Virus record (IMG/VR): IMGVR_UViG_3300024520_000162 | Span: 1-42,714 of that record | Length of the DNA: 42,714 nt | From: a virus | Strand: one strand, 5' to 3' | Shown here: piece by piece, positions 1 to 42,714 of the stretch | Layout: each line of letters begins with the position of its first letter | Numbering within the stretch: position 1 is the first letter of the stretch | The notes under the pieces: model-generated | Told to the model about the DNA's origin: nothing | Seen by the model: only the letters and a program-made list of their open reading frames with translations | The model's database searches: none | Position numbers and translations under genes: made by a program

Positions 1-216
1 GAGCTAGAAGAGCGAGCGAGAGAAGAGCGAGCGAGAGAAGAGCGACAAATGTCATCACGCGAGCTTAGTCAACTGTCACGCGCGACATTCGAGCAGCTAG
101 CACAAGCGAGCGGCCTCTCGACTACGTCTACAGGTACAAACGAAACTCAACCGGATACGTCCGAGTCCGAGTCCGAATACGACTCGTACGGACGTCGCAT
201 AAGGAGAAATTCATAA
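1..216 (+). CDS. 3' part of a small helical protein that likely starts at the other end of the window
   Basis: Frame 1 is open from the first base to a TAA at 214-216, giving 71 residues. The stop overlaps the ATG of the next gene (TAATG), which is typical operon packing. The beginning is highly charged (repeats of Glu-Glu-Arg-Ala-Arg) from two perfect 15-bp tandem copies at 10-39, then a Ser/Thr/Glu-rich tail. If the window ends are joined, the frame continues back to ATG codons at 42694 and 42688, giving about 78-80 residues. An alternative complete start is ATG 49 (55 aa), but its ribosome site is weak. Function is unknown; a coiled-coil or helical adaptor fold is only an inference. Confidence 0.6.
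   Translation, partial: ELEERAREERAREERQMSSRELSQLSRATFEQLAQASGLSTTSTGTNETQPDTSESESEYDSYGRRIRRNS
10..39 (+). repeat. 15-bp tandem repeat (2 perfect copies plus a partial third)
   Basis: The unit GAGCGAGCGAGAGAA occurs at 10-24 and 25-39 and continues partially. The period is a multiple of 3, so the reading frame is kept and encodes a Glu/Arg/Ala helix repeat. Confidence 0.9.
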
Positions 217-1274
217 TGTGTTCAATTGCAGGATTCATCACAGACAAACCACTTCATCGCCTAACCGCCTATCGCCTTGGGACCGCGCTATTATTCTATG
301 GCGCTGACCGTGGTGAGCAATCCACCGGGGTATTCCTCTCCGGTTCCGTCGAAAAGGGCCTAAATGGTAGCCGCAAGACTATCCAAAAAGAAGCCCTATT
401 CAAGAAAGCGATTAGCCCCAATCGCTTTATCGAGGAGCCTCACTTCCTCAAGATGTTCGACGGGACCGCCACGGTGGGCCTCTTTCATACGAGACAGCCG
501 ACATGTGGCGACAAAACGCGACGACAGGCGCAGCCATTTAGAGGCAGACGCTCAGTAACCGTACATAACGGGATGTACTGGGAGCCAAAAGAGCTAAAGG
601 ACCAATGGGGCCTAGACAAAGATACGGGCGTAGACTCGGAACTCGTCACAAACTTTATTGACGCGTACGGGATACGCGCCCTTCCCGACTTTCTGGAATC
701 TTCACGTGGCATGTCAGCCGTCGCAGCATGGTTCGGAAACCGCCTGTACCTAGCGCGAGACTCGAACCCGACCGCCCTTACGCAATTTACGCTCGACGAC
801 AAGACGAGCGTAACCGTGTTCGCGTCAACGCGTGACATTCTCGAAAATGCACTCCGCTACATATTCTTACGCGACAATTGGGAAATTGAAGTCACGAACG
901 CAAATGAACTTATACACGTAAGTCCGAGTACGACGACAAAAGTGGCCAAGTGGAACGACAGCGGCCCCCTATGGACTAATTATCGCGACAATGACTCAGA
1001 ACCCGGCTCCCCTTTACTATATGACGAATACGGCGAAGCATACGGAGCCACAGGCGAGTCCACGCGCGGCTGGGAAAACTGGGTCCATCGTAAGGCACGT
1101 AGGACATACGAGTCATGTAAGACGCGTAAGTCACATAAGAAATACGACTTATGCAAAAATGACTCGCGAGACTCGAACGGCTCGTACGGAGGCAAGGTCA
1201 CTCGCTTGCTCACGGGCGCAAAGAAAGGGAAAGTCATAGAAGATGCGAAAAAAGAAACGAACGAAACCGACTAA
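216..1274 (+). CDS. Class II glutamine amidotransferase-like (Ntn hydrolase) protein
   Basis: The protein begins MCSIAGF. In the class II glutamine amidotransferase family, Met removal leaves Cys as the catalytic nucleophile. Other family signatures are HTRQPTCG near residue 91 (glutamine-binding arginine loop), HNGMYWEP near 117, and a strand with the LARDSNPTAL pattern after residue 170. The amidotransferase fold fills about residues 1-235. The remaining roughly 115 residues are basic and low-complexity, and no synthetase, isomerase or QueC-like partner domain follows. Family members release ammonia from glutamine for a partner synthase; here the acceptor is unknown. The start has a clear ribosome site (AAGGAG). 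A nucleotide or DNA modification role is possible but not shown. Confidence 0.75.
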   Translation: MCSIAGFITDKPLHRLTAYRLGTALLFYGADRGEQSTGVFLSGSVEKGLNGSRKTIQKEALFKKAISPNRFIEEPHFLKMFDGTATVGLFHTRQPTCGDKTRRQAQPFRGRRSVTVHNGMYWEPKELKDQWGLDKDTGVDSELVTNFIDAYGIRALPDFLESSRGMSAVAAWFGNRLYLARDSNPTALTQFTLDDKTSVTVFASTRDILENALRYIFLRDNWEIEVTNANELIHVSPSTTTKVAKWNDSGPLWTNYRDNDSEPGSPLLYDEYGEAYGATGESTRGWENWVHRKARRTYESCKTRKSHKKYDLCKNDSRDSNGSYGGKVTRLLTGAKKGKVIEDAKKETNETD

Positions 1275-1560
1275 GAAAAAGACGAAACATTCACGTAAGT
1301 CACGTAAGTCACGTAAGTCACGCATGACTAAGACACGTGTCTCAGACAGCGGCACGAACACGCTCTGTCGTCACGCGCTGCGTCGCTTGATATTCGAGGT
1401 ACGGCGTCTGGAACCGGCAATTTCAATTCCCATGAGCGAAACGCTCAAGCTCCATGACGCCTTAAATGACGGCCTAAGCGCCTTAGTCCAATATGACCAG
1501 GCCAGGGCCAGACGAAAGGAGATTAAACGTGTCAAACGACCAATACGCAAAGAAACATAA
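1243..1560 (+). CDS. Small basic protein with Arg-Lys-Ser repeats
   Basis: The ORF has 105 codons and overlaps the upstream amidotransferase gene by 32 nt and the downstream gene by 32 nt. The first 30 residues are almost all Lys/Arg/Thr/Ser, including (RKS)3 encoded by the 9-bp repeat at 1291-1317. The rest (about residues 42-95) looks like a normal helical domain. The ribosome site before ATG 1243 is poor, so a later start such as ATG 1432 is possible. The basic N-terminus suggests nucleic acid binding, by inference only. No family recognised. Confidence 0.5.
   Translation: MRKKKRTKPTKKKTKHSRKSRKSRKSRMTKTRVSDSGTNTLCRHALRRLIFEVRRLEPAISIPMSETLKLHDALNDGLSALVQYDQARARRKEIKRVKRPIRKET
1291..1317 (+). 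repeat. 9-bp tandem repeat TCACGTAAG x3
   Basis: Three perfect copies of TCACGTAAG lie head to tail and a degenerate fourth follows. They encode Arg-Lys-Ser repeats in frame. The same core word CGTAAGTCA recurs at single sites in several other left-arm genes, for example near 2390, 2409, 2893 and 5007. Confidence 0.9.
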
Positions 1561-1840
1561 GGCTCCAGCGCCCATCCGAGACATACTCTTGGACCCAAAT
1601 GAGGCTACGTTAGAAAAGCTCATGAAGCTCTTTCCACGTGAGTCCGTCAGCAAATGGACAGTCTCAGGATACCGTACGTGGTATCGGCGCCAGTCGCGTA
1701 TCTCGCGGGACTCGGCTCCAGGAAATGTCCCTATGGCCAAGCTCAGAGCCGCCATACGCGCAATGACAGAGCCCGAGCTAGTTTCCGTTCGAGAGAGCGC
1801 GGAAACACTAATGAAAAAATCACTCGCTGCGAAAAAGTGA
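1529..1840 (+). CDS. Small hypothetical protein, possible HTH
   Basis: I place the start at GTG 1529 because AAAGGAGATTAAAC lies directly before it; earlier in-frame starts have no ribosome site. The 103-residue product is basic, with a segment around residues 30-60 (FPRESVSKWTVSGYRTWYRR) that resembles a helix-turn-helix recognition region. A Lys-rich C-terminus follows. It overlaps the end of the preceding ORF by 32 nt and is the last gene before a T-rich gap. No family recognised; DNA binding is an inference. Confidence 0.65.
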   Translation: MSNDQYAKKHKAPAPIRDILLDPNEATLEKLMKLFPRESVSKWTVSGYRTWYRRQSRISRDSAPGNVPMAKLRAAIRAMTEPELVSVRESAETLMKKSLAAKK

Positions 1841-1885
1841 CGCAAGTCCATGAATCTATTAGCGCAGTCGAGTGACGGGGGTAGG

Positions 1886-1936
1886 GAGGCTCTCCAAAGA
1901 GGTATTAATATTATTATATTTTTTTATTTTTTTTAT
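1886..1936 (+). terminator. Possible intrinsic terminator or AT-rich tract
   Basis: A weak dyad (GGGAGGCTCTCC, and CTCT-CCAA-AGAG) is followed by AT repeats and two long T runs (T7 and T8). The stem is short, so termination strength is uncertain. The tract is also by far the most AT-rich stretch of the left arm and could be a DNA-unwinding element. Confidence 0.35.
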
Positions 1937-1942
1937 TTACTA

Positions 1943-1983
1943 ATCACATACCAAACCCTATTTTGTGATATGATTAAGACACT
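1943..1983 (+). promoter_or_regulatory. Extended -10 promoter with overlapping operator-like dyad
   Basis: TGATATGAT at 1966-1974 matches an extended -10 element (TGN followed by TATGAT). No good -35 is seen, which fits the extended -10 class. The dyad ATCACA (1943-1948) and TGTGAT (1964-1969) overlaps it. The predicted transcription start falls within a few bases of ATG 1984, which has no ribosome site, so the message may be nearly leaderless. The downstream RHH-type protein is the obvious candidate for binding the dyad. Confidence 0.55.
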
Positions 1984-2589
1984 ATGAAACACGAAAAAGA
2001 CAAACAAAATCAGCCCCCGGTCGAACCCCTTAGTACCGCGTCAAACACACGCCCTGAATCATTCCATAAGGTTAACGACCCTAAAGCGCAGCGGGTGAAT
2101 CCCTGGCGTTTCCGCGCATTATCCATCACCCTCCCACAATATGTCCATAAGTTCGTAACCGACTATGCAAAAGAAACAGGAAATTCAGTATCTCACGTAA
2201 TCTCAGCCGCTCTCGCCTGTAACTTCAACCTGCCCTCGCCTCAAGGAGGCCGCAAACGCAACGTAGTTTCAAAGCGCACATTACGCACAAAAGTTATTAC
2301 GGAGTCCGGCCTCTCGCACAGAACCCGCTACCAGGAAAATCAGAACGAAGCCGCGTTCATCGCAAAGCTACTCGCCACACGTAAGTCATGCAAGTCACGA
2401 GCCTCGCGTAAGTCAGTAGCCTCGCGCGTCAAGCTGCCCGAAAACTATGCAAAAAGACCCTTAAAGGAACGTCTAAGGCTCCTTCATGAGTCAGCGTCGG
2501 AAACGGCGTCGAACTCGAAACACACGCATGAACCTCACGCGTCAGTACCAGGAGCCTCGAAACAAGACTCACGAGGAAACTTAACATGA
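1984..2589 (+). CDS. Ribbon-helix-helix-like regulator with long basic tail
   Basis: This 201-residue protein opens the operon after the 143-bp gap. Residues about 42-82 read FRALSITLPQYVHKFVTDYA followed by a helix with SVSHVISAAL, the strand-helix-turn-helix pattern of RHH DNA-binding proteins. The remaining 115 residues are basic and Ser-rich with scattered Arg-Lys-Ser words. There is no Shine-Dalgarno sequence, and the only sensible start is ATG 1984, immediately downstream of the -10 box. It may regulate its own promoter, by inference. It ends in an ATGA overlap with the + ORF at 2586, and its last 55 nt lie opposite the antisense RHH gene. Confidence 0.7.
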   Translation: MKHEKDKQNQPPVEPLSTASNTRPESFHKVNDPKAQRVNPWRFRALSITLPQYVHKFVTDYAKETGNSVSHVISAALACNFNLPSPQGGRKRNVVSKRTLRTKVITESGLSHRTRYQENQNEAAFIAKLLATRKSCKSRASRKSVASRVKLPENYAKRPLKERLRLLHESASETASNSKHTHEPHASVPGASKQDSRGNLT

Positions 2590-2825
2590 AGCCGCTCGAT
2601 CAAGTAATCAATCGCGACCCGAAACATCTCGGCCTTGGGATACTCCAGAAGCTCTGCCGCACGTGTAAGCGCACGCTCCTGGCGCTGAGAAACTCCAAAC
2701 GTCACCGTAACCTTACGCCGCGTGTCATATTCGGGCGTGTCGAGCGAGTCATGTTCGAGCGAGTCATGTTCGAGCTCGCAAGTTTCATTTTCAATAAATT
2801 TACTTGTAATGTTCTCACGTGTCAT
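2535..2825 (-). CDS. Antisense ribbon-helix-helix protein (Arc/CopG-like)
   Basis: The frame starting at ATG 2825 encodes 96 residues. After an acidic N-terminal segment it has RRKVTVTFGVSQRQERALT, then a helix ending YPKAEMFRVAIDYLIERL, a convincing RHH fold: a beta strand with alternating hydrophobics and two helices. It lies wholly against the rightward operon, overlapping the 3' end of the preceding gene by 55 nt. The ribosome site is weak. Two 15-bp copies in the gene give a doubled EHDSL. If expressed it is the only leftward gene in the early arm and would fit a repressor or antisense switch role, by inference. The competing + frame is listed separately. Confidence 0.6.
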   Translation of the reverse strand: MTRENITSKFIENETCELEHDSLEHDSLDTPEYDTRRKVTVTFGVSQRQERALTRAAELLEYPKAEMFRVAIDYLIERLHVKFPRESCFEAPGTDA

Positions 2826-2867
2826 GTAAATGACGGTAACACAGAATCTCGAAAGCGACAAACATGA
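2586..2867 (+). CDS. Doubtful + strand ORF opposite the RHH gene
   Basis: This 93-codon frame has a good ribosome site (GAGGAAAC) and ATGA overlaps at both ends, which is how real genes here are spaced. However, its product is an unconvincing mix of basic and Cys/Val/Phe stretches, and its codons are aligned second-base to second-base against the antisense RHH gene. It may be translated as a coupling peptide between the two flanking regulators, or may only be a shadow. No family recognised. Confidence 0.35.
   Translation: MKPLDQVINRDPKHLGLGILQKLCRTCKRTLLALRNSKRHRNLTPRVIFGRVERVMFERVMFELASFIFNKFTCNVLTCHVNDGNTESRKRQT
2741..2770 (-). repeat. 15-bp tandem repeat x2
   Basis: CGAGCGAGTCATGTT occurs twice head to tail (2741-2755 and 2756-2770). 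Its period preserves frame on both strands; on the minus strand it doubles Glu-His-Asp-Ser-Leu in the RHH protein. Confidence 0.9.
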
Positions 2868-3256
2868 GCGAAAAAGCGACAAAGAACGAGTCACGTAAGT
2901 CAGGCGAGCCAAGCGCGACGTACGAGAAGCGCGAGAAACGCCTAAGCGTCTCTGAAACTCAGCGCCTCAAGTATCTCTCCAAAGTCGGCCCAGGTCGTCC
3001 CAAAAAAGACGAGTCACGCGCGCCGTACTACCGGCCACAGCAGGTCGGAATCTATCCAGAAATTCTGGAACTCATACGTGCCCATTGCAAGAGCGCAGGA
3101 AATATCTCGTTAACAGAATACGTCAATAAGGTACTGGCTCAGGCGCTCGGAATAAGTTTCACACGAAAACGCGGCGCCCGTCCGTATCGAGCCCGTGACT
3201 CAGAACCCGACACCCACGAAACAAGTAAAAAAATAAGAAACGATCTCGCGTCATGA
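2864..3256 (+). CDS. Probable RHH-type small regulator
   Basis: The 130-residue product has a basic, disordered N-terminus (about 60 residues, including GPGRPKK, an AT-hook-like core). Then come QQVGIYPEILELIRAH and a helix with SLTEYVNKVLAQAL, resembling the strand plus two helices of RHH proteins. ATG overlaps the preceding stop (ATGA). If the RHH call is right, this is the third such protein within 1.3 kb. Targets are unknown. Confidence 0.6.
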   Translation: MSEKATKNESRKSGEPSATYEKREKRLSVSETQRLKYLSKVGPGRPKKDESRAPYYRPQQVGIYPEILELIRAHCKSAGNISLTEYVNKVLAQALGISFTRKRGARPYRARDSEPDTHETSKKIRNDLAS

Positions 3257-3320
3257 AGACATACGAGCCACATAGACACATGAACATACGTACATACGTA
3301 AATGTCCATAAAGGAACCCC

Positions 3321-3965
3321 ATGAAAAAAGAAACATTCACAGAAACCCTAATGAACGAAATCAAAGCTCAAAGCGGAAAGACGCTCAAGAACTTCCCGCA
3401 TAAGGATCTTCCAATAATCAGTTTCAAGTCCAAAGAGTCCGTAGACCGCTACGCCCGCAAATGTCCAGCGTGGGTAGCCCCAGGCGGAAAATTCGAGCAC
3501 ACGAACTTTTTCATGGCCATAGAAAATTATAAACATAGGCCGCGAATCGTCGAAGCCGAAGTCTCTCCATGCTACGTACGTGACACCGACACCATCTTTA
3601 TGCCAAGCGTCGAACCATTTTACGGAAAGTACTCGTACTACGGAGTCCTGTTTCACGAACTTATTCATTCGACAGGGCTCTCGAATCGCCTAAGTCGAAA
3701 TTCACTTACGCGACCAGAAAATCCCGTCGTCTTCACGCGTCCCTCGAACGACCATGCGTACGAGCAGATCGTAGCTGAATCAGGAGCCGCCTATGTCGTA
3801 AACACACTCGCAAAGCTCACGAGCTACCGCGCCCTTTATGTGGCCCGCTACATAAGCTCGTATGCAAAGTTAGTTTCCATGCCAGAAACGATCTTACGAG
3901 AGTCGCTCGCCGACGCACGAGCCGCAGCCTCGTATGTCTTGAACGGAATCACGGTGCCCGAATGA
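3321..3965 (+). CDS. ArdC-like zincin metallopeptidase (possible antirestriction protein)
   Basis: The 214-residue protein carries FHELIHSTG with HELIH at residues 112-116, followed by the loop SNRLSR. Further on, EQIVAESGAAYVVNTL supplies a third metal ligand near Glu153. This arrangement, with a preceding YYGVLFHE strand, matches the C-terminal zincin domain of ArdC-type antirestriction proteins. The N-terminal ssDNA-binding domain of ArdC is not recognisable; the first 90 residues contain EVSPCYVRDTDTIFMPSVEP, which fits the domain core. A strong ribosome site (AAAGGAACCCC) supports the start. Protection of incoming DNA is an inference from the family. Confidence 0.75.
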   Translation: MKKETFTETLMNEIKAQSGKTLKNFPHKDLPIISFKSKESVDRYARKCPAWVAPGGKFEHTNFFMAIENYKHRPRIVEAEVSPCYVRDTDTIFMPSVEPFYGKYSYYGVLFHELIHSTGLSNRLSRNSLTRPENPVVFTRPSNDHAYEQIVAESGAAYVVNTLAKLTSYRALYVARYISSYAKLVSMPETILRESLADARAAASYVLNGITVPE

Positions 3966-4219
3966 GCGAAACATACGTAACATACGAAACATGCGCGCCG
4001 GGCGAAACATACGAAAGACAAACATGCGAACCCGGCGAAACATACGAAAAGCTCGAAAGGTTCCGCATACGTATACGCGAACTTCATAGACGACTGGATC
4101 AAGTCGAAAATGTCCTTCGACGAGCCGCACGTGATTCCGCAGACGCCGGAAGCCACATAAGTGCCGCGCTCGACGAACTCTCGAAACTGGACGAACGTGA
4201 CAAAAGGAACCTTACGTGA
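3962..4219 (+). CDS. Small helical protein with GETYE repeats
   Basis: ATGA overlap with the peptidase gene sets the start. The 85 residues begin with repeats around the words ETY and GETYE, encoded by copies of the ACATACGA motif. A predicted coiled coil follows at about residues 30-80 (RIRELHRRLDQVENVL and similar heptads). The repeat part seems to be translated repeat DNA rather than a conserved domain. Function unknown. Confidence 0.6.
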   Translation: MSETYVTYETCAPGETYERQTCEPGETYEKLERFRIRIRELHRRLDQVENVLRRAARDSADAGSHISAALDELSKLDERDKRNLT

Positions 4220-4422
4220 CAATCGAGAAACGTCTAAGTCACATGAGCCCAAACGAGCGCCTAGCATGGATACGCGCAAGACGCGCCGCGCGTGAAATCG
4301 TACGAGCCCGTAAGCCAAAAGCTCGTACGCTCGCCTCACTCGCCCGCGCTTGGAACATTCCACTCGAACATGTCAAGAGCGCCGTACTCGAACACGTAAG
4401 AAACGAACGCGGCGAAACATAA
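4216..4422 (+). CDS. Small basic HTH-like protein
   Basis: The gene starts at GTG 4216, overlapping the previous stop (GTGA). The 68-residue product is Arg/Ala-rich with TLASLARAWNIPLEHVKSAV at about residues 37-57, which fits a helix-turn-helix. DNA binding is likely but unproven. It precedes the larger zinc-finger/HTH gene by 17 nt. Confidence 0.6.
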   Translation: MTIEKRLSHMSPNERLAWIRARRAAREIVRARKPKARTLASLARAWNIPLEHVKSAVLEHVRNERGET

Positions 4423-4439
4423 GAAAGGAGCAAACGTAA

Positions 4440-5183
4440 ATGACCCTTATAGGCACAAAATTACCCAGACGCGCCCAGTGCTGGAAATGTAAATTCACGC
4501 TACTGGAAAAAGTGCGTGAAATAGGAAACGAAACATACGTATGTCGCGTATGTAACGTACCTTCCGTACGCTCACTTGCACATGCACGAGCACGCGACCA
4601 AAAAGTACCGCCGACCCTTTTCGAACTCGACCTCAAGTGGCAAGCGGAAGGCGCCCCAGGACTCGCGAAACATACGAAAGACAAACATGCGAGCCTCGCG
4701 AAAGACACACATACGCACATGAACAAAAAAAGGCCGTCTAATGGAGACGAGCCACAAAAACATATACACATAAAGGAGAATGTCCCAATGACCCTAGGAG
4801 ACAAAATCACAGCGGCCATGAGCCAAAAACAAATAACGATCGCACAAGCGTCGAAACGCTTTGGCCTTCATCACACGACAATCAGTAATCACATGAAACG
4901 TACCAAGAAAATATCTATGGTACGTACAGAAACCAAAAATTTCCTGACCTTTCTCGGAATCGACATTCGAGAAGCGTTCAACTCCAAGCCAAGATACGGC
5001 GCCCGTAAGTCACATGGCGCTCCACGCTGGAAAACGAACATCAAGAAACGACAAGCCAAGAGCTTACATGAGTCACTAAACGAAACATTCATGCTCGTAA
5101 ATACGACAAAGAACGAAATCGTAAAATCGTTCGAGAATCGACGAGCCTCGAACGAACGACGAAACGGCGAACGCCGCGCATGA
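4440..5183 (+). CDS. Zinc-finger plus HTH protein, probable gene fusion
   Basis: The 247-residue frame starts after a strong ribosome site (AAAGGAG). Residues 14-41 hold CWKC and CRVC pairs of a zinc ribbon. Residues 117-160 hold an HTH (ITIAQASKRFGLHHTTISNHM), followed by a basic C-terminus. The linker at about 75-115 is a translated copy of the intergenic ACATACGA-type repeat. Inside it, TAAAGGAG sits properly spaced before the in-frame ATG 4788, so a separate 131-residue HTH protein could also be made. I read this as two genes joined by stop loss, or one gene with an internal start. A transcriptional role is inferred. Confidence 0.65.
   Translation: MTLIGTKLPRRAQCWKCKFTLLEKVREIGNETYVCRVCNVPSVRSLAHARARDQKVPPTLFELDLKWQAEGAPGLAKHTKDKHASLAKDTHTHMNKKRPSNGDEPQKHIHIKENVPMTLGDKITAAMSQKQITIAQASKRFGLHHTTISNHMKRTKKISMVRTETKNFLTFLGIDIREAFNSKPRYGARKSHGAPRWKTNIKKRQAKSLHESLNETFMLVNTTKNEIVKSFENRRASNERRNGERRA
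4771..4790 (+). promoter_or_regulatory. Internal ribosome binding site and start
   Basis: TAAAGGAG is followed 8 nt later by ATG 4788, in the same frame as the zinc-finger/HTH ORF. This is as good as the ribosome sites of independent genes in this arm. Confidence 0.55.
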
Positions 5184-5377
5184 AGCTCACGAAAATGTCC
5201 ATACGTGAATTACGTAAAAGACTTTTTCCGTACAAGACTCGTAACCGTTGCGTCACATGCGGCGCAACGGTAAACGAGCTTCTCGACTTCACGGACATCA
5301 TCTCGTACGACGAGTGGAAAATAAGTCACATGTGCCAATCGTGTCAGGACGAAACATTCGGAGCCCCACGCACATGA
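5180..5377 (+). CDS. Small zinc-ribbon protein
   Basis: It starts in an ATGA overlap with the upstream gene. The 65 residues include CVTC at about 24-27 and CQSC at about 53-56, a two-knuckle zinc ribbon common in small phage proteins. It lies directly upstream of the HNH endonuclease gene and overlaps it by 4 nt. Function unknown. Confidence 0.65.
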   Translation: MKLTKMSIRELRKRLFPYKTRNRCVTCGATVNELLDFTDIISYDEWKISHMCQSCQDETFGAPRT

Positions 5378-5808
5378 TCAACCGAGAACCCGCGCGGACC
5401 GTATCAAGCGAGAAACGAAACGAAACGAATGACTCGCTGTGTCAAATTCAATTTTGCGACCGCCCCCGCCGTGAGTCGAACGGACTATGTCATATGCATG
5501 ACGCACGTGTCCGACGCTTCGGTACACACGAACTCACAACAAATTTTTCGCTCGCGCCGCTCGAACGCTTCATACGTAACATACGTTTCTCAGAAACATG
5601 TTGGCTATGGGTCGGCGCCCGTTCGTCTACAGGCTACGGCTTACTCGGAGTCTCACGTAAGCTCGTCGGTGCGCATCGCTTTTCATATATGACCTGGAAC
5701 GGTAAACTAGAACCCGGCCGTATGATTCATCACGAATGTCACGTGCGTGCGTGTGTCAATCCGAGCCACCTAAAACAAGTTACAAGTAAGGAGAATAGAG
5801 TCACATGA
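5374..5808 (+). CDS. HNH endonuclease
   Basis: I set the start at ATG 5374, which overlaps the previous stop (ATGA). The 144-residue protein has an N-terminal Cys-rich segment (CQIQFC and CHMH). The C-terminal HNH core reads AHRFSY, then RMIHHECHVRACVNPSHL at about 118-134, with the paired His, the Cys and the Asn-Pro-x-His element of HNH_3-type homing or phage endonucleases. It may be a free-standing homing enzyme or a phage nicking enzyme. Overlaps at both ends suggest stable residence in the operon. Confidence 0.85.
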   Translation: MINREPARTVSSEKRNETNDSLCQIQFCDRPRRESNGLCHMHDARVRRFGTHELTTNFSLAPLERFIRNIRFSETCWLWVGARSSTGYGLLGVSRKLVGAHRFSYMTWNGKLEPGRMIHHECHVRACVNPSHLKQVTSKENRVT

Positions 5809-6185
5809 AAAAGTCAGCAAAAGACAAGCATAAGGCTCCAGTCATTATCGACCCCGCGACGAATCGCGTAGCCAAAATTACAGAAGACCGAATGATTCAG
5901 TCGCTCTTTCGTGACCGTAAATCTACGCTCGAAGCCTTCAACGAATGTCTAACTTTATTATATGACAAGTATAAGATGAACTCGGCGGAAGCTTCCGTCG
6001 TCGCATGTACCCTAGGCCATTTCACGTGGCACGACATCGAACGTGAATTTCGCGTGGACCGTTACATCGACGCAATCGAGCACGAAGTAAAAGCTCGCGG
6101 CTGGAACTTCTTCAAGTCAAGCGTCATTAAAGGAACAGAATCCGTAAAGCCCAAAGCCAAGCGCATAAAGGAAACCTTAAATTAA
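5805..6185 (+). CDS. Hypothetical helical protein
   Basis: ATGA overlap with the HNH gene and the ribosome site AAGGAG fix the start. The 126 residues are mostly alpha-helical and Lys-rich at both ends, with a mixed charged core. No motif or family is recognised. The position between nuclease genes suggests early expression only. Confidence 0.6.
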   Translation: MKKSAKDKHKAPVIIDPATNRVAKITEDRMIQSLFRDRKSTLEAFNECLTLLYDKYKMNSAEASVVACTLGHFTWHDIEREFRVDRYIDAIEHEVKARGWNFFKSSVIKGTESVKPKAKRIKETLN

Positions 6186-6218
6186 AAATGAAACATATGA
6201 AACAGGAGACATACGAAA

Positions 6219-6425
6219 ATGAAACATACGAGACATAAACGAAAAGCCAAAAGGAAATCTAAGCGTATCCGAAACATCAAGCCGCCTCTCGAAAGCCGAG
6301 AGATTCAGAACCTTATTGACTCACTCGAAATCGCTCTAACAAAGCGCATTGGCATAGACGTCAAAGTCAGGTTTGTCATCGAACCCTCTGGGTACGTCGT
6401 TAAGTGGACAGGGTACGGCGAATGA
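6219..6425 (+). CDS. Small basic hypothetical protein
   Basis: The 68-residue product has a strongly basic first 22 residues (Lys/Arg/His) and then a compact predicted alpha/beta part ending in VRFVIEPSGYVVKWTG. The leader is GGAGACATACGAAAATG, where the recurrent ACATACGA word sits between the ribosome site and the ATG. No family recognised. Confidence 0.6.
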   Translation: MKHTRHKRKAKRKSKRIRNIKPPLESREIQNLIDSLEIALTKRIGIDVKVRFVIEPSGYVVKWTGYGE

Positions 6426-6465
6426 CACATACGAAAGACAAACATACGAAACAGGAGTCGCACGA

Positions 6466-7383
6466 ATGAAACGTATCAAACATATGACACTCGATTTCAC
6501 GACTCTATGCGCATACCGTACATGTCCAACGAAATTCAAATACTCGCTCTTACATGGCTGGCGACCCGAGACCGCATCAGACCCGCTCGTATTCGGCCAA
6601 TGCATACACGAAGCTCTAGCGTGCTATCACGAAACCGGAAACCCACAAGCCACGCTAGGCAAGTTCGAGTCCGTCGCAAACGAAACTCACTTAAAGGAGC
6701 TTGAGCCTTCCGCGATGCGCTCCGTAGCTCACGGAACCGCGCTACTCACAGAATATTTTAAGCAGTACGAAAACGACGCTTTCGGACAATTCCGTCCCTT
6801 AATGACAAAGGAGCAAAAGCCTACGCTCGAACTTAAACTTGAAACAGACATAAACGAATGGCTCACGTACGACGGCCTATGTGACGGCGTCGTAAGCGAC
6901 ACAGCAACGGGCGAACACAAAGGACTGGAACACAAAACCTCCTATGTCCTTGGAACTCAGTTCGCCAATCGCATGAAACCAAATGACCAACTTACGGGCT
7001 ATGTGTACCTGTTACAAAAGAACGGCTATGACATAGACACGATTGTCGCAAACGGACTCCAAACAGCGCGCAAAAAGATAGAGACAAATCCACGTGACTG
7101 CTTCTCAAGGCACGAGACTCGACGTACGCCGATCGAACTCCACGAATGGCGCGAAAAACTTGTACGCGCCGCTTCTCGCATGAAAGCTGACATCGAAACC
7201 GGCCTCTTCGACTCGAACATGCCAGACGCATGTTCCATGTGGAATACGCGCTGTTCATTCACCGACGTATGTAATATCGCGCCTCAAGATCGCGACCGCA
7301 TGTTAAAGGGCTCATTTCGCAAAGACCCCTGGCACATGTTCAAGATCGAATGGAACGAGCCTCACGCGAGCCACGAATCATGA
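6466..7383 (+). CDS. Cas4/RecB-like PD-(D/E)XK exonuclease
   Basis: ATG 6466 follows CAGGAGTCGCACGA; the longer open frame upstream lacks a ribosome site. The 305-residue protein starts with the family opening LDFTTLCAYRTCP, has FGQCIHEAL (His ligand motif), then Asp140 in LCDGVV and GLEHKTS with Glu155 and Lys157, the PD-(D/E)XK active site. Near the C-terminus CSMWNTRCSFTDVC (C-x6-C-x5-C), together with an N-terminal Cys, fits the four-Cys Fe-S cluster of Cas4/AddB-type nucleases. It would resect DNA for recombination with the Sak4-like ATPase encoded further along. Confidence 0.85.
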   Translation: MKRIKHMTLDFTTLCAYRTCPTKFKYSLLHGWRPETASDPLVFGQCIHEALACYHETGNPQATLGKFESVANETHLKELEPSAMRSVAHGTALLTEYFKQYENDAFGQFRPLMTKEQKPTLELKLETDINEWLTYDGLCDGVVSDTATGEHKGLEHKTSYVLGTQFANRMKPNDQLTGYVYLLQKNGYDIDTIVANGLQTARKKIETNPRDCFSRHETRRTPIELHEWREKLVRAASRMKADIETGLFDSNMPDACSMWNTRCSFTDVCNIAPQDRDRMLKGSFRKDPWHMFKIEWNEPHASHES

Positions 7384-7406
7384 AACTCATGAAACTCATG
7401 AAACTC
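7380..7406 (+). repeat. 9-bp tandem repeat ATGAAACTC x3
   Basis: Three perfect copies lie at the very start of the exported protein gene. They give Met-Lys-Leu three times and three alternative in-frame start codons for the signal peptide. Confidence 0.95.
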
Positions 7407-7919
7407 ACGTACATGTTCGCTCTATTCATTTTAATGTCAGGCGCAAACATGTCCGTAGCCCAGACACGTACGGAGTTCATGGACACCGAGTTCCAACGTG
7501 TACACGCAGAAGCTCAACACGAGCTAAAAGTAAAATACGCTGAAAGCTCATGGAAAAAGACTGTAGCTCTTGGAATCGCTTCTACGACTCTTTATGACAT
7601 GTTAGGAATGTGGGTTGTCTTTCCTGAAACTGGCACATACGAGGAAACAGAAAAAGCCATTTTCCTCGCGTTCCAGTATGCACACCAGATGGTCGAATCT
7701 CCGTATATCCTGAGCCACAAAGCGTTGTTCTATAAGAACTGCATTATGGACTGGGAAGCCGTTATTTGGCACCGCAAGGACATTCTTTACGTGTGCCTAC
7801 ATTGGGACGTACGTGGCGGATATGACGGCGTGAAGGGGAGAAGGCTAAACGACATAGAAGACTTTGGAGGCGTAAGTGGGACAATCCGTGAAAGTCCAGA
7901 ACCGTTCGAAGAGAGATAG
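7380..7919 (+). CDS. Exported protein with signal peptide
   Basis: The start ATG 7380 overlaps the nuclease stop (ATGA); two more in-frame ATGs follow at 7389 and 7398 because of a 9-bp triplication. The first 33 residues form a Sec-type signal (Lys-containing start, YMFALFILMSGANMSVA, then QT), so the product is probably periplasmic. The mature part, about 150 residues, is rich in Trp, Tyr and His and matches no family I know. It precedes the compositionally distinct gene run. A role at the host envelope is inferred from the signal peptide alone. Confidence 0.65.
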   Translation: MKLMKLMKLTYMFALFILMSGANMSVAQTRTEFMDTEFQRVHAEAQHELKVKYAESSWKKTVALGIASTTLYDMLGMWVVFPETGTYEETEKAIFLAFQYAHQMVESPYILSHKALFYKNCIMDWEAVIWHRKDILYVCLHWDVRGGYDGVKGRRLNDIEDFGGVSGTIRESPEPFEER

Positions 7920-7959
7920 TGCTCGGGATGGTGGACTGGTTCGCAAAGAGGTGGATTGC

Positions 7960-8286
7960 ATGATTTCAAATAAAGAAGCTGCGGGACTAATGTGGAAGGA
8001 ACTAGATAATGCCCCTAATCCTTATGATGACCATGAGTGGAAAGAGTGGATGCTTCGTTTTTTTGAAAAATGGATTGGAAAGGCACGTGCGTATGGTCGA
8101 AACGAGGAAAGTAAATGTGCTCATTCTGTGTCTTTAAATGAATGGGGCTATGACATTGAAGACGATATGGTTGAGTGGTTCTGTTCTGACTGTCATATGA
8201 TAATTGGCAGCACAAAAGGTTTATCTAATTCCATTCTAGGGAAACAAATAAAAGATTTGTTATCCAGACAACCCGAGGAGGTGTGA
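7960..8286 (+). CDS. Hypothetical acidic protein with Cys pair
   Basis: I choose ATG 7960, preceded by AAGAGGTGGATTGC, over the longer frame from 7876 that would run into the previous gene. The 108 residues are acidic and Trp-rich and contain a C-AHS-...-CSDCH arrangement (about residues 55-85) resembling a zinc site. From here to about 10.1 kb the codon style changes: more AT, few TACG or CGTA words. No family recognised. Confidence 0.6.
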   Translation: MISNKEAAGLMWKELDNAPNPYDDHEWKEWMLRFFEKWIGKARAYGRNEESKCAHSVSLNEWGYDIEDDMVEWFCSDCHMIIGSTKGLSNSILGKQIKDLLSRQPEEV

Positions 8287-8288
8287 GT

Positions 8289-8819
8289 GTGAGTGACTTC
8301 GAGAAAATGGCGGAAGAGTTTAAACGAATGGTTCGTCTTCAGTATATCGACCACAGGTGCAAAAGCTGTGGCCAGGTAGCAAGCATAAAAATAAATGAGA
8401 GCTATTACGCGGAAGATGCCGTCGAAGATGCCCTCCACCGCGTAGACGAGGCCGCCAGAAAAGAAGACGCGAAAATAGCGCATTACTATCAACACGCGGT
8501 GTCAAAAGAGCTATTTGAGAACAAAGGATTCGATAAAGATCGGTATGTTTGCGTAGTCGGTAAGTTGATCGCCAAGAAAATACTCGAAAAAGCCAAAGAA
8601 GAGAACGGAGAAGAGAATGAGATGGGAACAGTTCATGATGGCAATGATTTGAATGCAATCTTTTGTTGGCATTGTGGCAGAAGGTTTCGCGGGAATCACT
8701 TTATCGAAGTCGATGTGAAAGGCTTCCCAGTTCGTGTTCATAAGCACTGCAAGGATTTCCCCGAAGAATATGCCAATAGAGATTTTGAGAAGAACGGAGG
8801 AAAAGACCGTGACGAATAA
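8289..8819 (+). CDS. Hypothetical protein with two zinc-knuckle-like sites
   Basis: The start is GTG 8289, giving 7 nt between GGAGG and the codon; GTG 8283 in the same frame is too close to it. The 176 residues contain HRCKSCGQVASI near residue 20 and CWHCGRRFRGNHF near 125, with a later HKHC, suggesting two metal-binding sites flanking a long charged helix. Function is unknown. It overlaps the next gene, which starts at GTG 8809. Confidence 0.6.
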   Translation: MSDFEKMAEEFKRMVRLQYIDHRCKSCGQVASIKINESYYAEDAVEDALHRVDEAARKEDAKIAHYYQHAVSKELFENKGFDKDRYVCVVGKLIAKKILEKAKEENGEENEMGTVHDGNDLNAIFCWHCGRRFRGNHFIEVDVKGFPVRVHKHCKDFPEEYANRDFEKNGGKDRDE

Positions 8820-9078
8820 AGAAATGGCGGAAATGTTTGTGTTGGACTTTGCCGAACGATGGGACATGACTGAGTTTATCTTGGAAAGATACGAGAATGA
8901 TTTAGATGCGGCCCAAGCCCGTGGCCGAGCGGAGGAGAGGAAGAGGATTATGAGCGAATTAGATTATCTAAGAGAAACTGTTCCTCAGCCACACACGAAC
9001 GCATGGATGCTTGGATGGATGACAGCCATAGAAGAAGCAAAGAAACGAACAGCCGAAGCCATAGAGGATGGAAAATGA
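8809..9078 (+). CDS. Small helical hypothetical protein
   Basis: GTG 8809 sits 8 nt after GGAGG and overlaps the previous gene by 11 nt. The longer frame from 8734 has no ribosome site. The 89-residue product is charged and mostly helical, with TEFILERYENDLDAAQARGR as its core. No family recognised. Confidence 0.6.
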   Translation: MTNKEMAEMFVLDFAERWDMTEFILERYENDLDAAQARGRAEERKRIMSELDYLRETVPQPHTNAWMLGWMTAIEEAKKRTAEAIEDGK

Positions 9079-9317
9079 GAAGACAGAAACGACAAGAATT
9101 AGCAATGAAATCAGTCTCAGATGCGCTTAAAGGTGCTGTAGAGGAGCACAAGTTAAACATGATCGAGACCTTCGGTATCCTAGAAACTCTTCGCATTCAT
9201 TTCCTCAAGAACTGGGTGTTATCAGACGTGAAGGATAACTTTGATGAAAACGGAAACTATGTTCTGTCTATCAAAATGGATGACCTAAAAGCCAATGCTA
9301 CGTGGGAGGGGAAGTGA
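9075..9317 (+). CDS. Small hypothetical protein
   Basis: ATG 9075 overlaps the previous stop (ATGA) with GAGGATGGAAA before it. The 80 residues start basic (MRRQKRQE) and then form an amphipathic helix followed by beta-like residues near the end. No family recognised. Confidence 0.6.
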   Translation: MRRQKRQELAMKSVSDALKGAVEEHKLNMIETFGILETLRIHFLKNWVLSDVKDNFDENGNYVLSIKMDDLKANATWEGK

Positions 9318-9703
9318 GTAAGACAAAAGAAATTCGGGAGCTTCTGAACGAAGCAAGGGAAAAGTACGCTCATTCCCAAACTCTTATTCAAAATGAGGAT
9401 CTTGAATACCTCCTCACCCGCTGCGAACAACTAGAAATGGACGTGACTAGCCTACAGTTTGACCTAGCGAACAGAACAGATGATTTCCATCGGGAAGCTA
9501 ACGCGAGTGAGCGCAGGGGCAAGATGCTGGATCAGCAACTAGATCGTGTGAAGAAGCTGACAGATGCGTTCCTCGACGCCGCAGAGAAGCGTGGGCTGAA
9601 GAGAGCGGCGGAGAAAGTGCGAAAGTGGTCGATAGAAGACTGGGAAGATGATTACCGCGAAGACATGGCCCAAGCCATCGAGAAGGAGGCGTTAGATGAG
9701 TAA
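9314..9703 (+). CDS. Coiled-coil hypothetical protein
   Basis: GTG 9314 overlaps the previous stop (GTGA) and follows GGGAGGGGAA. The 129 residues are almost entirely helical and charged, with heptad-like stretches (LEYLLTRCEQLEMDVTSLQF and further). It probably forms a coiled coil. Function unknown; it overlaps the next gene by 8 nt. Confidence 0.6.
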   Translation: MSKTKEIRELLNEAREKYAHSQTLIQNEDLEYLLTRCEQLEMDVTSLQFDLANRTDDFHREANASERRGKMLDQQLDRVKKLTDAFLDAAEKRGLKRAAEKVRKWSIEDWEDDYREDMAQAIEKEALDE

Positions 9704-9968
9704 GTACCCGAAAGAGTATCGAGACAAGATTAAGGAATGTGTCCCCGTACCTGAAACGCTTCTATTTGATGATGTTTGGGCATCCGTTGTCCTGAGTAAC
9801 CTACAAGATTCTGGGCTTCTCAAGGAACCGCCAAAGGCGAGGGATATATGGGTAACGAAAGAGTATTTATTTAACCATTGTTTAGACGTTCGCTTAGTTC
9901 CTCCGGGTGAAGAGGATGGGCCAAAGGAAGATTGGATTCACGTCAAAGAGATCCTAGATGAGCCTTAA
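9696..9968 (+). CDS. Small acidic hypothetical protein
   Basis: ATG 9696 has the strong ribosome site AAGGAGG and lies inside the end of the preceding gene. The 90 residues are acidic with several Trp and Pro; no motif is recognised. It overlaps the following lipoprotein gene by 11 nt. Confidence 0.6.
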   Translation: MSKYPKEYRDKIKECVPVPETLLFDDVWASVVLSNLQDSGLLKEPPKARDIWVTKEYLFNHCLDVRLVPPGEEDGPKEDWIHVKEILDEP

Positions 9969-10146
9969 AAAGAAATATCTACTCGTTGTTCTTGTCACAA
10001 TTATGTGTGCCGGGTGCGTCACTATGCAACATTACGAATGGGAGAGATGCGACAAAGAATGCGACGGTGAGCCTGCAAGAATAAACACCTTGGGTTGTTT
10101 TCATGCTTGCAGTTGCATTAATGGGGACTTCCATGAACTGGATTAA
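9958..10146 (+). CDS. Small Cys-rich lipoprotein
   Basis: The 62-residue product begins with basic residues, a hydrophobic core and the lipobox-like MCAGC (Cys20), so it should be lipidated in a Gram-negative envelope. The mature part is only about 42 residues with five more Cys (CDKEC, CFHAC, C), suggesting disulfides in the periplasm. Its size and targeting resemble phage superinfection-exclusion or inhibitor lipoproteins, but that is inference. It overlaps the next gene by 14 nt. Confidence 0.7.
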   Translation: MSLKKKYLLVVLVTIMCAGCVTMQHYEWERCDKECDGEPARINTLGCFHACSCINGDFHELD

Positions 10147-10501
10147 GAAATACTTCTTGCTCGGAGACGGCGCTCGTTCGTGGGAGTACGAGACCTTCTC
10201 TGACCCCAAAAAAGCTAAAGTCATTCTTCGATACTCACAGGGAAGCGACTCCACGCGTACGATCATGTCGTGGATCTCGCATGTCTCGACATATGGAATG
10301 GTCTCGATCTTGGCCTCGACCATATTTCCCCTATGGACGATTGTCTCGATGGTCTCGATCTTCGCCGTATGGCAAGACATAGGCTCACTCAAAAACTGGA
10401 AAGGAACAACGTATGGCTTACGCATCGACGTCATTCATGACCTCGCCACGAAAATTGGCGGCGCTTTTTTTGGTTACTGGCTCTCTGGCCACATGCGGTA
10501 A
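10133..10501 (+). CDS. Membrane protein
   Basis: I place the start at ATG 10133, 6 nt after GGGGA; ATG 10121 is an in-frame alternative. The 122-residue protein has a hydrophobic stretch (about residues 50-80, STYGMVSILASTIFPLWTIV and on) likely to form one or two membrane helices, and a weaker one near the C-terminus. Part of the membrane segment comes from an 18-bp near-perfect duplication. Function unknown. Confidence 0.6.
   Translation: MNWIKKYFLLGDGARSWEYETFSDPKKAKVILRYSQGSDSTRTIMSWISHVSTYGMVSILASTIFPLWTIVSMVSIFAVWQDIGSLKNWKGTTYGLRIDVIHDLATKIGGAFFGYWLSGHMR
10298..10366 (+). repeat. 18-bp imperfect duplication within the membrane protein gene
   Basis: ATGGTCTCGATCTTSGCC occurs at 10298-10315 and again at 10349-10366 with one mismatch. 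Both copies are in frame and encode Met-Val-Ser-Ile in the membrane segment. Confidence 0.85.
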
Positions 10502-10883
10502 CTACGACGGAACCTACACTACGCCGTTACTTCAGATTGATAAAGGAACTCTGGTGGACAAAGCAGCAAGGTACTTCGAACAAGTTTACGGGGTTGGGCC
10601 GTCGTACATTAAGGGAGCGACGGTCTGGGAAGGATCGACGCAAGACATTGCACGGGCCTGTACGCCTATCTACCTCGAACCCGTTGAAGTGTGCGGATGC
10701 CTCTCAGGAAGGGTTGTCGGAGTCGTGAACGATTCAGCACAATGCATAATGGATTGCGTTATTTTACACGAGCTGGGTCACTTGGGGTTCTTAAAGGCCC
10801 TTGGACATTACGATTACAGTCATACGCATACGGAATATTTCAACACGTGGGTTCACGAAACATGCGAGCGTGTGTCTCCATGA
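10413..10883 (+). CDS. Exported HExxH zinc metallopeptidase-like protein
   Basis: ATG 10413 follows AAAGGAACAACGT and lies 89 nt inside the membrane protein gene in another frame. The N-terminus (RKLAALFLVTGSLATC) is a secretion signal, possibly lipoprotein type. The mature part contains VILHELGHLGF with HELGH at 119-123, and a nearby GHYDYSHTH with candidate third ligands. Several Cys residues suggest disulfides. The pattern is metzincin-like, but the third-His spacing is longer than the classic HExxHxxGxxH. It is probably a periplasmic or outer-membrane protease; its substrate is unknown. It differs from the cytoplasmic ArdC-like zincin at 3.3 kb. Confidence 0.7.
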   Translation: MAYASTSFMTSPRKLAALFLVTGSLATCGNYDGTYTTPLLQIDKGTLVDKAARYFEQVYGVGPSYIKGATVWEGSTQDIARACTPIYLEPVEVCGCLSGRVVGVVNDSAQCIMDCVILHELGHLGFLKALGHYDYSHTHTEYFNTWVHETCERVSP

Positions 10884-11077
10884 GTCTCACAAAATTATGT
10901 GACCACTGTCGCAAAGAATCCACAAAACTTTTGCCCATTACGCTTACGATAGGACCAGACTCCCGTTACTTAGGCGAACTTTGCCTCTCATGTGCGTTTG
11001 CGCTAGGCGACATGCTCGAAATTTTTCATCTTGACACGGTCTCAAAAAAGGCCCAGAATCCGAACTCTCAAATATGA
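10880..11077 (+). CDS. Small zinc-ribbon protein
   Basis: ATG 10880 overlaps the previous stop (ATGA); the longer frame from 10691 is a shadow of the metallopeptidase gene. The 65 residues contain CDHC near residue 7 and CLSC near 38, a short zinc ribbon. It overlaps the next gene by 4 nt. Function unknown. Confidence 0.65.
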   Translation: MSLTKLCDHCRKESTKLLPITLTIGPDSRYLGELCLSCAFALGDMLEIFHLDTVSKKAQNPNSQI

Positions 11078-11391
11078 GCGACAAACCAAAAACAACAAAT
11101 TCACATACGACATACGAGCCGGAAACCGACTCGAACGAACGCGCCATACGTCTGATACAACGCACCTTACGCGAGGCCGACTGTATCGTAGATCCCGTCA
11201 CACTCGCTGGCGCCATCATTCTCTCGTACGTCGCAAAAGGACTAGCGTCGTTTCCCCTTAGTGATCGCGACAAGTTCGACTTTATTCGTACGACAATTTA
11301 TCCGTCTCTCGACGTACTACGCGTAAGAATCGAACAAATGATCGCCCTAAAGGAACTCGACGAATCCGTAACCAAAGAGGAAATTCACTAA
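11074..11391 (+). CDS. Hypothetical protein upstream of Sak4-like ATPase
   Basis: ATG 11074 overlaps the previous stop (ATGA). The 105 residues have a polar start and a helical core containing a short hydrophobic segment (TLAGAIILSYVAKGLASF). No motif is recognised. It ends one base before the recombinase gene, so it may belong to the recombination cluster. Confidence 0.6.
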   Translation: MSDKPKTTNSHTTYEPETDSNERAIRLIQRTLREADCIVDPVTLAGAIILSYVAKGLASFPLSDRDKFDFIRTTIYPSLDVLRVRIEQMIALKELDESVTKEEIH

Positions 11392-11392
11392 A

Positions 11393-12265
11393 ATGAATAT
11401 GACAGATACAAACGAAATAGCGTCTAAGCCCAATACGACAGGCTCCAATATGACAGGCTCGAATATGACAGGCTCAAAGCTAGACATTTTAATGTACGGA
11501 GAAACAGGAACCGGAAAATCGATTCGCGCCGCAAGCGCTGCCGTATTCGGAAAAGTATTCATATTCGACTTCGACCTAAAGTTCGATTCCATAAAGCACT
11601 ACTATAATGACAAGCCGGAAATTCTCGAAAACGTCTCGCATGAGTCTTACGCGGACAATCTTGAAACTCCAAATGCGTGTACCCGCGCCTATCAAAAATT
11701 AAAGGACATATGGAAACAGGTCGCATCCGGCACATGTCCCTATGACACGATCGTCTGGGACTCCTGGACCGAATGGGAACAAATGAACTTGCGTCAGATC
11801 ATGGCGACGAATCCAGGCTTCAAACGTATGAAAGCCAATATTGGAATCGGTACCGTAACCGTACCCGACCAAGCAGATTATCGAATACACGCACATTTGC
11901 AGCAGACGTTTCTGCCGCAGCTTCTTTCGCTTCCCTTAAATGTTATCGTAATTTGCCATATCGCGACACGCGTAGACGAAATTACAGGCGGAATCGAACG
12001 AGGCGTAGCCGCAGCGGGCAAGCTCATGAAAGTCATGCCAAAGTATTTCGGCGAAACGCATCGCGCTTTTGTAGACCCTAGCGGTGCATATCGTATCCAA
12101 GTACGTGGAAACCATCAATTTACGGCAAAGACATGCATGAAAAACATTCCTCAAGACGGAATCCTCACGCCAGACCTTGAGCCCTTCCGTTACATGGCCA
12201 AGACACATACGAGCCAAGCGAAACATACGAGTGACTCACAAACAAATAAGGAGAACCCCAAATGA
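11393..12265 (+). CDS. Sak4-like AAA/RecA-fold ATPase (recombinase)
   Basis: The 290-residue protein has Walker A GETGTGKS at 36-43, the strand KVFIFDFD, a Walker B-like TIVWDS near residue 122, and NVIVICHIATRVDE near 185. This pattern is shared with phage Sak4-type single-strand annealing or RecA-like ATPases, which anneal DNA with help from an SSB. A Gly-Ser-Asn-Met-Thr repeat fills residues 15-28 ahead of the P-loop, from three 15-bp copies, and creates extra in-frame Met codons. A likely SSB, the polymerase and the helicase follow downstream. Confidence 0.8.
   Translation: MNMTDTNEIASKPNTTGSNMTGSNMTGSKLDILMYGETGTGKSIRAASAAVFGKVFIFDFDLKFDSIKHYYNDKPEILENVSHESYADNLETPNACTRAYQKLKDIWKQVASGTCPYDTIVWDSWTEWEQMNLRQIMATNPGFKRMKANIGIGTVTVPDQADYRIHAHLQQTFLPQLLSLPLNVIVICHIATRVDEITGGIERGVAAAGKLMKVMPKYFGETHRAFVDPSGAYRIQVRGNHQFTAKTCMKNIPQDGILTPDLEPFRYMAKTHTSQAKHTSDSQTNKENPK
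11431..11475 (+). repeat. 15-bp tandem repeat x3 in the Sak4-like gene
   Basis: Units CAATACGACAGGCTC, CAATATGACAGGCTC and GAATATGACAGGCTC follow each other. They keep the frame and encode Asn-(Thr/Met)-Thr-Gly-Ser repeats in the N-terminal tail of the ATPase. Confidence 0.9.
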
Positions 12266-12675
12266 CTGATACAAAACGTATTCCGCTTACAGGAACCAAT
12301 CCGAAGCCGCCAAGCCTAAAGCCGAATCCCCTCGTAACAGCCGAACATACGAGTAACGCGACAGATACACATACGAGCCAAGCGAAAGACGCGTCAGACA
12401 CACGAGTCGAAGCCGCGATCGCGCTCGGCTTCAAGGAGGCGCTCGACGAAAATGTCCCCAAGACGCAGACAGAATATCTAGTACGAGAGCTACGAAAGAT
12501 TCTTACGGAGATACAAACGAGTGCGAGTCGTGTCTCAGCACTTGAGACTCGCGTAAGAAAGATTCGCGACCGTCAAAGGCCCGTAAAGAAACAGGCCGCG
12601 ACGAACGTGAAAGAGCCTTTGACGAATGAGTCGTCAAAGGAAAATAAAACATACGAAAAAGGAGAACCCCAATGA
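12262..12675 (+). CDS. Hypothetical protein with central coiled coil
   Basis: ATGA overlap with the ATPase gene and the leader ATAAGGAGAACCCCAA support the start. The 137 residues have a disordered Thr/Pro-rich N-terminus, a helical middle (EYLVRELRKILTEIQTSASR and on) and a basic tail ending in TYEKGEPQ. The last codons are the ACATACGA word plus the next gene's ribosome site. Function unknown; position suggests a recombination accessory. Confidence 0.6.
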   Translation: MTDTKRIPLTGTNPKPPSLKPNPLVTAEHTSNATDTHTSQAKDASDTRVEAAIALGFKEALDENVPKTQTEYLVRELRKILTEIQTSASRVSALETRVRKIRDRQRPVKKQAATNVKEPLTNESSKENKTYEKGEPQ

Positions 12676-13148
12676 GTGAATTTTTTGAACCAGACTTTAG
12701 CGAAGCCCCCGAACGAGAACCTGCGCCAGACGGACCATATACGATGCTTGTTCGTGGAAACCCCAAGCTATGTAGATCCAAGGCAGGAAATCCGTACCTT
12801 TCATGGGAACTTGAACATACGAACCCGGACCATAAGCGTCACGGGCTCATTTTCGAGCGAACCGTAATGAGCGGACGCGGAGCCTTCCGCTTACGTGATA
12901 TCATGAAAGCGTTTGGCTATTCTGAAGCCGACGCAAAAACCTTACGCGTAAAGCCAATGGGCGAACTCACGGCCATTAACGCGAAAGAAGGTGTCGCAAC
13001 GGACCTCATCGTTTCAGGACAAGCGTGGGCTCCAGCCGGTCAGACGATCGACGTAACCGTCGCCACAGAAGAAGGCCAAGAAGGAGGTCCAGCGAGAAAC
13101 AAAGTAGCTCGTTTCTTAGCGCCAAAAGATAGTCCGACTTCGGCGTAA
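12672..13148 (+). CDS. Probable ssDNA-binding protein (DUF669-like)
   Basis: The gene starts after AAAAAGGAGAACCCCA, a leader nearly identical to that of the previous gene, and overlaps it by 4 nt. The 158-residue product is beta-rich, with DGPYTMLVRGNPKLCRSKAG, PYLSWELEHTNPD, and RDIMKAFGY in the middle. This matches the general layout of phage DUF669 or SSB-like OB-fold proteins that accompany Sak/Sak4 recombinases. The assignment rests on pattern and neighbourhood, not a signature residue. Confidence 0.6.
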   Translation: MSEFFEPDFSEAPEREPAPDGPYTMLVRGNPKLCRSKAGNPYLSWELEHTNPDHKRHGLIFERTVMSGRGAFRLRDIMKAFGYSEADAKTLRVKPMGELTAINAKEGVATDLIVSGQAWAPAGQTIDVTVATEEGQEGGPARNKVARFLAPKDSPTSA

Positions 13149-13280
13149 CATACGAAACTCATATAAGGAGAGGTCGGTTGGGTAGCTCTCTGCCGCGAAA
13201 GTGTATGTCTGGAATGGTCGCTCATACTTCATACAGCCTCTCCCATTTAGGGATTCACGAGCGAGCGCGAAGGAGCCTTC

Positions 13281-15674
13281 ATGGAGCTAAAGCGAGAAGT
13301 TCGCGGCTATGGACCTACGAACGCAAAGATAGTCATTGTCGGCGAAGCTCCGGGAGAAGACGAACTCAGAATCGGTCGCCCCTTCGTCGGCCAATCGGGA
13401 AAGCTATTACGCGAGCAAGTTCTCGCCGCAAACTTAGACGAAAAGGAGATACGCTTTGAAAATGTCATCGAACGAAAACTCGAACGTAACAGCGTCGAAC
13501 CTCTTTACATTAACGGACGAGTCGGCACTCTTCCAGGCCCTGAACTCCTCGCATGGTATAACGATCTCCATGAGCGAATACGTTCGCTTTCTCCGACCAT
13601 TATTGTCCCCGCCGGTAATACCGCTCTTCATGCTATTGCTTCATTTACCGGAATTTCGAACTATCATTGCACTCCATGTAAAGGCGTGGAAAATGTCAGT
13701 AGCTCACTCGAATGTCCCGCTCCAATTGTCCTTCCCATTTATCACCCAGCGTCATGTTTCCGAGCCCCAACAAACAAGCCTTGGATCCTCTATGGACTCA
13801 AAAAAGCCAGACGTATTCGAGACGGCGAACGCGACAAAACAAGAAAAATACTGAACCACGCAAATACGCTCGACACAGCGACAGTATCTCGCCTATTACG
13901 TACGTACGCGTCCGTCCAACCCGTTTCGATCGACATCGAATGTTTCCATAACGAACTCACGTGTATCGGATTCTCATGGAAATCACGCGAAACAGGCTCG
14001 TACGATTCCGTCTCCGTTCCGCTCTCGATCGCAGGCGGCTCTTACTGGGAAAATGAATACGAAGAAGAATTCATATGGAACGAAATCGAAAAAGTCCTCG
14101 AAAGTCCGAACACAAAGATTTTCCAGAACTTCATCTTTGACACGATGATCCTTTCACGCCACGGAATCTTCACGAACGGGACAATCGAAGATACCATGCT
14201 CAAGGCAGCCGTCCTCCACGCGGAACTCCCGAAAGACCTCGGCTCACTCGCCAAGCTTCATACGTTTGCGCCCGCATGGAAAGGTTCGCCGAAAGACTGG
14301 AGCGCCGCCGTCGACCCCAATGCCTTATATGTCTATAATGCGACCGACGCCGCAGTAACTCTCGAAATTTCGGAATCTCAGGACGACGAACTTCACGCGC
14401 GTAACTTAATGAGCTTCTATAAAACGCGTGTTCAGCGTCTCATGAGACCGATCCTGTCTATGTGCGAACGCGGCTGGAACATCGACAAAGAAGAACTCAG
14501 CTCCATAAAGTCGAAAATGAATGACATCCTTATGCCGCTAAATGACGAACTCGCGAAAAAGACAAAGTCGTACGTAAATGACTTTAATCCAAGAAGCCCT
14601 AAGCAAGTAAAAGAACTACTCGTCGCTATGGGAATGTCCGTTCCCACAAAAGACGGAAAAGAAACGAGCGACCGTAAATCGATACTCAAGCTTATGAAAC
14701 GAAATCCACGAAACGAAATCCTTCCACTCTTACTCAGACATGCCAAGGCGAGCAAGCTAAAGAGTACGTACGCCGACGTAACACTGGACTCTGACGAACG
14801 TCTAAGGTTCTCTGTGAATATCGGCGGCACAAAGAGCGGTCGCTTCAGCTCGTCGCAGACCGCCTGGAAAACTGGCCTTAATTCGCAGAATATTCCTTCG
14901 CGCGATCCAAGCTCTCCATTTAATATTCGGCAGATCGTCATACCGGACCACAAAAAGACACTCGTCCAAGTCGACCTAGCGCAAGCGGAAGCTCGTATCG
15001 TCGCATGGCTGGCACGAGAAGAGACCATGGAACACATATTCACGAACGGCGGCGACATTCATACACGTACGGCCTCATTGATATTCGGCGCCGACATCTC
15101 GAAACTTCCGCAAGAAGAGCGTAAGCGGCGTAGATATCTCGGAAAAAAGTGTGTCCATGCGTTCAATTACGGAATGGGCGAAGAAACCTTTATCGCGACA
15201 TGCCTCGATGAAGCCGACATCACGGTCACGCATGACGAAGCTCATAGATTACGTACGTCGTATTTCCGCGCGTTCTCTCGACTCACCGAATGGCATCGTG
15301 AGATTCAGAACCTCGTACGAAAGACACGCAAGTTACGCTCACCATTTGGCCGCGAACGTGCCTTTCACGGGCGTCTCGACGACGAAACCTTCCGCGACGC
15401 ATATTCATTTATTCCACAAGCGAGCGTCGCCGACTCCCTAAACGAAGCCTGGACACGACTAGAAGCCGACACAAGTCGCTCGGAACTTATACAAGTGCTT
15501 CAACAAGGCCACGACTCCCTATTGATACAGACGCCAGAACCCGACCTCGCCATACGTAAGGTACAAGAGGCGTTCGACGACGTACGTTTCAAGATTCATG
15601 GTACGAGTCATTCGCTCCCTTACGACATTTCAATTGGGCCAAACTGGCGCGACATGAAAGAGATCGACGTATGA
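13281..15674 (+). CDS. Uracil-DNA glycosylase-like/DNA polymerase A fusion
   Basis: The 797-residue protein joins three parts. Residues 1-190 look like a family 4/5 uracil-DNA glycosylase: IVGEAPGEDE at 19-28, RPFVGQSGKLL at 33-43, NTALHAI near 112, and the YHPA motif near 155. Residues 205-400 form a DnaQ-like 3'-5' exonuclease with SIDIECF near 216. The polymerase follows, with motif A DLAQAEAR starting at Asp565, motif B K622 to FNYGMG, and motif C GHDSLL with Asp745. Motif C reads HDS where family A usually has HDE. UDG-polymerase fusions are known, for example in SPO1-type phages. It is the replicative polymerase; a start upstream is blocked by an in-frame stop. Confidence 0.92.
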   Translation: MELKREVRGYGPTNAKIVIVGEAPGEDELRIGRPFVGQSGKLLREQVLAANLDEKEIRFENVIERKLERNSVEPLYINGRVGTLPGPELLAWYNDLHERIRSLSPTIIVPAGNTALHAIASFTGISNYHCTPCKGVENVSSSLECPAPIVLPIYHPASCFRAPTNKPWILYGLKKARRIRDGERDKTRKILNHANTLDTATVSRLLRTYASVQPVSIDIECFHNELTCIGFSWKSRETGSYDSVSVPLSIAGGSYWENEYEEEFIWNEIEKVLESPNTKIFQNFIFDTMILSRHGIFTNGTIEDTMLKAAVLHAELPKDLGSLAKLHTFAPAWKGSPKDWSAAVDPNALYVYNATDAAVTLEISESQDDELHARNLMSFYKTRVQRLMRPILSMCERGWNIDKEELSSIKSKMNDILMPLNDELAKKTKSYVNDFNPRSPKQVKELLVAMGMSVPTKDGKETSDRKSILKLMKRNPRNEILPLLLRHAKASKLKSTYADVTLDSDERLRFSVNIGGTKSGRFSSSQTAWKTGLNSQNIPSRDPSSPFNIRQIVIPDHKKTLVQVDLAQAEARIVAWLAREETMEHIFTNGGDIHTRTASLIFGADISKLPQEERKRRRYLGKKCVHAFNYGMGEETFIATCLDEADITVTHDEAHRLRTSYFRAFSRLTEWHREIQNLVRKTRKLRSPFGRERAFHGRLDDETFRDAYSFIPQASVADSLNEAWTRLEADTSRSELIQVLQQGHDSLLIQTPEPDLAIRKVQEAFDDVRFKIHGTSHSLPYDISIGPNWRDMKEIDV

Positions 15675-16939
15675 GTCGCGCTGTACCTGACTTCATAAGT
15701 ACGTATCTCGAATATACGGCCACGCATGAAGGCTCCGAAATGATCCATAAGTGGGCCGCGATCGCTGTAATGAGCGCATGTCTCGAACGTCGCGTATGGC
15801 TCAAAATTCCACAAATCGGCTACGTGTATCCGAATGTCTACGTCTTTATCGTCGGTCCTCCCGCCGTACGTAAGTCGTCCTCCGCCCGTCGAGCCGTAAG
15901 CCTTTTACGTGGAGTCCAAGGCGGCCCCACGTTTGTACAAGAGCAACTTACGCCTCCCGTCCTGACCGAGACCGCCTTTGACGCGCTGCGCTTCACGGAA
16001 AATGGCTCGGGCCAAGAAGTGCCACATTCGCCTGTATTCGGTTTCGCAGAAGAACTCTCGACATTCTTAAAGGATATCGGAGGCGGCTCCCTACTAGACT
16101 TGCTCATGAAGTTCTATGACGAGACCGACGATCCCACGACGAACCTGTTCGAACGTAAGACAATTTCACGTGGAAGCGTAAGTATCCAAAACCCGTCCGT
16201 ATCCCTGCTCGGCTGCACGACTCCCAAGTTCATTTCGAAAGTCATTCCAGGCGACGCCGTCGGCGAAGGATTCGCGTCTCGCGTCATTTTCGTCGTCGAA
16301 TACAAGAACAAGTTCTCTTCCGCGTATCCCAAGGCTCCAGACAGCACCTTACGCAAAAAGCTAACTGACACACTAAGTCATATTTATCAGTTACAAGGTC
16401 CATTTACAGAGACGCCCGAGGCTCGTAAGTTCTTTATTCCGTGGTACAATCATGAGCAAGAAAAGGCCGTAATGGAAACCGACGAATTTCGCTCCACATA
16501 CTTGGCTCGTAAAGGAACCCACGCCTGGAAAATCGCTCAGATCATCTCAGCTTCACGCTCTGACGATCGTATCATCACGGAACGCGACTATGTCCTCGCC
16601 TCAACTTGGCTCAACGAACTCGAAAAGACCATGTTCACGGCCTTTACGGGTCGCATGAACGACCTTTCGACCGAAGAAATCCTCACAGCCATTCTCATGA
16701 ATACGCCAAAGGAACCCACATGGATCTCACACGGCGACTTACTAAAGAAATTCTCGATACTCGACACAGACTTTCGTAAATACGTCCAAACGTTGATACA
16801 AATGGGCGCCGTCGAGTTCGAAGTCCGTGAAAGCTCTAAGTTATTCTATAGACGAAAACGTAACTTCACTCCTGACGTAGGCTTACGTCGAATCGAAGCC
16901 ATCGAGCGAAAGCTCAGAAACGGAAAAAGTATCGCATAA
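15671..16939 (+). CDS. DUF3987-like replicative helicase/primase-associated ATPase
   Basis: ATGA overlap with the polymerase gene sets the start. The 422-residue protein matches the DUF3987 layout: HKWAAIAVMSACLERRVW near residue 25, the P-loop GPPAVRKSS at 62-70, Walker B-like FGFAEELSTFL, and GEGFASRVIFVVEY. A winged-helix-like C-terminal part follows. The P-loop has Arg where GxxxxGKS has its second Gly, while Lys and Ser are kept. Next to the polymerase, it most likely unwinds the phage DNA fork. No primase zinc domain is visible. Confidence 0.75.
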   Translation: MSRAVPDFISTYLEYTATHEGSEMIHKWAAIAVMSACLERRVWLKIPQIGYVYPNVYVFIVGPPAVRKSSSARRAVSLLRGVQGGPTFVQEQLTPPVLTETAFDALRFTENGSGQEVPHSPVFGFAEELSTFLKDIGGGSLLDLLMKFYDETDDPTTNLFERKTISRGSVSIQNPSVSLLGCTTPKFISKVIPGDAVGEGFASRVIFVVEYKNKFSSAYPKAPDSTLRKKLTDTLSHIYQLQGPFTETPEARKFFIPWYNHEQEKAVMETDEFRSTYLARKGTHAWKIAQIISASRSDDRIITERDYVLASTWLNELEKTMFTAFTGRMNDLSTEEILTAILMNTPKEPTWISHGDLLKKFSILDTDFRKYVQTLIQMGAVEFEVRESSKLFYRRKRNFTPDVGLRRIEAIERKLRNGKSIA

Positions 16940-16984
16940 AGGACAGGCGAAACATGCATACATGTACATACGAAAGGAACGAAA

Positions 16985-17215
16985 ATGACAAAGAGACATA
17001 AGCGAAACTATGGAACTCATGAAGCAGGCGTGGACTCAGACTTCGACCACAGCGCCACGTTCGATCCTCAAGCTATTTTCCGCCGTTCCTCGAAAATTCT
17101 AAGCCCGTCTGAGTATCGCGCTCTTCGTGCTCGTCAAAACGAACGTGCTCTAAGGTTTCAAGAATTTCGACAAGCCCAAAACGAATCTCTTCGCAACGAG
17201 CCCAATTCCAAGTAA
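16985..17215 (+). CDS. Last rightward gene, small basic protein
   Basis: The leader ACATACGAAAGGAACGAAAATG combines the recurrent octamer with a ribosome site. The 76 residues are polar and Arg-rich, with SPSEYRALRARQNERALRF as a helical core. Its last 143 nt are antisense to the end of the Rz1-like gene. No family recognised. Confidence 0.55.
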   Translation: MTKRHKRNYGTHEAGVDSDFDHSATFDPQAIFRRSSKILSPSEYRALRARQNERALRFQEFRQAQNESLRNEPNSK

Positions 17216-17384
17216 CGTCACGAAGCTCCTCGAACATGTTCTGAGCCCCAGTCGGCACGCGGTACTTCGGCTTTTTCCATGACTCAGGTATCCCCGCCGC
17301 TGGTACCGTGACGTAATATTTTGTCGTACACGAGCCGCAAGTCATTAACGTCACGAGCATTATGAATGTCGTCAGAAATCTCAC
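17073..17384 (-). CDS. Rz1-like outer-membrane spanin lipoprotein
   Basis: I choose GTG 17384, 9 nt after AAGGGAAG, because it gives a clean lipoprotein signal: MRFLTTFIMLVTLMTCGSC. TTG 17408 is a longer alternative. The mature part has the Pro-containing KYYVTVPAAGIPESW stretch and a helical tail with an internal Cys, like other o-spanins. It starts within the Rz gene in another frame (101 nt overlap), the classic Rz/Rz1 arrangement. It would link to Rz and fuse the two membranes at lysis. Its 3' end runs 143 nt under the convergent + gene. Confidence 0.8.
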   Translation of the reverse strand: MRFLTTFIMLVTLMTCGSCTTKYYVTVPAAGIPESWKKPKYRVPTGAQNMFEELRDVTWNWARCEEIRFGLVEILETLEHVRFDEHEERDTQTGLEFSRNGGK

Positions 17385-17559
17385 GAAAATTATCTTCCCT
17401 TTCCGCAACTGTCCTTGTCACGTTCGCAAGGATCCGCTGCTGCACTATGACCATCTGTCTCTTATTCTTTAGCTCTTCACGGTCGCGCCCAGAGCGGCGT
17501 CCGTAAAAGAACGCCGCCCCGAGAGCCATAAACGTCATTAGCACTAAGACATATGTCAT
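17284..17559 (-). CDS. Rz-like inner-membrane spanin
   Basis: The start ATG 17559 overlaps the holin stop (ATGA). The 91-residue protein has one N-terminal membrane anchor (about residues 2-18) followed by a charged periplasmic coiled coil, the usual i-spanin design. The pairing with an overlapping lipoprotein gene makes the call firm. Confidence 0.8.
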   Translation of the reverse strand: MTYVLVLMTFMALGAAFFYGRRSGRDREELKNKRQMVIVQQRILANVTRTVAEREDNFREISDDIHNARDVNDLRLVYDKILRHGTSGGDT

Positions 17560-17762
17560 TTTACGACTGTCGTCTTAACGGCCTGCCTGGAACTTATATA
17601 TTTCCAGATCACACTCGCCGCCGCCGCAACGGAAGCAATAATGACATACGCCATACTCGTTGGATCCATCTGATCCGAAATCATAGTAAGAACTACAGTC
17701 GGACCTCCAATTGAGCCTAACAGAGTCATCCAGAACTCAGTTGTCGCTATTCCTGCTTTCAT
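17556..17762 (-). CDS. Putative holin
   Basis: The 68-residue protein has two hydrophobic segments (about residues 10-27 and 35-54), a short loop, and a basic C-terminus (SSRQAVKTTVVK). The size and layout fit a class II holin. It lies directly upstream of the spanin genes and downstream of the M15-like peptidase gene in transcription order. The ribosome site GAAAGGAAAGATACG supports the start. Confidence 0.75.
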   Translation of the reverse strand: MKAGIATTEFWMTLLGSIGGPTVVLTMISDQMDPTSMAYVIIASVAAAASVIWKYISSRQAVKTTVVK

Positions 17763-17803
17763 CGTATCTTTCCTTTCATGAAATTACGGACGAACTTTAA
17801 GTT

Positions 17804-18136
17804 TCATGGTCTTACTTGAACATGAAAATGCGGCGCCGTCCCATGCCGCAGCGGAACGATCGTACTGCGTCCATCTTTACGTGGAAACAGTCGATTAATC
17901 ACGCTCCTCAGTGCCTCAGAATCTCCAAAAGACAATAAGGCAATGTCAATGAAACGATACGGAGGCGAGTTCGCGTGCGTCGAACCATCCTTACGTACAA
18001 TGGACGTAACCACAAGCGGCGTCCGATCCATTTCCCACGCGATCATCTCCATTACGCGTACCACACGCGCCAGGCGTCGATCCAGTAACTCGAACTCACG
18101 TGACCGCGTCTCGTCCTTAAAGAGTATCATTCGCAT
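17804..18136 (-). CDS. M15-like peptidase, putative endolysin
   Basis: The 110-residue protein has STHANSPPYRFIDI (a His and Asp pair) at about 50-63 and ends with TAPHFHVQVRP. These match the SxHxxGxAxDI and HxH metal sites of VanY/M15-type peptidoglycan peptidases, although the first motif is less regular than usual. It has no signal peptide, so it would need the holin for release. ATG 18130 has better spacing to GGAG than ATG 18136, so the product may be two residues shorter. It is the only endolysin candidate in the window. Confidence 0.65.
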   Translation of the reverse strand: MRMILFKDETRSREFELLDRRLARVVRVMEMIAWEMDRTPLVVTSIVRKDGSTHANSPPYRFIDIALLSFGDSEALRSVINRLFPRKDGRSTIVPLRHGTAPHFHVQVRP

Positions 18137-18145
18137 GTCTCCGCT

Positions 18146-18436
18146 TCATTCGTATGTCTCCGGCGCCCCATTTTCGGCCTCATGGAGTCGCTTTGCAGCA
18201 TCGTCTAAGTTTTGCATCGACTGTTTTAAGTCGTTCAACTCTTCCGGCCTCACGTATAAGGACTTGGACTTGGGCGTCTGTGAGATTTCGGATCGCTTCT
18301 GAATTGACTCGGACGGCTTCTGCATTGTGTCCAACGCCAGCCAGGAACCTGCCACTAGAAAACAAAGAACTACCGATCCCAAAAGCGGCAACGAGCCATG
18401 GGAGCCATGAACTGACTCTCGTTTTTCCATTTTCAT
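18146..18436 (-). CDS. Membrane-anchored small protein, frame A of an overlapping pair
   Basis: ATG 18436 follows GAGGTGAAAA. The 96 residues have one membrane helix (LLGSVVLCFLVAGSWLAL) and a polar C-terminal helix ending in APETYE; the final TYE is encoded by the ACATACGA word placed just before the peptidase ribosome site. The stop lies 9 nt upstream of the next gene, which fits operon spacing. It overlaps frame B almost entirely. It may be a second holin or antiholin, by inference. Confidence 0.5.
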   Translation of the reverse strand: MKMEKRESVHGSHGSLPLLGSVVLCFLVAGSWLALDTMQKPSESIQKRSEISQTPKSKSLYVRPEELNDLKQSMQNLDDAAKRLHEAENGAPETYE

Positions 18437-18443
18437 TTTTCAC
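18180..18443 (-). CDS. Membrane-anchored small protein, frame B of an overlapping pair
   Basis: GTG 18443 lies 8 nt after GGAGA. The 87-residue product has a hydrophobic N-terminal helix (SSWLPWLVAAFGIGSSLF) and a charged helix after it, a layout common in small phage lysis or holin-like proteins. It shares nearly all its DNA with frame A, offset by 7 nt. Either one frame is a shadow or both are translated from adjacent starts. Confidence 0.5.
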   Translation of the reverse strand: MKNENGKTRVSSWLPWLVAAFGIGSSLFSSGRFLAGVGHNAEAVRVNSEAIRNLTDAQVQVLIREAGRVERLKTVDAKLRRCCKATP

Positions 18444-18483
18444 CTCGATAATCTCCAGTCAAAAACATAATCATGCACGTACC

Positions 18484-20832
18484 TTACTGAATTGTCTGAA
18501 ACGCGCCTTCACGCTTTAGACGTTCAAGTTCCTGTGGCGCGAGTGTACGAGCTTCCGGCGGAACATTTCCGCCTGTCTCGTTTACGCCACTTGGAACCTC
18601 AAAATTTCCCAGTGGAATGGCTGGATCCCCAAGCTTCGCCTTTATTCCATCAGTCATCTGCTTATAGACTCGAATGGCCTCGCGTGTCTTAGACGAGTTC
18701 TTCTCGTCCACAATAAACGAAAGCACGGCACGTGGCGTAACCGCTCCACGAAACCCGACCGTCTGTAACACAGCGCCGATAATTTCGTTTCGCCTAGAGC
18801 CACGCATACCGACCATGTTAGCGACTTCAGTAGCCAAGAGCTTCACCTGAAACTTAAGTGGCTCGTCGATCGCCTGTTTCGCGAGCTTCTTGGGGCCTTC
18901 CGTAAGCGAACCTACTTCGCCAATCGACGCTCGTATCTTTCCTCCCGTAAGTCCGAAACGCTGTATAAGACTCGACGCTTTCTGTACCGTAGAACCAAAA
19001 AATTCGTCAGCGACCTTCAATTGTCTCGCCTGAGCCAGTAACGAGCCAATCGCGGGATTACGTCTACCTGCAGCTTCAAGCGTAGGATTAAACAGTCCGT
19101 CCTTTCCAACACGTAAAAAGAAATTAAGTACGGCGTCACGATCTTTCGGCAAATTCTCAAGTAAAATGTCCGCTCGAATCATCGCGCGGTTCGAAACGTC
19201 TCGCGCGGCGAACGAACGTAAAATACGCGTATCCATCTTGTCATTTCCCGTACGAACATTTTCAGTGAAACGGCTCGTAAGTCCTGCATGTTCGTCGTGT
19301 GCGAACTCGTCCGCCCGTAACTGTCTAAATAATTTTCCGTTCTTGCCCGCAAAGAATTGCTGATACTCATCCACGCTCGTACGCGCACGTGAATATCTTC
19401 GTGAGCCTTCGAGATACCGTAACATGTCAGAATCCGTCTTCGCGATCGTTTCCATTCCGTCATCTACGGAGTCCCATAAAAAACGATTAAATCCTGCCGC
19501 CTTTCCTTTTCCAGCAAAGTCGGGTCCAGCCTTTCGAGCCAAGAGCCGCTTAATCGTCAATATGTCGTCAAAAGGTACAGCGGAACTTGTCTCAGACAAA
19601 GCCTCATCGACGACGCCTTCACGTGCCTGCTTCTGTAACTTTCGTATTCCAGTCTTATTTCCGCGTAACGTGCGTCGAACCTGTATAACCGTAGCAGGAT
19701 CCAGTCCCTCCTTAGACATACGAGAGGCTGTCGAAGCCGTAAGATTTCCGTTCTTTCCGATCGCGTTTGCGCCGAAACGTGCTCGTATCTCATCGTCGAT
19801 CGTAGCAAGTGTCTTGTCCATAGAAAATAACGTAGGCTTCTTAGGATCCTTCGCTAGAGCCACTTTTACGCTCTTTTCAAGTTCGCCGAACTCTGAATTA
19901 AGTAACTGTCTCGTCTTGTTCATGAGTCTCACGGTCTTCCCTACCGCTCGATTCATGACGCCCGCCGTAAATTCGACCGTACGGCGAATGGCTCCGCCGC
20001 CCGCGCCCTTTCCTTGTGGATCAAACTCGTCCACTAACTTACGCATAAAGAGTTCGCGGTCGTTACGTATCTCGCCGAAAACTTCAGGATCCTTATGTAT
20101 AAGTCTCAATTTACGATTCAGCGCAGGAAGCCCAAGACCTTCTTCACGCGAAAGTCCAAGAAAGTTTGCGCCTTTTCCGAACAAGAACTGCGTGGTCCCT
20201 CCAAGAATAAACGTACCAAGTCCCGCACCGAGTCCACGTAACGCAGCGTCTCGTGGATCCACGCCAACGTCAGAAGCTTCTTTTGCGCTCAAAGCTCCCG
20301 CTGCACCCGAAAATGCAGCAATCGAAGGCTTCTTCGAAAATATAGCGTCAAAGATCGCACGTCCCCCGAGCCCAAACTTCTTTAACTTACGCGCACGTAA
20401 GGTTCCAGAAACAGCCGCCGTAAGCGCCTTACCGCCAACTTGGACCGTAGAGATCGGCGTACCAAAGCCAGCGACCTCAGAAACAAACGCTCCCGTCGGC
20501 GAACGTCTCTCGAACTCAGCCTCGGAAACTCGTAAGTCGTTCTGTGTATCTTGCGGCAACATGGAGAGTAACTGCTCGCCAAAGCCCAACGTAAGGCCAC
20601 GAAACACTTTTACGGCAGCGCCTTCGAGATCCTCGGATGTCGGCTCCTGAGTCTTTCCAACGTCCACGCCCGTCGTCTCACGCGCCTTAGAACGTATGGT
20701 ATCAAAGATATTTTCAGACGCTTTTGCAACGTCCGCCTTAATTTGAGCCTCGGTCTCCGCTTCACTTTGCGGAAGCGGAACGCCAGCGACCGTATCTTTC
20801 TGACTCGTTCGTAGTGCGTCAAAGAGTCCCAC
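18484..20832 (-). CDS. Large internal virion (DNA ejection) protein
   Basis: The 782-residue protein has long helical stretches and Gly/Ala-rich segments (for example ALRGLGAGLGTFILGG), with a Lys/Arg-rich middle and no enzymatic motif that I can see. It is the last of three genes that follow the nozzle and fibre genes, the usual place for ejection proteins of podoviruses (P22 gp7/gp20/gp16 or T7 gp14/15/16 analogues). It would leave the virion ahead of DNA and form a channel in the host envelope. The role is inferred from composition and position. Confidence 0.65.
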   Translation of the reverse strand: MGLFDALRTSQKDTVAGVPLPQSEAETEAQIKADVAKASENIFDTIRSKARETTGVDVGKTQEPTSEDLEGAAVKVFRGLTLGFGEQLLSMLPQDTQNDLRVSEAEFERRSPTGAFVSEVAGFGTPISTVQVGGKALTAAVSGTLRARKLKKFGLGGRAIFDAIFSKKPSIAAFSGAAGALSAKEASDVGVDPRDAALRGLGAGLGTFILGGTTQFLFGKGANFLGLSREEGLGLPALNRKLRLIHKDPEVFGEIRNDRELFMRKLVDEFDPQGKGAGGGAIRRTVEFTAGVMNRAVGKTVRLMNKTRQLLNSEFGELEKSVKVALAKDPKKPTLFSMDKTLATIDDEIRARFGANAIGKNGNLTASTASRMSKEGLDPATVIQVRRTLRGNKTGIRKLQKQAREGVVDEALSETSSAVPFDDILTIKRLLARKAGPDFAGKGKAAGFNRFLWDSVDDGMETIAKTDSDMLRYLEGSRRYSRARTSVDEYQQFFAGKNGKLFRQLRADEFAHDEHAGLTSRFTENVRTGNDKMDTRILRSFAARDVSNRAMIRADILLENLPKDRDAVLNFFLRVGKDGLFNPTLEAAGRRNPAIGSLLAQARQLKVADEFFGSTVQKASSLIQRFGLTGGKIRASIGEVGSLTEGPKKLAKQAIDEPLKFQVKLLATEVANMVGMRGSRRNEIIGAVLQTVGFRGAVTPRAVLSFIVDEKNSSKTREAIRVYKQMTDGIKAKLGDPAIPLGNFEVPSGVNETGGNVPPEARTLAPQELERLKREGAFQTIQ

Positions 20833-22602
20833 TTAAGGCCCTTCGAGCGAGTTCATAGCATCTACGACTTGGTCCCAAAAAGGAAAAGAACCGTCCTTGT
20901 CCTTAAATGAAAGTAGCATTCGTGCCGTAATTTTCGCGTCTTCGGGAGCCGCGTCGACGATTTCGTCCGCGCTCGGAACTCCACTCGCTCCGCTCGCCGC
21001 ACGAGATTCCGCGAGAACCTTCATGCTCGGCGCTAATTTAGCCGCAATATGCGACGCCGCTTCCGGCTTCATGCCTTTTTCCTGTAGCGACAAAACTCCC
21101 GCGCGTAAAAGTTCCGTTTCCGAACGCGACTCTTCAAGTCGTTTCTGTAACGTGTCAATAAATGGCTGCGGCAAATTCCGTGTCTTCGCATTTTCGACGG
21201 CGCCCTCAAGCGCATTCGTCATGAACTGATTCTGCATATAGACAGAACCAAGCGCCTGAATCCCAGCAGCGAGATCGACGGTCAGTAACTGCCCTGTCTG
21301 AGCATCGAACGTAGCCAAACGGCCTTCTTCACGTAACCGAATAATGTCAAATCCCAAGTTCTGAGAACCCGCCACGACCGCATTCGCTAGCGGGCTAGGC
21401 TGTGGATCCCCTCGCAAAAAGAAATTCGCTACCTTCGCCCCAATTCGAGCAAGCAACGCAAGTCCCTCCGTCGAACGTGAGGCAGCCGCCTTCGTAATCT
21501 CTCCACGAAGCACTCCAGACTCTTCTCCCTTTTCAATTACCTTAAGAAAATTGTCCGTTACAGCACGTTGATTCCTCAAAATCGTACCTGTCGTTTTCAA
21601 GAATCCTTTGTCCTTCGCATCCAGTTTACCTACAGGTCCAATTAAGATTTTCGGCTCGGCGTTCGCGGGCGTTTGTGCCTGTCCTGGTATGTCTTCTTCA
21701 GTCGTAAATTCGTCAAAGTTAGAAACCGTACCCGTCGACGCCGGGCCAGTAACGGGCGCAGGCGCTTGTGGAATCACAGCATCTGGCGCCGTACCTTTCG
21801 TACCTTTCGTACCTTTCGTACCTTTCGCTGGAATCGCTGGACCCGTTCCCGCACGTCCGCTTCGTACGCCTTGAATGATTCCAGAGACCTCCGTCGCAAT
21901 CTGCTTACCAATTTCCGGCGTAAGATTCTGTCCCTGAAACTTTTCGAACCTGTTCTGAATCTGAGTCTCGATAATGTTTCCTTCTGTTTTCGCGAGTTCA
22001 GCGCGTTCACGCTCTCCCTGCGCCGAAATAGCGAGCGTAGGCTTTCCAGATTCTCCGGGCGCAAACGTAGTCGTCGTACCAAAACGTCGTCTCGATTCCT
22101 CGATCGTCGCTTGCTGCGTCGGATCCGTCCCAAATGTAGCTTCGGCCCCAGATTCTCCCGCGAGCTTACGCACGAAAGTAACTGTATCGTCGAGACGCTT
22201 CGCCGTAGGATCTGCCGGTAAAACCATTTCAATCAACTTCATGTCGCCTTCTTTTAAGGTTCCACGAAACTTGCCTGTAAGTGCCTGAGCCACATCCGGT
22301 CCCGCTGGACCCGCGAAAACGTCAGTCTTAAAGTCGCCTTCATTCTCAATTATGCCAGAGCCTTCAGCGAGCTTCTGAATCTGAGAGTCAAAGAATCCAA
22401 AGTACTGTTTCCGTCCAGAGGCCGACTCGAACTTCATTCCACGATCAATAATGGAATTTAACTGACTAAGACTAAGGGCTCGCTGCTTTACGACGAGCGC
22501 CTTCTTGCGGTCCTCGGACTCGACTATCGTCCGCGAAAGCTGTGCTCCGATCGCGCCAAAGCCAGTCAGTAACTTTCCCGCTTTTTCTCCCGGCGTCGCC
22601 AT
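20833..22602 (-). CDS. Internal virion protein with KGT repeat
   Basis: The 589-residue protein is helical at both ends with a Pro/Thr/Gly-rich disordered middle that includes a KGT repeat (four 9-bp units). The start overlaps the previous stop (TAATG). It has no recognised motif; the position and helical composition fit the middle ejection protein. No lytic transglycosylase active site was visible. Confidence 0.6.
   Translation of the reverse strand: MATPGEKAGKLLTGFGAIGAQLSRTIVESEDRKKALVVKQRALSLSQLNSIIDRGMKFESASGRKQYFGFFDSQIQKLAEGSGIIENEGDFKTDVFAGPAGPDVAQALTGKFRGTLKEGDMKLIEMVLPADPTAKRLDDTVTFVRKLAGESGAEATFGTDPTQQATIEESRRRFGTTTTFAPGESGKPTLAISAQGERERAELAKTEGNIIETQIQNRFEKFQGQNLTPEIGKQIATEVSGIIQGVRSGRAGTGPAIPAKGTKGTKGTKGTAPDAVIPQAPAPVTGPASTGTVSNFDEFTTEEDIPGQAQTPANAEPKILIGPVGKLDAKDKGFLKTTGTILRNQRAVTDNFLKVIEKGEESGVLRGEITKAAASRSTEGLALLARIGAKVANFFLRGDPQPSPLANAVVAGSQNLGFDIIRLREEGRLATFDAQTGQLLTVDLAAGIQALGSVYMQNQFMTNALEGAVENAKTRNLPQPFIDTLQKRLEESRSETELLRAGVLSLQEKGMKPEAASHIAAKLAPSMKVLAESRAASGASGVPSADEIVDAAPEDAKITARMLLSFKDKDGSFPFWDQVVDAMNSLEGP
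21791..21826 (-). repeat. 9-bp tandem repeat x4
   Basis: GTACCTTTC repeats four times perfectly on the + strand, encoding Lys-Gly-Thr repeats on the minus strand in the middle of the internal virion protein. It sits in the disordered linker, so copy number may vary. Confidence 0.95.
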
Positions 22603-23660
22603 TATGTAATCCTCCCTGGAAACTGCTCTCGTAACCGTTGAATCTGTGCACTATTCGTATTCTCGACACCCGCAATAAGCGAATCATTTGGAATGCGTCT
22701 AACGGCGTTATTAATGCCTCGCGCCGAAATAGCCTCCTCTCGCTTCCGTACCTCGCCCAAGAACCTGTCCTGCTCTCGCGCGGCAACGCCCGTCTGTTGA
22801 AAAAAGCTTCCAGGTCCAAAGAGCCCAGACTGAAGCCCTTCCTGCGTCTGTTTCGAAAAGTCGAATGTCCCAAGGTCCGCGAAACGCGCAAAACGCTCTG
22901 AACGTAAACGACCAGCGTCTCCAGACGTCGCCCGAGACGCCGAGAACCGTCCGCCCGCGATATCGACGAGCCCCGAGACACCACGTTCCGTCGCTCCACG
23001 CTCTCGCTCTAATTGGCCCGAAGCTACGTCAAAAGCTCCAGTAGCCCGTGCAAAGCCGCCGCGTCGAAGCTCTTCCTTTACGCCCAAGAGTCCAGTGCGT
23101 CGTTCGACTAACTGTTGGCTACGATCGAATCGTCGCCCTTCGGCTCGCTCGTCGAACTGCTGCGTGGCACGATCGATTTGGTCCGGCGAAAGTCCCTGAG
23201 CCACAAGTCGCCCTTTAAGTCTTTGACGATCCTCACGAATCTGTCTCTCTAGGTTCGGATCCGCAATTTCGAGCCCTTGTAACTTCTTAATTTCCGCACG
23301 ATCCTCATCCTCTAAAAAGCCAGACTCCGCGATATCGATCCCAGCTTTTCCAAGAGACTGTGCAAGCGTAACCGTCGTCTGATTCAGCTCACGTAAGGCG
23401 TCCTGATCCGGGATCGCTCCTTCGACGATTTTCTGCGCCGTATCTAACGACGCATTCAGATCCGTTTCCGCCTGTCGAAGTCCTTCTATGTCCTTGTCGA
23501 TGTCTTCGATCGCGCTTTCATTCTCGCGTAAGAGTACAAGTTCGAGTTCAGGCGGCAACCGACGACGACCGCCTCCAGAGCCACCTCCAGCCGTAGCCGC
23601 AGTGACTCCAACACCTGCCGCCGCTACGACCGCCGAAGCTATTGCTACACTAAGTCCCAT
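22602..23660 (-). CDS. Internal virion protein with N-terminal hydrophobic segment
   Basis: The 352-residue protein begins with a hydrophobic segment rich in Ala and Val (LSVAIASAVVAAAGVGVTAA) followed by a Gly-rich linker. It continues with a long charged, mostly helical body (ENESAIEDIDKDIEGLRQAE and on) rich in Arg and Gln. This resembles the smallest ejection protein of podoviruses (T7 gp14-like), which inserts in the outer membrane. No enzymatic motif seen. Confidence 0.6.
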   Translation of the reverse strand: MGLSVAIASAVVAAAGVGVTAATAGGGSGGGRRRLPPELELVLLRENESAIEDIDKDIEGLRQAETDLNASLDTAQKIVEGAIPDQDALRELNQTTVTLAQSLGKAGIDIAESGFLEDEDRAEIKKLQGLEIADPNLERQIREDRQRLKGRLVAQGLSPDQIDRATQQFDERAEGRRFDRSQQLVERRTGLLGVKEELRRGGFARATGAFDVASGQLERERGATERGVSGLVDIAGGRFSASRATSGDAGRLRSERFARFADLGTFDFSKQTQEGLQSGLFGPGSFFQQTGVAAREQDRFLGEVRKREEAISARGINNAVRRIPNDSLIAGVENTNSAQIQRLREQFPGRIT

Positions 23661-24080
23661 TTAAGTCTCCTCTCTCGACGTAATACGTCTCATACGTTCT
23701 TCCGCGCCTGTCACGTAACACGAGATCATCGCACATGGGGCTCCACGCTCGCGCGCCCACGCGTCGAACATGTCCACTAAGTCTCCAAGCGAAGATTCAT
23801 GCCCAGGAGCGGTCCAGCGAATATGTTCCTGAGCCGCACGTATCTCAGGATTCCCGAACCACTCCTGCATCGTACCCGCGATAACGCCAACGATTCGATC
23901 GTCATGTTCAGACACGAATATGCCCGCGTCACGCGCACGTATCATCACGACGATCGTGCGCCGTATAACGTCTAAGTCGAGCGCGACAGACGAACGTTCC
24001 TCGTACGCATTCTCCCGATAATAAACTTCAGCGATCGACGTAATCGTATCCACGTCTCCTCGTGTCGCCGCCCGTATCAT
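23661..24080 (-). CDS. GNAT-like acetyltransferase fold protein
   Basis: The 139-residue product starts MIRAATRGDVDTITSIAEVY, the typical first strand and helix of GNAT enzymes, and has DDRIVGVIAGTM as the central strands. The cofactor-binding R/QxxGxG/A motif is not clear (the later part reads RMRRITSREE), so it may be a degenerate member. Such genes occur among virion genes of several podoviruses. It overlaps the neighbouring appendage gene by 4 nt (ATGA). Confidence 0.65.
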   Translation of the reverse strand: MIRAATRGDVDTITSIAEVYYRENAYEERSSVALDLDVIRRTIVVMIRARDAGIFVSEHDDRIVGVIAGTMQEWFGNPEIRAAQEHIRWTAPGHESSLGDLVDMFDAWARERGAPCAMISCYVTGAEERMRRITSREET

Positions 24081-25330
24081 CCATATACCTTCAATCGAAC
24101 GTCTACTGTTATGTCGTCAGCGGCTCCCGTAAACTCATCTCCGTCTATTGAACCAAGCGCAGATTCATAAAGTTTAAGTCTAGGAGCAGCCGTAGTAAGA
24201 AGTCCCAAACATACTCCCTGTATCACCGACGCTCCCGTCACAAGATAGGATCCAATCGGAGCCCACGCCGCCGCCGTCCCGTAATACGTCGAACTCAGTG
24301 CATACGGAAGAGTTAGGCTCATAATCTGCGCGGCGGTCACAGACGCCGTCGCATTTCCGCCATTTGCTGTAGTCATATGAACGTGCATGAATCCGTCACT
24401 GGAAATAGTATACGAATAGTCAAGCGTCCCAGCCCAGGTAGCAGCGGATCCAGACGTCTGCGAAAAATGATTATTCGCGTCCGCACCATTTTGGCCTAAT
24501 GGCATTTCGTACTCCCTAGAAAACACTCTACGAAGCGCGTCCTTGCCTATAGCATCTCCATCATTGAATAAAGGGCCAGTAAATAACCAATCAGCACTAG
24601 CCTGTACCCATTGCATCGAAATAGTTCCAATTGGCATCACAGGACGCCCGATATAATTTCCTGGCGTTATATTTGCCATCGCAATTACCGAAGTTTGGTC
24701 GTCCGTCGTAGGTATCGCAACCGTATCTCCAATATTGCCACCCGCTGAAGGCGATACTTTCATCGCAAAGTTACGCGTAATGACGAACGTAGAATTTCCG
24801 TCGACTCCGTCAAAGTCAGAATTTCCTCGATTGATCGCATAAATAAAAAATGGCATATCTTTGCCCCAGTTCCGAGATTCAGAAATTCCGAAACCGAGAT
24901 TCGTAAAATTGCTGGTTCCATTCAAGTCGTCGATTGCGTATGTCCCAGTAACTTTCAAATCTACAGATACTCCACTCGTCGTAGATTGCATCGTAATATA
25001 GCCAGGATTCGACGCCGAAAGTGCAGCGCCCCCAGCGTCCGTAATCGTCAACGTGCCGCCGGAAATCGTAATCCCAAGATTCACAATAGACTGATCCATC
25101 GTGGAAATTCCCGTAGCCGCCTGAGCAAACTTTTCCGAAAGCGTATGTGTCCCCGAGCCGTCGATCGTAGTATTTCCAGAAACATCTAACGTCGCAACTT
25201 CGATATTCCATGAACCACTCAAGCCCGTCGAAACATTGTCAATATGGTTCTGATGCTCAGCGTTCCTGTTCGCCGCCGTAATCGTATTTCCGTCCGCTTC
25301 TGTAACCAGTAACGAATAACTTACTGCCAT
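24077..25330 (-). CDS. Tail appendage/fibre protein
   Basis: The 417-residue protein opens with TEADGNTITAANRNAEHQNH, a helix pattern frequently seen at the start of phage fibre proteins. It continues as Gly/Ser/Thr-rich beta structure and ends with a compact receptor-binding-like domain. It is placed between the nozzle and ejection genes. It is a second receptor-binding candidate beside the 634-residue protein. Confidence 0.65.
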   Translation of the reverse strand: MAVSYSLLVTEADGNTITAANRNAEHQNHIDNVSTGLSGSWNIEVATLDVSGNTTIDGSGTHTLSEKFAQAATGISTMDQSIVNLGITISGGTLTITDAGGAALSASNPGYITMQSTTSGVSVDLKVTGTYAIDDLNGTSNFTNLGFGISESRNWGKDMPFFIYAINRGNSDFDGVDGNSTFVITRNFAMKVSPSAGGNIGDTVAIPTTDDQTSVIAMANITPGNYIGRPVMPIGTISMQWVQASADWLFTGPLFNDGDAIGKDALRRVFSREYEMPLGQNGADANNHFSQTSGSAATWAGTLDYSYTISSDGFMHVHMTTANGGNATASVTAAQIMSLTLPYALSSTYYGTAAAWAPIGSYLVTGASVIQGVCLGLLTTAAPRLKLYESALGSIDGDEFTGAADDITVDVRLKVYG

Positions 25331-25334
25331 GATC

Positions 25335-25760
25335 TCACACCTTTCTCACAAATCTACGTATCACTTTAGGCCCAGCGACAAGCGTCCGCGCGTAGATCGA
25401 CGCATTCTTAGCTTCGCTCGCTTGTGCCGAAAATCCACATACGGAATCTGTCCGCGCCCACGACTCTATATCCGCACAGTAGATCGCCTCAAGTAGCTTC
25501 ATATTTGTAACGTCCAAACGTTCAGCGCACGCCGCACACATGTTCGTACGATGCGCTCCGCCTCCCTTTACGGGAAGCTCGACAGTCGCAAACGAAGCAT
25601 TCGGTCCACGCGCGTCCGTAATCGGCGTCGCACAAAATCTACAATGAACGACTCCAGGAGTCCTCCAAAAATAGTCGCCAAAGACGCGTAACGAGCGAGA
25701 CCGACGAACTCGCGTAAGTGTACCTGTCAAAACACGCTCTATGGCTCGTTTCTTACTCAT
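25335..25760 (-). CDS. Zinc-finger virion-region protein
   Basis: The 141-residue protein has CRFC at about residue 38 and CAAC near 76, a two-pair zinc site, with basic N- and C-termini. Its start overlaps the nozzle gene stop (ATGA). Function unknown; it may bind DNA or RNA. Confidence 0.55.
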   Translation of the reverse strand: MSKKRAIERVLTGTLTRVRRSRSLRVFGDYFWRTPGVVHCRFCATPITDARGPNASFATVELPVKGGGAHRTNMCAACAERLDVTNMKLLEAIYCADIESWARTDSVCGFSAQASEAKNASIYARTLVAGPKVIRRFVRKV

Positions 25761-27613
25761 TCAGCTCCTGTCCGTACGCCCTCACGCTTAAAATGCACGA
25801 ACATCTGTGAGATCGCAAAGTCTTCATTAAGTCCAGAGTTCCTACCTCGTAACGCAATACGTCGTCCTCGTCCATGTATCCTCGCCTTATGATTCTCCAC
25901 AAGCTTTCCGGCGAACTTTCCCGTACCAAAGAGCGCGGTCCCAAAGAGTGCCGAATCCGTCCCCAGGTCGATCGTGACGGTCTCCGTAAGCTCTCCGTCT
26001 ATGATTATATCAAAAGAGATCGTATAATTGCCAGTCGGCGTCACGATAATCTCAAGCCAGTCGTAACGCTTCTCCTCCGTCGCCAAAGCGGCCTCTATAT
26101 GCGAAAAGTCGAGCGAAGGCGTCTGAAACTCCCCCGTAAACGGCGCTCCGTCAATATTACGTAATGACTGATTCAGCTTAAATATGGTCCCGCCCGAGCC
26201 TCCAGCGTAAATCTCAGCTCGTCCAGACGTATCCAAGTACGGAAACATAACCTCATAATGACCCGCACGATCCTCAATAGCCAGTCGCGGAGTCCCCAAA
26301 GAGACGTCCGTAAAGAGCGCCGTCCCATTTACGTTACGATCGATGCCACCTGAGCCCGTATCGTCGACTCCGTCCGTAAGTCCACGTACGCCAATACGTA
26401 GCTCCTTTCGAAACTCATCGTATGTCAGTCTCACGCGATCCAGTCGATTAAAGTCTATGTTCGACTTCATCCATTCATCCAAGTTAAGTGCCGCACTAAT
26501 GTCAGAATCTTTGATGTCTTCAGACGAATTTACAGCGCGTAACGAATGTATCGAACCAAAAGAAGACATAAAGAAAATGTCATCGCCCACACGCGCCCAT
26601 CCATGAGCGCCAGCCATTCCAATGTCGTCACGAACCTTAAACACAAAAGGGTCCGTTGGATCCGAAATATCGAGATAATAGAGCCCAAATGGATACTTAA
26701 ATACGTAAAGGCGCGTCTCGCTCGCCGCCGCCAGAAACGGAATCGCCGCAGCGACTCGTATCCCCTCACCCGGAAAGATCGCGGGAATAGGCGGAGACCC
26801 CGTCAGAAAATCTTCATGGTCATCGACCGCCGAAAAATAAATCGCATGTGGAAAGTTCGAATTCCCGAACCCAAATAAGCGCCGCCCCAAGATTCCGCCC
26901 GCAATGGGCTGATTCGTAGCCGACCAGTCAGACGGCGGAGACGCAATGTCTCCCATCGTGGCTCCGTCAGCATCGAGCACCTGTACGACATTCCCCTCAG
27001 AAAACAGAAACAAATGAACCGCAGCAGCGGCAGTCTCATCTCCGCCTTGGACTAGCATCGCTGGTCCCGTCGCCGTCAGTCCAGTCTTAAGCGTAACCGA
27101 GTCAAGGTCCAACGTGACTTCTTTATATACCGATCCATTGTCCCAAAAACTCACGATTCGCTGAACCGTGGGGCTCGTCTGATACGCGATCGCATCAATC
27201 AAATTTACGGTAGTCGCGACGGCGACCGTCTCCGTATCAGCGGGAGTCGAAGGTCTCCACGAAATGACCGTAAGAGCGTCTCCGCCGTCATCGATGATCG
27301 AAACTTTTCCGACGGAACCTCCCGAAGCTACAGCGACCATGTCAGTCGAGACAGCCGAAAGATCCCACGCGGAAGAGTCCGTCACAGTCGTGCTCGTAAA
27401 TGTCGTATTCGCGCTCGAAGTCGTAATCGTAGATTTCGTAATGACGTCCGTATCAATCGCCGTGGCTCCGCGCATCTTGCGTATCGAATCACCCTCGAAC
27501 GAAATATTCCTAGCACGTACAAGGTTCGCGACAGAAACCCGGAACTCATTTATATTTGCGTCAAAGCCTCCAAGCCCCGCTGGAATTGGAACCTGTATTC
27601 CTCGATAGCCCAT
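25757..27613 (-). CDS. Tail nozzle protein (T7 gp12-like)
   Basis: The 618-residue protein starts with GLGGFDANINEFRVSVANLV and then ARNISFEGDSIRKMRG, the opening shared by podovirus nozzle or tail tubular B proteins, which bind the adaptor. The rest is beta-propeller-like (repeats with short strands and Asp/Gly loops). It lies just after the adaptor and a 90-residue gene. Confidence 0.7.
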   Translation of the reverse strand: MGYRGIQVPIPAGLGGFDANINEFRVSVANLVRARNISFEGDSIRKMRGATAIDTDVITKSTITTSSANTTFTSTTVTDSSAWDLSAVSTDMVAVASGGSVGKVSIIDDGGDALTVISWRPSTPADTETVAVATTVNLIDAIAYQTSPTVQRIVSFWDNGSVYKEVTLDLDSVTLKTGLTATGPAMLVQGGDETAAAAVHLFLFSEGNVVQVLDADGATMGDIASPPSDWSATNQPIAGGILGRRLFGFGNSNFPHAIYFSAVDDHEDFLTGSPPIPAIFPGEGIRVAAAIPFLAAASETRLYVFKYPFGLYYLDISDPTDPFVFKVRDDIGMAGAHGWARVGDDIFFMSSFGSIHSLRAVNSSEDIKDSDISAALNLDEWMKSNIDFNRLDRVRLTYDEFRKELRIGVRGLTDGVDDTGSGGIDRNVNGTALFTDVSLGTPRLAIEDRAGHYEVMFPYLDTSGRAEIYAGGSGGTIFKLNQSLRNIDGAPFTGEFQTPSLDFSHIEAALATEEKRYDWLEIIVTPTGNYTISFDIIIDGELTETVTIDLGTDSALFGTALFGTGKFAGKLVENHKARIHGRGRRIALRGRNSGLNEDFAISQMFVHFKREGVRTGAE

Positions 27614-27619
27614 CGAGCC

Positions 27620-27892
27620 CTAAGACGTAAGTGTCTTGACGCCTTCCTTAAGTTGATCCACGAACTTTTCAGGCTCGGGCCGAGAAAGCGCGAGCGAACC
27701 AATCTCGATTGTCAGTGACGAGCCAAATTCGCCCATCGAAAGATCCGTAATTTCACCCGAAACAGCCAACTTGACCGTCTCTCCAAGCTCATAGCCCGTA
27801 ACCAAACGAGCGTCCTGTGGCCTCAGACTCAATCGTACGACCCTAGGTTCTTTATCAGCGGCCTGAGCCGCCTCAGATACTAAATTCGACAT
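27620..27892 (-). CDS. Small structural-region protein
   Basis: The 90-residue product is polar with a beta-rich centre (RPQDARLVTGYELGETVKLA). It lies between adaptor and nozzle genes. A ribosome site (GAGGAGGAAAAAG) precedes it. No family recognised. Confidence 0.6.
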   Translation of the reverse strand: MSNLVSEAAQAADKEPRVVRLSLRPQDARLVTGYELGETVKLAVSGEITDLSMGEFGSSLTIEIGSLALSRPEPEKFVDQLKEGVKTLTS

Positions 27893-27915
27893 AGTCTTTT
27901 TCCTCCTCGTACATA

Positions 27916-28896
27916 TTACCCTATAATGAATCCGTCCGTAGTCCGTAATATACGCCGCCTCGGGTCGACATACTCAGGCCGTGGAATCACACGGCCAACC
28001 TGCCGAGCACCAGCCTCTTGCTGTCCCTGCGCCTCAAGGACCATCGCGTCAAACTGAGCCCGCGCAATCGAAAGCTGCGCCACAGCTCGATCATCGTCGG
28101 CCTCCCGTAACATATAGAAAAGTGTCCACTCAGCGATCGCCACGCGCTGATGTACCGGCATCACGGGATTCACGGAACTCGTATCAAGCGTTGGCGGCTC
28201 CGTAATATAGTCCATTTCCATTCGCTGAACGGCTTCAGGATACGCATTAAACTGTAGCGTAAGTGTTCCGTCTCCATCGTCTTTTACGATCGCGCCTTCA
28301 TGAGGAAAATCCTTTCGTATCCTCGCTAACGGGTACGAGCGTTCCATTGCACGTTTACCGACAATTTCTAGCTCACGCGACTCCATAAAGTTGTTCCAGA
28401 AAACGCGTATTGGACTCACAGGCGTAAGTATGTCCGAGCCAAACGTATATCGTATCTTAAACAAGTCATAGGTCGCTGTCCCCGCCGTATCTCCGACATA
28501 CGCGGCATCGAGTGTAAGTCCGCCCGTCCCGCCCGTATGCGCGGTCACTCGATACACCTCGCCTGTTTCGTCCACTTTCAAATAAAAGCCCGCAACCGTA
28601 CTCGCCGGAGCATCCGAAAGCGTCGCGGAAGTCGAACCCTTCGTAACCGAAACTGTTCCCGTCTCGATCGGCGCCTCGAAATTTACGACCACCGGAAACT
28701 CGCTCAAGGCCCAAGGAAAAAGTATCGGGCGCCGAATATCCGGCACAAGTCCGAAGCCTCCCGCGTGCAGTCCCCGATTGCAACGTACAAGCTGCGTAAC
28801 CACTTTCGTCGCAAAAGGGCTCGTAGTCCCAGCAAGTTCGCCCATCCCCTCAAGAACATAATCACGTAAGTCAGTCGTCGTCTGAAGATTCGCCAT
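27916..28896 (-). CDS. Head-tail adaptor (T7 gp11-like/tail tubular A)
   Basis: The 326-residue protein has an N-terminal helical part (TTDLRDYVLEGMGELAG) and a C-terminal helical part (HQRVAIAEWTLFYMLREADD) around a beta-rich insert, as in podovirus adaptors. It is encoded two genes before the nozzle protein in transcription order, the usual order. It would ring the portal and anchor the nozzle. Confidence 0.65.
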   Translation of the reverse strand: MANLQTTTDLRDYVLEGMGELAGTTSPFATKVVTQLVRCNRGLHAGGFGLVPDIRRPILFPWALSEFPVVVNFEAPIETGTVSVTKGSTSATLSDAPASTVAGFYLKVDETGEVYRVTAHTGGTGGLTLDAAYVGDTAGTATYDLFKIRYTFGSDILTPVSPIRVFWNNFMESRELEIVGKRAMERSYPLARIRKDFPHEGAIVKDDGDGTLTLQFNAYPEAVQRMEMDYITEPPTLDTSSVNPVMPVHQRVAIAEWTLFYMLREADDDRAVAQLSIARAQFDAMVLEAQGQQEAGARQVGRVIPRPEYVDPRRRILRTTDGFIIG

Positions 28897-28911
28897 TTAG
28901 TCCCCCAATCC

Positions 28912-29292
28912 TTAAATATCCTCGCTCGTCAGCCCACAAGCAAGCATAAGCTGTGCATGTACGTTTCCAGAAAATAGCGGAACGTCTTTTCCATTCTGTC
29001 CGTTCGCCTTATTCGACTGAACCCATTTCTGAAGCGTCGCCAAACGCCGAGCGGAAAGTTCGATCTTGTCTTTCGTTTCATCGCCAATCTGTAACCCAAG
29101 CTCATGCACGATGAAACTTTCCTTCGCACCCTTCAAAGGCAAATTGCTTGCCAAGAGTCCAAGGAGGTAATCCCTGACCGTTGCATCGTGTGGCTTTTCG
29201 TCCGGCGTGTCGGATACCTGCATAGGTTTACCGTTAAAGGCTAAAACGTTCTTCGAAATATCCAGTACAAACAAGTCTTTTTCGTTCGTCAT
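28912..29292 (-). CDS. Hypothetical structural-region protein
   Basis: The 126-residue protein has a small beta part at the start (KDLFVLDISKNVLAFNGKPM) and a helical middle. No motif is recognised. Similar small proteins occur near adaptor genes, but the function is unknown. Confidence 0.55.
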   Translation of the reverse strand: MTNEKDLFVLDISKNVLAFNGKPMQVSDTPDEKPHDATVRDYLLGLLASNLPLKGAKESFIVHELGLQIGDETKDKIELSARRLATLQKWVQSNKANGQNGKDVPLFSGNVHAQLMLACGLTSEDI

Positions 29293-29298
29293 ATAACC

Positions 29299-29463
29299 TC
29301 AATTTAAGGGTGTAAGTTGCGCAATTAGCCGATCAATCTCGATGATGTCCTTTTGTAGCTGTGCTTTGCGAGCCTTGAGCACTCGAAGCTCTATCGTCTT
29401 ATCAATCGTTTCCTCATCCTTCCGAATAAAATCTTCGCCGCGCTTGACGTAATCTCTAGCCAT
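29299..29463 (-). CDS. 54-residue coiled-coil protein
   Basis: The ATG at 29463 overlaps the stop of the preceding gene by one base (TAATG), and the frame runs 54 codons to TGA at 29301-29299. It encodes a charged coiled coil with heptads such as TIELRVLKARKAQLQKDI. The size and position after the large appendage gene suggest a fibre chaperone or accessory, by inference. Confidence 0.65.
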   Translation of the reverse strand: MARDYVKRGEDFIRKDEETIDKTIELRVLKARKAQLQKDIIEIDRLIAQLTPLN

Positions 29464-29708
29464 TAGTCGAACACTCCATCTCGTATCGCTCTGGTTTTCA
29501 TGACCGCAATATCGTCCATTTCAGATTGCAATATCGCAGTTCGTTTGTCCATATCCAGCAACGAGGTAAAAGCGTATCGACGCTCGATCTTTGTGTGCTC
29601 TCTAGTTACGTCGTCCACGTCTCTAAAACGCCTCTCCTTAAACATATGGAAAACCGACGATTCTCCATCGGCATCGTTTCTCTGTTCTGTTGCAAATGTA
29701 AAAGCCAT
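29463..29708 (-). CDS. Small protein after the appendage gene
   Basis: The 81-residue product is polar with no clear motif. The ATG overlaps the stop of the 634-residue appendage gene by one base, and its own stop overlaps the next ATG. It is a candidate fibre assembly factor by position only. Confidence 0.6.
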   Translation of the reverse strand: MAFTFATEQRNDADGESSVFHMFKERRFRDVDDVTREHTKIERRYAFTSLLDMDKRTAILQSEMDDIAVMKTRAIRDGVFD

Positions 29709-31612
29709 TATGCCGCCCCTTTCATAATCCCTGAATTGACTAAAGCATCCCGCATCGCGTTTTGTAAAACAAATAATTCCGCCAAATTATTGTTGATCGT
29801 TCCATCATCGCCGGACCCACTCACGGCTGAAATCGTGCTGTCGGTCGTTCCGCCCGTTGAGTTAGTCAACGCAGCTTGATTCCCACTTGCCGGTTGAACA
29901 ATAGGCGTCACTCCCCAAAAGCCCATAAGGGCCGTGGTTCCTTGTCCTATATTGCTACCCGTCCCCGACGTAGCAAACAGAAGATCAAACGTGTCTCCAA
30001 TTTCCAACCCACTCGATTGCATGTTAACAATCCAGTCAGAATCAGATGAAGGATTTCCGTCTTTGTAACGAAGATCTCCAGAAACTCCCCAAATATGTAC
30101 GCCGGTTGTGTCACTCCCGAAATTTATATGTCCGGTGTTCCACGCCCCCCCAAGGAATCGAATATTTCCTTCCGTCGCATCATTGCAGGTCTGTGAGTTT
30201 ATGTAGATCGCTGACGCGTCACTTGTCGGATTGGTCGTAGTGAATTCCTGATCTCGAATCCAAATTCCGAGCCAAGTAGAAAGCGCAATGCTTGTCCCAT
30301 ATGACCCGGCTGCCGTTGGTGGCTGAATCTGCAACACCGCCGCCGTAGGAACATCGTATCCCGATCCACGTAGACTGACCGACATAATTCCGCCGGTAAT
30401 CGTTTGAGTCCTGGAAGTTCTAACGCCCGTCCCACCTGTATGCGTAACATTTGATTGAAATTCACCTCCCGTTTGAAAAATCTTGACTCGACACCCCGCC
30501 GCTGATCCAGCAAATGCAGATCCAAAATTTCCGCCCGAAACCGTATTCATTCCAGCTTCAGCAGTATTCCCAATACATGAAGCATCAGAGCGATTCCCTC
30601 GAAGGCTGGCGTTTCCATCCGTCGTTACATTGGCCCCGCACTTAAATTGAGAGAAATTCGAGCTGCCAGAGTTAAGTGTGTAGTTTCGATCAAAACGAAC
30701 AAAGTTAGTTGGATATAATGCGTCATCCAAGCCGTTGGAGCCCATAATTCCGGTCGCGCTAGATAAAATTAAAAATCGACTGCCCACCACGGAGCCGTTG
30801 GCATCCTGTAAACGCATCGCCCACGTTCCAGTATCTTGAACCTCGAAAAACTGATCGTTTGCGCCATTTGCTGTTCCATTTAATGTCAGCGCATCAGCGG
30901 CCATAGCGACAGAGGCGATAGATGTAATTGTACTATTAAATTGCCACGTCCCCGAAATGGTCTCGTTAGACGCAATTCGAGCAAGGATTGACCCATCCGT
31001 TATCGCACCTTCCGTAATTGCGCCCCCAGCCGCTTCAGCTTGCGTAAGAGTGACTGTGTGCGGGTTTGCCGTCGAAGCTATATGCGAGTCAATTGTCGCA
31101 TGAGTATTCGAGCCTATATTTGCGATCTGCGTATGATCCAACCCTAGTGGGTGAACGTTAAAAGTATGCGTACCCGTCCAAGTAGGAGAATCGCCTATAT
31201 TAGGAACGGCCTTTAATCCACCCCCCGTATTCGTCTGTAACCCAGGATAAATAGGAAGATACGCCAGCTCCATGATCGACGTACCTATTACGTGCCAAAT
31301 CGTATGAGCGTCCGTTGCAAGGCCGGTCGTACCAAACGAATATGAATTCCTTGATCCGCCTATTCCTGAATTATTGGTGTTCGATTCAAACGTAAATGGG
31401 CGCGAGCCTGTTGCGTTTTTTACATTTAAGGTCCGAATATCTAAATCAGCCGTGGAACTTAAAACAAGATCGTTTCCAGAGAGAGCCCTGACAAACAAAC
31501 GCCCGAGTGTATTGGTAATGTCTCCGTCGGTTCCGTCGTCGCTGTACCTAAGCTGGCTATTTGCCCCCAGTAAACGATCTGGAGGATAGATAATATCTAC
31601 GCCGGAACTCAT
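29708..31612 (-). CDS. Large tail fibre/spike protein
   Basis: The 634-residue protein has long Ser/Thr/Asn/Gly-rich beta stretches, the fibre signature IDSHIASTANPHTVTLTQ at about 180-197, and a helical C-terminal end (AELFVLQNAMRDALV). It is probably the main trimeric receptor-binding appendage. It overlaps both neighbours by 1-4 nt. The host receptor cannot be predicted. Confidence 0.75.
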   Translation of the reverse strand: MSSGVDIIYPPDRLLGANSQLRYSDDGTDGDITNTLGRLFVRALSGNDLVLSSTADLDIRTLNVKNATGSRPFTFESNTNNSGIGGSRNSYSFGTTGLATDAHTIWHVIGTSIMELAYLPIYPGLQTNTGGGLKAVPNIGDSPTWTGTHTFNVHPLGLDHTQIANIGSNTHATIDSHIASTANPHTVTLTQAEAAGGAITEGAITDGSILARIASNETISGTWQFNSTITSIASVAMAADALTLNGTANGANDQFFEVQDTGTWAMRLQDANGSVVGSRFLILSSATGIMGSNGLDDALYPTNFVRFDRNYTLNSGSSNFSQFKCGANVTTDGNASLRGNRSDASCIGNTAEAGMNTVSGGNFGSAFAGSAAGCRVKIFQTGGEFQSNVTHTGGTGVRTSRTQTITGGIMSVSLRGSGYDVPTAAVLQIQPPTAAGSYGTSIALSTWLGIWIRDQEFTTTNPTSDASAIYINSQTCNDATEGNIRFLGGAWNTGHINFGSDTTGVHIWGVSGDLRYKDGNPSSDSDWIVNMQSSGLEIGDTFDLLFATSGTGSNIGQGTTALMGFWGVTPIVQPASGNQAALTNSTGGTTDSTISAVSGSGDDGTINNNLAELFVLQNAMRDALVNSGIMKGAA

Positions 31613-31971
31613 GACAGCGGTTCAATCGTTACATTAATATCCTGAGCGGACCCGTCATCGTGTGAAACAAAGATCGCCTCCGACGCTGCCATAGAAACAG
31701 AAACGATCATTGACGGGTAAAACGTATGCCCAAACGCGGAACCTGACACTCTTCGAAACTCCCATATTCCGACACTGGCATTATCGACGGAAAATATAAT
31801 TCGATATGGCACAGCGGGAAGATTCCCCGCAGTTGGAATTTGTACCGTAGTCGCTGTAGCCACCGCGACTTGCTCGTCAAGTTCCGTTCCCGCATACGCC
31901 GGAGCAGGAGTCGTAAACGTAGGATCCGTCGCCGAAGAACCCGTCGTGTCACTCAGTACCCGTCGACTCAC
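31609..31971 (-). CDS. Small beta-rich structural protein
   Basis: The 120-residue protein is beta-rich (VATATTVQIPTAGNLPAVPY) and starts in an ATGA overlap. It sits upstream of the large fibre gene and downstream of the 100-residue gene in transcription order. It may be a fibre adaptor or baseplate-type piece; not recognised. Confidence 0.6.
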   Translation of the reverse strand: MSRRVLSDTTGSSATDPTFTTPAPAYAGTELDEQVAVATATTVQIPTAGNLPAVPYRIIFSVDNASVGIWEFRRVSGSAFGHTFYPSMIVSVSMAASEAIFVSHDDGSAQDINVTIEPLS

Positions 31972-32270
31972 TCTAAACTTTTCCTTCTCGATCGAACATC
32001 TGCGGGCATGTCGTTTGATCGAGCATGAATAATATTTACAGACAAACTACGGCCAAGACGAGACGAAAGCTTTGATATAAGCTCCGCACGAAACCCGATT
32101 AAGTCTGTCCCGACGGCTCCTCCACGTATGCGACTATCCGCGACGACGTGGCCGATTGTAGAGCAACCATCAACGCCTTCGGAAATATAAGCATCGTCAA
32201 AAACTTTCCTAATTCCATCGAACTGCGCAGAAGTAACGCCGTCAATTTGAAGCTCTAAATACTGTGGCAT
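31968..32270 (-). CDS. Hypothetical structural-region protein
   Basis: The 100-residue product begins MPQYLELQIDGVTSAQFDG and looks alpha/beta. Its start overlaps the preceding stop and its end overlaps the next gene. No motif is recognised. Confidence 0.6.
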   Translation of the reverse strand: MPQYLELQIDGVTSAQFDGIRKVFDDAYISEGVDGCSTIGHVVADSRIRGGAVGTDLIGFRAELISKLSSRLGRSLSVNIIHARSNDMPADVRSRRKSLE

Positions 32271-33055
32271 TATCCGCCCCCCGGTCCGCCAGAATTATTC
32301 GTCAAATTCTTCGAGAATCTGACTTCATATAAAGTAGCGTCTAGCTCAAGAGTGCCATCCTCGAATGCGCCAACTGTAACCTCATCAAACGTAAAAGCCC
32401 CCGTCACATTCGCCGTACCTTCTATCCCTAACGATTGACCGTCCCAAAACGCTTGTGCATTCCCAGCGTCTGCGCGCGTCACCCGTACTTTATGAATATT
32501 TCCATCGTTTGCCTGCGCTGCCGTAATTGTAAAACTCGCACTTACCTGATTTGCAATGTCATCTTGAACAAATAACGTAATAACATTGTCTCCAACACGA
32601 TGATTGACATACACTCGCGCGGTAGTTCCTGAATTGCTCAGCACAAGAACCATGTTCTGGCCACTCGCTTGATCCGTAGACGAATAGACATATTCCACTG
32701 TAAAATTGTCACTCGCTCCTAGATCAAGTTCTCCCGTCAACCCAACATTTGCGAAAAAATCGCCTGTCCCGTCCAGCGCAATTCCTGGACTTAGATTGGC
32801 CCACGAACCCGTAGCCACCTGACTATATGTCGGGTTTCCGTTTGCCGTCAGAACGATACTTTGTTTTTCGTCTGTAATATTTCCGCTGGCCTCATCGAGA
32901 ATGACTTGAAACAGCACCGCATCGGCATCGTCCGAGTTTAGCGGACCAGCGGGATGTCCGTAATTAAACGTATTCGAAAGAATACGAAGCTTTCCGCGAT
33001 TTTCACGCGTCGCTGGCCGTATCTTATAATTTGGCTCGGAAGGAGTTCGCCCCAC
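32270..33055 (-). CDS. LamG/concanavalin-like structural protein
   Basis: I place the start at GTG 33055 because TAAGGAGG lies 6 nt before it; the longer frame from 33145 runs into the previous gene. The 261-residue product has an N-terminal beta part and a concanavalin A-like domain at about 90-245 (SDNFTVEYVYSSTDQASGQ, HKVRVTRADAGNAQAFWDG, LYEVRFSKNLTNNS). Such domains bind sugars or act as capsid or fibre decorations. Confidence 0.7.
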   Translation of the reverse strand: MGRTPSEPNYKIRPATRENRGKLRILSNTFNYGHPAGPLNSDDADAVLFQVILDEASGNITDEKQSIVLTANGNPTYSQVATGSWANLSPGIALDGTGDFFANVGLTGELDLGASDNFTVEYVYSSTDQASGQNMVLVLSNSGTTARVYVNHRVGDNVITLFVQDDIANQVSASFTITAAQANDGNIHKVRVTRADAGNAQAFWDGQSLGIEGTANVTGAFTFDEVTVGAFEDGTLELDATLYEVRFSKNLTNNSGGPGGG

Positions 33056-33065
33056 GAGACCCTCC

Positions 33066-33848
33066 TTAACTTGGAGTCCCGCCGAGAGGTCTCCAGTGCA
33101 CCTGAATCGTATTTCCCGTCGCCGCCGTACCAAAGTAAGGCACAATCGAAGCAGCCGCTGGAACCACGACTTCTGTGCTCATCTCAAAATTCAATGCAGC
33201 GTCGTCAGCAAGTAACGGAAAATAATCGAATAACGTCGTAACCCATAAGACATTTGCGAGCGGAGCCGTCGTCGGCGCAGTAGATGCCGTAACCTGAATC
33301 ACATACTTTCCCGCCGAATCCGTCGAAACCGCCGCCGTCGACCCAGTTGCCCAATCATGTGGCGCGGGAAACGAAATAATGTGATCCGCCGCCGTAAATG
33401 CAGCGGGCGTCGAATACGTCGGAAGCGTCGCCATCGCGGTCCCATTATAATATTCGTACACGTATGTCGGCGTTCCAGCTTCAGCCGTTCCCACCGTCAT
33501 TCCAATTACGTTAAACTTATGTGTCGAGCGTACAAGAAAGCCATCGTCATTCGTCGTCGTAAATAACGCAAAGTCATCCGTGCCCGCATCCTGAGCGTCC
33601 GTCGTATCATCGATAAAGTCAGGCGTAGCAGACACGTCAATCTGACCGGCCTCCCACAATGCGTTCGGCTGCTTCCAACCAAAGCCTACGTCCGCTGCCA
33701 CGCCCGATCGATTCACGAGAATGACCTCGCCGACTCCTAGCTGCGAGCCCGAAAGATTCGACGGCGGACTCAGCGCAGTCGTAGGTCCACACTGCGACGG
33801 GTACGAAATAGGACTCGTCGTATTAAAATTTCCAGGATTATGTGCCAT
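33066..33848 (-). CDS. Beta-rich head or tail decoration protein
   Basis: The 260-residue protein is rich in Thr, Ala, Asp and aromatic residues with strand-like blocks. No membrane segment or enzymatic motif is seen. It follows the 115-residue gene after an AGGAGAAAGTC ribosome site. A decoration or head-fibre role is likely from position and composition. Confidence 0.55.
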   Translation of the reverse strand: MAHNPGNFNTTSPISYPSQCGPTTALSPPSNLSGSQLGVGEVILVNRSGVAADVGFGWKQPNALWEAGQIDVSATPDFIDDTTDAQDAGTDDFALFTTTNDDGFLVRSTHKFNVIGMTVGTAEAGTPTYVYEYYNGTAMATLPTYSTPAAFTAADHIISFPAPHDWATGSTAAVSTDSAGKYVIQVTASTAPTTAPLANVLWVTTLFDYFPLLADDAALNFEMSTEVVVPAAASIVPYFGTAATGNTIQVHWRPLGGTPS

Positions 33849-33859
33849 AAGACTTTCTC

Positions 33860-34207
33860 CTATTCTTTATTCGAAACTACGACCGTGCGAATAGGTCGAG
33901 CGTTCGAGCGTATCGACTCCGTCTGCTCTGCCTCAATGATAACTTGCATCGCGGGATGCTCCGTCATTGACTCAGGTACCGTCTGACCATCAGCGCCAAA
34001 TTCAGGATCCAGTCCAACTTCAAGAAGCTTCTCACGCGGAACCTTCTCTCCCGAAAGATAATAATATGTTCCGTTCTGCAAATAGATTTCGACGTTTCCT
34101 CCAGGTTCACGTCTCACATAAAGCTTATACGGCATGACCTTATTCAAAGTTGCCATACCCGTCTTAGGATCCATCTGATACTTATGCGGCTTCAGATCAA
34201 GTGGCAT
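33860..34207 (-). CDS. Hypothetical structural-region protein
   Basis: The 115-residue protein has a basic N-terminal half with strand-like parts (KVMPYKLYVRREPGGNVEIY) and an acidic C-terminal part. It starts immediately after the preceding gene. No family recognised. Confidence 0.55.
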   Translation of the reverse strand: MPLDLKPHKYQMDPKTGMATLNKVMPYKLYVRREPGGNVEIYLQNGTYYYLSGEKVPREKLLEVGLDPEFGADGQTVPESMTEHPAMQVIIEAEQTESIRSNARPIRTVVVSNKE

Positions 34208-34209
34208 AC

Positions 34210-34542
34210 TCAGTATCCTTCCACAACCATACGAACCGTCGTCGCAGCCGGTGTTTCCGTCGTAAGTACGGCCAGGGCCTGATTCAAGGCCAGTAACGTA
34301 TTTGCACTGACATCATAATCGTAAAAGAATGCATCGGTGATCGCACTATGCTCTTCGACCCACGCTTTCGTAATCACATTTGGACATCCCATCGACGCCT
34401 TTGTCAGCGGAACCCCTGCTGTCGGAACCGTATCGGCTCCATCTCCAAAGGTCACTGAAACTTCATTAATATAGCCACGTCCAGGGACAAACTCGCGAGA
34501 GTTCACCACATACGTGACGTCTGCTGCTACTAAATCAGCCAT
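34210..34542 (-). CDS. Small structural-region protein
   Basis: The 110-residue protein is a mix of strands and helices (DVTYVVNSREFVPGRGYINE). A GAGGAGAACGAT ribosome site supports the start. It belongs to a group of three small genes after the capsid gene, which often encode head completion or decoration proteins. Confidence 0.55.
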   Translation of the reverse strand: MADLVAADVTYVVNSREFVPGRGYINEVSVTFGDGADTVPTAGVPLTKASMGCPNVITKAWVEEHSAITDAFFYDYDVSANTLLALNQALAVLTTETPAATTVRMVVEGY

Positions 34543-34607
34543 ATCGTTCTCCTCTTAATGTGAGCCGGAAGGAGCCCATAAAGGAGACCCCTTCCAGCTC
34601 AATTTCC

Positions 34608-35018
34608 TTACGCGGTAAGCGTAAGCCCAGTGAGATTTGCCTCAGTCTCTGGAATATAGTCCACGATCAATCGCGCCACAACCACAAGGGCCGTAACACT
34701 TTCCGCCGTAACCTGTACCGTGACAACGTCATTTGGCTGAAGAATCGTTCCTTCACCCACCTTGTCATAGAGTACTACAGCAGATTGATCTGACGCAGGA
34801 ACCGTAATGTCCCCAAGGTCTCCGTCTCCACGTGTTCCGCCATTAATGGTTCCATCGAACTTAATCGTACAACCACCAGTGTCAGTTCCGTGAACATGGA
34901 CCTCAGCTCGAATTACGCAACACTTAAACGGAACTCCAACTACAAGTTTGTCCGCCGCCGTATTTACGTCAAAGCTCGTATTTCCCAGAGCCACAAAATT
35001 TTCATATTTACCTGCCAT
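34608..35018 (-). CDS. Probable head decoration protein
   Basis: The 136-residue product lies next after the major capsid gene and is predicted all-beta (KLVVGVPFKCCVIRAEVHVH, DVVTVQVTAESVTALVVV). A GAAAGGAGAAACAAA ribosome site precedes it. Its position and fold type fit a capsid decoration protein. A 65-bp gap follows it, without a recognisable gene. Confidence 0.55.
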   Translation of the reverse strand: MAGKYENFVALGNTSFDVNTAADKLVVGVPFKCCVIRAEVHVHGTDTGGCTIKFDGTINGGTRGDGDLGDITVPASDQSAVVLYDKVGEGTILQPNDVVTVQVTAESVTALVVVARLIVDYIPETEANLTGLTLTA

Positions 35019-35033
35019 TTTGTTTCTCCTTTC

Positions 35034-35984
35034 TTACGAACTCGTTACATGAACAACTCGGGCTTCTCCAGCATTCGCTGTATCCCAAATAATTCCGAAC
35101 TCAAGAATCCCATACCAAGCTACCGCGAGCTTCCGACCAAAGTCCGAAGGCTGTGCCATTCGAAGCTCAGGATCTTCCGCAATCGCCGAAGCCACCGCAT
35201 CCCGTCCAAAAATGACCGTCTCTCCGAGAACGGAACCCGTTCCCTTCGAGTTCGAAAGTGCCGAATCATGGTTAACTTCCACAAGTCGGATTCCTTCGAT
35301 ACGACCAACTTCACCGTTCATCTTAGCTTCCCGGTTCGTATAGACGTTCCATTGCTCAAACTTAGGATCCTGAATGATCCCACGCTTTCCCTTTGTCGCC
35401 GTAAGCGCGATATAATCGCCGTCAATAAAAGGAGGCGCATGTAAAGTCTGAAACAGGTAATCCCGAATCGTCTCCACATGAAAAAAGTTCAAGTTATTGG
35501 TTGCCGCCGTAGAAGCCGTACCGTCCGTATCGAACGTTCCAGCCGCTGGTCCCGTCGGAATATATTTCACTTTCGCCGTCTTAAATGCAGCCGCTGCGGC
35601 CACATCCAAAACCTGCGCCATTTGATCCAAAAGTGCCTGTCGATGAGCCTCTGGAATATCTACCGCAGACAAATCACGTGCGAAGTTCGTAAACTCCACC
35701 GCGCGTCCCCACTCTTTGACCGTAATCGAAACAGTCGAGAGTGAAAGTTTGTCTACGGGAATCCCCGTTTCCTCATCTAACGTTCCATTGGAGGGCACCG
35801 TAAGATTAGAGGCTCGCGGAATAGTGATATTCTCACCACGCCGTTTACCATAACCCGACTCTGGCCTCGTGAAACGCATGAAAAGGGTCTGCGCAATTGC
35901 AGCCTTTCTCATGTCGGCACTCATGGCATGATTCTTATAGACGCCCGTAGGAGCGTCCAATCCCCATTGCCATAGGTTTGCCAT
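35034..35984 (-). CDS. Major capsid protein (N4-gp56-like family)
   Basis: The 316-residue protein shows the N4-gp56 family pattern: LSTVSITVKEWGRAVEFTNF at about 80-100, then a long helix (AVDIPEAHRQALLDQMAQVL), and GETVIFGRDAVASAIAEDP near 260. It follows the scaffold gene. Many copies would form the icosahedral head. Confidence 0.8.
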   Translation of the reverse strand: MANLWQWGLDAPTGVYKNHAMSADMRKAAIAQTLFMRFTRPESGYGKRRGENITIPRASNLTVPSNGTLDEETGIPVDKLSLSTVSITVKEWGRAVEFTNFARDLSAVDIPEAHRQALLDQMAQVLDVAAAAAFKTAKVKYIPTGPAAGTFDTDGTASTAATNNLNFFHVETIRDYLFQTLHAPPFIDGDYIALTATKGKRGIIQDPKFEQWNVYTNREAKMNGEVGRIEGIRLVEVNHDSALSNSKGTGSVLGETVIFGRDAVASAIAEDPELRMAQPSDFGRKLAVAWYGILEFGIIWDTANAGEARVVHVTSS

Positions 35985-36029
35985 TTAATGCTTCCTTTCC
36001 GAAAAAGGACTCGAACGTACGTAAGAAAC

Positions 36030-36794
36030 TTATTCCTTCGGCGGTTGTAGCGCCCTAGGGTGATAAGAAGAACTCTGAATCTCGTCAAAGAAAGTCGTTT
36101 TCGACGTCGCGTCATCATTTGATGCTCCCGACGCTCCACCCGTCCCAGTAGCTCCAGAACCAGGCTCAACTGTCGATCGACCTCCGTCAACCTCCTGTGA
36201 ACCCAGCAAGTCTCGACTCGTCTCGATCTGTGAACCAAAGTACTTTGAGATCCGATCCATCTGTTCCTCTCGGCCCAGATTCTTGATCTTAGGATCCAGT
36301 CGTACAGCAGTCACAAGTCGAATGTCGTCGATCATCGGCGCCAATCCAGGATTCTTCCCGACAAAATCAGTCCAGAACCGTTCCTCTTCCGAATGTCCTC
36401 TAAACTCTTCGCGCATCACACTTCGTTCACTCTCAAGTTTCGCTGAGTACTTCTCGTCGAAACGCTTCTCCATAAGTTCAGCCGCCTTTTTTGCGTCCGA
36501 ATAAAGTAACGTCTCGAATTTCTCGTAAAACTCTGAGTCTCCCTTTACGGTCGGCTCAGGAGCAGTATATTGCGCTTGTAGCTTATCGCTCATGTCGGAA
36601 ACCTTACGATTCAGGTCTCCCATTTCGTTCCCTTGACGACCGATCGTAGACTCCATCTCAGAGACCCACTCATCGAGCTGCCCCTGAGAATCAAACGTAC
36701 GATTTCCGGCCTTTAATGAACCGGTCACAGTCGTGTCAGTAGAACTCACGTTTGTCTCATTTCCTTTTTTCGTCTTTGTCTTAGTTTTAGCCAT
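36030..36794 (-). CDS. Scaffolding protein
   Basis: The 254-residue protein is highly charged, helical and without Cys, with a Lys/Thr-rich start, a coiled-coil centre (EWVSEMESTIGRQGNEMGDL) and a Gly/Ser-rich tail. It is encoded immediately before the capsid gene. The C-terminal helix-like end may bind the shell. Upstream, a 32-codon ORF (ATG at 36885) overlaps its start but lacks a ribosome site. Confidence 0.75.
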   Translation of the reverse strand: MAKTKTKTKKGNETNVSSTDTTVTGSLKAGNRTFDSQGQLDEWVSEMESTIGRQGNEMGDLNRKVSDMSDKLQAQYTAPEPTVKGDSEFYEKFETLLYSDAKKAAELMEKRFDEKYSAKLESERSVMREEFRGHSEEERFWTDFVGKNPGLAPMIDDIRLVTAVRLDPKIKNLGREEQMDRISKYFGSQIETSRDLLGSQEVDGGRSTVEPGSGATGTGGASGASNDDATSKTTFFDEIQSSSYHPRALQPPKE

Positions 36795-36892
36795 TACCGT
36801 CTCCCGTGCACCCCAACGTCTCGGCTTCAGGATATGTTTTCAAGGCAATCACTCGGCACAGATCGTCATCTGCCCCTACGTCCATAAATACA

Positions 36893-37102
36893 CTAACGTT
36901 TAATGCCGCGACTGAAAGCATCAATTAAGAGTTTAGCAGCTCGAAGCTGCATTGCACAAGTAAGAAGTTCAAATGAGCGATCTTCCGCACGTAGGGACGG
37001 CGAGTTCACGATACTCACAGCTCGATTCACGGCCTCTTCGATTACAGGCTCAACCAGACGTCGAGCTTCTGCGGGCGCAGACTCAAACCAAGAATCTAAC
37101 AT
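36893..37102 (-). CDS. Small helical protein
   Basis: The 69-residue protein is alpha-helical (PVIEEAVNRAVSIVNSPSLR) with an Arg/Lys C-terminus. The ribosome site is weak. It lies between the portal and scaffold genes. No family recognised. Confidence 0.55.
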   Translation of the reverse strand: MLDSWFESAPAEARRLVEPVIEEAVNRAVSIVNSPSLRAEDRSFELLTCAMQLRAAKLLIDAFSRGIKR

Positions 37103-37116
37103 ACGAGTGTCATACG

Positions 37117-37308
37117 CTAAGGAGTCTTTCGTTTTCGTGTCATCCGTTTAGCGCGAAACCGAATTTCTCCGACCATGTCACGATCTTCCTGGCGCGTCTT
37201 TCGAGCCTCACGCTCTCCGACCGTACGGGAAACATTTGCGCCTTGCGTAACAGGATTCGAGCGTAAATCTGAAACTATCTCTCGTCCAATGTTCTTTATC
37301 TTAGGCAT
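37117..37308 (-). CDS. Small basic protein
   Basis: AAAGGAG lies before ATG 37308. The 63-residue product is very basic (RFRAKRMTRKRK at the end) and likely binds nucleic acid. It lies just after the portal gene in transcription order. No family recognised. Confidence 0.55.
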   Translation of the reverse strand: MPKIKNIGREIVSDLRSNPVTQGANVSRTVGEREARKTRQEDRDMVGEIRFRAKRMTRKRKTP

Positions 37309-37335
37309 ATGTCATATTCTCCTTTCATGTTCATT

Positions 37336-39243
37336 CTAGCCCATCGAGCGTTTGCCGCCAGAGCCAGCCTCCGTTCCCTCCGGTACCGCCTGTTCATTGG
37401 GCTGTGACGGCTCTTCCGCACGACGCCCAGGGCCAGGAGCTTCAGCGTTCTGAGCCCCTCCACGCGCCTGAGCCTCGATACGCTCCATCTCTTGTCGAAA
37501 CTTAATCTCCTCTTCGTCGAGTTCGATCTCCTCTGAGTCAATTTCCAAGGAACGCATAAACTTGTCCAGTAACTTAGGCATCGAGAAACGTAACGAAAAT
37601 TCTCGCATCATAGGCTCGTTTCCGCCCACGACAGATAAAAATTGAACAAGCTTCTGAAAGTCACGGATCCTCGCCGTAATAGTCCGTAATCCTTTTCCAT
37701 GAAACTTGAAACCATTCGCCGCTCGCGCGAAACGCTGCTTGGGACTTAGTGAATTTAGTTCCGCGACGCCCTCTTCTCCGATCATTCGAGCAAGATCGTC
37801 TTTAGGGAATTTTTCGACGTTCTGTAAAATGTCGAACCATGATTCCTCCGCGACACGTTCGACCGAAATATCTTCAAAGTCCGCCGTAATTGCGTCGAAT
37901 ACGCCTGAAATTGCCTGCCCCGACTGGACGACCTCTGTGGCGCGAACCTGCTTCTGTGGCAATGAGCCCAAGCGAATCTCGTTCGAGAGCGTAGATTCCG
38001 CGTGTAACTGTGAAACTATATTAAAGAACGAGAGCACGTCACGAGGGACTTCGCCGGAATCGACACGTTCAAGCGCCTTTGCGCCGACCGGAGCCGTGTC
38101 ATTCAGTAACAGAGTCATTCCAGCGGGAATCCCTTTCGAGACTTCTTCACGCGTTACGGGATCGAGGTACGACGGCTTTAACTGCTTTATTCCATATACG
38201 GCACTCAAGCTGCCGTCGATCATAAGATTGAAAAGCTCATTAATGGTCGTATTGAGACCTCCCGCTGAGTCCATGAGCGCTTTGGGCCACGTTGCAGACG
38301 GCGTACGTAACAGCGGCGCAGAAACGATCGGGCTCGTCGCTGACCAGCGTGGGTTCGGCTGTGGCCCACGAATAAGTTCACGCTCATTTGCAATTGTCAG
38401 TAAGACGTTTCGTAGCTCAAAGCCGTCAGGATGTTCCATGACGTTTCCCTGACGATCCAGTACCGTTCCCCAAAACTCGTCCAAGAGAACTGGAAACCGG
38501 CGCTGAGCCCGTCGATGAAAGACGTCTTCTCCCTTATTTGACGCCTTCCGTTGCTCGACTTCGCCCTCCGTAAACGAGCGTAGATTCTTAGCTATTTCTG
38601 CGTCATATACGCCGTCGGGATTTTCGTCCGTACGCGAACGCGCGACAACGCGATGCTTGTCCATGAGCATGGAGTGAATCTCATAAAGTGGAGTTCCTCC
38701 CGCCGCGTGCGGGTCCGGGTAGTAATCTTCTGCCGGAATTACAGAAAGCACCAGGCGCCATTCATGCTTGTCGACGCGTCGTAGCGACTTTGCGTTCGGC
38801 GAAATAAAACGTGGAACCACGACAGGTACACCCGAAACTTTTATAGTGACAAGTGACTCGTGGACTCCAGTCTTTATGCCATCCGAAAATATAGTTTTTA
38901 CGTTTGCGCGTTCCAGATAGAAACGAGACATTCCTTGCGCTAGATGCGTCGTGAATATGGGATCACGGAAGCTCGTCGCATACTCTACCTTCATCCACTT
39001 GTCGAAATTCATAAGTGCACCTTTTACGACCGCCGTAATTTGTTCAGCGGCAAGTGCGCTCTTAGGCAGAAACTCTGTCGACTGGCCCTCCTGCTTGTGT
39101 TCGAACCTTCCGCGTCCGTGAAACAAATCCCAATTTATCTTGTTCTGTTTCATTCGGCGCCACTTAGCGTCTCGCGCCTCCCGTTTCAGTTCTATTACAG
39201 CGTCTACAACTTCTTTTTCAAATGTTCCTTTTTTGGGCGGCAT
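37336..39243 (-). CDS. Portal protein
   Basis: I choose ATG 39243, whose A overlaps the upstream TGA (TGATG). The 635-residue protein shows podovirus portal features: an N-terminal helix with GQSTEFLPKSALAAEQITAV and DPIFTTHLAQGMSRF, a central PDPHAAGG region, SATSPIVSAPLLRTP near 330, and an acidic and Pro-rich C-terminus (from about 560). It follows TerL as usual. It forms the dodecamer through which DNA is packaged. Confidence 0.82.
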   Translation of the reverse strand: MPPKKGTFEKEVVDAVIELKREARDAKWRRMKQNKINWDLFHGRGRFEHKQEGQSTEFLPKSALAAEQITAVVKGALMNFDKWMKVEYATSFRDPIFTTHLAQGMSRFYLERANVKTIFSDGIKTGVHESLVTIKVSGVPVVVPRFISPNAKSLRRVDKHEWRLVLSVIPAEDYYPDPHAAGGTPLYEIHSMLMDKHRVVARSRTDENPDGVYDAEIAKNLRSFTEGEVEQRKASNKGEDVFHRRAQRRFPVLLDEFWGTVLDRQGNVMEHPDGFELRNVLLTIANERELIRGPQPNPRWSATSPIVSAPLLRTPSATWPKALMDSAGGLNTTINELFNLMIDGSLSAVYGIKQLKPSYLDPVTREEVSKGIPAGMTLLLNDTAPVGAKALERVDSGEVPRDVLSFFNIVSQLHAESTLSNEIRLGSLPQKQVRATEVVQSGQAISGVFDAITADFEDISVERVAEESWFDILQNVEKFPKDDLARMIGEEGVAELNSLSPKQRFARAANGFKFHGKGLRTITARIRDFQKLVQFLSVVGGNEPMMREFSLRFSMPKLLDKFMRSLEIDSEEIELDEEEIKFRQEMERIEAQARGGAQNAEAPGPGRRAEEPSQPNEQAVPEGTEAGSGGKRSMG

Positions 39244-39449
39244 CAAGTATTTCCTTTCCTAAATGAATATGACGGAGTCGGTACAACGAGCCTTACGCGA
39301 TCATCGAATACACACGAATGACATAGTCCAATCGTACGACGAAAGTCGGTCTCTGGAAATTCTGTTCCACATACGCGACAGTTCCAGTAACGTCCGTTAC
39401 GTATAGCGTCCGAGCGTACATGTCCGTCGTTCGTCTGAGACTCGTTCAT
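39243..39449 (-). CDS. Small zinc-finger protein
   Basis: ATG 39449 overlaps the preceding stop (ATGA), and its TGA overlaps the portal start. The 68 residues contain CRVC near 24 and CHSC near 43, a zinc-ribbon layout. It sits between TerL nuclease and portal genes, where HNH-type or small accessory packaging factors often lie. No His/Asn nuclease motif is seen. Confidence 0.65.
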   Translation of the reverse strand: MNESQTNDGHVRSDAIRNGRYWNCRVCGTEFPETDFRRTIGLCHSCVFDDRVRLVVPTPSYSFRKGNT

Positions 39450-40366
39450 CGACGTACTCCTTTTACGCCGCCGACTTCTCGAAACGAATATGACGGATTC
39501 GGAATCTTCGTACGTATTCCATAGCCCATCATGGAGCTTAAGGTACGTACACGCGTGGCCAGGTACTGAAGCGCATCATGAGGATGCGAGAACGCATTTT
39601 TGAGGGGGCGGTCGATCCGCACCACACTTCTAGGCGAAACCTTCTCCGGGTATTGGTATCCACCACGAAAACCCGCAATCAGGATCTTACACCTAGGATT
39701 TACCATAAGACACGGCCTTCCCCCATCCAGTCGTGTCAGCAGCTCAAGTACCGCCCCCAATCGTTTCTCGTATGTGACGTCTCCGGCAATTGGCGCTAGA
39801 CGGTTTCGTCTCATTACGTCTACGCATGTCGTTTCTTCGCTTTCTTTTCCAGCAGAGAACCCAGCGGGATCGACAAAGTCATAAAAGTCATAGCCTCCAA
39901 AATGTAAGCCGCAAAAGTCGACCACTTCGGGCACGAAACGTATGGCGCCGATATTGACGCCTACGATCTCGTCAAGGATCACGAGACGTCGTCCGATAAA
40001 CTGGCCAATCACGCATGCGGGAGTCATCCCAAAGTCCCAACCACGTAAAATCGGTAAGCCAATTTCGGGCGACTGGTCTCGTAGCCATATATGTGTAGAT
40101 GACCGGAAGTCTTTGCCATATACGGGCTTCCCCGCGTGTGTGTCCCACGATAGTTCGTACTCACGGTCCCACTCAGACTGAGGTAAGCCTCGCGCTGCGT
40201 CGTCGCGCCATTCAGGCGCACGTTTCTTAGGGTCCGCAGAATAATGAAGCTCGATTACCGCGAAACCATTCGAGCGGTTTCTCCATATGCGCAGGCCCGT
40301 CGAGTCGGGAGGCAACAGGTTCGTAAGTTCGTCGACAGTAAGCGTATTTTCTCGTGTGTCGCGCAT
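39446..40366 (-). CDS. Large terminase, nuclease part
   Basis: The 306-residue ORF holds the RuvC-like nuclease region of TerL: RGWDFG with Asp111, FVDPAG with Asp166, and HPHDALQYL near 275. The first 80 residues (GFAVIELHYSADPKKRAP, WDREYELSW) are the linker normally found in one chain with the ATPase. It starts two bases after the stop of the ATPase ORF, in the -1 frame relative to it. No classic slippery heptamer is seen. The ribosome site is poor. Confidence 0.85.
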   Translation of the reverse strand: MRDTRENTLTVDELTNLLPPDSTGLRIWRNRSNGFAVIELHYSADPKKRAPEWRDDAARGLPQSEWDREYELSWDTHAGKPVYGKDFRSSTHIWLRDQSPEIGLPILRGWDFGMTPACVIGQFIGRRLVILDEIVGVNIGAIRFVPEVVDFCGLHFGGYDFYDFVDPAGFSAGKESEETTCVDVMRRNRLAPIAGDVTYEKRLGAVLELLTRLDGGRPCLMVNPRCKILIAGFRGGYQYPEKVSPRSVVRIDRPLKNAFSHPHDALQYLATRVRTLSSMMGYGIRTKIPNPSYSFREVGGVKGVRR

Positions 40367-40368
40367 AC

Positions 40369-41025
40369 CTAAGACTCGATCGTATCAAAGCAAAGTTTCT
40401 TGAAAAATGAATCTTCGGTCCCGAACTGTGGCGGTGGCGTAGAAACGATCGTGACGCGTCCGCCTCCTAAAATTGTCGGTTTCGACGCGGTATATGTTTC
40501 GCGACCTTTTTCCCAGAACGCGAACTCGTCCATGAAGATTCCCGAAGCCGTATATTGTCTAAGTTGGTCCGGTCCCTGAGCTACGGCATTAATAGACGAG
40601 TTTATGTCGTCAAAGATTAAGTGATTCTCCTTGTAACGTGCTTTCGGCAAAAATTCGTCCGAGAAAATGTCGCGTGGAATATTCCTATAAATAAAATGGG
40701 CTCGTTTGACTAATTCGTCTGCGTCGACTTCTTTTTTGGACACGAAGAAAATGCGTCGATGATTATGTGTGATCGCGTCATGTAAATAAAGGGCGATAAA
40801 GAGCCAGGTGATCCACATACGGCGTGACTTAGGTACGGCCAGGAGCGGTTCGCGTTGCCAGGTACGAACGAGCGTCTTAAGATAGGCGCGGCTGACGGGA
40901 GCTTGCTTTACGGGCGAGCGAAGATCGACTTCGTCCTCCGTATATACGCAGTTCGAAAGAAAGGCCCAGGGATCCCGAAGCTTCATGTAGCGGTCGAACT
41001 CTGGAGGCCGCGCATTTGGGCTCAA
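40369..41025 (-). CDS. Large terminase, ATPase part
   Basis: The ORF starts with TTG 41025 overlapping the TerS stop (TTGA) and preceded by GAGGAAATTGTACA. The 218 residues contain the Walker A-like VPKSRRMWITW near 64-74, Walker B IFMDEFAFW with Asp166, and VTIVSTPPP, the ATPase-coupling motif. The P-loop lacks the usual GK pair, as in some other phage terminases. It ends FDTIES with TAG and the nuclease part follows in another frame. It powers DNA packaging. Confidence 0.85.
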   Translation of the reverse strand: MSPNARPPEFDRYMKLRDPWAFLSNCVYTEDEVDLRSPVKQAPVSRAYLKTLVRTWQREPLLAVPKSRRMWITWLFIALYLHDAITHNHRRIFFVSKKEVDADELVKRAHFIYRNIPRDIFSDEFLPKARYKENHLIFDDINSSINAVAQGPDQLRQYTASGIFMDEFAFWEKGRETYTASKPTILGGGRVTIVSTPPPQFGTEDSFFKKLCFDTIES

Positions 41026-41681
41026 TGTACAATTTCCTCTTCGTCCTTCGGAAGGTCTTTTTCGAGTGTCTTTAGTTCGTCGGCGAAGTCGGCTTCGCTT
41101 TCGGCGTCGATCTGAGCAATTACCTGTTTCAGTAGGTTTCCGCGATGCTCGACGGGCTGAGTCGCCTTGCCCATGACGCGTTCGATGATACGCGTAGCAG
41201 CGTCGAGCCTAGTGGAGCCGCGTTCCTCATGATTTACCATGATTTCGCGTGTGACTTCGATGGCCCGTGGAAGAAGTTTCTTGAACTCTTCGTCTACAGT
41301 TAGGATTCCGAGATGAATCTGCAGGGCACGAACCCATTTGCGAAAGTCGGGGCGCTTGGCCCACTTAGAGACGGTCGCGGCAGCGAGGCCCGCCTTACGG
41401 CCTAGTTCGGCGTACGTTTTTACGCCTTTGGCCATGGCGATGGCGACTTGTTCCATCTTAGGAGTCATGCGTTGGGTGCCTTCTGGAGGCTCGATGTCTT
41501 CGAAAATTACGTCGCGTACGGATTCGTCCATCTTGGCTTCGATGTCGTGTTCGATCGTGCGCATGGTTTCGCCGAATGCCTGATTAAGGGCCGTACGTGT
41601 TTCGGCTCGTTCGTCGAGAGCTTCTTCGCGCGCTATTCTTGATGCGAGAGTAGGTTTTTCTGGTTTCTTTTCGTCTGTCAT
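41022..41681 (-). CDS. Small terminase subunit
   Basis: The 219-residue protein has an HTH at about 88-116 (TYAELGRKAGLAAATVSKWA) and a helical oligomerisation part after it, with a Glu-rich C-terminus likely to bind the large subunit. It overlaps the TerL start by 4 nt. No ribosome site precedes ATG 41681; the promoter lies immediately upstream. It recognises the packaging site. Confidence 0.8.
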   Translation of the reverse strand: MTDEKKPEKPTLASRIAREEALDERAETRTALNQAFGETMRTIEHDIEAKMDESVRDVIFEDIEPPEGTQRMTPKMEQVAIAMAKGVKTYAELGRKAGLAAATVSKWAKRPDFRKWVRALQIHLGILTVDEEFKKLLPRAIEVTREIMVNHEERGSTRLDAATRIIERVMGKATQPVEHRGNLLKQVIAQIDAESEADFADELKTLEKDLPKDEEEIVH

Positions 41682-41692
41682 AGAAACAGTTT

Positions 41693-41720
41693 AACATAAT
41701 TAAAGGGCGAGGTATGTCGA
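41693..41720 (-). promoter_or_regulatory. Promoter for the leftward packaging/structural operon
   Basis: On the minus strand TCGACA (41720-41715) matches -35 in 5 of 6 bases, then 16 bp, then TATGTT (41698-41693) matches -10 in 4 of 6. The predicted start is about 5 bases before ATG 41681, so the TerS message would be close to leaderless, in agreement with the missing ribosome site. Confidence 0.5.
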
Positions 41721-41887
41721 ATTTACGTGTGAATACGACTTTTTGCGTGTAAGAATTACAAATATGGATGTATTTTCGCGCTATTTACTGACGCGTTGTG
41801 TCATTTGAGAAATGGCGTATACTTCCGTTAGGACTACCCCGAAGTACGGACTGCCTCTCAATACAGTTGGGGGGGATCGGATTATGC

Positions 41888-41985
41888 CATACGTCAACGT
41901 ATGTCACCATACGTGGACATGTGTCAACGTATCGTCACTGGCGCCATGTCTCCACGTGACGTACGTATGCCGTCACGTACGTGCG
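41888..41985. repeat. Array of CATACGT/ACGTATG half-sites and palindromes
   Basis: CATACGT at 41888, ACGTATG at 41897, CATACGT at 41908, ACGTAT at 41927 and ACGTATG at 41963 form alternating inverted pairs (CATACGT-CA-ACGTATG-TCAC-CATACGT). TGGCGCCA at 41939-41946 and CACGTACGTG near the end are further perfect palindromes. The core CATACG is the same as in the ACATACGA words of the left arm. The array could bind a repressor or initiator. Confidence 0.7.
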
Positions 41986-42080
41986 AGCCATTTTTAAGCA
42001 GCCGCAGTGCGTCAAGCTCAATGAATGCGCCTACTTATGACTCAATCGAGTAAATTTACTATGCAAATAGTAGCTAAGTA

Positions 42081-42232
42081 CCCGTAATCATTCAATAATT
42101 TTCGCTCAAAAATTGCTCAATCAAGTAATACTTGCACTGTCAGGTCAAATTACCGTGTAATTCCTCTATGCAAGTATTTCAATCGAGCCATAAGCCAATG
42201 ATTCCAACGACATACAAGCGCCCGTAATCATT
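42081..42232. repeat. 12-bp direct repeat CCCGTAATCATT x2
   Basis: The word occurs at 42081-42092 and 42221-42232, 140 bp apart, in the AT-rich part of the control region. Both copies are followed by T- or A-rich DNA and a TTTTCG word. Confidence 0.75.
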
Positions 42233-42325
42233 GCATTTTTCGAGTGACTCGCATGTCCGCACCTAGCGCGTGTCTCAGCCACTTGGCACGCGTCGTGCTC
42301 TAAGACGCGGCGAGCCTGAAAATTT

Positions 42326-42340
42326 TGCTCTTTGAAAATT
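42326..42340 (+). promoter_or_regulatory. boxA-like antitermination element
   Basis: TGCTCTTTGAAAATT closely resembles bacterial boxA (TGCTCTTTAACA in rRNA leaders). It lies 117 nt before the first rightward gene, in the position of a leader. NusB/S10-dependent antitermination of the early arm is an inference. A boxB-type hairpin was not clearly seen. Confidence 0.45.
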
Positions 42341-42456
42341 CGACATGCAACATAAAGCGAAAGGGTAGGCCAATGCGAGGTAATCCGCAAGTAATCAGTA
42401 TTTCGACGCATGGTGTGACGGGATACATCAAAACCAAAAAGAGAGTGAGGAAATTC

Positions 42457-42636
42457 ATGATAAAGAACGAACTCAAAGGAAGTCAATTAGTCCTGACAAT
42501 AGACCTAGACGGCGAACGTAGGCCGTCAAGTACCGGCAAAAGTGACATAATCGCGACAACGAGCGGCTTCCAGGGCCAAGTGTATAAGGGAGAAAACGTA
42601 AAATACATGGTAAACGTAATCGTCCCAAACAAATAA
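42457..42636 (+). CDS. Small conserved-type protein of unknown function
   Basis: I choose ATG 42457 because GTGAGGAAATTC lies just before it. The 59-residue product reads MIKNELKGSQLVLTIDLDG, then SSTGKSDIIATTSGFQ, resembling a small beta-rich protein family I have seen on plasmids and phages (LxIDL, then SxSGKxxxxAST). The SGKS word is not a P-loop in this context. It would be the first gene of the rightward arm. Confidence 0.65.
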   Translation: MIKNELKGSQLVLTIDLDGERRPSSTGKSDIIATTSGFQGQVYKGENVKYMVNVIVPNK

Positions 42637-42655
42637 GGCGAGCCGTAGACAGCGC

Positions 42656-42684
42656 GCGAGTGACGAGACATATTCGTCACTCGC
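42656..42684 (+). terminator. 11-bp perfect hairpin
   Basis: GCGAGTGACGA (42656-42666) and TCGTCACTCGC (42674-42684) form an 11-bp perfect stem with a 7-nt loop. No U run follows, so this is not a standard intrinsic terminator. It may be an RNA processing site, a pausing site, or an attenuator for the gene that follows. Confidence 0.6.
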
Positions 42685-42687
42685 CCG

Positions 42688-42714
42688 ATGGAAATGACTC
42701 CATCAATAAATGAC
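42688..42714 (+). CDS. 5' segment of the gene that continues at base 1
   Basis: ATG 42688 and ATG 42694 are in one frame, which runs through the last base of the window and, if the ends are joined, into the frame ending at 216. The joined product starts MEMTPSINDELEERAREER, continuous in helical character with the part at base 1. The ribosome site is weak; a hairpin lies directly upstream. Confidence 0.5.

Follow-up and report, generated by a model that had tools for sequence, protein, structure and literature searches.

Which unit is repeated in the divergent control region of this uncultured phage, and what might bind it? The window, i.e. the whole stretch of DNA that was analysed, is a virus record representing a phage contig of 42,714 bases. 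Its rightward replication arm (left arm) encodes a PDDEXK nuclease, a Sak4-like protein, a fusion of UDG and DNA polymerase A and a DUF3987 primase/helicase. The leftward packaging and structural arm (right arm) begins with the terminase small subunit gene terS, followed by a large terminase split over two frames, the portal and the capsid. The divergent non-coding region between both arms comprises about positions 41682-42456 and holds the array discussed here (Table 1).

The best matches of the capsid to known isolates stay below 30% identity, and a DNA similarity search against known phages delivered nothing useful. The TerS protein used as a direct query gave no matches, whereas alignments of the large terminase (TerL) recovered 310 relatives in IMG/VR. 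A scan of genome contigs for the host revealed only distant matches, in MAGs and Megasphaera genomes, and no host was assigned. Distant relatives of the large terminase (L181-L189) are located in bacterial genomes or MAGs of Omnitrophota, Latescibacterota, Selenomonadales, Megasphaera and Acidobacteria and are possible host leads.

Some further features of the genome were observed. The large terminase (39446-41025, minus strand) is divided between two ORFs of different frame, one for the ATPase and one for the nuclease, with a TAG GT ATG junction near 40366-40371; it is a single ORF in several relatives and split or interrupted in others. A class II glutamine amidotransferase-like gene (216-1274, plus strand) lies close to where the left arm begins. 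A 17-bp inverted repeat CGAGTGACGA...TCGTCACTCG is found at the contig end (42650-42690), shortly after the first left-arm ORF, and a perfect 9-bp tandem repeat CGTACCTTT with 4.2 copies at 21790-21827 in the right arm.

Table 1. Features of the control region (window coordinates) and sigma-54-like sites of relatives (positions relative to terS)
Feature	Position	Strand	Remarks
Terminase small subunit gene (terS)	41022..41681	-	first gene of right arm
TGAC-core array	41887..42015	-	GTCA (+ strand) at 41893, 41903, 41923, 41934, 41972, 42011; TGAC (+ strand) at 41957
Perfect 16-bp dyad CATACGT-CA-ACGTATG	41888..41903	.	two reported half-sites, 41888 (+) and 41897 (-)
Third exact half-site CATACGT	41908..41914	+	
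Imperfect half-site ACGTATC	41927..41933	-	1 mismatch
Palindrome TGGCGCCA	41939..41946	.	no conserved counterpart found
Fourth exact half-site ACGTATG	41963..41969	-	
Palindrome CACGTACGTG	41974..41983	.	inside hairpin 41960-41985
Outermost TGAC unit TTGACGCACTGC	42004..42015	-	exact match to element TTGACGCANTGC, enriched upstream of relatives' terS
Sigma-54-like promoter TGGCACGCGTCGTGCT	42284..42299	+	faces left arm; the window's only 11/12 site
First left-arm ORF beyond the sigma-54-like site	42457..42636	+	59 aa, no domain found
Sigma-54-like sites, L157	-208 (12/12), -157; -344		-344 facing away from terS
Sigma-54-like sites, L146	-141; -287		
Sigma-54-like sites, L123	-145; -300		
Sigma-54-like sites, G041/L178	-101; -347		
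Sigma-54-like sites, L163	-243; -393		more distant lineage

The CATACGT cluster of the window

An earlier note on this DNA had described five CATACGT/ACGTATG half-sites in alternating orientation, accompanied by two palindromes, and proposed cooperative binding by a dimeric protein. Four exact copies are present in the interval, and the fifth half-site is imperfect. Their order at 41888-41969 is + - + - -, so the five half-sites stand with one mismatch and a strict alternation does not. Both named palindromes were found (Table 1). The repeat cluster at 41888-41969 is real. It is the only spot in the genome at which one 7-mer occurs at least four times in 82 bp, counted on both strands, and a comparable cluster of any 7-mer appeared in none of 60 Markov genomes of order 1, in 2 of 60 of order 3 and in none of 60 of order 4. 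A tandem unit of 20 bp was detected at 41887-41926 (TRF). CATACGT occurs 28 times genome-wide compared to 5 times in dinucleotide shuffles; this excess is much weaker against Markov models of order 3 or 4, where 16-18 copies are expected. Dimer binding and cooperativity would be plausible for the array.

A link of the array to ACATACGA words dispersed over the left arm, as had also been suggested, could not be upheld, since strand bias, context and coding location differ. The left-arm CATACG words show a strand bias of 40:13, with 31 of the 40 located inside ORFs, and their usual contexts are GAAACATACG and CATACGA, without TGAC. Only the 6-mer CATACG is shared between the array and the ACATACGA words, and TGACATACG is found three times in the genome, one copy being part of the array. 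Words of the CGAAACATACGA type form short degenerate tandem repeats in the left arm (3966-4049, 6185-6231 and 12197-12231), both within and between genes, and are strongly strand-biased.

A TGAC core upstream of terS

For comparison, terS was located by profile in 58 loci. CATACGT had been taken for the repeat unit; the relatives instead have a TGAC core at a spacing of about 10 bp. As none of 26 other IMG/VR contigs with the CATACGTNNACGTATG dyad has a CATACGT array, this word was rejected as the conserved unit. It represents the tail of the TGAC units of the window, which read TTGACGCACTG, GTGACGGCATA, GTGACGATACG, TTGACACATGT, GTGACATACGT and TTGACGTATGG on the minus strand, with GTCA spacings of 10, 20, 11, 38 and 39 bp. 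What the relatives conserve is the TGAC core of the terS-sense (minus) strand, which recurs at intervals of about 10 bp between -215 and -333 from terS. The proposal of a putative protein-binding array in the control region thereby holds, the kind of array being kept in relatives with the TGAC core at the same place.

Six TGAC/GTCA cores per 100 bp are reached within the window at the array only (shuffle P = 0.0035 for the window's 700-bp region). The window, L157, L146 and L123 carry dense TGAC/GTCA arrays at about -190 to -340 from terS, and L133/L134 do so farther upstream, at -460 to -550; L136/L140 contain four TGAC cores, of which those in direct orientation are separated by 18-22 bp. 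A density of at least six cores per 100 bp was found in 5 of 41 distinct regions (window, L157, L146, L123, L133), for which shuffling gives a mean of 0.04 and a maximum of 1. Same-strand TGAC spacings in the 41 regions cluster at 9-11, 20-22, 30-32 and 40-41 bp. Over distinct relatives, the density of KTGACR is highest at -200 to -300 of terS (5.2/kb sense, 3.5/kb antisense; background 0.9/kb and 0.6/kb), where control words are flat. The TTGACGCANTGC element, with at most one mismatch, occurs 16 times in 39.7 kb upstream of terS versus 13 times in 629 kb elsewhere. Some AT-rich tetramers hit as many loci as TGAC, which is permitted by composition alone. The TGAC array is absent from most relatives with terS. 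L090, the nearest relative by TerL, has different repeated words and no TGAC array at this position. The arrays are carried by the sister clade in the TerL tree. It is well supported that the array is real, of a conserved kind and regulatory.

Sigma-54-like sites near the array

The consensus of sigma-54 promoters is TGGCAC-N5-7-TTGCT (PMC12316311). We scored the -24/-12 element as TGGCACGN4TTGCW (12 positions, GG-N10-GC), a consensus that was brought in only once the regions had been read. The element is present in the window (11/12 at 42284) and in relatives (10-12/12). Upstream of terS, seven sites with at least 11/12 were detected in 27 kb compared to 0.15 in shuffles, and none of 300 permuted consensuses reached this number, the maximum being three. 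By location, 10 such sites are intergenic (84 kb) and 9 lie in called coding sequence (1,035 kb), a far higher density between genes, although some of the latter, including that of the window, sit in small ORFs which are probably spurious.

Outward-facing sigma-54 consensus matches lie on both sides of the array in the sister clade. A sigma-54-like site scoring 10/12 or more is present in all six regions with at least five TGAC per 100 bp and in 2 of the 35 other regions; these lineages are related and do not count as independent. Among five relatives examined once the thresholds were fixed, L244 has four sites of 11-12 in alternating orientation at -504 to -579 from terS. G041 has an additional site right before a left-arm gene that carries a ribosome-binding site. 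Sites of sigma-54 activators are tandem and typically precede the promoter by about 80-200 bp. However, in L146, L123 and L157 the outermost TGAC is only 8-9 bp away from the left-arm-facing site, which is closer than usual for enhancers and counts against an enhancer.

The site of the window ends 157 bp before the first ORF and is separated from the array by 270-400 bp. It corresponds in its role to CGGCACGCATCGTGCT of L178, and TGGCACACATCCTGCT of L090 is found at -638, close to the -603 of the window site. No outward site toward terS was found in the window, and one 11/12 site in a region of 0.8 kb is only mildly improbable. We regard the link to sigma-54 as good for the relatives and the family and as moderate for the window genome.

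Further observations were made upstream of terS in relatives. Other lineages have strong sites there as well: three tandem 12/12 sigma-54-like sites in G030/L168 (L168:95-203) and a strong sigma-54 consensus site in L096 (502-517). A G-rich stretch TTGCGGGGAGGGG... is conserved in L157, L146, L123 and L178 immediately after the sigma-54-like site that faces terS. Beyond the opposite site, three of these four have a ACTCTTAAG-like word and TATTGTC.

Possible binders and readings of the array

Operators for a phage-encoded RHH or HTH repressor or activator controlling both arms, with the sigma-54-like site of the window as a coincidence, are a serious but unlikely explanation. The 16-bp dyad and the 20-bp repeat provide half-sites with fixed spacing that suit dimers on one DNA face, and different words at the array place in other relatives are expected of fast-evolving operators. 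The RHH and HTH proteins of the phage, which the earlier note had put forward as binders, are represented by two weak domain matches in the window, an RHH match at 1984-2589 and an HTH/repressor match at 4788-5183. However, no relative of the HTH protein turned up in 16 related records, and it was rejected as array binder. No left-arm regulator is common to the window and the complete array-bearing relative G041, which have replication and recombination proteins of this arm in common. Phages that lack a recognisable left-arm regulator in common with the window also have the TGAC core, and no cognate phage DNA-binding protein was found conserved alongside it. The phage's own RHH and HTH proteins are poor candidates.

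The position upstream of terS in all array-bearing relatives, with the terS start about 200 bp away, would also suit a packaging site (pac or cos) for the terminase small subunit, which is an HTH protein common to all of them. We consider this improbable: the HTH recognition regions are strongly different (AAATVSKWAK in the window, HVQTVMLVAT in L157) despite the common TGAC core, and the TGAC array is missing from L090, which by TerL is nearer to the window, and from most relatives with terS. Going by the alignment, the recognition helices do not appear to track the motif; TerS was rejected as conserved binder and seems a poor candidate. Iterons of a replication origin beside an AT-rich unwinding region are quite improbable. 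The near-helical repeats do adjoin a stretch of 37% GC (42016-42240) with a repeated 17-mer (42076 and 42216), but there is no clear GC-skew reversal at the array, no initiator was recognised and the association with sigma-54-like sites would stay unexplained. Chance or biased word composition, or an RNA hairpin or terminator instead of a DNA site, is very improbable. CATACG words are abundant in the genome, and at 41960-41985 a hairpin followed by TTTTT resembles a terminator on the plus strand, with a minus-strand fold of z = -2.2. Such sites, however, occur near the number in shuffles (2 versus 1.2), and an RNA element was rejected on its weak fold and the lack of a match in Rfam, while the TGAC core and its position recur in relatives.

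The phage records searched gave no match over the family cut-off to a sigma-54 domain or to a sigma-54 activator domain; two sub-threshold fragments were found in G025 and G035. A phage-encoded sigma-54 or activator was therefore rejected, and both would be host-derived. With these, the HTH protein and TerS eliminated, a host activator would be the simplest candidate for the binder. We tentatively favour, at somewhat less than an even chance, an upstream activating (enhancer-like) array between divergent promoters in a sigma-54-type control region. The array would act from the divergent region that separates the rightward replication arm from the leftward arm starting with terS. The unit is a TGAC core (about TGACRTRYGT) with near-helical repetition on the terS-sense strand and some inverted partners. 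A host sigma-54 activator (bacterial enhancer-binding protein) may bind along one helix face and, by looping, contact host sigma-54 RNA polymerase at the outward promoters, which would coordinate both arms.

As a rule, phages either depend on the housekeeping sigma factor or supply factors of their own. Because transcription by sigma-54 requires an ATP-driven activator responsive to a host signal, expression in a phage using sigma-54 would be conditional on the state of the host. It is a possible, though doubtful, extension that a widespread uncultured phage family shares such a bidirectional enhancer and runs both arms by host sigma-54 polymerase and activator, tying infection to a host signal. 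If true, phage gene expression would depend on host state through enhancer-driven transcription, and the prediction is precise: it names the promoters and the activator sites and requires rpoN. A phage running its genes by sigma-54 and an activator was not described in the open literature searched, the coverage of which is incomplete.

The array resembles several known systems in part. Phage repressor operators (lambda OR/OL; RHH operators such as Arc and ParR/parC) likewise consist of dyads about two helix turns apart in a divergent control region, whereas here no conserved phage regulator accompanies the array and the core is common to phages with different regulators. The lambda cosB and pac terminase sites also have repeats upstream of the small terminase gene, but the motif of the array does not track the DNA-binding helix of TerS. 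Bacterial sigma-54 enhancers (NtrC-type upstream activating sequences) share with it tandem activator-type sites near a TGGCAC-N5-TTGC promoter. In contrast to these, the phage array has a TGAC core at about 10-bp direct spacing, occurs in a family without detected sigma-54 or activator and, in the sister clade, is placed between two outward promoters; the window has one recognisable site. The PilR sites upstream of pilA in P. aeruginosa are tandem (C/G)TGTC words; short TGTC-type cores in tandem upstream of a sigma-54 promoter may be a similar case, which we take as a lead only. A further example of a sigma-54 enhancer is given by the NmpR sites GCGCA-N5-TGCGC of M. xanthus, one of which lies between divergent genes (PMC11841059).
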